Below are positions 1 through 64,000 of a stretch of DNA of 64,000 nt, one piece after another. The position numbers and the translations under genes were made by a program. The notes under the pieces were generated by a model. It was not told the DNA's origin. It searched no databases and saw only the letters and a program-made list of their open reading frames with translations. Source of the stretch: Phytoseiulus persimilis (Eukaryota > Arthropoda > Arachnida > Mesostigmata > Phytoseiidae); the NCBI GenBank assembly GCA_037576195.1, contig CM075102.1:16116745-16180744 (forward strand), given 5' to 3'. Numbering within the stretch: position 1 is the stretch's first letter; each line of letters starts with the position of its first letter.

Positions 1-453
1 GTATTTCTCAGATAACTGGAGCAGAAACGGCTGCTCTGTGCGAGTTGCGAGCCATTCGAATTCCAAGAATGATGAACCAGATTCCGAGTGAGGAATGAAC
101 CGTCTTCGCGCACGGAGCCAACCTCCCAGGGATAACTCATGCTTCATCTGAAGATAATGGCGGTGAGCTATTGAACCTGATGCTCTTGGGAACAACAAAC
201 GGATTCACAGAAAAAACCAACCGTTCGAATTTCAGAATTTCACGAAGCTAGCCTCATAGAATTTCGAAAGCGGAAGGCTCCAGCTTCTAAAGGCTCGTGC
301 TGGCTACGCCACTGCTAGAATCCCTCGATGCGTCATCCGCGCACTGCCGCACGTTCAATCACTCCCTCGACGAAGTGAGCGATGAGACATATCTGATACT
401 TCTCAAGATATATTCGGAGGCTGACAACGTACAATCAATACTTGTAGATCCCT
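1..453. other. Intergenic / 3' flank of cullin-like gene A
   Basis: This stretch lies downstream of the stop codon of the minus-strand cullin-like gene A. I find no exon with splice signals and no AATAAA or ATTAAA on the minus strand here, so the poly(A) site may use a variant signal or lie outside the window. Nothing else is recognised. Confidence 0.5.
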
Positions 454-3400
454 CTAAGGTAGATAATGGTACGTGGATCCTCTGACTTCGATGTAGAGCT
501 TCTCTTCGAGAGACGTCAGGCTTTTCTTGATGAGCATGAGTTCCGCGTCTAGTTGACACAATTGCGCCTCTTCGCTGACAAGGTTCACGAGAGTATCGTA
601 TGACAGCTGTTCATGTTTCTTGAGTAATCGGATCAGCAGAGCCTCCATATAGAATTGCCGATCAACAGGGTTCGTCGCCTTTCCGTTCAGCTTCTGAGCG
701 CTCTGGGACACGAGATAAAGTTTATTTCATTGTTTAGCTCCTTTGAGGGAGATTCGGACAGCTTCTAATTCAAGACCGCAATGAAACGCCGCCCAGAGTG
801 CGTACTGACCCTCTTTCCTGCTGGCTCCACGAGGTTCACAACGTTTGTTCCAGATGTGAAGCCGAGATTCAGAGCGAATTGAGTCGGTTCGTCGAGCTCG
901 TTTGTGTGGCACAACTTCTTGAGTATCTGCATCGGGAACGAGTGGATAAGAATACAAATATTGCGCCCTCTTCAGTGCATACTGCCTCGTTCGCCAACGG
1001 GCGAGGATTCGAAACAAAAATACAGAGACATACATTCGCTTCCTCGAGCTGCTCGAGCACGACTTCCAGATCGACTTTGCTCAGCTTAGTCTTCCTTCGT
1101 ATGAAAGACGCCGAGAGGGTGTCCTCCCCCTCGAAGAGTAGCAGAACGATCGCGGTGAATGCGGAACATTTCATCAAATAAGAACCTCGGGGAAACTCTG
1201 CCTCGATTTCCGCCTGAGCCAAATTATGGAACCACTTGAGTTTCTTCGACGCTTTCCAACGTGGCTCGGGATTGAGTGCCATTTTCTCTCTCGTAGATGG
1301 GTTCTCGCGCTGTCGAGAAACTCTGATTTGTTACTCTGCTCATCACGAGGGAAGTTGAACACATGTACTCCGCTCGACGAACGAAATTTCCAGATACCGA
1401 TAGGAGCCTGGGGTTGCTCTTAGCGTAGATTCCTGTATAGTATTCCAAGTTATCTTTGATGTTTTTCGGAAGCTCCACTTCGGGTGACAGCGACCCATCA
1501 AAGAACCACAGCTCTCTACAAAGGACAGTTACTTCGATGTCCGGAGTTTCTTCCGTTCGCGGGCGGCTCTGATACACCTGGTTCACCAGCCTGCTGTCGA
1601 CTACGTCTCGGAGAACTTTCAGTGCTTCATCACCGAAACTAGCTTTTCCAGCCTGTCGAATGGGCTCCCATTGTAGCTTCAACTCGCTGTATTCCGTTCG
1701 GTTCGCTTTCTAGCTTCATCGAATTCTGCATAACCCAACTTCTCGACGTAAGAAGGAACATCAGCCCTGCGGCCAGAGAGTCGGGAGGAAGAGACTTCGT
1801 ACTCACAGCCAGTAGTGCATCTAGAGCTTTGTTTTCGAATTTCAGATCAGACCAGCGACTCTTCACCAATCGCTGGCGCAGACGAGTCAGATAAGCTTCG
1901 TGGAAGACCACGGCGGAATTCACGTATCTCGCAGCTTTTAGAGCTCGATTCAGCTCCCTCTCCATTCGCTGCTCGTCCCTCTGGGGTCCTGAGCTCAGGA
2001 TACTGTCGTAGAAAATTGCCACGAGCTCCGCCGCTGTTGAACGAACTCATGATGAGTTTGTACTGAAGGCGAATCCAGAACCTTCAGAACGACTCTATTC
2101 AAAATTCGTATCGATCAAATGCAATCTTGGTCTCCTAGTTACTCAGTCTAATCGAGACAGCACCCACACGACTCTTTGGTGAACATCTCGATATTTTTGA
2201 CCGCGTCTCTACAGACCGCAGCGCAGGCATCATCGAACGAGGGATCACCAGCAAAGGCTTCTCGAACCATCTCTGTGAGATTATCTTCAACCCTGAAACC
2301 ATGGAGATGACCGGGAGAAACGAGGTAGTCCGAGTTCTCTTGTTCCTCGAAAGCTGAAAGCGGCATCAGAGTGGCCAATTCGGGTGAGGATGACGTTTGA
2401 ACTCACATCAAAATCGTGTTGACGAATGAGCCTGCGGGATCATTCCCGCCTTCCGAGTTGAAACTATAATCTTCTGCGACATGGTGCGGGAAGGAAGTTG
2501 TGATCTGGAAATCGTCGGGAGCTTTGTGTGATCCCTGTAGCTTCGGATAATGTTCGCCCACCAACGCGCTTGGATGGATCTTATTCGCGAGCGGACACGT
2601 ACTTCAAACGTTTCTAGATCGAATCGGGGGAAGGGACATTCGATATGAAGAGTCAAATGGGAAAATAACGCACCGCCTCAAAGATCAGTTTTCTCCCATC
2701 TCCATGGATAGGTTTCAATAAGCCGTGGAGTTCTTTCAGTTTAGCGTAATCGAGGTTGATCACAGCTGTTCTCAACTGAAATACGAATGATGCCGATTGG
2801 TGAGGCACCGAATCCCGATCCCTGTTGATCAGCTTGCGTGGATTCAGACTACAAGATGATGAACGTGGAGGCGAGAAGCAATATTCTGAACGAGAATTCG
2901 ATGCTTCGAGTTCTGCTTCGCAACGAACCGTTGCTCACGAGCTCTTCGCTTGTGACTCACGTCGTCCCGAGGAGACTGAAGTGAGTGGGTTCACCGCCAG
3001 AAACTCGGCACGTCAGATCAACCTTACCGTCTTTTTGAGGAACTCAGGGTTGTTGGCGAGGATGAGTCTGTGCACACCCTCCAAAGCTGTATCATCGGGA
3101 CGTAAGTACTTCCGAGCCCTCGGAAGTTCACATTCGATAAATTTCTTGGTCTGCAGATTCGGTGAGGCACATTGAATCATCTGACGCCTCGGATGCCGAG
3201 CGAAAACAAGCTGATTTCATTGTCATTTTGGTTCCCACAAACGTTTTGGAGGAATTCCTGGAAACTCTCCGTCTCCGGCATCGTGGTCCAGAAATACTCT
3301 TCGAGGTTCACAAAATAAGCGTTCCTGTATTGCTCGTAGATCCGGAGTCGGTTATCCGTGGCTCCATCCAGTTTCGCTATTGACGCGACCACTGTTGTCA

Positions 3401-4295
3401 AATCATCATTGGAAAAAGCCGGCTTGCCCTGGACAGGGGAATACAGAAAGATCCGTCGTGAAGAAAGAATGTTTGTGGTGTCATTCAGTTTCGTCGTTGT
3501 CCTGATCGCTCAGGAAACCTCCTTCCGTAGGATGCGCTTGTGATATTACCTCTCGGTCTTGGTTGACTGTGCTCATGAGTCTTGCCGTGATTTCATCGCG
3601 AAGTGGGCAAAGAACGTCGTCTTGCCAAACTTCCAACGCCATGAGCTGGATAGTCAGCCTCTCCTCAGACTTGAACTTGTTTATCAGAGTTATCTGTCGA
3701 TCTACTTCGCGGAATTGACGCTCGAGGTCTTCCACGAGTTTGCAGAAACTCAACCATTGGTTGCGGTACGCGATCAGAAACTCCTGAAGACAATGCCGCA
3801 ATCACATTCAGTTCCACTCACGATACTCAGCTTGTAGTTTCCGCATTGGTACGCTAGTCTCCATTGATAGAAATAATCACCACATCGCTGGAACGATTTA
3901 GACGGTTTTCTGATACGTCTCGCACGTGATGTTCGAGAGTCGATCGGAGCGCTCGGTAAACCACATCGATGGACTCTTCTGTGGAACATAAGTGGTGCAC
4001 AACATCGAAGCCAAACTGGAATTGGGCTCTTGTCAGCTTTCCTGAAATTCGATGAATAGGATCCTTGATTCCATACGGCTGCCGCGAGCCATGAATGGCG
4101 AGACTTCTCGTCATCGGTTGTTACCGAAGACATCCTCAGGGACTACCACGGGTGAGTGTTTCCCAACGTTTCCCATAGTGAAGCTTCTGAACTGCGAGAA
4201 TTTTATGTGCTGTAATGCGATCTCGATCTGGGAATGGCAGAGCCTCTACCTGAAACGGTGCGCTGTAGGACATCATTCAGACTTGGTTCCATCAT
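454..4295 (-). CDS. Divergent cullin-family protein (gene A), 15 exons
   Basis: Cullins are scaffolds of cullin-RING ubiquitin ligases: the N-terminal repeats bind substrate adaptors, and the C-terminal domain binds RBX1 and carries NEDD8. Exons I infer (minus): 4295-4250, 4191-4147, 4041-3926, 3887-3822, 3783-3550, 3428-3243, 3150-3028, 2775-2674, 2504-2407, 2292-2168, 2033-1807, 1709-1398, 1309-1034 (or from 1243), 926-810, 702-454. All phases agree, giving 773 aa (751 with the alternative), the usual cullin length. Recognisable parts in order are the N-terminal repeats (ALEVWQDDVL), the FYDSIL / FHEAYL helices, PDIEVTVL before the alpha/beta region, KKLKWFHNLAQAEIEAEF, IVLLLFEGEDTLS, and the C-terminal winged helix LLIRLLKKHEQLSYDTLV. 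The lysine in LLIRLLK, near residue 719, matches the NEDD8 site. The protein ends in YHYLP instead of the usual YxYxA. It is very divergent; CUL3 or CUL4 origin is undecided. The start is the first ATG in frame, but the frame is open upstream to about 4400 behind a possible acceptor, so a further 5' exon is possible. Confidence 0.8.
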
Positions 4296-5464
4296 GCTTT
4301 CGATTCGATTGCGAGACCACATATTCCAGTAACACTGTACGAACGTTCGAAAGGATTGAGCGCGATTCGCGTAGTCACGACGCGCATCATGAACGCGCAC
4401 CTATTGGAATCTCAAGCGCGACCGCGCATCAATCAGCTCAGCCAGAGGGCACGCAGGCAATCGAACGGCTGCATGTGTTACGAAAATAGAGACAAAGACA
4501 TATGCGGCGCACTCTATACCCGTTTTGACTCCGCGATTCGAGACGCGCGGCCCGAATCAAAACACCCCAGTCGCACGTGAATCATCCTCCGTGCGAACAG
4601 CACGGCACTCTGGGATGCAACGGAATGAGTCTGGAAGATCTCTGGCGATACTTCGATGTTCTTCATATCCAATAGGGTACCGATATCAGATAGTCATCTG
4701 AATCCCTCCGGAAAATCGTCAAGCTCGCCGACGCTGTTGACATGTGGTCTTTCCTCGATCCATGCAAGCGTGGGAAACCATTTCATCCCAGTTTCTGCAG
4801 GTTCTGTTCGAGATGATGAAAGCGCGTGGAGGAATCGTTGATATTGCTCCACTACAACGAGAAATGAGTCCCGGAAGAATAATCCTCCGCTGGACACTCA
4901 GGTGTTCATTTGTTTCGGCCGCAGCTGATTGTTTGTAGACCAGCTGCTCGACTATAGTTTCCGGGGACTGGGGTCCTCGAGGCAGGAACGACTTCCTACG
5001 ACTTTACGACCCTGGAGAAGCGGAAGAGTTCGACAGTTATCCTCTTCAGTCGACTTCTCGAGAGCGGAACGCATGAATTTTCGGTGAACTCAATAGAAAA
5101 TCCTAAGCTGAGCATTGGTATGACTGTACGGCGGACTCTCGATCCCTGTAAATCTACTAGAGATGAAGGACACTGTCAATTTCTGGTGATACGCCAGTAC
5201 GTCATTTTATTCAGGGTTCTGGTGTGAACCCGGTCGAGTCGGCGGGCCACTCAAATACAATGGAGTTGAACCCCTCAGAGATCGGCCATGGTCGTATATA
5301 CATCACAAAACCTCAGCTCTAGACTCTACTTTAATGTAACGGCTCGAAAGATTCACTGTCCCGCCTTCGAAAAGGTTCAACTAGCGGAGATCTGACGGCG
5401 CAAGGATACGAGTCCGAGCACGATCTGCCTCGGAATCGTCAGGATCCAATGTCGCCGTGAAGAA
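4296..5464. other. Intergenic between the two cullin-like genes
   Basis: About 1.2 kb between the 5' end of gene A and the stop codon of the upstream fused cullin gene. It should hold the 3' UTR of the upstream gene (see the AATAAA at 5206-5211) and the promoter of gene A. An open frame continues 5' of the proposed gene A start, to about 4400, behind a weak acceptor. No other exon is recognised. Confidence 0.5.
5206..5211 (-). promoter_or_regulatory. Poly(A) signal of the fused cullin-like gene
   Basis: The minus strand reads AATAAA about 250 nt downstream of the stop codon at 5465. It is the first canonical signal after that stop and fits a short 3' UTR. This is a sequence match only; the cleavage site is not determined. 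Confidence 0.45.
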
Positions 5465-8400
5465 TCACGGCAAGTAGATCAATGTGTCGGTTTCCCCGTC
5501 GTATTCGAGGAATTCTTTTAGAACGAGATCCTCCAGAGCCGCGATGATCACTGATGGTTCTGGAGAGGTTCGAGATGCCAGATACCAGATGGTGTTTTGC
5601 ACAAGTTCTTTCTTCGTAATTTTTGAGGCTCTCTTCGCGAGGCGCACCATGGCTGCCTTGGTCAGAATCACTTCCCTCCTTCTCACGTCGTCTTCCGATT
5701 CGATCTTGGCCACCGTTTCAGGCTGAAAAGAACGGAGAGTTTGACCAATGGGTCCCCAACGCTGTGATCGAGTTCGCTCTCAACTCTTTGGGAGCTCACC
5801 TCGTCATCTTCTTCATGAATAACATCGAGCCGCAAGCCGTGTTTCGGTGATTCAAAATCCAGGTTCAGAGCCAGCGTCTCTCCCGTAGAGCGGCTCTCCT
5901 TCGACACGAGAATCTGCCATGTTTCGGAATGAGACTTTTAATGGTCTGCTCGGACCGCTGATCTCGGATCCCGAGTTCCAGATGGAATCCAGAACCGATT
6001 CAATGTCAAGCTCTTATACTCTCCCGGAGGCCACTCACGTTGAGCTCTATGAGCTTGGCGACCACAGCTCTCAGATATCCCACGCTCAGGTTCGTTTGCT
6101 CGAGAATGGCTTCAAAGGTTTGTTCGTCTGTATTTTCAAACGTGAGCATTACAGCTGCCACAAGCGTATTGCACTGTACATCAGGCGCTCGGTGACGTGG
6201 GTTGAGATTCCATTGCATCTCGACCGTCGAGGAATTGTGAGCCCAGGTCAGTTTCCGGTCACTGTACTCTAACTGCAAAACATCCGCAAAGGAGAGTTCA
6301 GAGACGGAACAATGCTCGGCTTGGCCTGGAGCGAGACATGAGCGTAGCCGACGGACTCCTGCTGCGAGTAAGCAACAAAGAGCGAGAGAACAAACCTTAT
6401 ACAGATCTTCGAAGCTGCACATGATTCTCCGCAGTACCGGTGGTGGCGTAAAGGTGACAGCCGGGGGCGATATCGGCCAAATTTTCTCTCGGAGAACGCG
6501 AATGTTGAATTCGACACCTTGAAAAGTGGGTGCATCGTTCGGCTCACAGTCCTCTTCTAGGAGTGGCTCACTCATCGACTCTCTCATCTGTTTCCACCCT
6601 TTCAATTTATTCAGAGCCCGGAGCGTTGACCCTCCGTCAGCTTCAGGCTCTTTGATGAGGGTCTCCGATCGTCCGAAGTCCCAGGTAGACGCCAGGAGCG
6701 ACATGCGTTTCTCACTCAAAAGGAGATCGAAGAGCTGGTGCTCCATTTGCCTTGCCGTACTTTCCTCGAGGAACTAGAAAAGGTTCATCTTTACCATGCA
6801 AGCAAGCTTGGTAATACAGCGCTCGAGTATTCTCTCCTCGAGGACGCCAGTCTCACCTGGCGGATGAGTCGGAACATTCGGACTTCGAAATGGCTCAAAA
6901 AGGGCCCCTCGCTGAGCACCCTCGCTGTGAAACGATGTGCGTAGAGCCTCGATAATCCTCCCGGGTTCGTAACAAACTGGAATGCCCGAGCCACCTCCTC
7001 CATACGGACACAGGTGAGCTCAGCCGGGCTGTGCCCGTTTCGTACGCTCAGATGAGGAGAAAAGGAATAATCGACGAGCAGTTGATGAGCTTTTGACGAA
7101 ATTCGCTCGTTAATCGATGGCGTGAACATATCGAAGATAAGGGGGGAGCAACTCAAACGGAAGGAACTGAGTACCAGTGACGAATCCGACCGCCCGAGCG
7201 CTCTTGTAAACGGAAAGCAATACAATCATATTGACCAGCCGCCCTCACCTTCGCAACCGATCGATCTTGCCTTCGCGAAGACGGCAGATCGGAAACCCTC
7301 AGAAACCGCGGCTCGCACTGCTTCTTTGTTGATCGAATGCACGAAACTGTCGAATTGAGACGATGCCCTGGAATTCCAATTAAGTAAGTTTTCTCACGAA
7401 GACCCGATCTGGTCGATATTTGAACGCATTATCGTACAGTGTCCCAGTCGAGAAGTCGACTTACTTGACGAGCGCTAATGCAAGCGATTGTGAGGAGTCA
7501 TCATCCTTCGCTAGATGACTTTGAATCTCGTTAAGACCTTGAACTTCGCAGAGAGAGGTTATCTGCAAGGGCTCGTCATTCAGCAAAGACTTCCTCGGAA
7601 TGGATAGCACGCGTAGCAGAAGGGGGCCCTATTTGCCGACGGACGCGTTGATGACTTATATCACACAAAGTCGACCCCGTCGTGCGTAACGTCGTTCTGA
7701 GAGCTGTTCAGTCTCTCATGGCCTTGAGGCATGATGCCGACGGGAACTCCGATGATCACAGAATCCTCACTTCGAACGAGCGGATCCTGGTCTCCGTAGT
7801 CATGAAAGTTAGGCTCCAAGTTCAACAGTAAAATCACTCTCGCTGCCGACTGGCGCGTTGATGACTAATTAACAGAGCGGTGCAGCGATCTCGCCAGGGC
7901 CCGATCTGCATGAGATCGGGAATCTTGGGAATGTACTGGGTGATCAAATTAGGTCGGGAATTTTTTTCGCCATTCTCCTCTTGACTGTTACCAGAGCTCA
8001 GTAGGCCCATTTCGGAATTTTTTTTTGCGAGATGTAGCTCATTCACTCGGCTACATTTCCGACCAATTCCTACAGTCGTTTCCCGTCCCATTTGGAACTT
8101 CACTCTTGAAGAATTTGCAAAATTTTTGTCCCCTCAAATTTGGAGGGCTCGCAAATCTTGCAGAGGCGGCGCAGCTGAGTTCGCTCGGTGTTATGTGGGA
8201 GGGTGTCCATCTGACAAAAATTTCCCGGTGTTATGTCGAAGGGTGTCCATCTGAAGAAAAGTGCCCGGTGTTATCTACATCCCGTTCTCAACTGGGAAGA
8301 ACAACCGAGCCAGAGCATTAAAATGTCGCCAGAATAGCGGGTGCCGCGGAACCTCCGAAATTTGACCGACGAGAGCTCTGTAACTTCTCGAGAAGAGGTA

Positions 8401-11400
8401 CCTGGTCTCGAACCGCAAGCTGAAGTTGCGTATCCTCTCTCCCACCCAATCGATTAGACATTTCCCGGTTGATTTTGTTTATCCATCAAAACTCGACTCC
8501 TGCCCTCGTGGGCAGTATCAGCAAAAACACGAGAAACGAACGATTTTCCATGGCGACTTTCTCATGCTTTGGCTTGTTGATTTTTTGTCAGGTGGACTCC
8601 CTCCCATATCACGTCGACCGAAGTTGGCTGAGCTCTGAATAACAGTAAAAAAAGTGGCGAATGAAATTCCCGACCTCATTTGACCGCCCTGTAGAGTATG
8701 CCCACATGACGTGGCAACGAATTCCGATGGGCGTCAGCCGGAGTTGTTTTTGACTCTCCGATACACAAGTACCCGAGGAAAACGCGGAGAACCGAGGGAG
8801 GGTCACGAGTTTCGAGTTGCAATGTGACGGAGAGGGCGTGAGTCAGGTGGAAACAATTAGGGCTTGAGATCGTGACGTTCCCACGCACGTTGCGTTCACG
8901 GGGTGACCCCTTCTCTCGTCTCACCGGTGTTCGGTCACTTTGTCGTCGCCTCAAGATGGGAAGTGAACTCCGTTCCCGATCTCTGGTGACTCATGATTCA
9001 GGAAGATTAGACTTGGATTCGAAGCCTTCCAATCGACTTCTAACCAGCATGGGTGTGCGCGTGGTCCCCCGACCTCACGGACTGTTGAAGCTGTTCAATG
9101 AAATGAACTGATCTGCGATGTTCATCGCGCGATTCCCTCCCATGGGACAGTTCCGACGCGTATCTGCTTGGATTCACAGTACTACGACGTTTTCCTCCTG
9201 AACGTCTTCACTCAGCAGGGATGGAAACCAACAAACCTTTGCGAAGAAATTTTCACCCTCTTCGGTGTAGCCCAAGTCTCCGAGGCGACACATTCTGTTA
9301 ATTGCTTGTACGTTTCTTTCGTATAAGGGACCTTCGATCTGGAATGGAGCTGATTCCATGAGCCTCAACCTTGCGGACTGCGGAGCGTTCGGAACGAAGG
9401 AAATGTTGCGATTCATTCGAGGCGTTCAGCCGCAATCCCGAAAACCCCCACCGCCCCCCTCCCCCCCCTCCGAAGCCGTGAAGTTGAATGACAATCTCCC
9501 GGTACTCACATTTTCGCTCAAGAACTCGAAGTAAAAACGCATCAAACGACTCTTGAACTCCTTGATTACCACTTTAAAGAAGTGCAGTTTCTCACGAGCG
9601 TGCTCAACTCGATCTCTGATTGCATCAATCTGGGAATGGAGGACCGAATCATCAACCGATCGCTTCAGATTTTCGTCTTATCTGATTATTCGAAGAACAC
9701 GAAAAAAGGTTCTGACTTGAACAGCCTTCATGTTCTAAATGTACTATCCCCTCGTTTGACTACATTCCATGTGCCAGCAGAAGCTCGATTGGAAAACAGA
9801 CCTCGGACTCCCAGTTGTCCAACGTGAGTTTCCCTCGTAGTTTTTGTATAATGTCGTTCGCGTATGGTGTCATGACGCGTCTGCCAAAATATTTTTGGAA
9901 CTTGATGTAGTCTCCCCGACGGATCATATGAATCGAGTTGAAGACCGCAAGGAGCTTCAGGCTCAATACGGCTCCTGGGTCCTGCAATTACGTGCGTTCA
10001 TTATTTGTCCAGGAATGTAGCGCTCTCTCGTCCATCCTCCGGATCTTCGGGCTACTCGAGCTGCTGTTTCTATTTCCGAATGATACTCAGGATGCCGACT
10101 CACTGAAAAGTATTCCCGGAGCAGAACAACCAAGTGATTGTTCAGTTTTTCACGCTCGACATCGAAGACCAGCTCGGCCCAATCGTTGAAGCACATATCG
10201 AATAGTTCGAACTTATCTAAACGCGTCCCAAAGCTTGACAGGAGTGTGTCGTGGAAGAAGAGATATTTACAGTGAGTGGTCCACGACTTGAGGTAAAAAT
10301 CGCAGTAGGCTTCCTGAAAGGAAGGAGATAGAGTATTCCTGGATCACCCGCATCAGTTCTCCTTTCAGTCGATTTCACACACCGCGACGTCTGTCGAAGA
10401 TTCCGTTCGGATTCTGCGATGGCTTACACTCTGTTTGATGCGCGACACCGAGCCCCTCGGAAAAGTTATGATCTCTGATCGGATCTTCGCCCGAGCCTGA
10501 TCTATCCAGAACTTTCTGACGGGTGGCGATTCGGCTTCTTCGCCGCAGATTGCTCTCATACGTGTATAGATTTCATTCGTCCGTCTTAGTCCGTGGGGAA
10601 CTTGAAAAAATCGAAGAGTAATTGAGGTGAGAGCTATGAGGAAGACCTGTCCCCTCCATTTGGGAGTCATGCCAAACGGAGGCCCCGGCCCTCGTAAGAC
10701 TTCTGGGTGTTCTCGGATTCACGAGGAATCTTGAGCTTACCGCCATGCTTCGCGTAATATTCCGAGCTCCACAGCAGTCCGAGGGTGTCCTGTGAGTTGG
10801 GGAGAAGCTATGTTTGAAGGAAACTCAACAACACGCGTCCGCGGCGAGCTGGAGCGACGGGAATCGAACAAAAATCAAACCTTTTCGGCGAAATATTCAA
10901 GAGGCATCAGCTTATCAGCCTCGCCGGAACGTAGGAACTTCTTGAACAGCACGGATACCTCCCGGGCGGCCTGGAAACCGGGTTGTCACTTGAGGGTCCG
11001 TTATTCCCAGGGGGCTTGATAACTATGATATGGAGCGGTGCGAAACGTACTTCTTTGAAGATGACTTTAGACCAGTGCTCAGACATGCGAACCTCCAGGG
11101 ACTGTTGAACTCTATCCGACAAATGCAATTCTTCCGCTATTTTCACGATGCTTCGTTTCCATTGACCAAGCTGGAAGCAGAGTTTCAAGAATCCGAGAGT
11201 AATTCATTTGTGCCAGCGATTGGAGTGCGAACACGCTTCCTTCCGAATATGAGGTTGTATACTAGAAAAGAGCGGGGGGGGGGGGGGGGGGGGGGAATAT
11301 ACTTCACTCGATTCGAGATCCGCACCACTCACTTTGTCGATTGTCTCTATACATGCGGTTCGAGACTCAACGTCTCTCATGCACTTGTCGCCCAAGTTCG

Positions 11401-12486
11401 TCATCATATGCCGCGAGAATGATTCCTCGAAAACCCTGCGAACTTTTGTTCGCAACGGATGGTGCATGGTAGAGAACGATTCCACAATTTTGTAGACTCG
11501 TTCCAGCTCCATAGGGTCAGCACCGTCTTCGAACTGAAAATGTAGGGCCGGGGCCGATCGTAAGACAACCTCCCACTGGGAATTTGGGACAAACAATATA
11601 TTCAGAGTTCGAACGATCAGTCGAGACTCGAGCGAAAATACTCACCGTCTCCCGCGATAGAACTTGAAGCATCTCAGAAATTATAGCGCTGTCCTCCGCG
11701 TTGATGATATTTTCATTCCACAAGTCGACGCAGATGTTGACGAACGAGTTTCCCAGGAGGGGCGGTATGAGCGTGTTGTGTATTCTCGTCAGAAATTCGA
11801 TGGTCTTGATGAATGCCAGCCACTCCTCACAGTACAGTTGGAGAACTCTCCCATCCGACTGAAACCGAAGAAGGTGAGTTCCCGTGGTGTGGAACAGAAG
11901 CTGTCGCCATCTTACCGAAGTTTGCGAACGCACAGGAGCTTTGCGGGCAGTTTCCCGGCCGTCAACACAAACAAACTTGCCTTCTTTTTGGCGGCTTCAA
12001 GCTGGCTCCGGATTCGCTCTACTAACGCAACAACATGGTAGCCGAAATACTGGTAGAGGAAATCTTTGAGTTCCGGGTCGACATTCACAGCGTCTTGTAC
12101 CTCGACGAACAGTTCCTTACAGTGTCTCTCGGATGGTTGCCCTGTAACTCAAAACCATGAGCAACAAGTGTGGCGTCTCTGTTATTGGTCAAGTCACCCC
12201 GATCTGTCGATCAGCTGTGTGAGGTTTCCCCGTCTTGTCCTGAACGCCTGCTCCCCGAAAGATCACGATTTGACATAAGGTCCGATTCCTTCACGAGCCC
12301 TGACCCGATTTCCGGCAGCTCCGGATGACGCTCATGGACATGGGAACGAGTTAGGAGGGGAGCCGTATGGGGAACTTCACCTGATAGTAGCCTGAAGATT
12401 TTCGTTCCTAACTGCTCCCATTTGAGCATACGCGCGCACTCGTCGGTAACGGGGGCTTCTCTCACACCTGGATTGAAAATATTCAT
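5465..12486 (-). CDS. Fused tandem double cullin-like protein, 18 exons
   Basis: Exons inferred (minus): 12486-12381, 12141-11981, 11858-11646, 11533-11333, 11170-11051, 10970-10881, 10789-10741, 10600-10428, 10313-10104, 9981-9802, 9629-9510, 9377-9237, 7628-7465, 7166-6857, 6773-6396, 6272-6039, 5913-5800, 5722-5465. Phases agree throughout, giving about 1,073 aa. Exons 1-8 (371 aa) look like a cullin N-terminus (LKWEQLGTKIF; MELERVYKIV; SSEYYAKHG), but about 100 aa of the second repeat region and the entire C-terminal half are missing. Exons 9-18 (702 aa) restart inside a first cullin repeat (YLKSWTTHCKYLFF) and run to the end: VTNPGGLSRLYAHRF, FNIRVLREKIWP, YSDRKLTW, MLTFENTDEQTFEAI and a winged helix with MVRLAKRASKITKKELV. 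The K in MVRLAK, near residue 1018, matches the NEDD8 site. The C-terminus is IYLP. Only 114 nt separate exon 8 from exon 9, leaving no visible room for a new promoter and start. The alternative is two genes with an unrecognised junction. Exon 13 could also start near 7562, just after the acceptor CCCTTGCAG. Confidence 0.7.
8186..8275. repeat. 40-bp tandem repeat, about 2.25 copies
   Basis: The motif CGGTGTTATG recurs at 8186, 8226 and 8266, exactly 40 bp apart. Both full copies share GGGTGTCCATCTGA, followed by an A-rich run. The array lies in the 1.6-kb intron (9236-7629) of the fused cullin-like gene, by far its longest intron. That intron also has several poly-T runs, so a small insertion is possible. 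Confidence 0.75.
11274..11295 (+). repeat. Poly-G tract (22 G) in a cullin intron
   Basis: An uninterrupted run of 22 G on the plus strand, therefore poly-C on the coding strand. It lies in the intron 11332-11171 of the fused cullin-like gene, about 100 nt upstream of the acceptor used for exon 5. It may be prone to length error in assembly or replication. Confidence 0.9.
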
Positions 12487-14738
12487 CTTTCAATATTCGT
12501 GAGTGCCGACGCGGTGGGAGATCGATGGTGCCCGCCTTCAGGTGACTGAGGGTGTTTCGAATACGCTAACGCGTTCGAGTTCCACGTCGCTCGTCGGCGA
12601 GAACGTGCAACGCGCGCCAGGTTCAGAGCGCAATCCGACTCGTTCTCTAGCATTGATCCTTTTGAGATTCCTATGTGTCGCTTCAACACAGAGCGAACAG
12701 CAGCGAATCTAGCATAGTCACACGTATAATGCACGAGACTCGACTAGAACTGGGGCGCCGCCAATGATCCGTTTTGGTTGTTCGATTGAGCGTACCGCCT
12801 CGTTCAACGGATGCCGCCATCGAGCATTCCCGAAGGGATAGTTTGCGCTCTAATGCACGATTGAGAACCGGCGCATTATCTTTTTGCGGGTACCCGAGCT
12901 GACATTTCGCTCGATTGACCGCTTTTCACGGAATGTTACAGAGGGGAGCTCCGATACAAATGGTGAATCGATGGGGAATACAGATCGCAAGCAATCCAAT
13001 CTGTCGCTAAGAGAAGGGTTCACGTGAATAGTGTGACAAGCTCGCTGGTCCCCTGAAATGATGTGGGTCTGTCCCATGTGAAAGCGGAACCGCAGCTTCC
13101 GGAAGCTTGGGCCCAAGAATCAAGTACAAAGACTCGCACTGGATTGTCGATATCACAGGCCAGCTCACCGTTCGCGATGCGCGATGGATTAAAGGCTGTG
13201 ATAAACTTCAGGGGCGACACGCTACATGGGTTCGCTCCCCATAGATGACATACAGAGGTTTGGATTTTTTTAGCTGCTCAGAACCCTCGATGAGGCGTTT
13301 CCCATCTTTGCACCCGCATCCACCGTATTGATGGTCATTGACAACTCCACCTTCGGATGAGACGAGGCTTGCAGAGGCCCCGAGGAACTTCAATGCTGTT
13401 CGAGGGATGGGAGACGAAGAGGCAGAATGTCAAAAGGGTTCCCCGGTTCCGATCGATGGTCAGGTCAGATTCCTCTGGAAGTTCATTCGCGGCAAGTGTG
13501 TGTGGCTGGAGAGCCACGCTTTGACCGAAAATGGCTAGGATTCGAGGAGCCCGTTTGACGCCCAAAAAGGAGGACAGGACTTGGGGGACTGTGTTGGTCA
13601 GGGATATATGGCGAGTTTTCCCCCTCTCCTTGCTCATTTTGAGCTCTATTAGAGAAGAAACCGGGAGCCGGAACACCGCGAACCGCCCGTCACTTCTTAA
13701 ACTGCTGAGCTGCGTTCGGTGCGCGAAAGCTGAGGTCAGTGAACTTTTCCTGGTCGCGGCTCCGACTCTCACTGCTGAGTCTGACCAGTCATGGCCCAGG
13801 GCGAGAAAGAAATTCACTTCAGCCAGACTGCTTCCGAAACAGGAGCTGATCTCGATCCGGGTAATTGTTATACTTCCGAGCGGCACTCTCCTTTCTCAAG
13901 AACGTCCACAGTGCCCGCACTTGATGCGCTCCCGCAATTATTTTTGTGCCGACGGGTTCGCCCCGAGCTAAGGACTCTTGTGTCCGAATTGTCACAAGGG
14001 ATTGTCATGCGTGATCCGGTTGGAAAAGTCCGTTGCCATTCAATCTACACTCGAATCCATGGAGAAACGGACCGATTCATTAGCGAATGGAATACGAGCC
14101 GCGTAGGAAGATGCTGCTGGATTTGTGCCGCCAGGTTTCGGAAGCTCATTCCACGACTAAATGCTCGGAACGGGCAGAACCCCGATTCTTCTGGCGTTCT
14201 TGGAAGAAAGCAAGAACAGGTGGAGTACCCTGCTGCCTCATGTGGGAGTCCGCCAAGTACCGAATCTATGCATATTTCCCAACAGAGGACATCGATGTGT
14301 CGATATCCATGGGTTTCGGGAGGAGCTTCGAACGGACCTTCGTGATTAGACGACGTCCGTGGTTTTCTCAGATTATGTTAGTTGATGCGATGGCTCTTTC
14401 GGCACTTGGGCTGAGAGATGCGGTCGAAAACCGCTCGCAAAAATGTGAGTTCAGAACCTCTCTCACACTCTCCGACTCCACAAACTATTCGCAGAACTTC
14501 CTCTCAGTCGGAAAAGCCACGCACGTAGCTGACCAAGGACTGTATAAACAAAGATTAGACATCGTTGTGCATTTGGAGGGGAGGCTCCGGGATATGCGTA
14601 GTAGCTATTCCATGTCCGCTCGAGTCTCATCTCAAATCCCCGTACTCCGAGTACAGCGCCTGAGCCGAGGAGACCGTCAGAGGCCTTCGGGTGCGTAGCT
14701 TTCGGGTTCCGGCAACGAAAATCCCGGCTACGGTCTAC
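12487..14738. other. 5' flank of the fused cullin gene; no certain gene
   Basis: This region should hold the promoter of the minus-strand fused cullin-like gene (ATG at 12486). Open frames exist on both strands between 13.3 and 14.7 kb. One plus-strand frame near 13.97-14.1 kb reads LLCPNCHKGL followed by a helical-looking stretch, which could be a decayed zinc-binding retrotransposon ORF1. In-frame stops and the lack of any domain match leave it unassigned. Confidence 0.35.
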
Positions 14739-15004
14739 CTGGCACGTACTCCAACCACAAACGTTCCGGGGAACTCCTGATCCTCCTGGAAAGTCGAGAA
14801 AAGAGGTCGCGTGAGCGGTCCGTTGCTTTATAATGGGGAACGGGTACACGAAACGACTGCTCGCCCAGATCGGACCTTCTCTCGGCTTCAACGCGTCGCT
14901 TCTTACTGAAAATTTTGATTATTCAGCGAATCTCTAGAGAGAACTCACATTCGAATGGGAGGCTTCTGATGCGTGAGCTCCTTGTCCCAGATTAGTGTCT
15001 TCAT
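14739..15004 (-). CDS. Putative two-exon start of an unrecognised basic protein
   Basis: I do not recognise this protein. Exon 1 (15004-14949) begins with ATG and ends at a good donor, AAT|GTGAGT. A 43-nt intron follows, ending in TTTTCAG. Exon 2 (14905-14739) continues in the matching phase and stays open to a CAG|GTAGAC donor. The joined frame starts MKTLIWDKELTHQKPPIR, is rich in Arg and Lys in exon 2 (KKRRVEAERR, RDLFSRLSRRIRSSPERLWL), and gives about 74 residues. A TCAGT initiator-like element lies upstream, near 15080. Any further exons would lie toward lower coordinates, but I could not place them. It could also be a chance open frame or an untranslated exon. Confidence 0.3.
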
Positions 15005-15935
15005 CCGACTGACGTGCCGATGCAGTTGTGTCCGATGAGCGATCCGACCTAGCTACTACTCTTCGTCTCATCAATTAACTGAGAGTCTCTCCAGATCTCC
15101 CCATCTACCCCGCTTATTAATCTCTGTGATCCTCCTGTCTTGCAGTGTTCCGAGGAGCGCCACTCCTCGACATCAGCGAACGCGGAAACGCCACGTGCGG
15201 AGACGAGAAAGCTGGTCTATACCAGGAGAATGCAGGGGGCTTCCGATCTTTTTCTCTGGATTCAGCGCGGAAACCAAGTTGGGATAGGGTCTGTTGCTCC
15301 CTCTTTTCGGTCACAAATGAACCAAGGGATATCGGCTGCACAGAGAGTCACCTATTGGGAACTGCGCTGTACACGAGCATCGGCGTTGTTAATAATCGGC
15401 GGTCTCGGACAGGACATTTCTTCGGGTCTTTGAGGGGAACAAGCCCCATTAAATAGGAACTCGCCGGAACCTTCTGTGGATAGTGTCCGCAAATAATTTC
15501 GGACCATAATCACAGTGGGTTGAGACGCAAGCTGATTACATTCTGAATTTGTCCACGACGCCAAGGCAGCCAGGATTTCCTCTGAATCGCGGTCGGCCCA
15601 ACGGACCTCGTAGAAACCAATTTCCTGCAGAGCTCAACCCGCAAGCTAGCTGTTTTTTTGTTGCGAGGGGACTCAATTGACTACAGGGATCCAATGTGAT
15701 TCGTCTCATTCTACGTTTGGTATCGAGTCTCACGTCGGTTTCGGTCTTTGTTGGGCTCTCTCCACGGATCCTTGGATTTTCTTTTCTGAGCTCCCTCCCT
15801 TCAAACATCCGCGGATTGGCTCTTCCCTGTCTCTGATCGAGCACAGAATAGTTCGGCAATCGGGGATCGCGGGTCGGAGACCGAGTTTGAAAATGCAGTG
15901 CTTGGTTCCTGCATGGTTTGGTATGGTATTAATTC

Positions 15936-15979
15936 ATCCATATTATCATGTACACATGTGTTTTTAATAATACATGGAT
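15936..15979. repeat. Imperfect inverted repeat in an AT-rich patch
   Basis: ATCCATATTAT at the left pairs with ATAATACATGGAT at the right, about 20 nt apart, so the region can form a hairpin. It sits immediately 5' of a short open frame. It could be a miniature transposable element end or a chance palindrome. Confidence 0.45.
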
Positions 15980-16002
15980 ATTCAGCGCGAGTAGCTCAGC
16001 AA

Positions 16003-16245
16003 ATGGATTTCAAATTTTTGTCCCAATGCTCCAGGATCTTCCTCGTGTTCCTCACTTTGGTTGCGTTATTTAACCAGACGGTACAGAAGTTCTTCTCCGT
16101 TGTAGTAGATATCGTTGCAACCAAAAATAACGTTCTCCATCTAATAATCGCATTGGTTCATCTGGGACGGCTCATGTCTAGAGTTCATCCCATGGGCTCT
16201 ACACGGTGGCTTTTTGAGGACGAGAATTCGCGAGCCCAACTTTGA
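16003..16245 (+). CDS. Short hydrophobic open frame, hypothetical
   Basis: ATG-initiated frame of 80 codons beginning MDFKFLSQ. Two hydrophobic segments (FLVFLTLVALF and VLHLIIALVHL) are separated by a polar linker, as in a small membrane protein or a fragment of a multi-pass receptor. It has no recognised domain, no clear splice partner and no supporting neighbour. It may simply be chance in a locally AT-rich sequence. Confidence 0.15.
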   Translation: MDFKFLSQCSRIFLVFLTLVALFNQTVQKFFSVVVDIVATKNNVLHLIIALVHLGRLMSRVHPMGSTRWLFEDENSRAQL

Positions 16246-19200
16246 TCTGGCCGTTTATTTCTGATACCTTGGATTTTCGTCTCGGGAATAACAAACTGGT
16301 TACCAGAATTTTTGCTCGGCCCAGGGACGGTAGGGTGCTGTCCTCACTTTTGTCATATAGCTAGCTGTTCACACCACGGGTGGTTGCCCCCGCTGAACGC
16401 TCCCTGGATAAACCGGAGAACCATGTTTTGTTTTCATGATCAATATTCCCATGCTTCCCTCAATGAGTTTGGGAGACTCATTGGAAATATCGGCGCTCAT
16501 TCACCACATCGCATCGAGCCGCTCCATGCCGGGGTGGAGTACGAATGGAGCGTAGATGCGAATGTGGAAGACCCTTATTGTAAAAGTTGAGGACCTAGTT
16601 TTTTAGGAGCCGTTTTCTGTCGGAATACCGTCCTCATGACGCATTCATATGATAACTAGTCTCCTCCGACCACGCTCGCTTGGACCTTATCCTTGATATA
16701 AATGCCGTGGTTCTCTTTGGGAGTTGCTGAGAATGCGAAAGGGGTTTGTTACTTCGCTGGACTTTGTGAAAACCAATTATCACTTGACTGACTTGTGATC
16801 GAGGACGCCGGTTCATTCCGGGTTAAAAACCGGCGTTGACTCTTCCTATTGTTATTCTATCTCTCGACGGCGACAGACCTACCTTCGCCGCGGGAGGTCT
16901 CTCCTCTGACCTCGCTTTTGTCGCATGGAAATTCTCAGAATTATCGTCAGAGGTGGAGCGAAAACTTCGATTGAAAGTCATTGACCTCAATCATATTGAC
17001 AGGCAACGAGACCGTGGGCGTTCGGCGTTCTAATCCTGAAGATTCGGATCTCCGTGAGATCTTCAGGATTTCCGGATCTCGAGCAAGGTGAGACGCCGCG
17101 CTTTCGCGGCTATTCGATGAAACGAGTTCAAGCTTGCGGAGTTGCAACCTCCACAAACCAAGCGAGTTCCCACCCGAGCTGCTTTTCTGTCAAACAATCT
17201 GTCGAAAATATCCGCCCGCCGTGATCTTTTTGAACTCTCGACTGTCGTCAACCTTTCGCGTCTGTGGCACGTAGATTTCCAGGTGCTGTTTGGGCCAGGT
17301 GATCGGAGCTTAGTCTCGGAGGAACTGTTTCCGATCGAGTGGAGGCCGCATCCACGTCGATCTGAGCGAGGGAGCAGAAATGATACCAACAGCCTGGTAG
17401 TCGCTTGAGTACGGGGAATTAGTCATTCCAGGTTCGATGCCACCAACCGGGAGGCTCGACGGCGCTCCCTGAAAACAGCACATCTGCAGTTCCAGGACGA
17501 CTCCGGTCATAACATCTGGGATCGATCTCTTCGTTCCCGTAGTGAATCCCACTCCTCGCTGAGTAGAATCCGGAAAATGTGCGACGACGCTGAATGTTCG
17601 CACGTTTCGATGTCACGAGATTGGAGTTGGAAATTCCGATGGCTTACCGCTCGGTCGGTGGCTGGAACCAGAGTACATCGCAGCTCGACTCGGATCGAAG
17701 GGGTTGAAGAACTTCTTCATGGCTATCGTCGTCGTGATGAGGGAAGCCTTGCGTGTTCTCAGCTCGTCAGAATGGGTATCATATGAGTAAACGACTCACA
17801 ATCAGAACGTGACGTTTTAAACAGCTGCCATCGTGTTATTGACGTCGCGCATGCTCGCTGCGGAACTCTTGTGGATTCACTGAAGCGCTAAGGTACTGGT
17901 TTCAAACACATCCGGTGCGGGTTTCCTTCGGTTAGGTCTCCTGCTCTGGCGTGGCGGCTAAGGTCAGCCACGATGCTCGAGAGGGCGTGAGGAAAAACTA
18001 CCGAGCACCTGGGAGCCATTGTGGGGCCCTGACCTTCTTTCGTGCCCTCTCCACTTCATGCCCATAGTTCTTCTGGCAACTTCTTTGTCGGCAATAAGAA
18101 CTTTCGGGCTATTGAACGACATTTGCAGTTGAGCTAACGCGGCAGCTGGCTTCCCCTCACTCAGAAATTTCCACTCGGAGATATTGTCCCCCGCCCCTCT
18201 TAAAACTCCAGTATGATTCCGTACGCCGTTCTCCAGACAAGTTGCCTCCGTCCCGAGATGTCGTTGCGAGGCTCGAGCTCTCTACGATAGTTCCCGGACC
18301 ACGGCGATGTGCTGAGTTCCTTCCCCATCCAGTATACTCCAACGAGGAGAAAAATAAACGAAACTCGCGCAGAAATTCCCTCTTCAGGAGGCTCGGCCCA
18401 GGAACCCGCAGTGCATCAGAATTTCTGCCACCTTTGACATTTTTCCCGAGACCACTCTCCTACGGGACTCGCTTCTTCTTCTCATTAGATTTCGAGAGGG
18501 CGGCTTCATCATAAAATAATTGGCTCCAACTTCGCAGTGGAACCAGCCTTCATTCGCTTGGAGGTCATGCAGTGCTATCGATCACATGGAGCCAAATGAT
18601 TATGGAGTGAGAGAATATCTGAAGCTCGCCACCGAGACCGAGAGGAGCATCGACTGGAGCGAGGAGCTTTCAGATACCTCGAAAATTTGTTGCCTTGGAG
18701 AATGCATACGAAGAAGCTTTACAATGTTGCTCGTGTTCGGATGGGCGGACATCTGGCACCGCGAAAAAAACTTGCAAATCGTACGATTGTTGGAGTTCAC
18801 ATGGAGGGTACTCATGAATGCAAGCCCACTAAACATCTGTACCTGATGAATCGAATCGAGTGATACTTCTTGTGGAGCGTCGATTACCTCTTCAACATGG
18901 TTTCAGAGCAATGAGATTGACCTTCCTTTCCCGTTTGTTTCTCGTCCTCTCCTCCGCCAAGAGCTCTGCGAAAAGAAGAACGACAGGATCGCTGGAGAGT
19001 TTCAGTCGGATGTTTCCGAGCCACTGGCTACTTCCGAGGCTCTTCGACCGTATTCCGTTGGGGTCTTCCTGGGTCGCTCCTACGTTACATTCAGAGTGGG
19101 TGAGGCGATACTTTTGGCAGCCCCAGGCCTTCTTGGGGGAAAGGGAGGCAAGAAGATCGTTGGGGAACCTACCTCCGGGGATTGTTTCGCTCAGGTCTTC

Positions 19201-22200
19201 ATTGACAGTGACTCGGGAATACTCCCCGCCTTCTCGGACTAGCTCTCGGGGAGGTCTGACCGTTCCACAGCGCCCGCGAATCACATTCCTCTTGAAGCCT
19301 CCTCCCTCGAAAGACTTTCTGGGCTCGAGTTTATCCCAAGCCAGCGCAACGTCACCAAACTAAAGATTCCAGCGAGTGGTGGGGACGACGTGAGCGTCAA
19401 ACTTTCGTATTGGACCGCCACCTACATCATAAGGACGATTATCGGAGTCTCATTTTCGATTCTGGTTTGAGCGAATTTTCTATTTCCCAGGCTCCCGAAG
19501 CAGACCCGGACGCGGCGAGCACCCGTCTGCTTCCAATGTTTGAGCCCAGAGTGGACGAAGTCGCAGTCAACAACTTGATGAAGTCGAGCAGCGATTCAAC
19601 CTCAGGAGCACTTCGAATTCGGAAAACTCGAATCGTGGTCGTTGCCTTCCGCGTTGTCGGCCTGCGAGGCGCGCGCGTTCAAACGAAGGGATCTCTGAGT
19701 CCTTCAGGTTTGTTATCCTTCCCCTCGATTTTTGTAGCATGAAGCATTCTGGTCATAAATCAGAGATAGCTCCCACAACAAGGAGAGCAACCGTAACGGG
19801 TGGCGCGACCGTCCGCCACGGTCGGCTCGAACCAGGGGCGGCTCGAAGGTTTATGACGCACTTGGGAATATTTAGGAGATGCAGAACAGGGCTCGAAATA
19901 ATTCCAACCGAAGTCGTTCGTTAAGTAAGATATCGATACAGTACTGTCAAGTAATGGTCACGCGTCATCAGGTATTTATTGAGCGCTCCGCCGACCGTTA
20001 CTCGCCGGATTGCCTGGCAGTCCGGCGACTTCACCAAGTGATGATCGTTGCGGTGGCGCTCCGTCGAATCGTCTGAAATCGGAAAAAGTCCAGACCCCGA
20101 CTGGATCGTCTTGTTGTACTTGACGTGCCTGGGCAAGAGTTCGATGGATTGCCTTGGAAGATTTCTCCCAACGGGATCGGCAAAACGTAGCATGGATGCT
20201 GCGCTCGAAACGGGATACGGGCTCATTAGGACGAGATTGTTGAGAAGCTTCCCCCCTTTGACGCCGATTCCGAACGAATCGGATCTTTTACCGCATAATT
20301 GACACAAAAACATCGTTGGAATGAACCGGGCATGACGATCGCGACCCGCTATTAACAAGAACTGTTGCCTCCGTCGAGGCACCGCAGCTGTCAAGTAATT
20401 AGTAAGCGTCGATCCGAGAAATTATCGAGCAAGCGTTCCCTCGCGGAGTTTTTTGCGTCTGGCGTTTGGCTTGAGGTTCTTCACAGGGCACCTCGAAGTC
20501 GATCCGTTAGTACAACCAAGAACGGGGGCCGCGAAAGAAATCCTCACGGTGCCGATACTCCTCACTCCAATTCTTCAGGTCAGTTTTCCTTAGGCGCTCG
20601 GGCCTGCAATCGGACACCTTTTCGCTGAGTAACCCCGTTCCTGAAGTTCTGGAGCCTTCAAGCTGTTGGGAAGCGAGATCGAACCCGCAGCACATAGAGC
20701 TGGTCTCATCTAGTGTAGAAGTTTTGCCCAATATCTCAGCCGGGAGTCGCGATCTGGGGCGTTGACCCCAAGACTTTCAAGCTCAGAACGTCCCCTCCGG
20801 TGATTTCCAAACCGTGCCTTTTAGTCGGTGGCGACGACATAATCAAGAGCGCTGAGCTCGCGTTCCAAGGAGTGAGGCGAGGACGACTGAGTGAACCCGA
20901 CGTCAAAAATTAGGTTTGACTTGGGACACAGACCCTACAAAGTTCCATGGATCAGATTTTAGAGAGCCGAGCATCGGCCTGTCTCGAACAACGCCCGAAC
21001 TACTTTCTGTTGGCAATTCTTCCTATCGCATCGCCCTGTCCTGGTTTCCAAATAGCGAATTCACCTGGCGGATCGAAATCCCCAGGTCGACGTGACCATC
21101 TCAGGTCGGAAAAGTCCGCAGTTTCGAATCCTCTGACGGTCCTCCGGGAATCCTTTCCAATGTTCCCAATCTTCGCCAGAGTGCTAGACACGAAATTCAG
21201 AGCATCGTTCTCCTCCTCAAGCTTCCGTGTGCTACGTAACAGGCTATTCAGTTCTGAGGGCAGGCAAGGGGGAGGAATGCTGGAGGAAAACGAATTCGGG
21301 AAATGTCACTGTGAGGAAGCTCTCTAAGCTCTGAGTGCTGATCGGAAAATCACACAGCGTTCAAGGTCGGCTGCTGCTCGATCTACGATGAATGAAGTGT
21401 CGTTGAGAGATTTATTTTTCTCCCCCCGAGCATCCTAGCGTCCCTCCGGTCTTCGTACGATGCTGCGATTTGTAGTTTTCGAAGTTGTTCTGTTGTAGCG
21501 CCCCGAAATGAACTGAGATGAGAATGTCAACCGAGGACGAAGTCAGAAGATGTGGAAAGGAGCCCAGAATGAGCGGCAGACCAACAACAGCTTCCTTGAG
21601 CAAGTCCACCCAAGCATTCTCTGGCTTGCCACCGCTGCGCACACGGTAAGACTAGGCCATCTACCGAGCTGTTTCGATGTTCATGGCGAACGCTGGTGGC
21701 GAAGTTGTGGCAAGAAATGCTTCTCCCTCTGGGGCACTTTATCAACTCACTCTAAGGGTGGGTTCGCGGGTAGCTCGCGCCGATCTCGGTGCGGTTTCCC
21801 TGTCAGGCCACTTTTCGGCCGGACTTCGATCCGAGCTCACTCCTGAGATGGTTCCGCGCGACAGCGGCTAAAACAAAACAAGGTTCTGAGATGCTCTGAA
21901 GCCAAATCGTAGGATCAGCGCATAGTCCCGGTCTGTTTGCTAAGTGCGACGAGATCTCTGCGTGTGATCACAGGACGCTCCGAAAACTGAGAGGGATTCT
22001 TCGACCACCTTCGCACTCGTGCTGCTGGTCAGCGGCAGCAAGTGAGGTTTCGATGATCTGCGAACCCTCCGATAGATGTTCGTAATGACCATTCCAATGC
22101 CTGTACGGAATGATATGATCGAGTAAAAGTATAAGCGCCAGAATTTCGCTGGCTGATCGTGGAGCGGTGGCGAGCAGTGAGAGGAATTCTCGCCGACTGC

Positions 22201-22518
22201 CTCTTGGAACGAGAAAGAGCGAGGCGAACCGTTGTCTCCGGTGCTCCCCGCGCCAACTGAATCGCCGATTGCGCGTCACCGGAATGGAGCTGACGACGAC
22301 GAAGTTGATCAGAAATCTGTGAAAGAGCTGTTTCTGTCCCCTTTCTGTGACGTCGACAGACTCCTTCTGCGGAGGCTCAGCACCTCGCACTAGCGAACGC
22401 ACGTGTGGTGTTGTTTGTTCGCCGAGTGTGCTTCGATCGCTTGAGGCGACCCGAAGAATAGCTGCGAATCGATCGCTTGTGTGCTTCTCGCCAGTTTCCT
22501 CGGGAGTTTTCTTCGTCT

Positions 22519-22523
22519 GTCAG
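22519..22523 (+). promoter_or_regulatory. Initiator-like TCAGT element
   Basis: TCAGT matches the arthropod initiator consensus core. It lies about 28 nt upstream of the ATG of the small spliced candidate gene at 22548, as expected for a short 5' leader. This is a motif match only. Confidence 0.2.
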
Positions 22524-22547
22524 TCGATTGCTATCACTCTCGCATCG

Positions 22548-22896
22548 ATGGTTCAACGGAGCCGTGGAAAGTCCACGCGACCGCGGAAAAGTGAGTAGCC
22601 GGAATGAGTCTGTTGTTAGTCACCTACGTGCTTGGAATATTCTCCGCGCGGTAGAAACTGTCTATTTATAGTTCCCAGCCGTATCAACGTCTGGGTTTTC
22701 GAGGTCTTTCGTGAGAACCCGCGAAATCATGAGATACCAGACTCGCGGATGGAAGCTAAGACCCGCAATTTTTTCCGAGGAGTCCCAAACTGATCGATCT
22801 CTCATGCAGGAGATGTATGTGCGCGTGAATGAAGTCGCAAGCTCAGAGCTACCGCGCATTCCAAGGGAGGAGATCGGCGAACGATTGGATGTCTGA
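22548..22896 (+). CDS. Putative small two-exon gene, basic N-terminus
   Basis: Exon 1 (22548-22590) starts with ATG, encodes MVQRSRGKSTRPRK and ends at a strong AAA|GTGAGT donor. An 88-nt intron ends at TTCCCAG. Exon 2 (22679-22896) continues in the right phase to a TGA, giving 86 residues. The short basic N-terminal tail followed by REIMRYQ recalls histone H3-family proteins (H3 has REIRRYQ just before its first fold helix). The remaining residues do not follow the H3 fold, so this is at best a very divergent or broken relative, or a coincidence. The plain reading is an unrecognised small basic protein. Confidence 0.25.
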
Positions 22897-23307
22897 CTTC
22901 TTTCTAAAGATGAGAATGAGTTCATTACGAATGCAAACTACAGCCCGGGGAAAGCAAGACGCTCGTTTCCCGGGAGCGTCTCGCATTTCGGGGCAATAGA
23001 AAGGAGATGGCCACTTTGAGATTCGAACGAGGAAGAGGGGAGCACTCAGAGGTCTACGGCGTGGTCGAGACGCGACGCTGGCAGATTTACGGATCTATCG
23101 CCCCCGACATTCGTCTGATTTTCCCGAGGGTAGGAATGTGAATCCTTCGGGCCACAACCACCGCCTACGCATCCTACGAGGATGAGTTTCGAACGTGCTC
23201 TCAGCTCAAGCAAGCGTGAAAGGCTCCATTGGACTCCAATGCTGAGCTCACGAGCAAAGCTTCTTTTGTGGTTTAATGCACTGCGAACTGCTCAGCGGCT
23301 CCAGAGC

Positions 23308-23575
23308 TCTCGGCCGAGGAGGGTTTGCTTCTCCAACTTTTACGTGGGCAACATATCAAAAACTTGGAGATTCCAATTTCCAAATCCCTGGTTATGGCTC
23401 GGGTGATGGGAGTTGAGGCCGGCGCGCCGGGCAGCCGTGGAGGAAAACCGCCAACGGCTTTTATGTCCAGAATCCGCCGATCTCTCTCGTCGAACGTGTT
23501 AATGGTTGCACGCTCAATGATCATCGCCTGTCCATTTCCGGATTGAGGAGCATCAATACCCGACACGGGGAATCA
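23308..23575 (+). pseudogene. Decayed frame, possibly retrotransposon endonuclease
   Basis: One plus-strand frame reads through about 90 codons with a single internal TGA. It contains TYQKLGDSNFQIPGY and, 25 residues on, ANGFYVQNPP. AP-type endonucleases of non-LTR retrotransposons often carry a similar pattern, with SDSxFxIxGY followed by a glycine-rich step and Y(I/V)KN. The match is short and the frame is broken, so this is a weak call. A minus-strand frame of similar length overlaps it. Confidence 0.2.
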
Positions 23576-24149
23576 TGAGAAAAAACGATTTCCACTCGAT
23601 TCCACCCGATGAAGTTGCACGCGACCGGTGTCTGACGTGAGGATGGTGCACGTACTCGCAGCACATGTGCATCAAGAGCGGCTTGGTCTGTGGTCGAACC
23701 TGCTTCCGAAAGAAGATCGCGTTGATGGTTTGATATCTGAACGAATGGTCGCCACCGGCAGCCAGCGAAGAACGATAGTAAAGCAACACCTCAAGAACAA
23801 AGTCTGTTAAGCGCCCAGTTCTTTATCAACCGAACTCTAGCAATTAATGACCAGTGGACTGATGGTGAACTTTGATGTCAACTTGTCCGAGAGGGGCTCA
23901 TTTGCCGAGACCAGCTCCTGCGCCGACCATGAACGAGCTGTGGAAACAAAAGCACTTCTACTCCGTTCACGCACGATGTAATGAAGCGCGTTCTTTGGGA
24001 AAAACTTCGTTTATAGACCTACAAATAGTGATCGTGCCGACCTAGAAGAGTTAGGGACTCTCTTGCTTCGTCTCTACCACGGACAATCGGTCTAATGGGC
24101 TCGCCGTTGTCTCTGTGATAGGTTCGACGTTCATTGAGAGTCGCTTTCC

Positions 24150-25330
24150 TCCAGCGATAGTTTGGTACTGCCCTTTGACTCGCTTGTACGAGATGCTCAT
24201 ATCTTACCAAGCCTCAAGCTTCCGGCGCAGATCTACACTTGTCATTGATCTCATCAAGCTCTCCTGGATGGAGCAGAAGGATTGGGATGCTCGAACATCG
24301 TTCGAGGCTCCGGGAACCCACGGAACGCTCCACAAATCTCCCTCCCAGGCTCCGAATTTCGATGGTTGTTCCCCCGGACGAATGGAGCGCGGAAGGCATC
24401 ACAAATCCTGGGACGTTGTTTACGCGCGAGCTGACGCGCGAATGTTATCTGTGGACGAGAATCATCACGATAAGAGTAGCGGTCGGGCGCGCTACAATTT
24501 CGAATACTGGAGTTCCACCGATTCGAACATCGATTTCAAGGCTTCGGACCGACCGGCCTTCAGATGCCAGAAGTTTGGATTAGCATCCAACGAGACTTTC
24601 AATTTCTTTTCTGTTCCCTCGCTCTCTGCCTCACAAGCGGACGTCCGAAACGGCATCCGTAAGGCATCGTGCAGCTCCGATATTCCGACGAGCACCGGAC
24701 GGATTGGATGCAACGAGAACCGGTCTGAAACCCCCTTCGAGTTTGCCGACTCGACAAAGAGCCACGACAAACAGCCGAGGATTGCACTGCTACATCCCGA
24801 AGTAGGATATTCGCGCTCCATCTTCCGCTTGTTCGCTAGCGGAGCGAATTCACACGTCGTCTGTTTTATCGGTCTCATGAATCGAACTCGGGGAAGCGAA
24901 GTTACCCGCCGCCGCATGAAAAATACAGAAGGCCAAAAGGGTAAGATTGTGAGCAGCAGAGCTGACTTCTCTTGGAAAAGAAATCAACGAAGGTCTTCAT
25001 CAGTTCTGTAGAATGCCGGGATGGGGTCTTCCGAACGAGCGCGATATTCTTCTGTGGAAACGTCCCTTTGTGTTTCTGCGCTTCATGTTGCCATTATACG
25101 GAGGGGAACTGGAATGGGGAAAAGTCGCCAAGACGGACATTGATGACATCTTTTGCAGCACGGCGACCTCTCCCTGTTCTGGAGAACTAATCGATCCGAT
25201 GCGGGAGAGCGCAATCATGGGTTCGATGTTTCTGCTCATACAGAGAGTTTCTGCTTCCTGTTTTTCGCTCGCGCTGGCTGCTGCCGAGCTCGCGGAACGC
25301 GCGGCGCTCATTAGAGCAGTTCGACAGCGA
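24150..25330 (+). mobile_element. Possible degraded non-LTR retrotransposon
   Basis: Pieces in shifting plus-strand frames fall in the order expected of an R1/LOA/Jockey-type element. They are MVVPPDEW and LSVDENHHDKSS (compare the DxNAHH motif of the endonuclease), then a basic linker ending WKRNQRRSS, then GWGLPNERD (compare the PWGLPYK motif before the reverse transcriptase domain), then WGKVAKTDIDDIF. No intact frame covers them, and I do not see the catalytic reverse transcriptase box. The 298-codon frame at 24115-25011 includes part of this. It looks dead and truncated. Confidence 0.3.
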
Positions 25331-25674
25331 CCGTCCGATTCAGCAGGAGAAGTTGGTGTGACATTTTTGAATTCATGCCGCGGTCAAAAATTACTTCTCT
25401 CTCGTCCTCTTTCCCCTCTTCTTTCTAATCCGCGGCGACTCGCGGAAGAACTCGGCTCTCGAACACAGCCATTTTCTGGATCGGTTCCAATCGATGGATG
25501 CGAGCAACGGACGTCAAAGACGATGACTGTGCAACTGGTGGTGGTGTTGATGATGATGATGTTTTCTAAGCTCACACTTCCAATACGCCAGGTGTCGGAG
25601 TCTACAATGCGAGAAGGGCAGCAGCGTTCGACAGAGTCAAGTATGGCTACAACCTGTTGGCTACACTTCGCTGA

Positions 25675-25866
25675 CATAGTGCGACCAGACGAATTCTAAG
25701 GACGTATTTCGAGGCCGGATCCGCGGAAGGATTCCCAGAGACAGAAGCAGAAGGCCCGGCAGCGACAACAGCAGCCAAGTTTACCCGGACTCATGATGGG
25801 TTGGTTCAGTCACAGTGGGAAGTACAAGATAACCGCACCTATATCATCCACGCAACACTCGTACAG
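25675..25866 (+). other. Orphan exon-like open stretch with good donor
   Basis: The frame is open from 25675 and ends exactly at CAG|GTGAGT at 25866/25867. Its translation has real-looking composition at the 3' end (THDGLVQSQWEVQDNRTYII). The frame upstream is closed by TGA at 25672, but possible acceptor AGs occur in between, for example at 25699-25700. I cannot name the protein or find adjoining exons, so this could be an orphan exon, a pseudogene piece or chance. Confidence 0.2.
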
Positions 25867-28320
25867 GTGAGTGAGTTCTAGTAGAAGTCTCGAACAGGCG
25901 AGAGTGACGTTGTTTATCTGCACCAGCATTGTTGTCTGTGTGTGCGCGAACTTGAATCGCTCCGGGATCGGAACCGTCCGGTGAGAGGAACTCCTCCGCG
26001 TCCGGATATTCTAGCCCCAAACTGAATTTCGGAGGTGACAGAGTCTCCTTTGTGAAACGAGTTCCTGAGGACTCCGGAGGATTCGAAACTCGTCCCGGGA
26101 TCGAGGCTCCTGTTGCGCGTCGCACCCATTCTCATACCACTTCTGACACGATACTTGTCCAGTAGCATTCGGCGGGTACCCTCTGGCACATGGAGGTCGC
26201 AAATCCACAAACAATGGTCGATCAATCCAGGTGTTGTATCGGCTGTCAGCTGTTCAGGTCACGCGAAGGCCGGCTATGAGAGGTGAGCTCGGATAGCGGC
26301 CTGGTGTTATCGAGTAAATCGTAAATGTGATTTAGGTAGAGCGCGCTCGTCATTCCGAACCGGCCTCGTCGAGCTTCCAGTTCACCTCGGCTGCGCGAAA
26401 ATTCTTGTTACGCGATTTCGAATCCCGTGGACGACACGAGAAAGAGAGCTTTTCTCCCTCGGAACGAGCAGCAGCCGACTCTGTCATCCGCGTCCGAGTG
26501 CCGGGAAAGTTCTCTGGTTTGTTGACTCGAAAATAACTTGACTACTCAGAGTCCGCTTCCACGATACAGTTGGCGCTCAAGCTGTGCATCAGAGATCGCT
26601 CCACATCGAGCGCGATGATGTTGCGTGAAAAACCCGCTGCCGGATGCCGATTTAGATGGATAGAACGCACGACCGGCTTGATTCTAATAGAGCTGTAGGT
26701 CGGCATCCATCCAACGGAATCCATGATGGATCGCATGATATAAACTCACAGGTAGCAGAAATGCATAAAAAGAGAATAAAATAACGTGCCTCAGAAATGT
26801 CTTATCCCTCATTTATGGGGTTCGCGTGTTAACGAGCTACGTGCCTCCAACTTGCGAACCCGGCTCTGTAGTGACCGGAAGGTCTTTGCGGACGGAGCCG
26901 GACGGGAACGTTAACGAGATGAGGAGTGATTTCTTGCTCATCCAGCCCATTCCCCGTCCTCGAGCGGAGTCCTGCTTTTGTGGCTCTTCGTGAGTCTCGA
27001 GCGACCGCCCGCCGACTGTCCGGCCTGTGCGGAATTTCTCATATAGGACACGATTTTGATTGTCGGGGGGCCACAGTTGTCGATGATGCTCCAGCGCCAG
27101 TGAAGCCGAATGAAGGGTGAACTTCAGCGATAACGTCCCCCTCTGCTCCCACCCGCTTCATTCCACAGCCAGGAGGAGGCAGGTGCTGACAGCTGTTCTC
27201 ATCAGGAGCAGACTTTGGAGTATTGTACGAATCGAGGAGCATAGATGTCGGTCGAGTAGTTCTTGCTGCTCTCGGTCTTGAACCTGGATCTGGTTGCTTT
27301 CGCGCGGTATGCGATTGCCATGCATACGGTATGAACGGGCGCTCCTCGACGACCGGAGCAACATCACGTTTCAACAAGCACCGGCTAAGTCGCTCTGGTT
27401 TGGTCACGTTTGGAACCTTTTTCGCGGGCTTCAGAATGCAGCCCGGCCTAATTTTCGTATCTGATCTCTAAGATATGCCGACGACTTCTGCTTCTATCGA
27501 AGTCTCGGTGCCCGCTGCGCTATTGCCGTTGAGAGGGCTCTAGAGAGGAGATGCTTACGACGAGGTACGCCGACTGAGCTCGACCTCACTCGACCCCGAA
27601 AAAAACCGCCCAGGACGCTGTCCGCGGGAGAGAATCCGCATTGTTGAACCGCATCCAAAACTTGGCCCGTCGTTGACGTTGACGGCGACGTTTTCTCGAT
27701 CGGCTGCCATCGATTGACGTCACGACGTACCGACGACAGCGGCGGCGAGTAATTTGTATTAAATGTTCTGCCGTACGATACAGCAGACAAGTTGACCTCG
27801 AGATCAGAATCTTTGATCGAGTCGTACAGTGTGTCCCATACTCGACTCCATTTTCTCTTCTGCAGTGCGTCTTAGATGCCTCCCAGTCGGAAATTTTCGC
27901 CATCTGGCCGGAAATTGCTCGGGTGCATCAAACATCTCAAGTTCGAACCTAGGAATTGCTCATCATTTCTGTGCCATGAATCTCACTCGTCCACTCGGGA
28001 GTCTGTGCCGATTGTCGATGTTTTTCGCTGGCGAGGAATCGTTGTCGTCGCGCCCCAGAGACGCTTTGACGCTGGACAACAAGTCGCTTGTCTCGCTTTT
28101 TGCCGCCACAAATGTGAGCGGGACCGACACCGGACAGGGTCTCCCCGAGACCAAACGCCAGCGTGATGCCCTTTCCTCCGTTCTGTCAAGCTGCTCCGTC
28201 GTTTACTAAGGCGACGGATCCTTGTCGAGCCCCACGCATGCGCGTCTGCGCAGCACGACAACAGGCTCGGCAACCCGCCACGACCAAGACGATTTCTCTC
28301 TGGCTCGCTCTTTCCCGCGC
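25867..28320. other. Gene-poor interval
   Basis: No supported gene. A minus-strand frame near 25.9-26.2 kb contains LHVPEGTRRMLL, faintly like a CUB-type strand, but it lacks the rest of the domain. The other frames overlap on both strands without any domain. Confidence 0.4.
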
Positions 28321-28329
28321 TCAGAGCGC

Positions 28330-29711
28330 GCGCAGTGTGTGTATTGCTGAAGGTACGTCGTCATCGTCGTCGGCGGGCGGGCTGGCTGGCCGCTCGCCCG
28401 CCCGGCCGCTCGCCCGACGTCTTTGGCAGCGGCGAGATCGGCGGCGGTGGGCGAGGGTATACCACTGGCTGAGGGCTTCCTGCGAGGGCAAGCGAGCAGG
28501 CAGCCAGCCAGTCGGCCATCCAGCGAGCCAGCCAGCCCGCCAGGCAGCCAGCCACCAATCGAGCAGAGAAGAGAAGCAAGTGGACGTCCGTCGTGCCGTC
28601 ACGGGTACTCCGATCAGGCGACAGGCAGCTAGGCAGGCAGTTCGGTCCGGCGGTCAGAAAGGGATTCACAGAGGCAGTTGGTGTGCGAGCACGCATCGGA
28701 CGAGCACGCGAACTCAAAGCCCTCCGTTCGTTCGACGGAGACCGCAACAAGCACAACATCAACAAACAGCGTGCTCGTTGTCGTACAGACCACTGTCCTG
28801 CAATCGCTGCCAGTCAGCCTGTCAGTCGGGCGGGCGGGCGGCCGGACCGACAGTTAGTTAGCCGGGCGGTCAATCAATCGATCGGTTGGTCGGTCGGTCA
28901 GGTGTTCGAATCTTCGGGCGGACCAATCGAACAGTGCAGTGGGACGCCAGTCTGACAGTTCGTCGGTCAGTCAGTGGGTGCAACAGTGAAGAGACGACGG
29001 TCGCGCACACCGAGAAGAGTGTAGAGCTCACGTTCGCTCACTGGCTGACTACCAGGCTTGCTAGTTCGTTAGCTAGCTAGTGGAAACCTCGCTGCGGTGT
29101 TGTCTTCGGAGCTCAGTGACCCGGGATCGGCACCCTTGGAAACTTTCACCGACGAATCCACCAACCAGAACAGCGGCACAGGTGGTAGAGCTTAGCTGCT
29201 CGGGAGCCTGCATAACTCGCGAAGTGCATGGAAAAGAAGGAGAAGACAGAAGTGCGATAGAAGACTCGAAATTTTGCGCTGCTTCAGCCGCTCGTGACAA
29301 GTCTATTGTTGTCGGTTGCGCTGGTGGCTGCCGCAGAGTCGCTGGTGACGGTGGTGATTCGAATCGTAGCAGCGAGACAGCGTTTAGGAATAAACCGCAA
29401 GCACGCACGCAGAGGGCCAAGGCGGACAGAGTGTCGTCGTCGTCAGCTGTGGCTCGATCAGCTGATCGGCGAAACGCGGAACGAAAGAGATCCATTCAGA
29501 CGGAGTCCTTTTGGGAAACCGCAGCCTCAACCGCCGCAGCAGCAGTATCGACAGGAACCTCCGCTCGAGTCGTTCCATAGGCATACGTTCAACCTAAATC
29601 AAGAAACTACCCAGAACTCAGTGGTCTTTGGGAGAACGAACCCTCGACACGGCGACCCTCGCTCATTCTTCTAATTCTATCGGTCAACAAGCACTCTCTC
29701 GACGAATTCAG
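28330..29711 (+). other. Candidate untranslated first exon, low-complex CpG-rich
   Basis: A CpG-rich block with stretches of repeated CAGCCAGT / TCGGTCGG units (clearest at 28.5-28.56 and 28.8-28.9 kb), ending at a strong donor ATTCAG|GTGAGTGTGG at 29711/29712. Frames are open on both strands because stop codons are rare here; none resembles a protein. This pattern fits a 5' UTR exon near a promoter. The plus-strand kinase C gene, whose coding sequence begins right after an acceptor at 57222, is the nearest candidate owner. That link is inference. Confidence 0.3.
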
Positions 29712-30367
29712 GTGAGTGTGGACCTTCCTTTCTCGCTCGTTCGGAGGATACTATTGCTGAGTAACAAGTTGACAAGCTCCCGACCGTATGCTCGTTAGTC
29801 AGTCCTGGGATGGGAAAGACCCGATCTCGCCGTGGTTCACGTCGGCCAATCGCTGAACTGTTCGCTCCTCTCACGGCGAGCGCCCGGCAAGCGCGTCCAG
29901 CGAAAGTTCTCTGTCTAGATTGAATAATTCCACGGTGAATTGAGGGCCTGGTCTTCTGATTTTCGGCTGAGTTCGTGACCCGCGAAGCGTTTCGTGACTT
30001 TCTGTCACACTCCGGAACTTGATGGGAACCGGATCTTCTGTTGAAGAGAAAATATCTCCACGTATCTGATGGGACGCACCTCTTAGCGCAAATGTGGGAT
30101 GAGGAGATTCCTACCTCGACTCTGGTCGTATGAAGCGAACGCATAATCTCGCAGCCAGCGGCGGACTGGACGCGCTTGATTTCTGGACGATTATCAGAAT
30201 GAGTCTCGTGGTGTCTGTTTCAATTCCTCGATGGGAAATCCGATGCTGATTCAGGTGATCCTGCATCGAAGAGTCCGTCATAGGAAGTGAAACTCTGTTT
30301 CCAGAGCGGCGACAAAATCGGTAGAAATCTCTCCTAAACAGCTCCGATTCAAGCTGAACGCACGGGT

Positions 30368-30391
30368 GGGGGGGGGGGGGGGGGGGGGGGG
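30368..30391 (+). repeat. Poly-G tract (24 G)
   Basis: Uninterrupted run of 24 G, the longest homopolymer seen in the window. No gene context is supported. Confidence 0.9.
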
Positions 30392-32880
30392 AGTTCCGGC
30401 CATCCGTAACTGAACATACAACAGGTACCAACGGTTCCACGGAGTGACCAGAGATGAGCTGGCCGACGCTTCACCTCTTTGTTCTTCGGTACTGGGCTGG
30501 TATCGAACCCGAGGGACTCTAGTGCATTGGTGTCCAGAAGTCCTCGCTTCACCCGTGCGGAAATTAGGCCTCACTCGGCCCAGGCACTCCGTTCCAGAAC
30601 TCTCGGAGCGCGGGATTCTTGGCTGGGTTCTCTGTGCATCGGAGTGGATCTCGAGCGACGAACATTTGCTGGAAATGTTCCGACCGATACAAAAGATAAG
30701 CACGGTTTTTGTTGTTCGCCTCGCCTTGACTCGGTGTTTGCGTAGTCCTATCGTTACTCTGGAAAGAGTATCTAAGAGTAGCCAGAGAGAACTCCGGGGA
30801 AGCCTGCAACAAACAGTTTTTGACTTCTACCCGAGTTTGCCAGTTTGCATCACCTCACTTTACTTCATCGCCTCGCTCATTTGCTTGAGGCACGCCTACG
30901 TCTGTTAACACTAGGGCATTTGTTTACTCTGCTAAACGGAACTCGTTCCCTCCCCATCCTGCCTGGACGGTCATTGTGGTGAGCTTGAACTCCAGGTTCC
31001 GGGAACCTATGCTCTACATCCAGCGCCGCAGCAGCAATCGTTCCGGCCCTGGGTCAGCTCAAGTCGAGAACTCTAGGTTGACCAATTCCTCGGAATCGAG
31101 TTGACACATGCTAGCTCGCCAGGCCCAATTCACGTGGTCCATTCCGACGCGTCGAATCGGCGCAGCCGAGCTTCGTCAAGCTGGAGCGGCCGGCTGGAGT
31201 GGGGGGAGGGGAGTGAGTCTGTTCACGTATATGTGCCGTGTCATTGAACAAGCCTCCTGAGCGACTCCGTCGTATTTCAATTTCCGCAGCCAATACACGT
31301 CGCAGCCACTCGGGCACGATATAGATAAGCTGCTAGTGAAACTGGTAGCCGAATTCCATCGTTGGAGCAAAATACCTGTTCCGGCACCGACAGACAGACA
31401 GTTTGAGTGACTGTTCTGATCGATTCGTTCGACTTCATTGGAGCCGTTTACTGAAATCGCTACAGCTCAGCGAGTCAGCATTGTTGCGTTGTCGTCGTCG
31501 GGCACAGCATGGCGATAGTTATCCTGATGTGACACTCGGTTCCTGAGCCGCGCTGTTTGATCCCGAGGCGCTCCAGGAAAACGGACGCCGTCTGAAATAA
31601 TTGAGCGTCTGCTCGAAAGCCGCGTGGAAAGCGACTCGACTCTGATGCATGTGCATGTCCTCGTTGTTGAACTCGCACGTCGGCGGACAGAGGATTGACA
31701 CAAAGTCGAAAACAAGGAGGAAAATCGCAACTGGAGCTGGAAGCAAGCAGGGCAGCGCAGACTGAGACTGGTGCTCTAATTATACTCCGGGACAGACTTA
31801 TTAAATATGCTCGCCCAGGCCGCCGCATGGAGAAGTGCTATCATAAACAACACACAAGTCCGATGTTGTTCCGAGACACTCCCAACCAACTCGCTGGCGA
31901 TCACGGTTAGCAGGCCGAGTAACCCGCGAGCTAGCCGGCGGGCCGGCAGGCAGACCGGCCTGCCACACCACCAGGCGGCCCACCGAGCCAATTACGCCCT
32001 CCTTCAGGATAGAAGGAAGACAAAGATAGCGTTGTCGCTCCCTCGCCGGTTTGCTTGCTGGGTCGGTCTGTCGGTCGTTTGGGCTTAATTTGGCTAGGTG
32101 ACTCCTGACGCCGGGCCGGCGACGACAGTTGCATCTGACGACTTGGTCCGCGGGCCACGGTTATGCGGCCAGCTTGCCGCGTCCAGCCAGGTGCCCACTT
32201 TGCGAAGCATCAGCAGCGGGGAAGACGTCGTCATCGGTGTCTGCGACTCTGTGGACTCGTAGCCGCGCTTCGGAATTTGTTTTTGGACGGCGAAACCCAT
32301 CGCCGAGCCCAGGATTCGAAACGCCGACACCTCGGCCCAACATTGGCGAGAATAGGACAGGGAACTCCCGTTCCTTGGACAGCGAAATCTGTCACCTCCG
32401 TTGGGAAGGGTTTTCTCCCTCGACAATCGGTGCGAACGATGCGAGTGTCGCAGCGGCGCATATTTCTCGATCTCCGCCAGACTGGAGGGATCTCGTTGCT
32501 CACATAGAGCCTGATGGTCACATGGAGCCATGAAAACGACAGAGCGCGGTCTTCCGATCGGAGAACTCGGCTATTCTCCCGTTGGCCGTGTCAAGGGGGA
32601 TTTGTCGAGCGGTTCTCGCGCGAGGATTCTCACGTTGCGTGACGAGAAGGCTCCGAAAGGAAGAGTGTTATCGCTTAACTCGGATGTCTCGCGGACAGCT
32701 CGTCGCTCCCGCATGCGCAGCCATCTGCATCCACCTATCCATCCATGGTCGTTTGAGAGTTCCATTTGGGGGAACAAAGGCGGCGGCGATTCCTAAAAAC
32801 GAGATTCTAGTCGGAAGCTTTCGGTTTCCTTTTCAACTGCGTCGTCGATCGGTTGGTTGAGTTCGCGACTCGCCGCTACT

Positions 32881-32895
32881 CCCCCCCCCCCCCCC
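32881..32895 (+). repeat. Poly-C tract (15 C, then T and 4 C)
   Basis: Uninterrupted C15 in non-coding sequence. Confidence 0.9.
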
Positions 32896-35800
32896 TCCCC
32901 GTCGCCAAGAGCGATGGCCCGTCCATGAAGCGCGGCAGAGGACGTAATAGTAAAAAGAGATTCTGCACTGCATGAAGAAGAGGAGGAGTCGCGTTATTGC
33001 ACAACATGGGAACGAAGCGTCGGTCGGGGAATAAACCGAAGATCGGATCGGCCGAGCTGAAGAGGATTTGGTTAAGACGAAACGGAGCGGGCTTGTCTAA
33101 TGCCGATCGAGGTCACGAAGCGACCTTGACCGGCAAACACTGTGCCGACAAGTGGATCTGTGCGCCGCCATTTCATTATTTCGCTTTCGGTGTGGAGTGA
33201 ATTCAATTTAGGCGCGAGGGCTCCCGTTCGTCGTCTCCTCGCGATGATGCCGGAAGCGAAGAGACACTTCTTGTTCGGCGGGAGTGGCTTGAGCGTTTCC
33301 CGGGAGCGACCAATGCTGGGTGAGCGAGAGGGGGAACCAGGAGGAAAAACAACACTTCCCCCGTAATTTGTCTTTATTATCCCACGGGCACGACGACTCC
33401 CTCTGTTCGTGAGTGACTGTTTGTCAACAACTTCAAAGGTTGAATACAATTTGGTGGTTAACGCCCCTGATGCTGAGAACGCAGTGAAGAATCGAAAGTA
33501 CCCGGCTCGCCGTAGAATGTCGTCTCAAACAACGTAACCGGGAGCTGAGAAGGACAGCAGGGGAGAATGTCAACGACACTTCCTCGGTAACTCGTTTCGG
33601 ATTGAGCACCAGGTCGGCCCCCGACGACCTCGAGATGTCTCGGAAAGAGTCCTCCGGTGTTCTTGGAAGCATTCGATCGCGTTTTTCACTGCGCCGCTCC
33701 CATTTGACTGCGGCACACCTCCGCCGAGAACCTCTCACGGCTCGAGCTCAGTCGGTGACTCAAAGATCGCGTACGCCGCCAATCGCGGGAATCCTCTGAC
33801 ACAGGAGCTTCTGTCAGTGAATCCGACCGACAAGCTGAGTAGAAAGGCCGGGGCTTGAACGTGTCGCAGAGCCCGGGGGGTCTCGATATCTCCAGGACGT
33901 GGGTGCTGTGCGAGAGGCCAGCGAGAGGGGTGGGAACATGAGGTGCACACGTCGAAATTTCTGAACGGTGTGGGTGGAAGGAGCCCGTTCGAGAACGAAC
34001 AGCTCCTACACGAAACGGATGATATCCCCCCATGAGGGCGCTGAAGTCTCGAACCTGTGCCTACATTATTCCGGAAGGCTTCGATTCTCTCGATCAACAA
34101 AGACCCTGTCGTCATTTATTATCATCAGGACTAGCTAGCTTCGGTCCGAGGCAGCACGAATAAGCTTCTGCTTGTGATTCTCCACCTACTTTGCGAGTTG
34201 TCTTCCACCACTGCGTGGAGAAATGCTGCGTTCGTCAAGAATGCTGCGTCGCCCCTGCCGCCGAGGATTCATTTGCTGCTCCAACAAAAAGATGTTCCCT
34301 CGTGTACAGAACGAACACAAAACAAACAGACAAGTTGAGGACAAGGCGCGAAAGCTGCTTTCCGAGGAAGTCTGCTTCCCCGATTCGACGTCGCGGAGAG
34401 CGAACGAACGAGGGGTGGATGTGTTTTTTGCGCGTCGTCATTTTGTCCAGACCCGGTCCAAGTCGTCGTCTTGGTCGAAACTTCTGTTGTTCTTTTGGTC
34501 CCCGACTGCAGCTGGAGCGTGCGAACTCGGATTTTTCTCTCCCTTGTAAGCCCTGTGTTCGGAGAAGATTGTGCCGGTGGTTCTGGTTCGCAATATTTCC
34601 TTCCCAAAACACGATCACGCAGGGCTCAGATGTCGATTCTCACCTCGAATCCATCTCCTGAGCGTGGCGGGGATCCGACACCTCCGGAAGCGTTCCGAAA
34701 ATCCATCGACCCCCGTTCTCGAGCTCGCTTTGTTGTTCTAGGTGAGTCCAACGGCATTCTACGATGGACGGAAGCAGTCAGAACGACAAATCTCTCCGAA
34801 GCTTGGCGGCTGTGAGGCCGGGGAACGGAGTCCCAGCAATGGCCATTCCTCAAACGTTCACGCGGCCGTCCACCGAAAAAGGTGTGGGATCGGAATTGTG
34901 AAAAATGTGACTCCCCGATTTCGCGGACAGCAACAAAGAGAAATAACGGCGGCAACGAGAGGTATTCCTCACGCAGGATACGATTTTTTTCCCTCCGGAC
35001 CGCGGTCGCAAAATCCAAGAAAGTTGCTGCCGTTGGAAGCTGGCTACAACGATTCGCCGTCGGGGTGGAGTGCCGCGGAATGCTTTTTGGTGGCAGCAAA
35101 ACCGAAGGATGGCAAGTCCACCAGCCACGAACTGATCATCGAACTAACGCCACTCCAACGAGCAACCATCGTGACGCCTCCGGAAAAGAGAAAAAAAAAC
35201 ACAGCTCAAAAGCATTAGGAGATCCTCGAGCGCTCCATGAGAGCGGGCAAATATCTGTGAACGAATCCGCTGCGTCTCCCCGCACCACGTCAACGTTATC
35301 AAGCCACGAGCACGTTTTACGCGAGATTCCCGACCAGAACACTCCGCTACCCCGTCTGATTCGATGCGCTTGCCATTGATTCAACTAGGGCCCCTCGGCA
35401 AGTTCCACCTGCGATCACGTGACTCGCCCCAGTGGACGAAGTTCCCGCTGAACCTGACTCCGTGGACGAAGGTGCGGCCGGTTCTTTCTTGTTCGGCTGG
35501 CTCCAAGGAGAACCGCGAGGCGTCGTAACCCGGTCGTGTCTGTATTTATGTATCACACACAGCGAAGGTCGCATCCATGTATGCTCGCATGTCGCCATCG
35601 ACGCCGTACCCCGTAGCTCACGTGCCCGGTTCCTACTATCTTGCCGCCCGTCGTACCGGCTCACATAAATCGTTCCTTTTGTCTCACCCAATCGAGCCGA
35701 GCCCGATTCGTCACAAGCTGCGACAAAGCCGGACGATGGTCGTTCATAACTTTCGCGAATAGATATTCATAGAAAAACGCGTGTTCGCTACCTCCAATAT

Positions 35801-38800
35801 GTCAGGTCCCAGGGGCCCGTGGTTTTCCTCGGAAACATAGAACGGACGGCCTCTGGGAGCTCCTGGGCACGTTTTCAACCGGGATTTGAAGTCCTTTTCG
35901 AAGTCAACCAAACGAACGCTGCCCATGCGACAGGCGAGCGAGTCCCGGATAAAACTCCGACGACTCCTCTCGAGAGGAGGACAATCGTGGAAGCTGAGCT
36001 TGCAAGAAAATTAATTTCCTCGCTGTTCGAACTCGGGGAGAATATTGTTCTACAGGCGAGTATTGTCGTTTTGGAGCTGCTCCGCCGGTCCCGAAGATGT
36101 TGTCTATCAGCACGGCGTAGCTATCTCTTCACGAGCTCGTGGAGATAGATAATCTCACCGGGCCCTTCGCACTGAATGAGAGCGTGCACGCGGGATGCCC
36201 TTTGTTTCGTCTCGAATATTGGACGGCCGAGCCAATTGCTGCCAACATGAAGTCGAAGCGCGCGCCGTCCATAACGACTCCGGCTAGGAATGACCTCTGA
36301 GACAATGGGGTACGGACGTGGATCAGGAGTGCGGCTGTTTGTATTGATTGCCGGACTGGAGCTTTGAGCGATTGGGGTCGGCAAGACCGCTCTGTCCGAG
36401 GAGAGGACATTCCGGCTCCGAGGGAGTTTGGAAATATTGCGCGTGTGCAGAGTAGCGTCAGGAAGGCCGACAGGATACTCCCAGAAAGCGCGCGAACCGA
36501 TCGTCGTGGTTTGTGGCTGTCGGATTATTCGTGACGCTGCCGTCGTCGTTGTTGCTGCCGCGTCCCAATGCACCGGACGTTCACTGTCGAGTGGTCGGAG
36601 TCCAACAATAACAACAACAGCCCACGGCTGGGGGAGGACGAGTTTTCGGACTCGTCCCACTCCTTTGTCTCCGCAGTCGTCGGACGAGCAGGCGATGAAG
36701 CTTATGGCTCGACAGCCTCGCTGGAGAAATTGCTAACTTGATTAGGACCACGGGGCTTTGAAGGAGGGGGCCAATACCGATCGGAAGGGTTGTCGGTCGT
36801 AGGCCCGGGGAATGGCAGCGGCGCGTCATTGTTGTTCGACTGTGAATGCTGTGCGCTTAGATTGTCCTGTAACCGACGACCATCCGAACCGGGCTCGCCC
36901 CTGGCCAGTTGTGATCTTTACCAGTTCGGTTCATTTCGACGAGCGAACGGTCCGGCCGAGGACGCCGCCGTTGCGGTGGATATTGCTTCAGGATTAGGAT
37001 AATTCTCTGGAGAAAAGCGCTCTTCATCAAGCTCTTTCTTCCGATTGCATCACGGAATCCTGTCGACAGAAACTGACAACCCTAACTCGATTACGAAACA
37101 GCGATTTCGTCCACCGACTAGCTTTGCGTCCGATTCCGTTTGAGCAGCAGCTGACTGAGCCGAATTGGCAACTTCGAAACCGCCTCTCCGCTCTGTGGAA
37201 AAGAACTCTCCAATCCTCGGGAACGTAGTCGAAGCTCAATAACCAGCTGGAGAGAGGAAACCTGTATATTGCCAAAAGAACTAAATATCGGGTAGAGACT
37301 CCGACCATGCGAGACGATACGGGTGAATGGTTTTGGGGTGAATACAGTCCACAATCGAGCAAGATGAAGCTTTGCTAAAAGTTGTTGCCATTCATTCGTC
37401 ATGCTGCGGGCGCGACGCGGCCGCGTCCTTGGTGACAAAAGCTTCATCGATCAAAATTCTCATAAAGTTCTTCTTTCTTGACTCCGGTTGCCCATCGCTC
37501 CCTTTTCGGTGTATACAGTCGCTGTGTTAGTTGGTCTGCGAGAAAATCATTCGTTTGTTTGTCCTCTTTAAGACCCGAGAACGAACGAGAAATCAGACGA
37601 AAATCAGGGAAGATTGGAAAGCCTGATCGAGGTCGTGAGCTCTGAGAAGGAAAATGAACAATACAGGGAAAATGAGGCTAGAATTGTTCGGGGGAGAGGA
37701 GAGAACGGGGAATGAAGCTCGGGGGTGAGCTGTGGAGAGAGTACAGGAGGGCGGCTCGAAGATCGTAAAGTTACGAGAGAAGAGCTGGACACCGGGCGTA
37801 TCGAAAACGGAAACCACTTGTTTCGGAGGAGAACGGACGCTGATTTCGTCCAGGTCGGTCGAGTAGTCGACCGAGTCCTGAAAGAGACAGTTTTTCACTT
37901 TCCGCGTAGTCGCCATCCTCATTCATACACAGAGTTGGAGCGATACGTCCCGAATGGCTTCCACGTGGAATGCGGAGAACGGCAGCAAGTGCTTCCTGGT
38001 GACCACCCAGTTTCCGGTTTGTCAGACAGCTCGGGGGACGTGGAACGAAATGGAATACAGTTGGAACCCTCCCTGTTGAAGACACAGTTCCACTAGAGAA
38101 GGACAGCTATGTCGACTCAGTGGAAAGCGCTCACAAAGTCCCTGCGTCCGGATGGGGGATCGTGTTCCATTATTATACAGCCTGTATCCAACATTTGCAC
38201 GTCCTCGAGTATGTCTATCATTATATGTGATAATAGGAAAACATTCAAGGCTGCGAGGGCTCCCCCACCGCCAGCGTAACTCTCTACTTCCTTTTCTCTG
38301 TCGCGTTATGGGATTCGAGAAGCGCGCATGAGAAGGGGAGACACCGGGGAACGGTTCCAATCGGTCTCAGCAAGGCTCTGGGATTGAAGGTTTTGATTAA
38401 TTGGGGTCTCGATCCGAGCCCGGATGACGGTCCGGGATTGCGTACCGGTTTCAGTTTTCGCTCAGCTCGGAGGGACTTCATGAACTCACATCGAGGCCCG
38501 ACCCCTGACGTCGGCGGAATTCAAATCCTTTTGATACTAGTCTCGCTCGTTATTCAAAGCTCTGCGATGCGCTTCCAACTCACTGAAACTTGATACGAAC
38601 GAGGATGAGGCAAGCCGTCATGTGAACTCCTGGCGAGACGTGAAAACTCCGAACACAGCGGAGACATGAGTGGAGTCGGGCTCGGGATTTACTCTCAGAT
38701 TCGAACACACGACTCGATGACCATATTCGATTCTTTCGGCTCTGAGAGAACAGGCATCGACGGCTTGTTGCGATTCGAACCAGCGTTAGCTGGAAGAGTG

Positions 38801-40020
38801 ATCGAACAGCGACTCGGCTGCTGCAGATTCACTCGATCTTGTTGTTGCTGTCGCTGGGCCTCGCACACACAGTTTGTTGTTTGAATTTAGCTCTCGTGAA
38901 ATCGTGAATCACGACTTCGATAGTCGAACGTCCGGCCGCTCGAGCAGGAGCGGAGGGATAACGGACCGGAGAGCGAGCGGGCGGGCGGCCGATCGGGAGG
39001 GCGAGGTTTCCCTTGGGAACGCTAAGCCGGCACATCTATCAAGAGCGCATCTAAACATTCTACACGATGGCGAGCTCGTTCAGAAAACAATCAAGACGAA
39101 TTGAGCAGAGTTCCGGTGGCCACGTGAGCGAACGCTCTATCGTTTCCCCTCGGTCAGGCGGGGAAACGGCCAAACGCGCGCCCGCCCGCCCGCACAATCG
39201 TCAACGTAATCCTTCGGTTGGAATTCAAGAGGCAGACACGTGACACTGCGGAAATCACAAGGAGCCGCTTTACTCCAGCGATGACATCCGATCGCTTGAT
39301 CCGATAACGAATGAGCTCATTTTTCAACGTAGTCGATAGAACTCGACGGGGATTTCCAGAGCGAGCTCGAGCCGGAGTTCGCTCCACCCGGAACGAAACT
39401 CCTCAAGCGCCTAGTTCACGCCTTATCGATGTTTCCGTGAGCCGAATCGTCGTAAACGAGCCCACTTGTCACTCTCCGTCGCATCAATGGGCCTGGTTGC
39501 CAACAGGAACTTGAAAGGCCAACTCGAAGCTCCGTGAAGCTACCACTTGGTAGACACCCTTCAAGGGCCCTCCACATTTAGTTGGTCATTGAGAGCTGGA
39601 TGAGCGCGGAGGGCGACAAGTAAAGACGGAGAAAACAACCTTGTGAGAGGCCAAGTGACTAATCTGGAATGCTTTTGCCGTCACCGTTTCTGCTGCCGCT
39701 GTTTTGAGAATGTCGTTATCTGCGAACGACAAGTTTCAAAGTTTCCACCTCGGTTTCCATCGGAAAGCCTGTGAGGGTGTTGGATTTAGAGCGAAAATAG
39801 TGGTCTCCGCCAAATCTGGACGCAACGAGCCCGAGGAAGAGTTGGAGTCGAAGTTGCGCATAGAATCCGTGAATACCGATCGTCTAACTCGAGAGCACAT
39901 CTGACGAGAGGAATTCGTTCGTTTGGACGCGGAGGACTCGAGGAATTCGAACATCCGTGGGGAAAAACTTGGATCGCCCAAGTTCGCCACCTTGCGTTGA
40001 ATAGTTTGGATTCTCTGGTA

Positions 40021-40042
40021 GGGGGGGGCGGGGGGGGGGGGG
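40021..40042 (+). repeat. Poly-G tract (8 G, C, 13 G)
   Basis: G-rich homopolymer interrupted by one C, in non-coding sequence. Confidence 0.9.
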
Positions 40043-42524
40043 AATCCTCTTCTCAGACCGGGAAGCCGCAACCGGGTTCTGTGGATTCGAGTGCGACGCT
40101 TCACAACGTCCCATACTTTGACAGGATCAACCCCGGCGCTTTAGACTCCGTGTGATCTCCACCGTCAGCGGGGTCGAGGACTGCGTGGCATAATTAAGAG
40201 CCGTGTTCCGAATGGTGGCGGTGGTATGAGTCGATGAGTCCCTCAGATAACAGAGATTCTGCTCGTCATGACCTCGATGATGATTTCCCGCCGTGGGCAC
40301 TCGGCCCAGGGTCACTTCAGGACGTCGGATCCCTTTGTTCACGCGCACACACTGAGCCTCATTTGATGAGGAGCCCGCGTGAGAGATGTCTTCTTGCGTG
40401 CTACTAATTACTCTTCTAATGCTAAGCACTCGAATTAATCTACAGCAGCAGCTACGACTCGGCTCATTGGCGGTGGGCACCGCGAGAACGCGCCTCGGCT
40501 CTGCCCGCTCTTCCGTTTGTCTTCGCCTCTGTCCGTTCGTTTGTTCATGGATGTTTTCGTTTGCTGGAACGCACGTACTTTCGTGCTATTGCGGAACCTC
40601 GCCGCCGGAGGGCACGTGGAAGTGTGTTGCGCTGCACTGTGCATATTCTTATCAAATCCATCTTCAAAAAATAGAGTTCCATTGAGGCCTGCGGACTGTT
40701 GAAATGATTTCCTCCTTGAAAGGAACCGTCGAACGATTGCTGGCCCGCCGGAGAGCGAGCTGAAGTACCGGTCGGCCAAGCGTCTTTCAATCGTGGGATA
40801 GATCAACTCGAAGCGAACAACTTTCAGTCTCTGTGGAGAATTCAAACTTTCTTTACTCAAGATGTCCTCCGGGTTCTCTTGGACCTGGGCAGCTTGAGCG
40901 AGATCGGGCTGCTGCGAGGAGGGGAAAACACGGAGGGGCCCGGGGGCGAGGAGGGCTGGAACGACGTCGGACGTGCCTTGTTTGACTGTTGAAAGCCCGT
41001 CTGTCCGTGCATCCGGCCGTTCATTCGTATCTTCGTCCGCCTGGGTGCCTGACCAGATTGAAAGGATTCACGAGGTGGAAAGGTCTGACCCAATCAAAGG
41101 CTTCTGAAAGTTCGGAGCCAAGCACATGTCGTCCCAGGCCTGCTACAACTGAATGTTCTCCGTTGGTCCGTTCACTGACGCTAGTCGACAGGCTTCGGGG
41201 CCAGCTTCCCCGGACTCTCCGTAGCCGAGGGTTCGGCTCTTTCCTTATTGACATTACGCTGCGTATAGTCTCGGACTGGGGGCCTTTCTGTGTCGCCAGC
41301 TCGACTAAAACAGCCGAGCTCCTCTCGGACGGAAATTTTCCTCCCGAGCTCCATCCCTCCAAGATTCACTGCGCAATCACTCGGTGGAGCCGTACGCTCA
41401 GGGCTTGTGTTTTATTCAGCTTCCATTAGGTTGTTTGGGAAGCAATCTCAACACGTGATGATCGATAAACCGAGAGCGGGTCCAACATCTTCCACGTGAA
41501 CCATGAATTTTTAACAGCGTGGTAACGGTTTCCGAATAGGATGACCCGGAATCTTTTAGCTGAAGGATCTCTCGAGTCCGTCGGAGTGAAATCTCTCTTT
41601 TGCTCCAAATTCTCTCGGTCGGAGGCGGACAGACTCGGCGGCGATCCATGGACGAGGAGCAAGAGAAACGCGGGAGAGGCATAATGCCTATTATTGTCGG
41701 AACGAAGCCGAACACGAGATGTACATTGAGAGTAATCAGCGACGAGGGAGGCTGTTGCCGCAACCGCAGCTTCACACGGTTCGACCTTGAAGGCCGCTCA
41801 GGGTGGAGCTCCACCAGGAAGTCGAGTCGTCGGTTCGTGCCGCTCCTGCCGCCCACGAAAAAAGAACAGACCGACTGACGTCCAGGAGGGAAGGCGGCCT
41901 CCTTCGAGGTGTCAACCTGTTGGAACCGCCTTCGCAGCTGCTGTTGGCGGAGGTCCTTCCATCGCACAGTCATTTTATTTGATTTGGTTTTCCCCGCGCT
42001 GTCGCGTCGCTCAGGGCGGCTTTGTCGGTCGGTCGTTCTTCCGCTCGTTCGCTTTCCATCTGGCTTTATCGTGTGTTCAGGAAATCTTCCTGAAAATCAC
42101 CTCGGGAATCGGAAGAGATATCTCTCTATCAGGAAGACGCCTGCCAACAGCATTGTCATTGAAATGGGATCAGGTACAGCTGCGGCGGCGGGCCTCTCGA
42201 AATTCAGGACCAGGAGCGGCTTCTTTGTGCGAGTCGGCCAGTCGACCCGGGTCGGGTGCTGTTTTCGTTCCCGGGCCTGACTTCCTCTGCGTCCGCTCCC
42301 CGCCGGAAAAGACGCATAAGCGAGCCGTTGTCCCCGTTTGACATCCCATACGGCTGCAGGCGCCCAATTACCACGCGCCCTCGACCAGGACCCGATGTCA
42401 CTCATTACGGGGTCGTACGCCGGTAATTACCAAATGTACGATGTATGGAATGAATAATTGAATCATTTGACGGCGTCCGATGCTCAGGAGCAGGCACGCA
42501 AAACGGGGTCGGAGCCCGAACGCG

Positions 42525-42536
42525 CCCCCCCCCCCC
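42525..42536 (+). repeat. Poly-C tract (12 C)
   Basis: Uninterrupted C12. It interrupts an otherwise open 222-codon frame, which argues against that frame being coding. Confidence 0.85.
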
Positions 42537-45385
42537 TCACGGGGTCACTATACGACGCGCCGCCGTGTGGCCGTCGTGGTGGCGTGACGTTTTCGAGCGT
42601 GTTCGGGAACCCTGTGAATCTTGAATACGCTGTTGGTGGTTCTGAATGGAGATTGACTGGACGTAAGCACAAATTCGTTATCTGGGGACGGGCAGAGCGC
42701 CCAGGTCCTGCAAGGGAACAGTCGTCGCGCAGGAACGTCGGTTCGTGTCAAGCTTTGGCGGAGGATGTGCTCCCACAAGCGAAGCGAGGATCATCCGGCG
42801 GTTGGCTGCGAATCGTCTCGTCCGTGCACTCGTCGGTCCCGACTTTCCGAACGGAGGACACGGAGAACGACCGAAAGAAGAGCCGTATGGAGCGCGGCAG
42901 TGTTCTCAATGCAAAAGTACATATTCTCCACGGACTCGGTCCTCACGGGAACAGTACCACTGCCTTACGGGTTCGCGTCAGTGGTTTCAGTTGTAGCCGA
43001 GTGGTCATAGCTGCTGACCATCCATCGACGCTCGGTGTGGACAAGTCACGCGTGGATGCAGTCGTAGGGGCGTGGATACTGGGAGAAACCGCTGGAGGTC
43101 TAGATGGAGTCCCGATGATCGAATAGAACGTCATGTTCGTAAGTGGCGGGCTGTTGGAAGGCGCGTGCGCGATCGAGAGCGGGCGGTTCGCCTAATTGAC
43201 GGATACACGGATTCGAGCACCAGCGATGGTTCCAGCATCGACGACTCCTCTCCGGCTTCCCAAAACACTCTCAGAGTCGAAACCCACCCAGGAAGGGAGC
43301 TCGACGGGAGGAAGTCCGGAGCTCTGAATCGTCCCCGGTACAAGCTGTCCCTCTGGTGAGGAAGAGCTCGGATTGAGAATCATCGCCCGCGTTCCTCGAG
43401 CTCGCCGAGGTTTTCTTCTCGACCGAAGAGGGCGGCTGGGATCGTTACTTCCGACGGAACATGACTCGGTTCAGAACCTGTGTCTCACTCACCCGATGTT
43501 CATGTCGGTGCTCGCGTCGATGTCGAGTTGCTCCGATCGAATCAAAGTGTAGATTCCTCGTCCGCCCTATTTTCCGCATCCACAGAGAAGGATCAATTAT
43601 TCACAGAGAGAATTGAATTCGCTCTCTCGCAGATCCGAGCATCGGCTCTGAGGCCGAAGTTTCCGTGCGCGGAGCGGTGTCGCCAAGGCCCGATAGTTTT
43701 GCCCAGCGTTTGCTGATTTTGGATGGAGTCCGATGCGCACGCTGAGCTGTCATCTTGGCACGACTGTCGATTGCGCGGGTGTGGCAACGAGGAGGACGAT
43801 CGCAAGATTTGAGAGAGGAACGGGAGTCAATAGCGCGTGCGGAAGCTTCCACCATGGATGACTGAGGGAGTTTATCCTCACTTCCTCCGAAAGCGACCAT
43901 CTGCAGATGTGTGGCTCCGAACATCGAGATTCATGGGTTCTGATAGCTTTGGAACAACTGGCTTCCCCAAGCGATCGTCGAAAGTCTCTCAAATGGACAA
44001 GAGATCCGAAACTCAGGCGTTCCCTATGAGGAATGGAGGATTGTCAATTTGATCTATCGTTCATTTGAAAGTTGTGGCTGACTGCGCAACGAGTTGCTTC
44101 ATTCCAAGATCAACGGTCTGATCATCCAGTCGTTTTCGCGGCCTGCCAAGAGGCAACGCTCGGCGCGACGGACCGCACGAAAAAAATCGAGAGGAACAAC
44201 GTGGCGACGAGTCGAACCAAGTCTCGATCAGGTATGTCGTTGTTTCCACTGCGGCAGCGAATCTCTCCTCGTCCTTACTCCGTTTGGCTGTTTCGCTACT
44301 CTTTTAGATGGTCTCAAGTGCGGCAGCATTCGTCTGTGTGGACGATCTCCCGGTCCTTCGCTCGGATGCATTTCGAAAACAAGTGGATGGGCGATGTCGT
44401 CGTCGTCGTCGCCATCATTGTCGTCGTTGCTCCTGATGTCATAGTGAAGTAGTAGGCCTTGTCAACTTCGACAGCGACCGAGTCGATTCGAGCTCGTTTC
44501 GATCGCCCGTTTCGCCGGAACTCCGCCATTCTCTGAAATCACTCACTCACAGGAGCCATGCGTTCATCGCTGTTGCACACTCGCGCCGATGATGATATTT
44601 ACCCCTACGTAGGAGTATTCATCTTAATCAGCGGGCAAGTCTCATGATGCCGGTATGCCGCGATGGGGCGGCTCCTCCGGGACGTTCAAAGTTTTTTGAA
44701 CTCGCCCGAAGAAGATTCATCATTCTTGAGTCCGCCAGTGTCGGAGTCCCTATTCTCTCGCAAGCGCAAAGCTTGGATCGGATGAGAGGCAGTTCCACTG
44801 TGCGAACCAGACATGATCTCGGGAGCAGGCCAACTCACGAGGTGAGCAGTAGGCGCACATTCTCGTTTATCGGAGAAAATACGATATGTGCCCTCTAGGC
44901 CGCTTATTAGAAAGGACTCGCTGCGCTCTCCCGCTTGCGGACCCAGCCTCCGTCTGTGCGATTAAGAGGCGAAAGTGAAAAACCGCATCGTATGGAAGAC
45001 CATTTGCAAATGTCTGTTTTCCGTCACGGATGCGCCAGATTGAGGCCCTGGCGGATGGCAGAAGCAGATTCGATAGCAGATCCGAGCAGAGCGGGAGAAT
45101 AGGAGGCAATAGAGACCTTATTAGGGTTTCTGTGGTCGAGTGCCCTACAGCGAGAATACAACATTGACGATGGGATGAGGTCCCGCAGCCTTGTGAGAAG
45201 ATGGAAAATGCGATCCAAAGCACTCGAATTATCGGCAATCGTTGTTGAAACGTGGAGGGGCTCCTGAGCAGGAATTCATTTCTCAGGTATCCCGAGTAGA
45301 TCGTCTCAAAGTCGGATCTTCCATCGATACGTCATCATCACGAATCGCTCAATGCTGGACCAGGAGGAGAGAGACGTCGACATGA

Positions 45386-45398
45386 GGGGGGGGGGGGG
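45386..45398 (+). repeat. Poly-G tract (13 G)
   Basis: Uninterrupted G13 in non-coding sequence. Confidence 0.85.
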
Positions 45399-45826
45399 TC
45401 GCGACCGCTGAGCTCTGTTGCGTAGGTAAAAACGACACGTTGTTGAGCTTTCGTCCCTTCTCCGAGCCCTAAGCAGTAGTTGAGCCCGGCTGGAGGTAAT
45501 CCGGATAATGCATTCATATGGACCGAGAGTTTTTGCCTCTCCCGTCCTCTTCTATTGCCATTTTTACCTGCTGCCATGTCTCCAAAGTTTTGATGTGCGT
45601 GGTAAGTCGAGAGCCTCGGAGCGCCCGCTCAGCCGACGTCCGCTTCGATCATCGACTGCGGAGCTAAATGAGAGACGGTTGATTGATGAACTGGATCGAA
45701 GCCGCGGCCACCGCTCGGGTTGCTGATCAGAATGCCCGGGAAAAAGTTATGGAATTCATCATTTTCATCGCTATATCCGTTCCGGCGATTTGAGACAATG
45801 TGCCCAACCACCCGCGTCGCTGCTAG

Positions 45827-45842
45827 CCCCCCCCCCCCCCCC
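45827..45842 (+). repeat. Poly-C tract (16 C)
   Basis: Uninterrupted C16 in non-coding sequence, about 430 bp from the G13 tract at 45386. Confidence 0.9.
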
Positions 45843-48800
45843 TCCAACCTAAAATGGGTTGGCGTGAAACGGCGACTCATGTACGACAACGCTCCGCATC
45901 GAATTACCGAATAAAGGGTCGAGCTCGGTGGCACCGTGGAAAATTGCTGAAGTGGCATCTGATCGCGTTGGGCAAAACTTCCCGTTGCATCGCAACGACC
46001 GCACTTTATACAGCCCCCTTTTCCCCCGGCCGTCGTCCGCCTCATCTAGAAGTCAGAACAGGGCCGGCCAGAACCCTCCGGGAACTCGACTCTTCGACCG
46101 ATTCATCCTCTTCCATGGTGGCTGGTCCCGATATTTCCAGAGCAGCCTTCCAAAGCTCTCAGCACGAGGTGTCCAGGAACAGGAGCATAAGTGCGGAAGT
46201 CACGGCTTGGGAGTGGCTCCGAACTGCGCAAATACCATCCGGTGGGAACTGCCTAGAGGTCGAAGTGGCTCTGACATCGGAAGAGTTCTCGGTGAAGAAG
46301 GACTCCCGTTGCCTGGGTACATGGAGCAATCGGTAATATTGGAAGTGGCTGTCGGTCGAAGACGGAGGTATTGGAGCATCGTTTTCTTCCCCTCTCCGCC
46401 GCCTCTCTCCTCCGCCATGGCTGCCACAAGTTCACGCAGTTTGTTTTTAATATGAACTATGTCAACAGATTCCCGAGTCGTGCCGCGTTTTTCAGCCTGT
46501 CTGCTCGCGTGCAAACACCTAGTCAACCGTCTAGCGACGTCAAGGGCGATAACCGAGGCTGAAGGAGCTAAGCCGGCGAAATCGCTGAGTGCGTCTCGTT
46601 CGAGAGACTCAAGTGAGGTTGTTTCTTGGATGTCGCAGGAAAAAGCGGACGGATGTGCCCGAGATGTAGGCATATCGAGCGGCAGCCTGCTCGACGGCCT
46701 CCCGCTATCGGTGTTGATGTGGTTCGCTAGCGGGGCGAGTGGGAGTGCGGGTAAATCGGTGAGCAGACGGTCGCCGAGTCTGGTTTGCTGTGTGACTTTT
46801 TCTCCTCCCAGATGTCTTTCGCTCAAGCAAACGCTTCCGGCCGAGGCGAAGAATGGCCGAGCCATGAACAATGACCACCTCGTATATCTGACCCACGTGT
46901 TTCCAACGACTCGCAACAGCACCCGAGGCAGTGGACGACAGCAAAGCACCGAATCAGCGGCTGATCAAGAGCTCGGAAAGCCAAAAAAAAAAAGATCTAT
47001 GCGGCCATCACAGTCAGAACTCGTGTGCTGCTCACTGGTTTATGGGCGACACCACGCCACCTGGTCTTTCGAGGTGCCTGTCGAAGGTCCTCACAACTGA
47101 GCTCGGTTTGGGGTCGCTTCTCCGGAGCACATTCGTGATTTCCTTGAAACATGACGCAGGTTTTCTCATGTCCACTGATTTTTCAGCTCTGTTTCCCACT
47201 CGAATCTGTTAGCTTGCTGTGTCACGGAAAACAATGCCGTAATGAGATTGCGGCATCGTGATTGGATCACGGCGTCGCAATCGAATCACGACGATGGGGG
47301 GTCCCGCTCCTCCGGGCGGTCCTCGTGGAGTTTCGGACAGCGATACCGATACTCCTGAAGTTCGCAACGAAGGAGTCCACCGGTATGGCTACTCGCTCAC
47401 ACGATTCCCGTCGTCTGAATGGGGACCGCCCGGGGACCGGAAAGGTCTTCCAAACTCGATTTCCGGAAGTCGACCAGCGTGGAGACCAGTTCGATCCGGG
47501 GATGCGGACGGAATCGATTGAAACCAATGAGCGAAGAACATAGACCAGCGAAGTGCAGCCGGAGAAGAAGTCAGATTGTTGTCTGAACGGCGACGGATGC
47601 AGCAGCGCGACGACGAACAGGCCGTGCAAACATACAATGATCCGTGAATGTGTACTACGCAAACAAGTCGTGATTCATTGGTAAGCGTGGATGTATTACC
47701 AATGGCCCTCGCTGACGTAACGTTCGTTCTCCTCCTTGTCGTCGATCTGGCCGTTTATTCCACTCCGTCACTGGAGCGATAGGATCGCTTCGACTCGGGA
47801 CCAGTGACGACAATCGAAGCTAATTTCCACTTCTGCGTCCGCGGAGGCGATCGTCCGTGAGGCATTTGCCCGTTTCGGCGATGAACTATTTTCCTGTTCC
47901 TGTTATCATGTGCCTGTCCTCGTTGCGGAAGGACTCCAGAACGGAGCAGATTCTCGGGAACGAACGCGTGGTTCACTAGCGAAAACGCTCCTCTTGAGTT
48001 CCTTCAAACTCGTTTCTGGGTTAATGCCGCTGGAAAGCCATGGGTATTGTCCTCACCGATGGTTCGGAAGTATTGCGAATCGTAAAAAGGCTGCGGGGGA
48101 ACTGTCGTCCCGACACCATTCAGAGGGGTGATGAGGGTGGCCCAGCCTTTCAGTTGGGGGCCGCTTCAATTTACGCAAGAGGCGCCTCTTACATGAGCTC
48201 CGTCTCGGATGTTTAATGAAACCGCGATGACGAAACTCCCGGATCGTGTCGAAGTTGAGCGATCGACATCGTGGCATTCATTCCCGAATTTCTTCGTCGA
48301 TCTCGTTGCGCCCCGGTCTTGTTGAGACGGAGCGATCCAAATTTGGTCCCAAACTCGAAGGAAGAACGGATTCAAACAGCCGAGGGGAGCTGGTTTGATT
48401 CGGCTCGCGGGCTGCACGTTGGACCCGACTCTGCGAGAAATCGTCTTGCTCACTAATAATCGAACGGTAAACTCGGGTTCCGGAAGAGTTTGAGATCGCA
48501 TTCGACGGCCCGAGTACGTTCTCCGGATTTCGACACCACTGCGGCGGATTCTGTCTCGCAACTCGTGTCCTCGCTCTCGCGTAAGGAGCTTTGAGAATTG
48601 TTCGGATCGACCATCGTTCCGACCCGAACGGAGAGTTTCCAGTTTCCATGTATTCCGGTCGTTGGGATTCCACCGAGCTCGCCCAGCATTGTAATTTTCA
48701 TCCAATCTATTCGTGTGAGATTAAGGAGACGAATCGATGGCTTCGCTCCAGAACTAGGGGCAATGAACTCGCGATCGGTGCCAGCCTGCTTCGGATCTGA

Positions 48801-50880
48801 TCGTGGATTGACGAATGGGAAACTCAAATAGAGATTGGTCGGAGAGACTGTTATGATCTCGAGCTTCTGAAAACTTACCGAAACTCGTTGCGATTTACGC
48901 ATTTTCAGAGAAAAGTCAGGAGGAGATCCGAACCGTACTCGAGGATCCCGAGGAGAGAGAGAGCTGAAGCTGGGAGAGGAGGTGTCACGGCATAGCAACC
49001 TATATCACTCAAACTGATTGACTGAACTTCAAAGAGATGAATTCCTGGGAACTTCTCGATGAAATTTCCTCGTTATCAGAGAGTGACGGCATTCCGAAAA
49101 TTCGATCCGAAAACCTTCCTGGAGTCAAGGAGCGGAAATTACTCTGAAACTCAAACCATGTGCCGCCGCCACGACGGAGCGAACGAGGGAGATGATGAAC
49201 ACGAAGCGAATACGAAACGCAGCTGAAGAAAACGCAGTGAAACTGGCGGGGCGGGCGAAAACAGCACGGAACGAGATATCTGTACCTAGATGTGATTGGA
49301 AGGGAGGCGAGATCCATTACATAGTTCATAAGTCGAGATGTGCAAATTGTTGCAATGCCATTCTGTTTCACGGGGGCTGTTTCCTCTCCCAGGAGACGAC
49401 AGAGTGAATTTGCATATCCATCATGTCGGCAACGTGCGCTATATTTGCGGCGCCGCCACCACCACCGAATAACGGTGATGATGAGGATCTTTGAGATGAG
49501 CTCAGAGTGGGCAAGCGCAACCTTGAGGTGTTGTAAATATTTAACTTCGTTCTCCAACGTGTTGGCGCTCAGCACTGTTTGCCGCTGGCACGGTTCGAGA
49601 GGGCGCGCACGCGTAGGGGAGGGAGAGGATCAAGTGAGAGATGACGAAATAAAAAGCCAACAAAGCCAATTTCCTACGTCGGCATACTCTCTGGGATTAG
49701 TGGTTTCGTGTAGGATAGCCACATCAAGGCGACCTCTCGACAACGACTGCTTCTTCTCGTTTCGTTTATGGCACCCTGCTCCTTGACTCAATCCTCTGCG
49801 TTCGAATCGTTGTCCCCAACCGCGACAGCGATTCGAGCTGCTGCATATCGTCGCTGATGAGCAGCTCATAAAAGTTTAAGGTGACGAAATGCACTCCACA
49901 TTCTCCCAAAATCACGAACCAAACTATCTGCGAGACGTATTTCGTTGCACTGTCCGAGCTGAGGGTGTTTGAATGAGTTTTGGAGAGGGTGCTGGCGCTC
50001 AGTCCGAATCAACTTTGAGAGGAGTAGCGAGTTGGTATGAATAATTGAGATATGTACATATGAATCAAAGTGAGTGATATCGACTCGGGGATAAGGGTCG
50101 CGAGACGAGAGAATTCTGTCTCTCATGGATATCGTTGGGAATTTGTCGACGCAAAAATTACTGGTCTTCGGTTCATAACGCCAAAACTCTCGCTCAGTTG
50201 ACCTTTCGGAGGTGCTTCGAACTTACGCAGTACTTTATCTCACGCAGAGTGTTGAACGAATCAATATTTGTCTTGTTCCTTTCCTGACCAGGCTTCCATC
50301 GAGCGCGCACCCCGATCCACCACCTCGAGGAGGCTACATCGAACCACAGTTCGCCAGTTGCTCCGGAGCGGGACTCTACGTTCAGAGCGGGAGCGCCGAT
50401 AGGAAACATCTCGATGATTTGATTTGGCGTCTCCGAGCCGCAGAAAACATCGCAGATTCCGCGACGGGCAATATGGTTATATCAGCGACAGCAAACTCTT
50501 CGATTCCGTCGAACGTGCTCTGAGATTTCGGACTTGCGCAAGAGCCTTTGTGATTCAGGTCACACATTCCTCCAAAAAGTTCAATTCAGCTCCGCCACTC
50601 CGCAATCTCGTTCCCGTGAGACATGCCCTAGAACTCCGATGAGACTCCGCGGTTTCGTCTCCTCGTGACCGTCCGAAACCGCAGGAATCCTGTCGTTGGT
50701 CCGGTCGGGCGGTCAATTCTGACTGAGCGAAGCCTGTTGATCCTCATCACCGAAGGTTTCGCCGCGACCACCGTTGCTGTTGCACTCCTTCTGCAGTCGC
50801 CGCTGTTGTTTTGTCGCGATAGTCTGGCGGTACGACGACGTCCGTCAGACGTCAGCGTTTTCCTCGAGTGACGTCGACGA

Positions 50881-50900
50881 TGTGTGTGTGTGTGTGTGTG
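50881..50900 (+). repeat. TG dinucleotide microsatellite, 10 units
   Basis: Ten perfect TG repeats at the start of the second candidate untranslated-exon block. Dinucleotide runs at this position are common near arthropod promoters. Confidence 0.9.
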
Positions 50901-51401
50901 CGAGAGTGTTCGCGCGCGACCGCCCGCCAGTTCGTCCAAGCTCTGTTATTTGATTTGTTCCTCCTCTGCTGTCAGTCAGACTTTTTGCCTACCTGCCTGC
51001 GTGCGCCGCTCGCTTCCTGCCCAACAGTCGACTTGCGTGTGGCGATTCGGGAGCGTGAGCCGAACCGGTGGACGAAGAGGCATTCGGTGCTTTCGATGGT
51101 ATCCAAAAAGCGTTCGAGTCGATGCTGTTCGAATCGGACAGAACCCGCGGGCGCGAAGCCCACGTCCTCGATTGGGCCGATCGTTGCACCTTCCGAGTCC
51201 CTCCAGTGTTTGTGGTGCTGCCGTGATCGCTGCTGTTGATGTGGTTTAGGCGGTGGACGTGCTTGTCGTTGTGCTCTCGTCACTACGGAGTTGGCTTTGG
51301 ATGAAACAGAGAAGGAGGCAGTGGAACCGGCGATGCCGAAGGATGGAGTCGAGGATCATCGTTTGGTTCGAGGCACTGAAAGCGTTTGTGTTCGGACCAA
51401 G
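50901..51401 (+). other. Second candidate untranslated first exon
   Basis: A CG-rich, stop-poor block following the TG repeat and ending at ACCAAG|GTCAGT (51401/51402), a plausible donor. No frame resembles a protein. Lying 5.8 kb upstream of the coding start of the kinase C gene and on the same strand, it could be an alternative 5' UTR exon. There is no direct evidence that they are joined. Confidence 0.25.
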
Positions 51402-54400
51402 GTCAGTCGCAGCTTTTCTGTTGTGTAGTGAGCCTCCGAAAAGGCTGTCACTCTTTTTGCTTCGATCCCGCCGCTGGGAATTCTTTGTCTCGAATTCTGG
51501 GTGGTTCTTCGTGGTTTTCGCTCGCTCGCTTTTCAATCTTTCCCGACTCTCTCTCTCGTTATCTTTTGGCCGCCGTCCACATTAGCAACAAGCACGAACG
51601 AGGTCTTCGCTCGATAAAAATCGGGAACCTACCCGGCGGCTCGAGAGCGTAACGGTCTGTGACAAACAAGTGTCGAACCAAGGACCCGATCGGCCGGGCA
51701 ACGCTGCCTCCCCGAGGTGGAGAGATTTTCGTCCACGGGAATCGTGCTCTCGTCTCGGACCCACAGCTTCGGGGACAGGATTCGCGTTTCTCTCTCTTTG
51801 TCCCTCCTTTTCCATTCCGTGATTTACTGGTGGTTCAGCCTGGAAGATCAGATCGCATGAAGGGTATTTTCCAGGTTCGAACAAACAACGGGAGAACGCT
51901 GTGTGTTTCGGAATTTATCGTTGCTGCCGTGGGATTGTTTTGTGGCCGTGGCTGCTGTCGGTCGCGGCGCTCATCTGTGTATAGTCCGGTTCAGCTGTAA
52001 AATTTCTCAGGAGCCGCTCGAAGTGTTTGTCTAGATCCCAAATATCCGACTCAAACACGGAAAGTGTTTCCGTCGTTCGATTGACCAACGACGCTCTGTT
52101 CGAGAAGACTTTCCCTGAACAAACAGCGCGATGAGTCGTCAGCGCTGACGGTCGATCCAGCTACGGCAGCGAACCGATTTGCTGATTGTTTCCAACCGAT
52201 TGAAAAACCCGTGTGAACTTTCATAGCCCTTGAGGCGGACTCGAAAACACAGAGTCGTCTTCAGCAGTCTTCCCTGTTGAATGAGCCACGACGGAAACGC
52301 TTTCCGAAGCTGACGTTCTCAACCGGCGAGCGGTATGCAGATTTTCCAGCACAGCTGTGCGACGGGAGAAATTGATTTAGTTTCTGCGTCATCACTTGAG
52401 ATGGAGCATTGATTCGTCTCTGGGTCGGATTTCACATTGGTGCGTCATTCCGGACCTCGAAGCGGAGGAGACCGCCAACAGCACGCGAACGTTCAGCGAG
52501 ACAATACGACGAGTGTCAGATACAGAGGAAGGCCCGAAACCCGACAGATCTCCGTCTGACACTCGGCGAGCAGGTATCAGGGCCCGCGCCGAGGGCGCGT
52601 GTTCTCCTTTGGTCTGTTGAACGCTCGTCGACGCTGCGGCTGTCGCTATTGGGCCAGAGACGTGACCACCTAATTGAAGCCGACGCGGGCAAATTTAATT
52701 TTGCCGCCAGAGTCGACACCCTAATCGATTCTGCTCGACATCAGATGCCGCCGGCCTCACAGAACCGAATCTCGATTAGGTTCCTCCAACGGCGAAGATT
52801 ACCATGCGAAAAACAACGATCGAATTGATCTGGAAAGGATTCACTGACTTCCCGATCCGTATCGGAACCCGCCCTTCAGCGAAGTCTTTCTCCCCGGAGT
52901 GTCAAGAAAAGCAGTTCGCAAGACCCATGTACTCGGCTCGGAACAGGAAGAGCTCGCGCCATCTACGACGTTCACCCGAAAGTCTGTGTTCGGACTCCTG
53001 GAACCTAGGAATACCCAGAGGCTGTTTCGAGTCATCCGCGGAAGCATGGTCGAGACCTAATAACGAGAACTCGATGAAGTGTCATCATCTGCCGAAACCA
53101 TCGATGTTTCCGAGCATCGAGTTTGGAGTGGGAGCGGAGCTCCAGATGAATGCAGTTCGCTCGAACCAAGCTCCGCTTCCGGTCGCAACAGGTACCGCAC
53201 GACCGCGGTCGGAAGAACCAGCCATTCACCGGTGCGCCACCTAATAGGCCGAGTCCGCTGTAATTGGTTTCGGAAATCGGTCCTGTCGCTTGAACCGGGG
53301 GCATCGAGTCCAGGTTCGAGCATCAGTCCCTTATCGCGCCTCGAATCGTTTTGTTTAGGCTCGCGCTGGATCGGCCTGTCTATCCGATCGAGTTAGGACA
53401 GTATTTGCGAGTTGTCGTCTCTTGGTAAACAAACTCTATAAGACAATGTTTGCCCGACGACGTCATTGTACTCTATCGAAAAAGTGCTTTGCTCAACAAC
53501 GGCTTTCGTTATCGCCTCCGTCTCCTCTCGCTCGCTCGTCCCTTCCGTCACGCCATCGGAATCGAGAGTGATTCCTTTCAAACTCACACAAACGCCCACA
53601 CGTACACACCACCTGTCTTGGTTCTCATTCAGACGACGACAACAGACGCTCAACGACACTCCGTGGAATCTCCGTCGCGCGAAATCTCTGCCGTCCGGCG
53701 TCTCCTCCGTATTCTGTGAGCTGTGTGCGTTCTCCTCTTCGTGTATTCTCTCCCCTCCACCGAGCGAATGTGTGTCGACGCATCCTAAGAACGCGCGTTC
53801 GAGATGAAATTCCTTCAGAATATTTGTCCACCCGGACTGCGACCCGGCCTTCCACTCACCAGCGCTCCCCCATCCGAGCACCTCCGAGCGCGTTCGTCAT
53901 CATCTTCCCAGGCTGCCGGAAAAAAAATGCTCGTCTTCGCAGTTTCTGAGCGCTTGCGCGATGTTCGTCACAAGGCGACCAGACCCGCTGAGGCACCAAG
54001 AGCCGGCGCAAATGTGCATCTTTCACCACCAGAGAGGAATGCTCGGAATTCTCGGTGCTTTCACTGTAGCGGCCGAGCTCTGCTGCTATCAGTCAGCAGG
54101 AGCGCTGCGAGGCGCAACGCTAACGTCCGTCGGGCGCCTAACGAGTTCTATGAGAACCTGGCGAAGCGCAACAGCCAACCCGGAGGCAACGGGTGGGCGT
54201 TCGACGGCTCGTTGTCGCGAGGACGACAATTTAAGCGCCAACGGTCTTCCTGACGGGCACTTTGTCAGCCGTCTCGGGTCGGTGTTTGAATAAATGAGCG
54301 ACAACGTCACACACAACCAACGACTCACCTCGTTGAGCCCATCTCGCTAGGTGTGCCGTTTCTCAGGTACGGCCGCCCCCACGAAACGCGATCCTTCCGC

Positions 54401-57222
54401 TCGGGGGGCGAAGTCCGAGCAACAGATTCGACTCGAGCCCGGAGCGGAGGCTTCGCGTGTCAGACTGCGTCACGTGGGACTCTCGGCGGCTTCAGGTAGA
54501 CGCACGTGCCGCTCCTTCTTCTGCATCTGGAAAGTCTGGATCGGGGTCTTGCGCGCAAGTGTAATTGCGAATTCCTAGGACGACCTCCCGACGACGACGA
54601 ATAGTATTTATATCTCCGGGAGGGAGGAGTGCCCTTCCTCGCAGAGACAAATATAGATCTCGAATTAACACGCCTTCGACAGGTCTTCTCGGAGCCCGCG
54701 TTTGTATTGATTCTGAACTCTGCTGCAGCAGCTCCAGCGGTCGACCACCTTCCGGCGGGGAGAGCTGGAAGCGGGCGCATTCTCAGAGTTGAGCCGAGCC
54801 GGGCAACAGCGTATCGATCGCGATCCGAACCTGTTGCGGCGGGGCTCCGCGGAATCAGATCAGCGCTCCTGCAGAGGAGTCTCGTTTGCCTCTGTCGGCT
54901 TCGAATCCCTCGAACCTGTCCCTCGACACCGCTCTCCGAATGACTCAGTGTTCCTTCTGTGTGCGTCGAGTGTGAAATTCCCTTGGACGAACTGATCTAA
55001 GCTCGAACGGAACTTTTGCGCGCGCTCCTGTCGACCAGCTGTTCTCAACTGCTGTGGGAAACCGGCCTGAATGTCGTCTCTCGCCGCGCTTCCGGAAAGT
55101 ACATGCACTGCGGACTACAGGAGTTGGAGCCAGGGCCCGGGAGCCGGAACCCTCCACAGGACGAAAGGAGAAGTCTCCAATGAACAAGGAGTTGGTGAGA
55201 CTGGGACGAACCCACCCTGAAGGGGGGAACTGAGACTGAAGAGCGGGAACGACTGGATATTCGAAGTGTTCCGTGAGCCCGTCATGATTCCGTCGATGAC
55301 CAATGAGAAATTCGTGCGGGACTTGCATGCGGGAGTCGTGCATTTGGCGAAGCGACTCCAACCGAGGATCATGCCAGCGCCAAGGTAAACAGAGAAGCCG
55401 CCGGAGGACGTTGAGTGAATTATGGCCCGGATCGCTGCGAAACGTGCCGACGCCAGGGTTGGAACTCTGTGTGCATAACCCTGATATTGAGGAACCGTGA
55501 GCGGGGTGTCGAATCGCTAGGAGCCGTTATAAATCCTCTCTGCCCGCTCGAGAAAATGATCTCATGAATCGATTGCGGTTTGAGCGAGGAGCAGCGGGGC
55601 CCGCGATCGAAGAGGCGGGAAGCCTTGCCATTCATGAATCATGCAGTTTCCGTAGATCACTGGGCGCGGACAGTGTATCGCTGATCAGTGAGCATTTCTA
55701 TTCCGATTCGAATCGTTCGGAGCTTCCGTTTTCGGATGACACGGGGGGAGGGGGGGACAGGAAAATGGAATGATGGAGAACGAGGAATCTGCTTCAGCGG
55801 CAGTTTCCAATCAAGTCCTGCCGCTGTTTGGGGCAGGAGTCAAGTGACGGTTCCCTCTGAGCCTGAATATCACTTCCAGCTCTGCGAGTCGATTATTCGA
55901 TTCGAAGAAGGAGTCTCGTTCCCAGTCGCATGCGCTCCCCACCATTGTTCTCTTTCTGCATCCGCTTCGTCCTTTCGCTCTCTGTCTTTCTAAAGGAAGA
56001 CATCCATTGGAATAGTTCGACAATGAAAAGCTGAAAGGGGGGAAGGCTAAAGAGATAAGATGACATGTATGAAGAGGTCCGAGCTAACTAAATCGAAGGA
56101 GTCCGAAAGTGATGGAGAGGCTTCATCCACTCAGCCAGTCAACCGTCGCCGGGGAGGGATCAGTTCCCCGAGCCCGCGAGGTTCGCTCGAAGAAAAAGAA
56201 GGAAATTAATCAACATTCGGAAGCGGGTGAGCGGTTAGGTGGCATTTGAATATCGTCTGTCACGCGCCACGCCTCCCTTACAGCTCTGCATTTTTCGTAC
56301 GGAGACGGCGCTCGTGGCTTCTGAGAGTGCTTCTCCGAAGAAAGAGATTAGAACTCCGAAATTCCGAGAGTCGGGCTCGCGAGAGCGTTCCTCGGTCGGA
56401 ACGGGCTGTAAGAAGTCTGCGCGAGTCGCAGCAGTCCGTAGAGCCTCGATCGCCATTCCCACATTCTTGCAGACCCGCGACGAATATGAACCGCAGCTTC
56501 GGATCTCGGAGAGTTCGCGTGCCAGTGGCGGAGTTAGTCTCTGCGGCCAAGATTTCGAACGGCGGAAGCGCATGGGCTGATGAGGTTTCCTCGACGTCGA
56601 CGAGCAGTCTATCCGCTGAGGTATTCCATGATCCGGACGGTTCGTCTGGGAGTTAGTTATCCGACCGATGCGTCCGAGCTGCGTCCGACCGATTGAGCTG
56701 TGCGGGGTTACCTCTTCCGCGTTTCATGTCGAATGGATCCAAACATGAACAACTGCGCAGTACATGGAAAACAGCAAGCAATGAGACTTTGTCGTCTGGA
56801 ATTCGAGCCCGATCTTCAGTGAGATCTTCGCGCCAGGGGTAACCTTCGGGAATACCTAGCTCCGCGGGTAAAGTATTCTGGTTTTTGTAGTTGGTTGAGG
56901 CGGGGTCTGCTACGGAAACAGTCTGAAATTTCAATCGCCGGTCCTCGCGTGAACCGTCGGCCTAATGTATTGACGATCCGAACGGGGTCCTGCGATATTA
57001 TTCCGGAATACACCGGATATCAGCTCGCAATCGTAGGTGAGATCGCCCGGGGGTCCCACGTCAATCCGAGAGAGATGAGGTCGTCAGATAAGTGGCACAG
57101 GTTCGATTGGAAGCAAAGGAAGGAGAAAAAAGACCTAATTGGCAGGATGACAGAGCAAAAAGTCGGTGGCGCACTTCCGACAGATAGATGGGGTCACTAA
57201 GTGGTTTGTGCTTTGATTACAG
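51402..57222. other. Non-coding interval upstream of kinase C, likely intron
   Basis: No supported coding exon. The interval ends in a clear acceptor (TTTGATTACAG at 57212-57222) directly before the kinase C start codon, so at least its 3' end is intronic. Overlapping frames near 52.4-54.5 kb are stop-poor rather than gene-like. Confidence 0.5.
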
Positions 57223-57223
57223 G

Positions 57224-60200
57224 ATGAGTGAAGGTGACACGAACTCGGGCAGCGAAGATATGAACAGCTCCCTGCCTCCTGAGGGAGGCTTCCGCTTACG
57301 CGCCCGCAAAGGAGCTCTGAAAAAGAAAAATGTCTTCGTCGTCAAAGACCACAAGTTCCTGCCGCGCTTCTTCAAACAGCCAACGTTTTGCTCTCATTGC
57401 AAGGATTTCATTTGGTGAGTTGCTGCTCTCGGGGCTTTCCTCAGTTACTTCTTTCTCCTCTACAGTGGACTTCCCGCGTCTGGGGAGTACGGCCGAGGGA
57501 ACTTTCTGGAAGTTCGTGTGATGTCCGAATGTTTCTATTTTTTCCTCGAACGAGTGGAGTGGAACTTTTTTTCGCCATCGGGGAGCCCCTCTGGCTGCAC
57601 CCAGTGGTCCGCTCTTATCAGAGATCTCGTTCGAACGGCAGCGCCGGCAATCGGCCGTCGGTTTCCAGGCAGAAACAAAGAGAGACGTCTGAAATTCAGA
57701 TCGAGCTGGTCTTTTCCCGCACGCTGATCTAATATTAATGCGGATCGAACTTCCGACTCCACGCCGCTGTTTCGATTTGTGGCCGCCAGTCAGCCGAGTG
57801 GGCAACAAACCGAGCGAGCGATGGATCATCCGAATAGACATTGAGCGAGAGACGTGCTGATCGGGTCCGATCTTCTCGAAAATCTCGGCCGACCGAGGTC
57901 GAAACTTGTTCGAATCGCTTTTGGAGAACAGATGCTCTGAGGCAAAGTGGGCTTGATCGAGATGATGACCACGGTATGAGAGGACGCACGTTTCTGTTCT
58001 TCGATTTTTCAATGAGCTCCACCGGTCGCCACGCAGGAGAACGTCCCCCAAGGAATCAGACACACGCATCCCATCCAGTGCAGAGGTATTTGCGCTCGGT
58101 TCGCCTTCCGTGATTGGGTCCTGGAACTGCTGTATGTAACTTCTCACAGCGGGAGGTTAAGGAGCGCGTGCTCGCTCGCCACCGTCTTACTTCGCCGCAC
58201 TTTTCTCGCCGCCTCGGCTGCAGGTGCGCGCCCGAGATTCGCCCTTCTCTTCACGAGTCGCTGCAGTTCCGAAGCGATTGAGAGACATCACCGCAAGGTT
58301 TGAGCGTCCTCCTGATCGCGTGCAGACCCTCAGATTCGATGAATCGTCGACGAAAGGCGGACCCTGTGACTCGAAAACCCGAAGTCCTCTCGCCGTCAGG
58401 GCGAATCCAGTCAGGCAAGAGCTGAACTTCACAAAATCGGCACCGCTCCCTGTTGACTTCCCGGAGTGGCTTCTACATGGGGCTCTCCCGAGAGAACTGG
58501 TCAGCATGCGAGGCCGAAAAGAATGACCAGCCCAGAGCCCAACGCTCTCAGCTCTGAATGGGAACCGTCCTCGGGGAGTGACAACACTGAACTGTCGTGG
58601 CTGTCGAGAGACATTCTCAGCAAACGCTCCGGGAGCCCTGGACCCGATCGATTGATTCTGTCATACCTTTCGCTTCCCTTATGCAAAGAGTTGGGCATGC
58701 GTCTTCCGACGAATGGCGAAGCGATTCCTTATGCTCACCTACCTCATAATTCTTCGTACACCGGAGTTTCCAACTGAGTCGGGCGCTCAGTTCGCCCCGA
58801 AAGCGCCGTTTCGACCGCGAGGGCCCAGAGCGAAAAAATGTTTAACATCCACGCAAGAGTTCCGAAATCGCAGTATAATTTCGAGGAGAAGTTCCGAAGC
58901 TTTTGAAGTCGACCGAGCGCTTCGAATAAATTCCGGAAGGAATGATAATTAGCTTTCTGAGTGCCATGTTTTTCCAGACGGACTCGTATTTTTCTTGCCC
59001 CGCGCACGCTCCTGAGTTCGCTCCGCATTCGTTCAGAGGCCCTTTCGAGATGAGTTTCATTTTCCCAGAACTCTTCTCGATTCCTCTGAGCTCGCTTCCC
59101 GCTCCGGTGTTCGGTCCCGCCGAACTCCCTCCTCCGCCGCCGCCACCAATACCGTCGGTCGTGAGGCTCGTGATCGGTGGAGCGTTTTCCGGGCTCTCTA
59201 CTAAGAGTGAATGCTTTTCTCTCCTACACCGATGTGATTCATCTTTGAAAGGGTCGCCCGTATTCGGACATCGCGTTTGAGGGATCGCTTCCCTCAGACT
59301 GGCCTACCTTGCCGGAGAAGTGTGCTTCCCCTTAGTCAGTGGGCGTCGTCGTTGCCTACGATTTCTCTAATCTTCTTCTTGCAACCGTGGTGAATCGCAA
59401 GTGCCGCCCGAGAGCGGGCGGGCGAGCGTGATTGCATTCGAAAGCGCTCAACCTCCGAAATTATCCAGGTGCTTTCCTGGCAGCTGTCCCGATTCTCAGC
59501 ACGATGAGGCACTGTCGGTGGTCAAACCCGCGCCGATTGTCCGCGTATCACCCTGTGAACTCCGGAAAGAGAAGCCGTTGTTCCGAGAGCCGAGTGGCTC
59601 ATGCGGCGAAGTGAGTCCACTCGGAAATCGTCGTATCGAAACTTGCCGCGCCAGCAAAACACGTTTCTCGCCGATCGTTTTGATCGGTTTCAGCCGGTCC
59701 CGCAGATGTTTGCCTCGAGTCGGCAGAGCTGATTACGCGGTGAAGCTCAAGCGGTTTTTGTCGGCGAGCCGCTCCGACTGTCGGGGAATGCTTTTGCTCC
59801 CGAGGAACGTTCTTCTGAGGTATCTTCTCGCAAACAGCCCCCATAACTTCTGCACAGACATGCGGCTCCCTACCAGTGCTTTTTGGAATTCCGGAGTTTC
59901 GCCAACTTCAATGCGCTGGGACTCGTTCGAAATCCGCCTTTGAACACGATACTTTACTTATTCTTCCAACCCACAGTTGGCCGCGGACTAAAGTTCTCCC
60001 TGGAATGATGTTTTCAGAAGACGTCCGTTCGGGAATCCAATGGGTGGCTCGTTTTTTGGAACGATGCTCGTTCTCCACCAAAAAGCCGTTTCCCGAGCGG
60101 AACACGGCCGGTGGGAAGACGATTCCGGAGGGCCATCGTCAGCGAAGCCGGGGTTGGAATCACCCAGAACCGGCTGCTTCGACGAACACTTCGTAACACG

Positions 60201-63200
60201 CAGTGTAGAGAGCGTGTAACCTCTCTCTCTGGGGGATCAGGGGACTTGAACTGATGTTATGTTGGGTGGAAGTTCAGCTCAGAAGCCTCAAAGTACGAAG
60301 ATTGGGCAGAGAGAGAGAGAGAGAGAAAATGGCTGTAAGGAGGGCGGGTGCTTTGTCAGACTCGCGAGTTACCGTAGCTCCCCATTCCCTGGAAAATGTT
60401 GCCCCACCAGACTCAAAGGCAGTCTGTTCACGCGCGCCATTGGCTCCGTGCGGACAGGCTCATATCAGAAGCTCGCTCAGCTATGAACAAACTCCGCAGC
60501 CAGGATCTTCCCTTCTTGTTTCGGTTGCCGAGCGAGCTGTGGCCTCGCTCGCGAGCAGCCTCTCTTTCTTGTTGCTCCTCCAGCGCCTCATGATTCCGAA
60601 ACAACATAGGCGAAAGTTTCGACGAACGGAAACCAGCTCCGCAGAGGAAAGAGAGAGGAGCGAATGTTTTTCGCGCTTTCCTCCGGCTCGTACGCACGGT
60701 TTGAAAGTTTCTCGAATACCTCGCCGTTCCTAGCGCCGTGTTTTAATCCTACGCAGCAAGTTGGGAACCGCCGCGAATAGTTCTCCCAATCATTTGCAAA
60801 GTTCTATGCGATTCAGAAGAGGATCTGCTCTGAAACAACCGCCTGCGATCGTTTGCGGTGCCCTCCGAGGCTGTCAAGATCATCCTTTGCGTTCATTCGC
60901 GGCCTTGAGCGACCTCGCCTGCGGTCATCCTTTAGGCTTTTAAAGACGGATCCAGATCCGCTGAAAGTTCTAGCGGCAGCCTATTCAGTGAACCAGTATA
61001 GCTAGCGTCCAAAGGGAACCAATTTAGAGTCGGTTTCCGAATCCTTCGGAAACAAGCAGCTTCTACATCCTTGCTCCGAGTCCGGAGAACAGCGTGAGAC
61101 TAGCCTGTTGTTTATTTCGAGGTTCTTGCGCACCTCGCGACCAGAGCTGGAGCCCAACCACTCCGGTGGTGAATTCGGTGCCGAGGATCGTCTCAGTGAG
61201 GAACCAGCGACACCTCAGTCAGACTTGAACTATCTCTCCGCGGGCGTGAACGCGCGACGTCGTTGATGATGGCGTTCGTGACGATGGCGACGGCTGGGTC
61301 TTTTGAAGCAGTAGCGGTGGATGGTAATGCCGGCCGTAGAAATAGAAGTCCGATCATCAATCAAAGTCGGAGTCCCAAGCCGACACCGGTAGAAAACAAA
61401 GACAAAATAAATAGAACGACAACTTCACAAAAGGAGCCAAACGCCATGGTTCCTCCGGGTTCGTCGGTCGCTTCAGCGAGGAGGAAGTCCGGTAGAGGTG
61501 GTCGTCGTCGTCGTCGTTGACGTCACGTGCTCGGCGTGCAGGCAACAATGAGATATGACAGCAGGCAACAAACGGAGGCCAGAAGCGGATGGTATACCGG
61601 GAGCACAACGGGGAAAACGGGGACGACGCAGAAGCTTACTGTCAATGGTGAACTTTCCTCCAACGGCAGCCGTCGTCGCGGTGGCTCCGATTCCTGCGGT
61701 GGCAAGGGGAGAACCGAGGCAAGTCAACAGCGACCACCGTGATTGTCGCGTGATTGGTTCTTTCTGGTTTTGTTCCGAATTCTCCCGGGGATCAGCATGT
61801 CCGTGCAGCTTCGGGCGGAAGCAGCTGATGTGGGAGCATCCGCCATCAACTTCTTTCATGAGTTACCAGACCTCGTTCGTTCCGCGGGGATGCCAAAGAG
61901 CGCAGAGTCGACGCGGCAACCCGTCGCGCATTATGATCTTCTCATCCCATCTGAGGGACTCGAACCATGGGCTCCCGCTTTTCGAGCGGAAGCAATCAGG
62001 AATATTCGAGAGTAGCTCGGCTGGCCCGGTTTTACCTCCGCTCCCGGCAGGGGCTCCTGGGCTGTGGAGGATTTGCTTGATTGCCAGCGGACTCTTAGAC
62101 TTCCAACGTATCCTTCATGGCGTTCTTGCGAAAGCCGCTTCCAAGTTCAATCTCTAATGCTCCGCCCTCGTCGCCGGCAAGATATATCCTCCTGGAAATC
62201 GGCGCCGGAACGGTCTTCGTCCGAATGAATTCAGCTCCGCTGAACTCATGTTCCCCCGAAACAGTTGTTGCGAGCTAGTTCTGCCACTTGAGCCCCGGCC
62301 CCTGAGATCGGTTCTTGGGTTTTACGCAATCATCATAATCGAATCACGCAGATCCTTCCGAAATCCTCTGAAGATTTGGAATCGATCCCTGGAACGATTG
62401 CGACAACGGGCCCTCGTGGCTCAGCTAAGTAGCTCCGGATCGGTTCGACAATGGCCAATCACGTACGAATCCGATTCGCGGAAGTTTTTTACCACACCGC
62501 AGAGATGCGTCACGCAAACCGCCGAGGGTAACGATGGCTTGGGGAGAAGATTCAACTGGAAGGAGGTCTCGGTTGAACGAGCTGTGCGGATCTCACACGG
62601 AGAGCAACTCGAGCGTGGGCCCGAGTTTGACTTGTGATGTGAAAGGACTACCGGCGTTGGAACATGCGATCAACGGTTTTGGCCCATCCAGCTCATCGAC
62701 TGTTTCCCGGAATGCGGCCGGAATATATGGCAGTGGAGATAGAGAGGAAAAATGGGAAGATCCCCCGAGGGAGAAGTGGATACACCGTGAACCTGCTTGA
62801 AGCTATGCCGCCGGAACTACCTACCGCCAATTTTCGCGGTCTTCAGTCAACAGGAGTCGACCGAGCCTTCCCGGGAGATTTCCTCTCAGGTAGAAGAGGA
62901 ACCTGCAGGACAAGTCATCTCGCGATGTTCTGAAAGCAGCGGGAGGACGAACGAACTTCCACCCGCTTTGGCGGATCTGTTAAAGAGCGCCACGTCCCCC
63001 GCGGCTGCGGCGCTCGCTGTATTTCTATGAACGACGACGACACAAGGTGCACACGACACCGTGTTCGAGTGTTAGCGCGTCGAAAAATTCCGCCGTCCTC
63101 TAGGAGGCCTTTCTGCGTTGCGGAATTGAAAATGATAGAGATATTCTCGAAGAGATCAGCTGGTTTACGACACGTTGCAGACCCCAATGTTCCCGGGCAC

Positions 63201-63754
63201 GGCGAGCGTAACGACCAGAGCTATACATGGACAATGTTCGAGCCGTAATGACATTCTTTATGCCCCTATAAAATTGGCCAAAAAAAAAAGCCTACAGGAA
63301 CGGCAGTCGAGGTTGCGACTCCTGTGTCATGCAAAAAAAGAAGGATCATCACGTTTGCAGAGCTGTCCGAGCCGGCGGCGCAAACGTACAGGCAACGAGC
63401 CGAGCCGCGTAACGTAGCCAGATGGTGAAAAATGGTTGTTATGCAAGGGTCAAACAAGCAAGGGGGGCAGCTCAACGCAGCTCGTTCGAACAGCAGCGCT
63501 CGCAAGAGAGGGCTCTGTTTTTAGTTGCAAAGTCTGCGACGGGTAATAATGAATTCGAGAAGGAGAGCGGCGATCAATGAATAGAAGCATCCATTCCAAA
63601 CTAGCAGAGTACGTAAATGATAAACCACTCACTCAGAGATGCATTCGATCAGATACGGTTCCACCGGGACTCTCTAGTTCGAGCGGAATCGAAGCCTAAT
63701 CCATCTTTATTCATCCTTGCAGGGGCTTCGGAAAACAGGGATACCAGTGCCAAG
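57224..63754 (+). CDS. Conventional protein kinase C, first two coding exons (3' partial)
   Basis: A diacylglycerol- and calcium-responsive Ser/Thr kinase of the conventional (alpha/beta, insect Pkc53E) type. Exon 1 is 57224-57414 and exon 2 is 63723-63754. Exon 1 follows TTTGATTACAG|G, so the ATG lies one base into the exon and a 5' UTR exon must be upstream. Residues 24-38 hold the pseudosubstrate ([13 protein letters not shown], Ala at the phospho-acceptor place). The C1A zinc finger follows: His43, Cys56 and Cys59 in exon 1, and Cys73 in exon 2 ([10 protein letters not shown]), with the exact HX12CX2CX13C spacing. The intron splits the Trp64 codon, TG|G. The rest of C1A, C1B, the C2 domain and the kinase domain lie beyond the window. 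MSEG and [10 protein letters not shown] match the insect Pkc53E start as I remember it; vertebrate alpha/beta also fit the domain. Confidence 0.93.
57415..63722 (+). other. 6.3-kb intron 1 (coding) of kinase C
   Basis: GTGAGT at 57415 and a pyrimidine-rich TTCATCCTTGCAG acceptor ending at 63722 bound the intron. Inside are a GA repeat (60308-60327), GTCGTC runs near 61.5 kb and stop-poor frames on both strands. None of these looks like an exon of this or another gene. Confidence 0.8.
60308..60327 (+). repeat. GA microsatellite in kinase C intron
   Basis: About nine GA units ending in an A run, inside the long first coding intron of the kinase C gene. Confidence 0.85.
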
Positions 63755-64000
63755 GTGAGCAAGTTCATCTTCCTGAGCTGTGAACGCGATGTCAAGACGC
63801 GAAGGGCGATGATCTGCCCTATGCGGCGGCTTATCGGTCGGGTTCCTCGCAGCGGTTGCAGAGTATTTGATAAGCGCCCCCCCCCCCCCTACTCCCGTTT
63901 CCAGGGGGGTGTATGATTGAGTGACACGTGTTCTTTCGGGTCGCGAGGTAACTACTTGACGAGGAAGTCGTGGAGCCAATTGACATTCTATGCATCGATA
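63755..64000 (+). other. Start of kinase C intron 2
   Basis: Begins with GTGAGC immediately after the 32-nt exon and runs off the window. It includes a C13 tract at 63877-63889. The next exon, expected to encode the fourth and later zinc ligands of C1A, is not in the window. Confidence 0.7.

Follow-up and report, generated by a model that had tools for sequence, protein, structure and literature searches.

Results

A tandem array of CUL2-like genes

The window, a 64,000-nucleotide stretch of Phytoseiulus persimilis contig CM075102.1, carries 19 minus-strand exons between 12486 and 5465 that join, with no stop or frameshift, into a single open frame of 1,127 residues (Table 1). These exons are real and read in frame from a first cullin copy (copy 1) into a second (copy 2). 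From exon 6 of copy 1 to exon 2 of copy 2 the gap is only 280 nt, compared with 1,169 nt from the stop of copy 2 to the ATG of a third gene (copy 3). The region occurs only once in the genome, and a scan of the 10 kb to the left of the window turned up no cullin. A weak match to copy 1 at C2:6874910-6875323 (21%, E 0.0067) showed no cullin signal upon locus scanning and was dropped.

An ordinary CUL2 gene of the same genome (C1:1308553-1311981, 13 exons, intron phases 1,0,0,0,0,0,2,1,0,0,0,0) was used as a yardstick for the three gene models, which predate its own model. Phases agreed at 12 of 12 introns in copy 3, at 6 of 6 in copy 1, and at 11 of 11 in copy 2, where the phase entering the first exon also agreed; this 13-exon plan has persisted since the genes separated from CUL2. 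When exons were compared by sequence, the CUL2 counterpart ranked first of 13 for 9 of 12 exons in copy 2, 10 of 13 in copy 3, and 3 of 6 in copy 1. As judged from sequence, the locus is a tandem array of very fast-evolving, CUL2-derived cullin genes, in which copy 1 retains exons 1-6 of the CUL2 plan, copy 2 exons 2-13, and copy 3 the complete set.

Table 1. Features of the cullin array, in window positions. Rank places the expected exon among all 13 CUL2 exons of the same genome, with its z.
Feature	Position	Strand	Rank	z	Remarks
Copy 1 exon 1	12381..12486	-	12		ATG; out phase 1; placed by order and phase only
Copy 1 exon 2	11981..12141	-	1	2.4	first cullin repeat; GC-AG donor AAG/GCAAGT
Copy 1 exon 3	11646..11858	-	2	3.3	
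Copy 1 exon 4	11333..11575	-	1	2.0	
Copy 1 exon 5	11051..11170	-	1	1.8	
Copy 1 exon 6	10881..10970	-	2	1.5	
Bridging exon (joined-model exon 7)	10741..10789	-			49 nt; phase 0 in, 1 out
TGA	10667..10669	-			ends read-through of exon 7
In-frame ATG	10668..10670	-			runs unspliced into exon 8
Copy 2 exon 2 (joined-model exon 8)	10428..10600	-	1	1.4	phase 1 in, 0 out
Copy 2 exon 3	10104..10313	-	1	2.9	
Copy 2 exon 4	9802..9981	-	2	2.6	
Copy 2 exon 5	9510..9662	-	1	1.1	weak acceptor, model uncertain
Copy 2 exon 6	9237..9377	-	3	0.7	
Copy 2 exon 7	7465..7562	-	1	1.2	
Copy 2 exon 8	7249..7367	-	4	1.1	
Copy 2 exon 9	6857..7200	-	1	2.1	weak acceptor
Copy 2 exon 10	6396..6773	-	1	5.9	
Copy 2 exon 11	6039..6272	-	1	11.3	SDRKLTW segment, RING-binding alpha/beta region
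Copy 2 exon 12	5800..5913	-	1	3.0	
Copy 2 exon 13	5465..5722	-	1	9.2	Cullin_Nedd8 match, stop
Copy 3	454..4295	-			separate full-length CUL2-like cullin, 13 exons, 761 residues

Domains and family placement

Against the Pfam Cullin model (cut-off 33.2 bits), the joined protein scored 122.8 bits (E 2.5e-35), copy 2 103.3 bits, and copy 3 214 bits (E 6e-63). Copy 1 alone reached 29.9 bits, under the cut-off, and gave no significant BLASTP match to the own-genome CUL2 (E 0.37). Cullin_Nedd8 was matched at 31.0 bits in the joined protein and at 31.0-31.6 bits overall (E 1.7e-7 to 2.8e-7), below its cut-off of 36.9. Besides these two, no domain was detected in the joined protein at an E of 0.01 or lower. 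At the NEDD8 site, VRLAK of copy 2 and IRLLK of copy 3 were aligned opposite IVRIMK of CUL1 and CUL2; the aligned lysine, which in copy 2 is residue 1072 of the joined protein, is presumably the NEDD8-modified lysine of cullins.

By sequence, the nearest relative of copies 2 and 3 is CUL2: copy 3 scored 181 bits with the own-genome CUL2, 108 with human CUL2, and 95 with human CUL1, and copy 2 scored 92, 87, and 82 bits, respectively, in a comparison that left CUL4 outside. The other cullins of the genome showed tblastn segment ends that differ from the CUL2 plan, the comparison being one of segment ends rather than of full models. In a tree of copies 2 and 3, with copy 1 left out, the branches were very long and unresolved (~8.8 and 6.0 changes per column, respectively). 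When 7,993 candidates of about 620 residues or more were scored against the joined protein, none matched at E 0.001. A search with the alignment of copies 3 and 2 scored 7,996 candidates and recovered 2 distant cullins; no close annotated relative emerged.

Limits of the two copies

Single-exon profile tests were mostly not significant, so the domain limits within copies 1 and 2 were taken from the intron plan. According to this plan, copy 1 stops at exon 6 of 13, within the N-terminal repeats. Its exons 3 and 4 matched exons 3 and 4 of copy 2 (z 5.5 and 4.5, respectively), and exon 6, which holds an in-frame ATG at 10907, is the last to fit the plan of copy 1. The first-pass annotation had instead carried exons 1-8 of the joined model into the middle of the cullin C-terminal half. 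Exons 6 and 7 are too diverged to be placed by sequence alone, and their profile placement in that half (CUL1 422-470) was not significant (z 1.4 from 12 shuffles). In agreement with the annotation, no C-terminal cullin exon of copy 1 was found; its exons 7-13 are missing, as is exon 1 of copy 2.

Exon 8 of the joined model does end in AGT/GTAAGC at 10428, and exon 9 does start in the same phase at 10313, as originally described. The junction between the copies had been set at this point, with no first-repeat exon seen between them. However, because of its order, phases, length, and best match in the 13-exon CUL2 plan, exon 8 is assigned to copy 2 as its exon 2, and is thus itself the first-repeat exon held to be missing. 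Its length of 173 nt compares with 164, 161, and 161 nt in the own-genome CUL2, copy 3, and copy 1, respectively, and its acceptor split codon lies 11 residues ahead of the first-repeat motif F/Y, a spacing shared by the same three genes. The expected CUL2 exon ranked first for it, yet at a low z (Table 1). The codon score of exon 8 (-0.043) did not rise above that of non-coding sequence (null median -0.083, p95 0.071), though two accepted exons likewise have negative scores. Compared with exon 2 of copies 1 and 3, exon 8 gave no match (z 0.4 and 0.5, respectively), and the cullin profile did not place it (z -0.2).

A bridging exon between the copies

The frame passes from copy 1 to copy 2 through the bridging exon 7, whose in-phase is that of CUL2 exon 7 and whose out-phase is that of CUL2 exon 1. 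No CUL2 exon clearly matched it (best z 1.5; CUL2 exon 7 ranked 10 of 13), so its proposed chimeric origin, from exon 7 of copy 1 and exon 1 of copy 2, is read from the phases alone. Its codon score of 0.248 lay between the p95 (0.174) and the maximum (0.336) of the null. Open 0-to-1 bridging exons with sites at least as good occurred in 7 of 1,450 overlapping segments from the rest of the window and in 56 of 5,000 simulated segments; with the splice-score threshold lowered to 2, such exons were commonplace by chance (517 of 1,450 segments).

We also scanned 12486 to 10641 for first exons, taking any ATG followed by a phase-1 donor with a score of at least 3. None was found between 10880 and 10601. 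Beyond starts in copy 1 exon 1, two candidates share a donor at 12305, in intron 1 of copy 1, and one further candidate uses the donor of copy 1 exon 4. Another candidate first exon of copy 2, from ATG 10659 (MEGT), fits in phase and was rejected, its donor score being below the listing threshold. A start codon, reported earlier as absent between the copies, does exist: the ATG at 10670 is in frame and unspliced into exon 8, and it overlaps the TGA that ends the read-through of exon 7.

Discussion

Origin of the joined frame

The best reading of the locus, and one that we place just on the probable side, is a single fused gene of ~1,127 residues in which the copies were joined at 10741/10600 via a deletion in the CUL2-derived array. 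The loss of copy 1 exons 7-13 and that of copy 2 exon 1 are both explained by one deletion in a tandem array, which would have removed these exons together with the intergenic stretch. Its breakpoints probably fell within exon 7 of copy 1 and exon 1 of copy 2, with the 49-nt chimeric exon as the remnant. Transcription from the copy 1 promoter, followed by splicing at 10881/10789 and 10741/10600, would then yield one mRNA. The duplicated N-terminal scaffold on one RING-binding end proposed by the first-pass annotation is thereby retained as the best single reading, now with a deletion mechanism and a phase-compatible bridge, while its junction and domain assignment are replaced. One joined protein is likewise retained as a single open frame, at 1,127 residues rather than the ~1,073 estimated.

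The overlap of stop and start between the copies could also mark the meeting point of two genes, a truncated copy 1 of 351 residues ending at TGA 10669-10667 and a copy 2 of 823 residues starting at ATG 10670 and running unspliced into exon 8. Both frames are open, stop and start overlap as ATGA, copy 2 would gain its own start, and MAFFT aligned a tryptophan of the extension with the first-helix tryptophan of cullins. However, that tryptophan lies 30 residues before the motif F/Y, instead of 24-25 as in CUL1, CUL2, CUL5, the own-genome CUL2, and copy 1. Moreover, the codon score of the extension (10670-10601) resembles that of non-coding DNA (-0.146), profile comparison gave no match for it (z -0.4), the extension ends in an acceptor at a position conserved in the own-genome CUL2, copy 1, and copy 3, and there is scant space for a terminator or promoter. 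We regard this arrangement as rather unlikely. Copy 2 might instead be expressed separately, under a promoter lying inside copy 1, with ATG 10907 of exon 6 as one conceivable start and reading through exons 7 and 8; this ATG is in frame across 10881/10789 and 10741/10600, but exon 6 suits the plan of copy 1 (rank 2 of 13), and we find such a start quite improbable.

It is also conceivable, though unlikely, that the locus is a degenerating relic, transcribed little or not at all after the deletion, with open frames that are leftovers of recent function. The extreme branch lengths of copies 2 and 3, the marginal Pfam score of copy 1, and the weak acceptors of exons 5 and 9 in copy 2 would be in keeping with decay. 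Against it stand the 19 exons free of stops and frameshifts, the retention of the 13-exon plan since the CUL2 split, and leave-one-out codon scores that were positive for 6 of 6 exons in copy 1 and 10 of 11 tested in copy 2 (exons 7 and 8 of the joined model lay outside this test). Finally, neighbouring paralogues are sites where assemblies fail, and sequence between the copies could have been dropped. We consider such an error very improbable, given that the contig measures 52 Mb in a 127-contig assembly and that the copies, with a protein identity of ~21-27%, are too unlike to collapse.

Predicted product and comparison with known cullins

The product of a single fused gene would carry repeats 1-2 and part of repeat 3 from copy 1, followed by repeats 1-3, the four-helix bundle, the RING-binding alpha/beta region, and the NEDD8-accepting winged helix from copy 2. 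It would most likely act as a CUL2-type ubiquitin ligase scaffold whose stalk is lengthened, the adaptor docking on the intact N-terminus of copy 1 and the RING protein and NEDD8 binding the end of copy 2. A bolder reading, which we regard as less likely than not, is that the in-frame deletion in the tandem CUL2-derived array produced a functional single chain in which a single RING/NEDD8 end carries two successive cullin N-terminal regions, and which could dock two adaptor or receptor modules or one at an unusual distance. Ligase scaffolds of the cullin family are few and highly conserved. A genome that retains its ordinary CUL2 while a fast-evolving array of CUL2 copies, with two of them apparently fused into a double-stalk cullin, develops elsewhere would put to the test how much rebuilding the cullin stalk allows, and the locus would be a clear case of exon phases letting a deletion weld two neighbours in frame.

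The array shares with CUL2 the 13-exon plan and phases of the own-genome gene, the best match of copies 2 and 3, the aligned NEDD8 lysine, and an RKLTW-type motif. It differs from it by an identity of only ~25-29% to the own-genome CUL2 over aligned parts and, in the fused model, by an estimated two and a bit extra N-terminal repeats, without copy 2 exon 1. The CUL2 stalk consists of three tandem repeats, of which the first binds Elongin B/C (PMC8682755). CUL7 and CUL9 (PARC), whose genes are described as derived by gene fusion (PMC2785787), also carry extra N-terminal mass. In CUL7, this extra part is made of non-cullin domains and the cullin region starts at CR2 (PMC9507964), whereas here a tandem copy would have supplied it as a second N-terminus of cullin type; the large non-cullin N-terminal region of CUL7/CUL9 is not present in the joined protein (domain search, E 0.01). 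The same report describes CRL7-FBXW8 with CUL1-RBX1, two cullins within one ligase bridged by FBXW8-SKP1 (PMC9507964); these are two proteins, in contrast to the one chain predicted here.

In the literature examined, "tandem cullin" denotes ordinary cullin repeats. A report on Trypanosoma cruzi states that 6 members of its cullin family, whose proteins range from 489 to 1,230 residues, have a cullin domain at each terminus and hence two in all (PMC5976635). Each of these may be one cullin hit by Pfam in two stretches, as in copy 3, a single cullin that the Pfam Cullin model matches in this way. Copy 3 itself, a complete cullin in the same window, was absent from the first-pass annotation.

A joined frame across two CUL2-derived copies

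The 19 exons modelled across two tandem CUL2-derived copies (copies 1 and 2) join into a single open frame whose protein matches Pfam Cullin at 122.8 bits (E 2.5e-35), bearing out the first-pass annotation in that its cullin exons are real and the frame continuous. Taken separately, exons 8-19 give 103.3 bits and exons 1-7 give 29.9 bits (E 3.3e-7; slightly below the cut-off of 33.2), while Cullin_Nedd8 reaches 31.0 bits against the joined protein, below its cut-off of 36.9. Splice sites are mostly normal, with one GC-AG donor, and the joined region is single-copy in the genome (181 Mb, 127 contigs; window at C2:16116745-16180744). Intron 4 of copy 1 contains a run of 22 C, the kind of stretch that is prone to sequencing error; since the run is intronic, the frame is unaffected. 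One copy 2 intron is 1.67 kb, much longer than its neighbours, and contains a 40-nt tandem repeat.

Features of the cullin locus and of related loci in the same genome
Feature	Position	Strand	Description
Joined model, copies 1 and 2	12486-5465	minus	19 exons; 1,127 residues
22-C run, copy 1 intron 4	11274-11295	minus	
Bridging exon 7	10789-10741	minus	49 nt; phase 0 in (as CUL2 exon 7), phase 1 out (as CUL2 exon 1)
Long copy 2 intron	7563-9236	minus	
Tandem repeat in long intron	8186-8274		
Copy 3, third CUL2-like cullin gene	4295-454	minus	complete; 13 exons; 761 residues
Own CUL2	L026 3553-6981, contig C1		13 exons; 761 residues including stop
Divergent cullin frame	L028 2984-3985, contig C26	minus	open frame

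Exon assignment by the CUL2 plan

The genome's ordinary CUL2 gene, modelled from its conserved sequence, has intron phases 1,0,0,0,0,0,2,1,0,0,0,0. These are shared by copy 3 at 12/12 positions, by copy 2 at all 11 across exons 2-13 (exon 2 being entered in phase 1), and by copy 1 at 6/6 for exons 1-6. The three copies were modelled before this plan was learned, with models that relied partly on frame continuity and cullin similarity; some splice sites are weak, for instance at exons 5 and 9 in copy 2 and at exons 1 and 10 in copy 3. The donor of own CUL2 exon 1 (GCAAGT) is GC-AG, as is that of copy 1 exon 2.

Each exon was also aligned globally against the 13 own CUL2 exons, with 300 shuffles. 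The expected exon ranked first for 9 of the 12 copy 2 exons, 10 of the 13 in copy 3 and 3 of the 6 in copy 1 (exons 2, 4 and 5; exons 3 and 6 came second and exon 1 12th). Exon 8 of the joined model had CUL2 exon 2 as its best match at a z of only 1.4, and it matched neither exon 2 of copies 1 and 3 (z 0.4 and 0.5) nor a wider cullin profile (z -0.2). It is entered in phase 1 and left in phase 0, measures 173 nt against 164, 161 and 161 for exon 2 of the other genes, and adjoins exon 3; furthermore, the split codon lies 11 residues ahead of the first-repeat motif F/Y in all four genes (own CUL2 and copies 1-3). Mainly on phases, length, order and split-codon position, we assign it to copy 2 as exon 2, rather than to copy 1 as originally proposed. 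The intron plan likewise places exon 6 within the N-terminal repeats, contrary to the earlier view that exons 1-8 reach the cullin C-terminal half. Sequence comparison gives no placement for exons 6 and 7; in a multiple alignment they fall partly near the four-helix bundle, which may be the source of that view.

The junction and its alternative readings

Exons 7-13 of the plan are missing from copy 1, in agreement with the earlier remark that it has no C-terminal domain, and exon 1 is missing from copy 2. A gap of 280 nt separates copy 1 exon 6 from copy 2 exon 2, and splicing the two directly would lose the frame because phase 0 meets phase 1. The bridging exon has a codon score of 0.248, above the null 95th percentile (0.174) and below the null maximum (0.336). 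Open 0-to-1 exons with both sites equal or better occurred in 7 of 1,450 overlapping segments from the rest of the window, and ones of the same quality in 56 of 5,000 simulated sequences; with looser splice thresholds they are common (517/1,450). By its phases, the bridging exon would be a chimera that combines exon 7 of copy 1 with exon 1 of copy 2, and we infer a single deletion with breakpoints in these two exons.

The copies could instead be two separate genes, copy 1 ending at a TGA and copy 2 starting at ATG 10670. Although no start codon had been seen between the copies, this ATG shares the frame of exon 8, and the TGA that it overlaps is the one closing the exon 7 read-through. We rate this reading lower because the extension it requires (10670-10601) is non-coding-like (codon score -0.146), places its tryptophan 30 residues ahead of the motif instead of the 24-25 seen elsewhere, and terminates in a conserved acceptor. 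Possibly the locus is a degenerating relic, as the extreme divergence of copies 2 and 3 and the lack of a coding signal of its own in exon 8 would suggest; against this, no reading frame is broken, and the leave-one-out codon score is above zero for 6/6 exons of copy 1 and 10 of the 11 tested in copy 2. An internal promoter for copy 2 and an assembly gap between the copies are also possible.

Predicted product and known cullins

If made, the fused protein would amount to a longer-stalked CUL2-type scaffold. The RING-binding segment of copy 2 (SDRKLTW) is preserved, and so is its lysine at the position aligned with the NEDD8 site. The first repeat of CUL2 is described as binding Elongin B/C and the substrate receptor (PMC8682755). 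Copy 1 retains exons 1-3 and therefore the whole first repeat, whereas copy 2 lacks exon 1; by analogy with the cullin family, adaptors would most likely dock through copy 1.

Among the nearest described cases are CUL7 and PARC, called gene-fusion products (PMC2785787), and the CUL7-CUL1 assembly, which however comprises two proteins (PMC9507964). Six Trypanosoma cruzi proteins are stated to have two cullin domains, one per end (PMC5976635); in each of these the Pfam Cullin model may be hitting a single cullin in two stretches, as it does with copy 3 here. That report aside, the matches listed in searches of open-licence full texts included no cullin with two N-terminal regions, and none of the homology-search candidates was a close annotated match to the joined model.

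Copy 3 and other cullins of the genome

Copy 3, absent from the first-pass finding, begins 1,169 nt beyond the copy 2 stop. It matches Pfam Cullin at 214 bits (E 6e-63), and the solved structures that match it best are CUL2. The 10 kb past the window's left end yielded no cullin. Ten open frames were compared with Pfam at E 0.01. Two lie within copy 3, and one of these, 872-1330, was the sole match; the eight between 13338 and 58156 gave none; no clear known gene was recognised in 13000-64000, where the tested frames are a minority of those present.

The genome's ordinary cullins, located by tblastn, include CUL1-like (L030), CUL2-like (L026), CUL3-like (L032) and CUL5-like (L027) loci. A further locus, L031, is probably CUL4, its nearest relative being CUL3 at 38% in a comparison that covered cullins other than CUL4. 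A 100-kb contig carries an open frame whose match to the cullin C-terminus is divergent (39.3 bits) and which may encode a distant cullin, for example of APC2 type.
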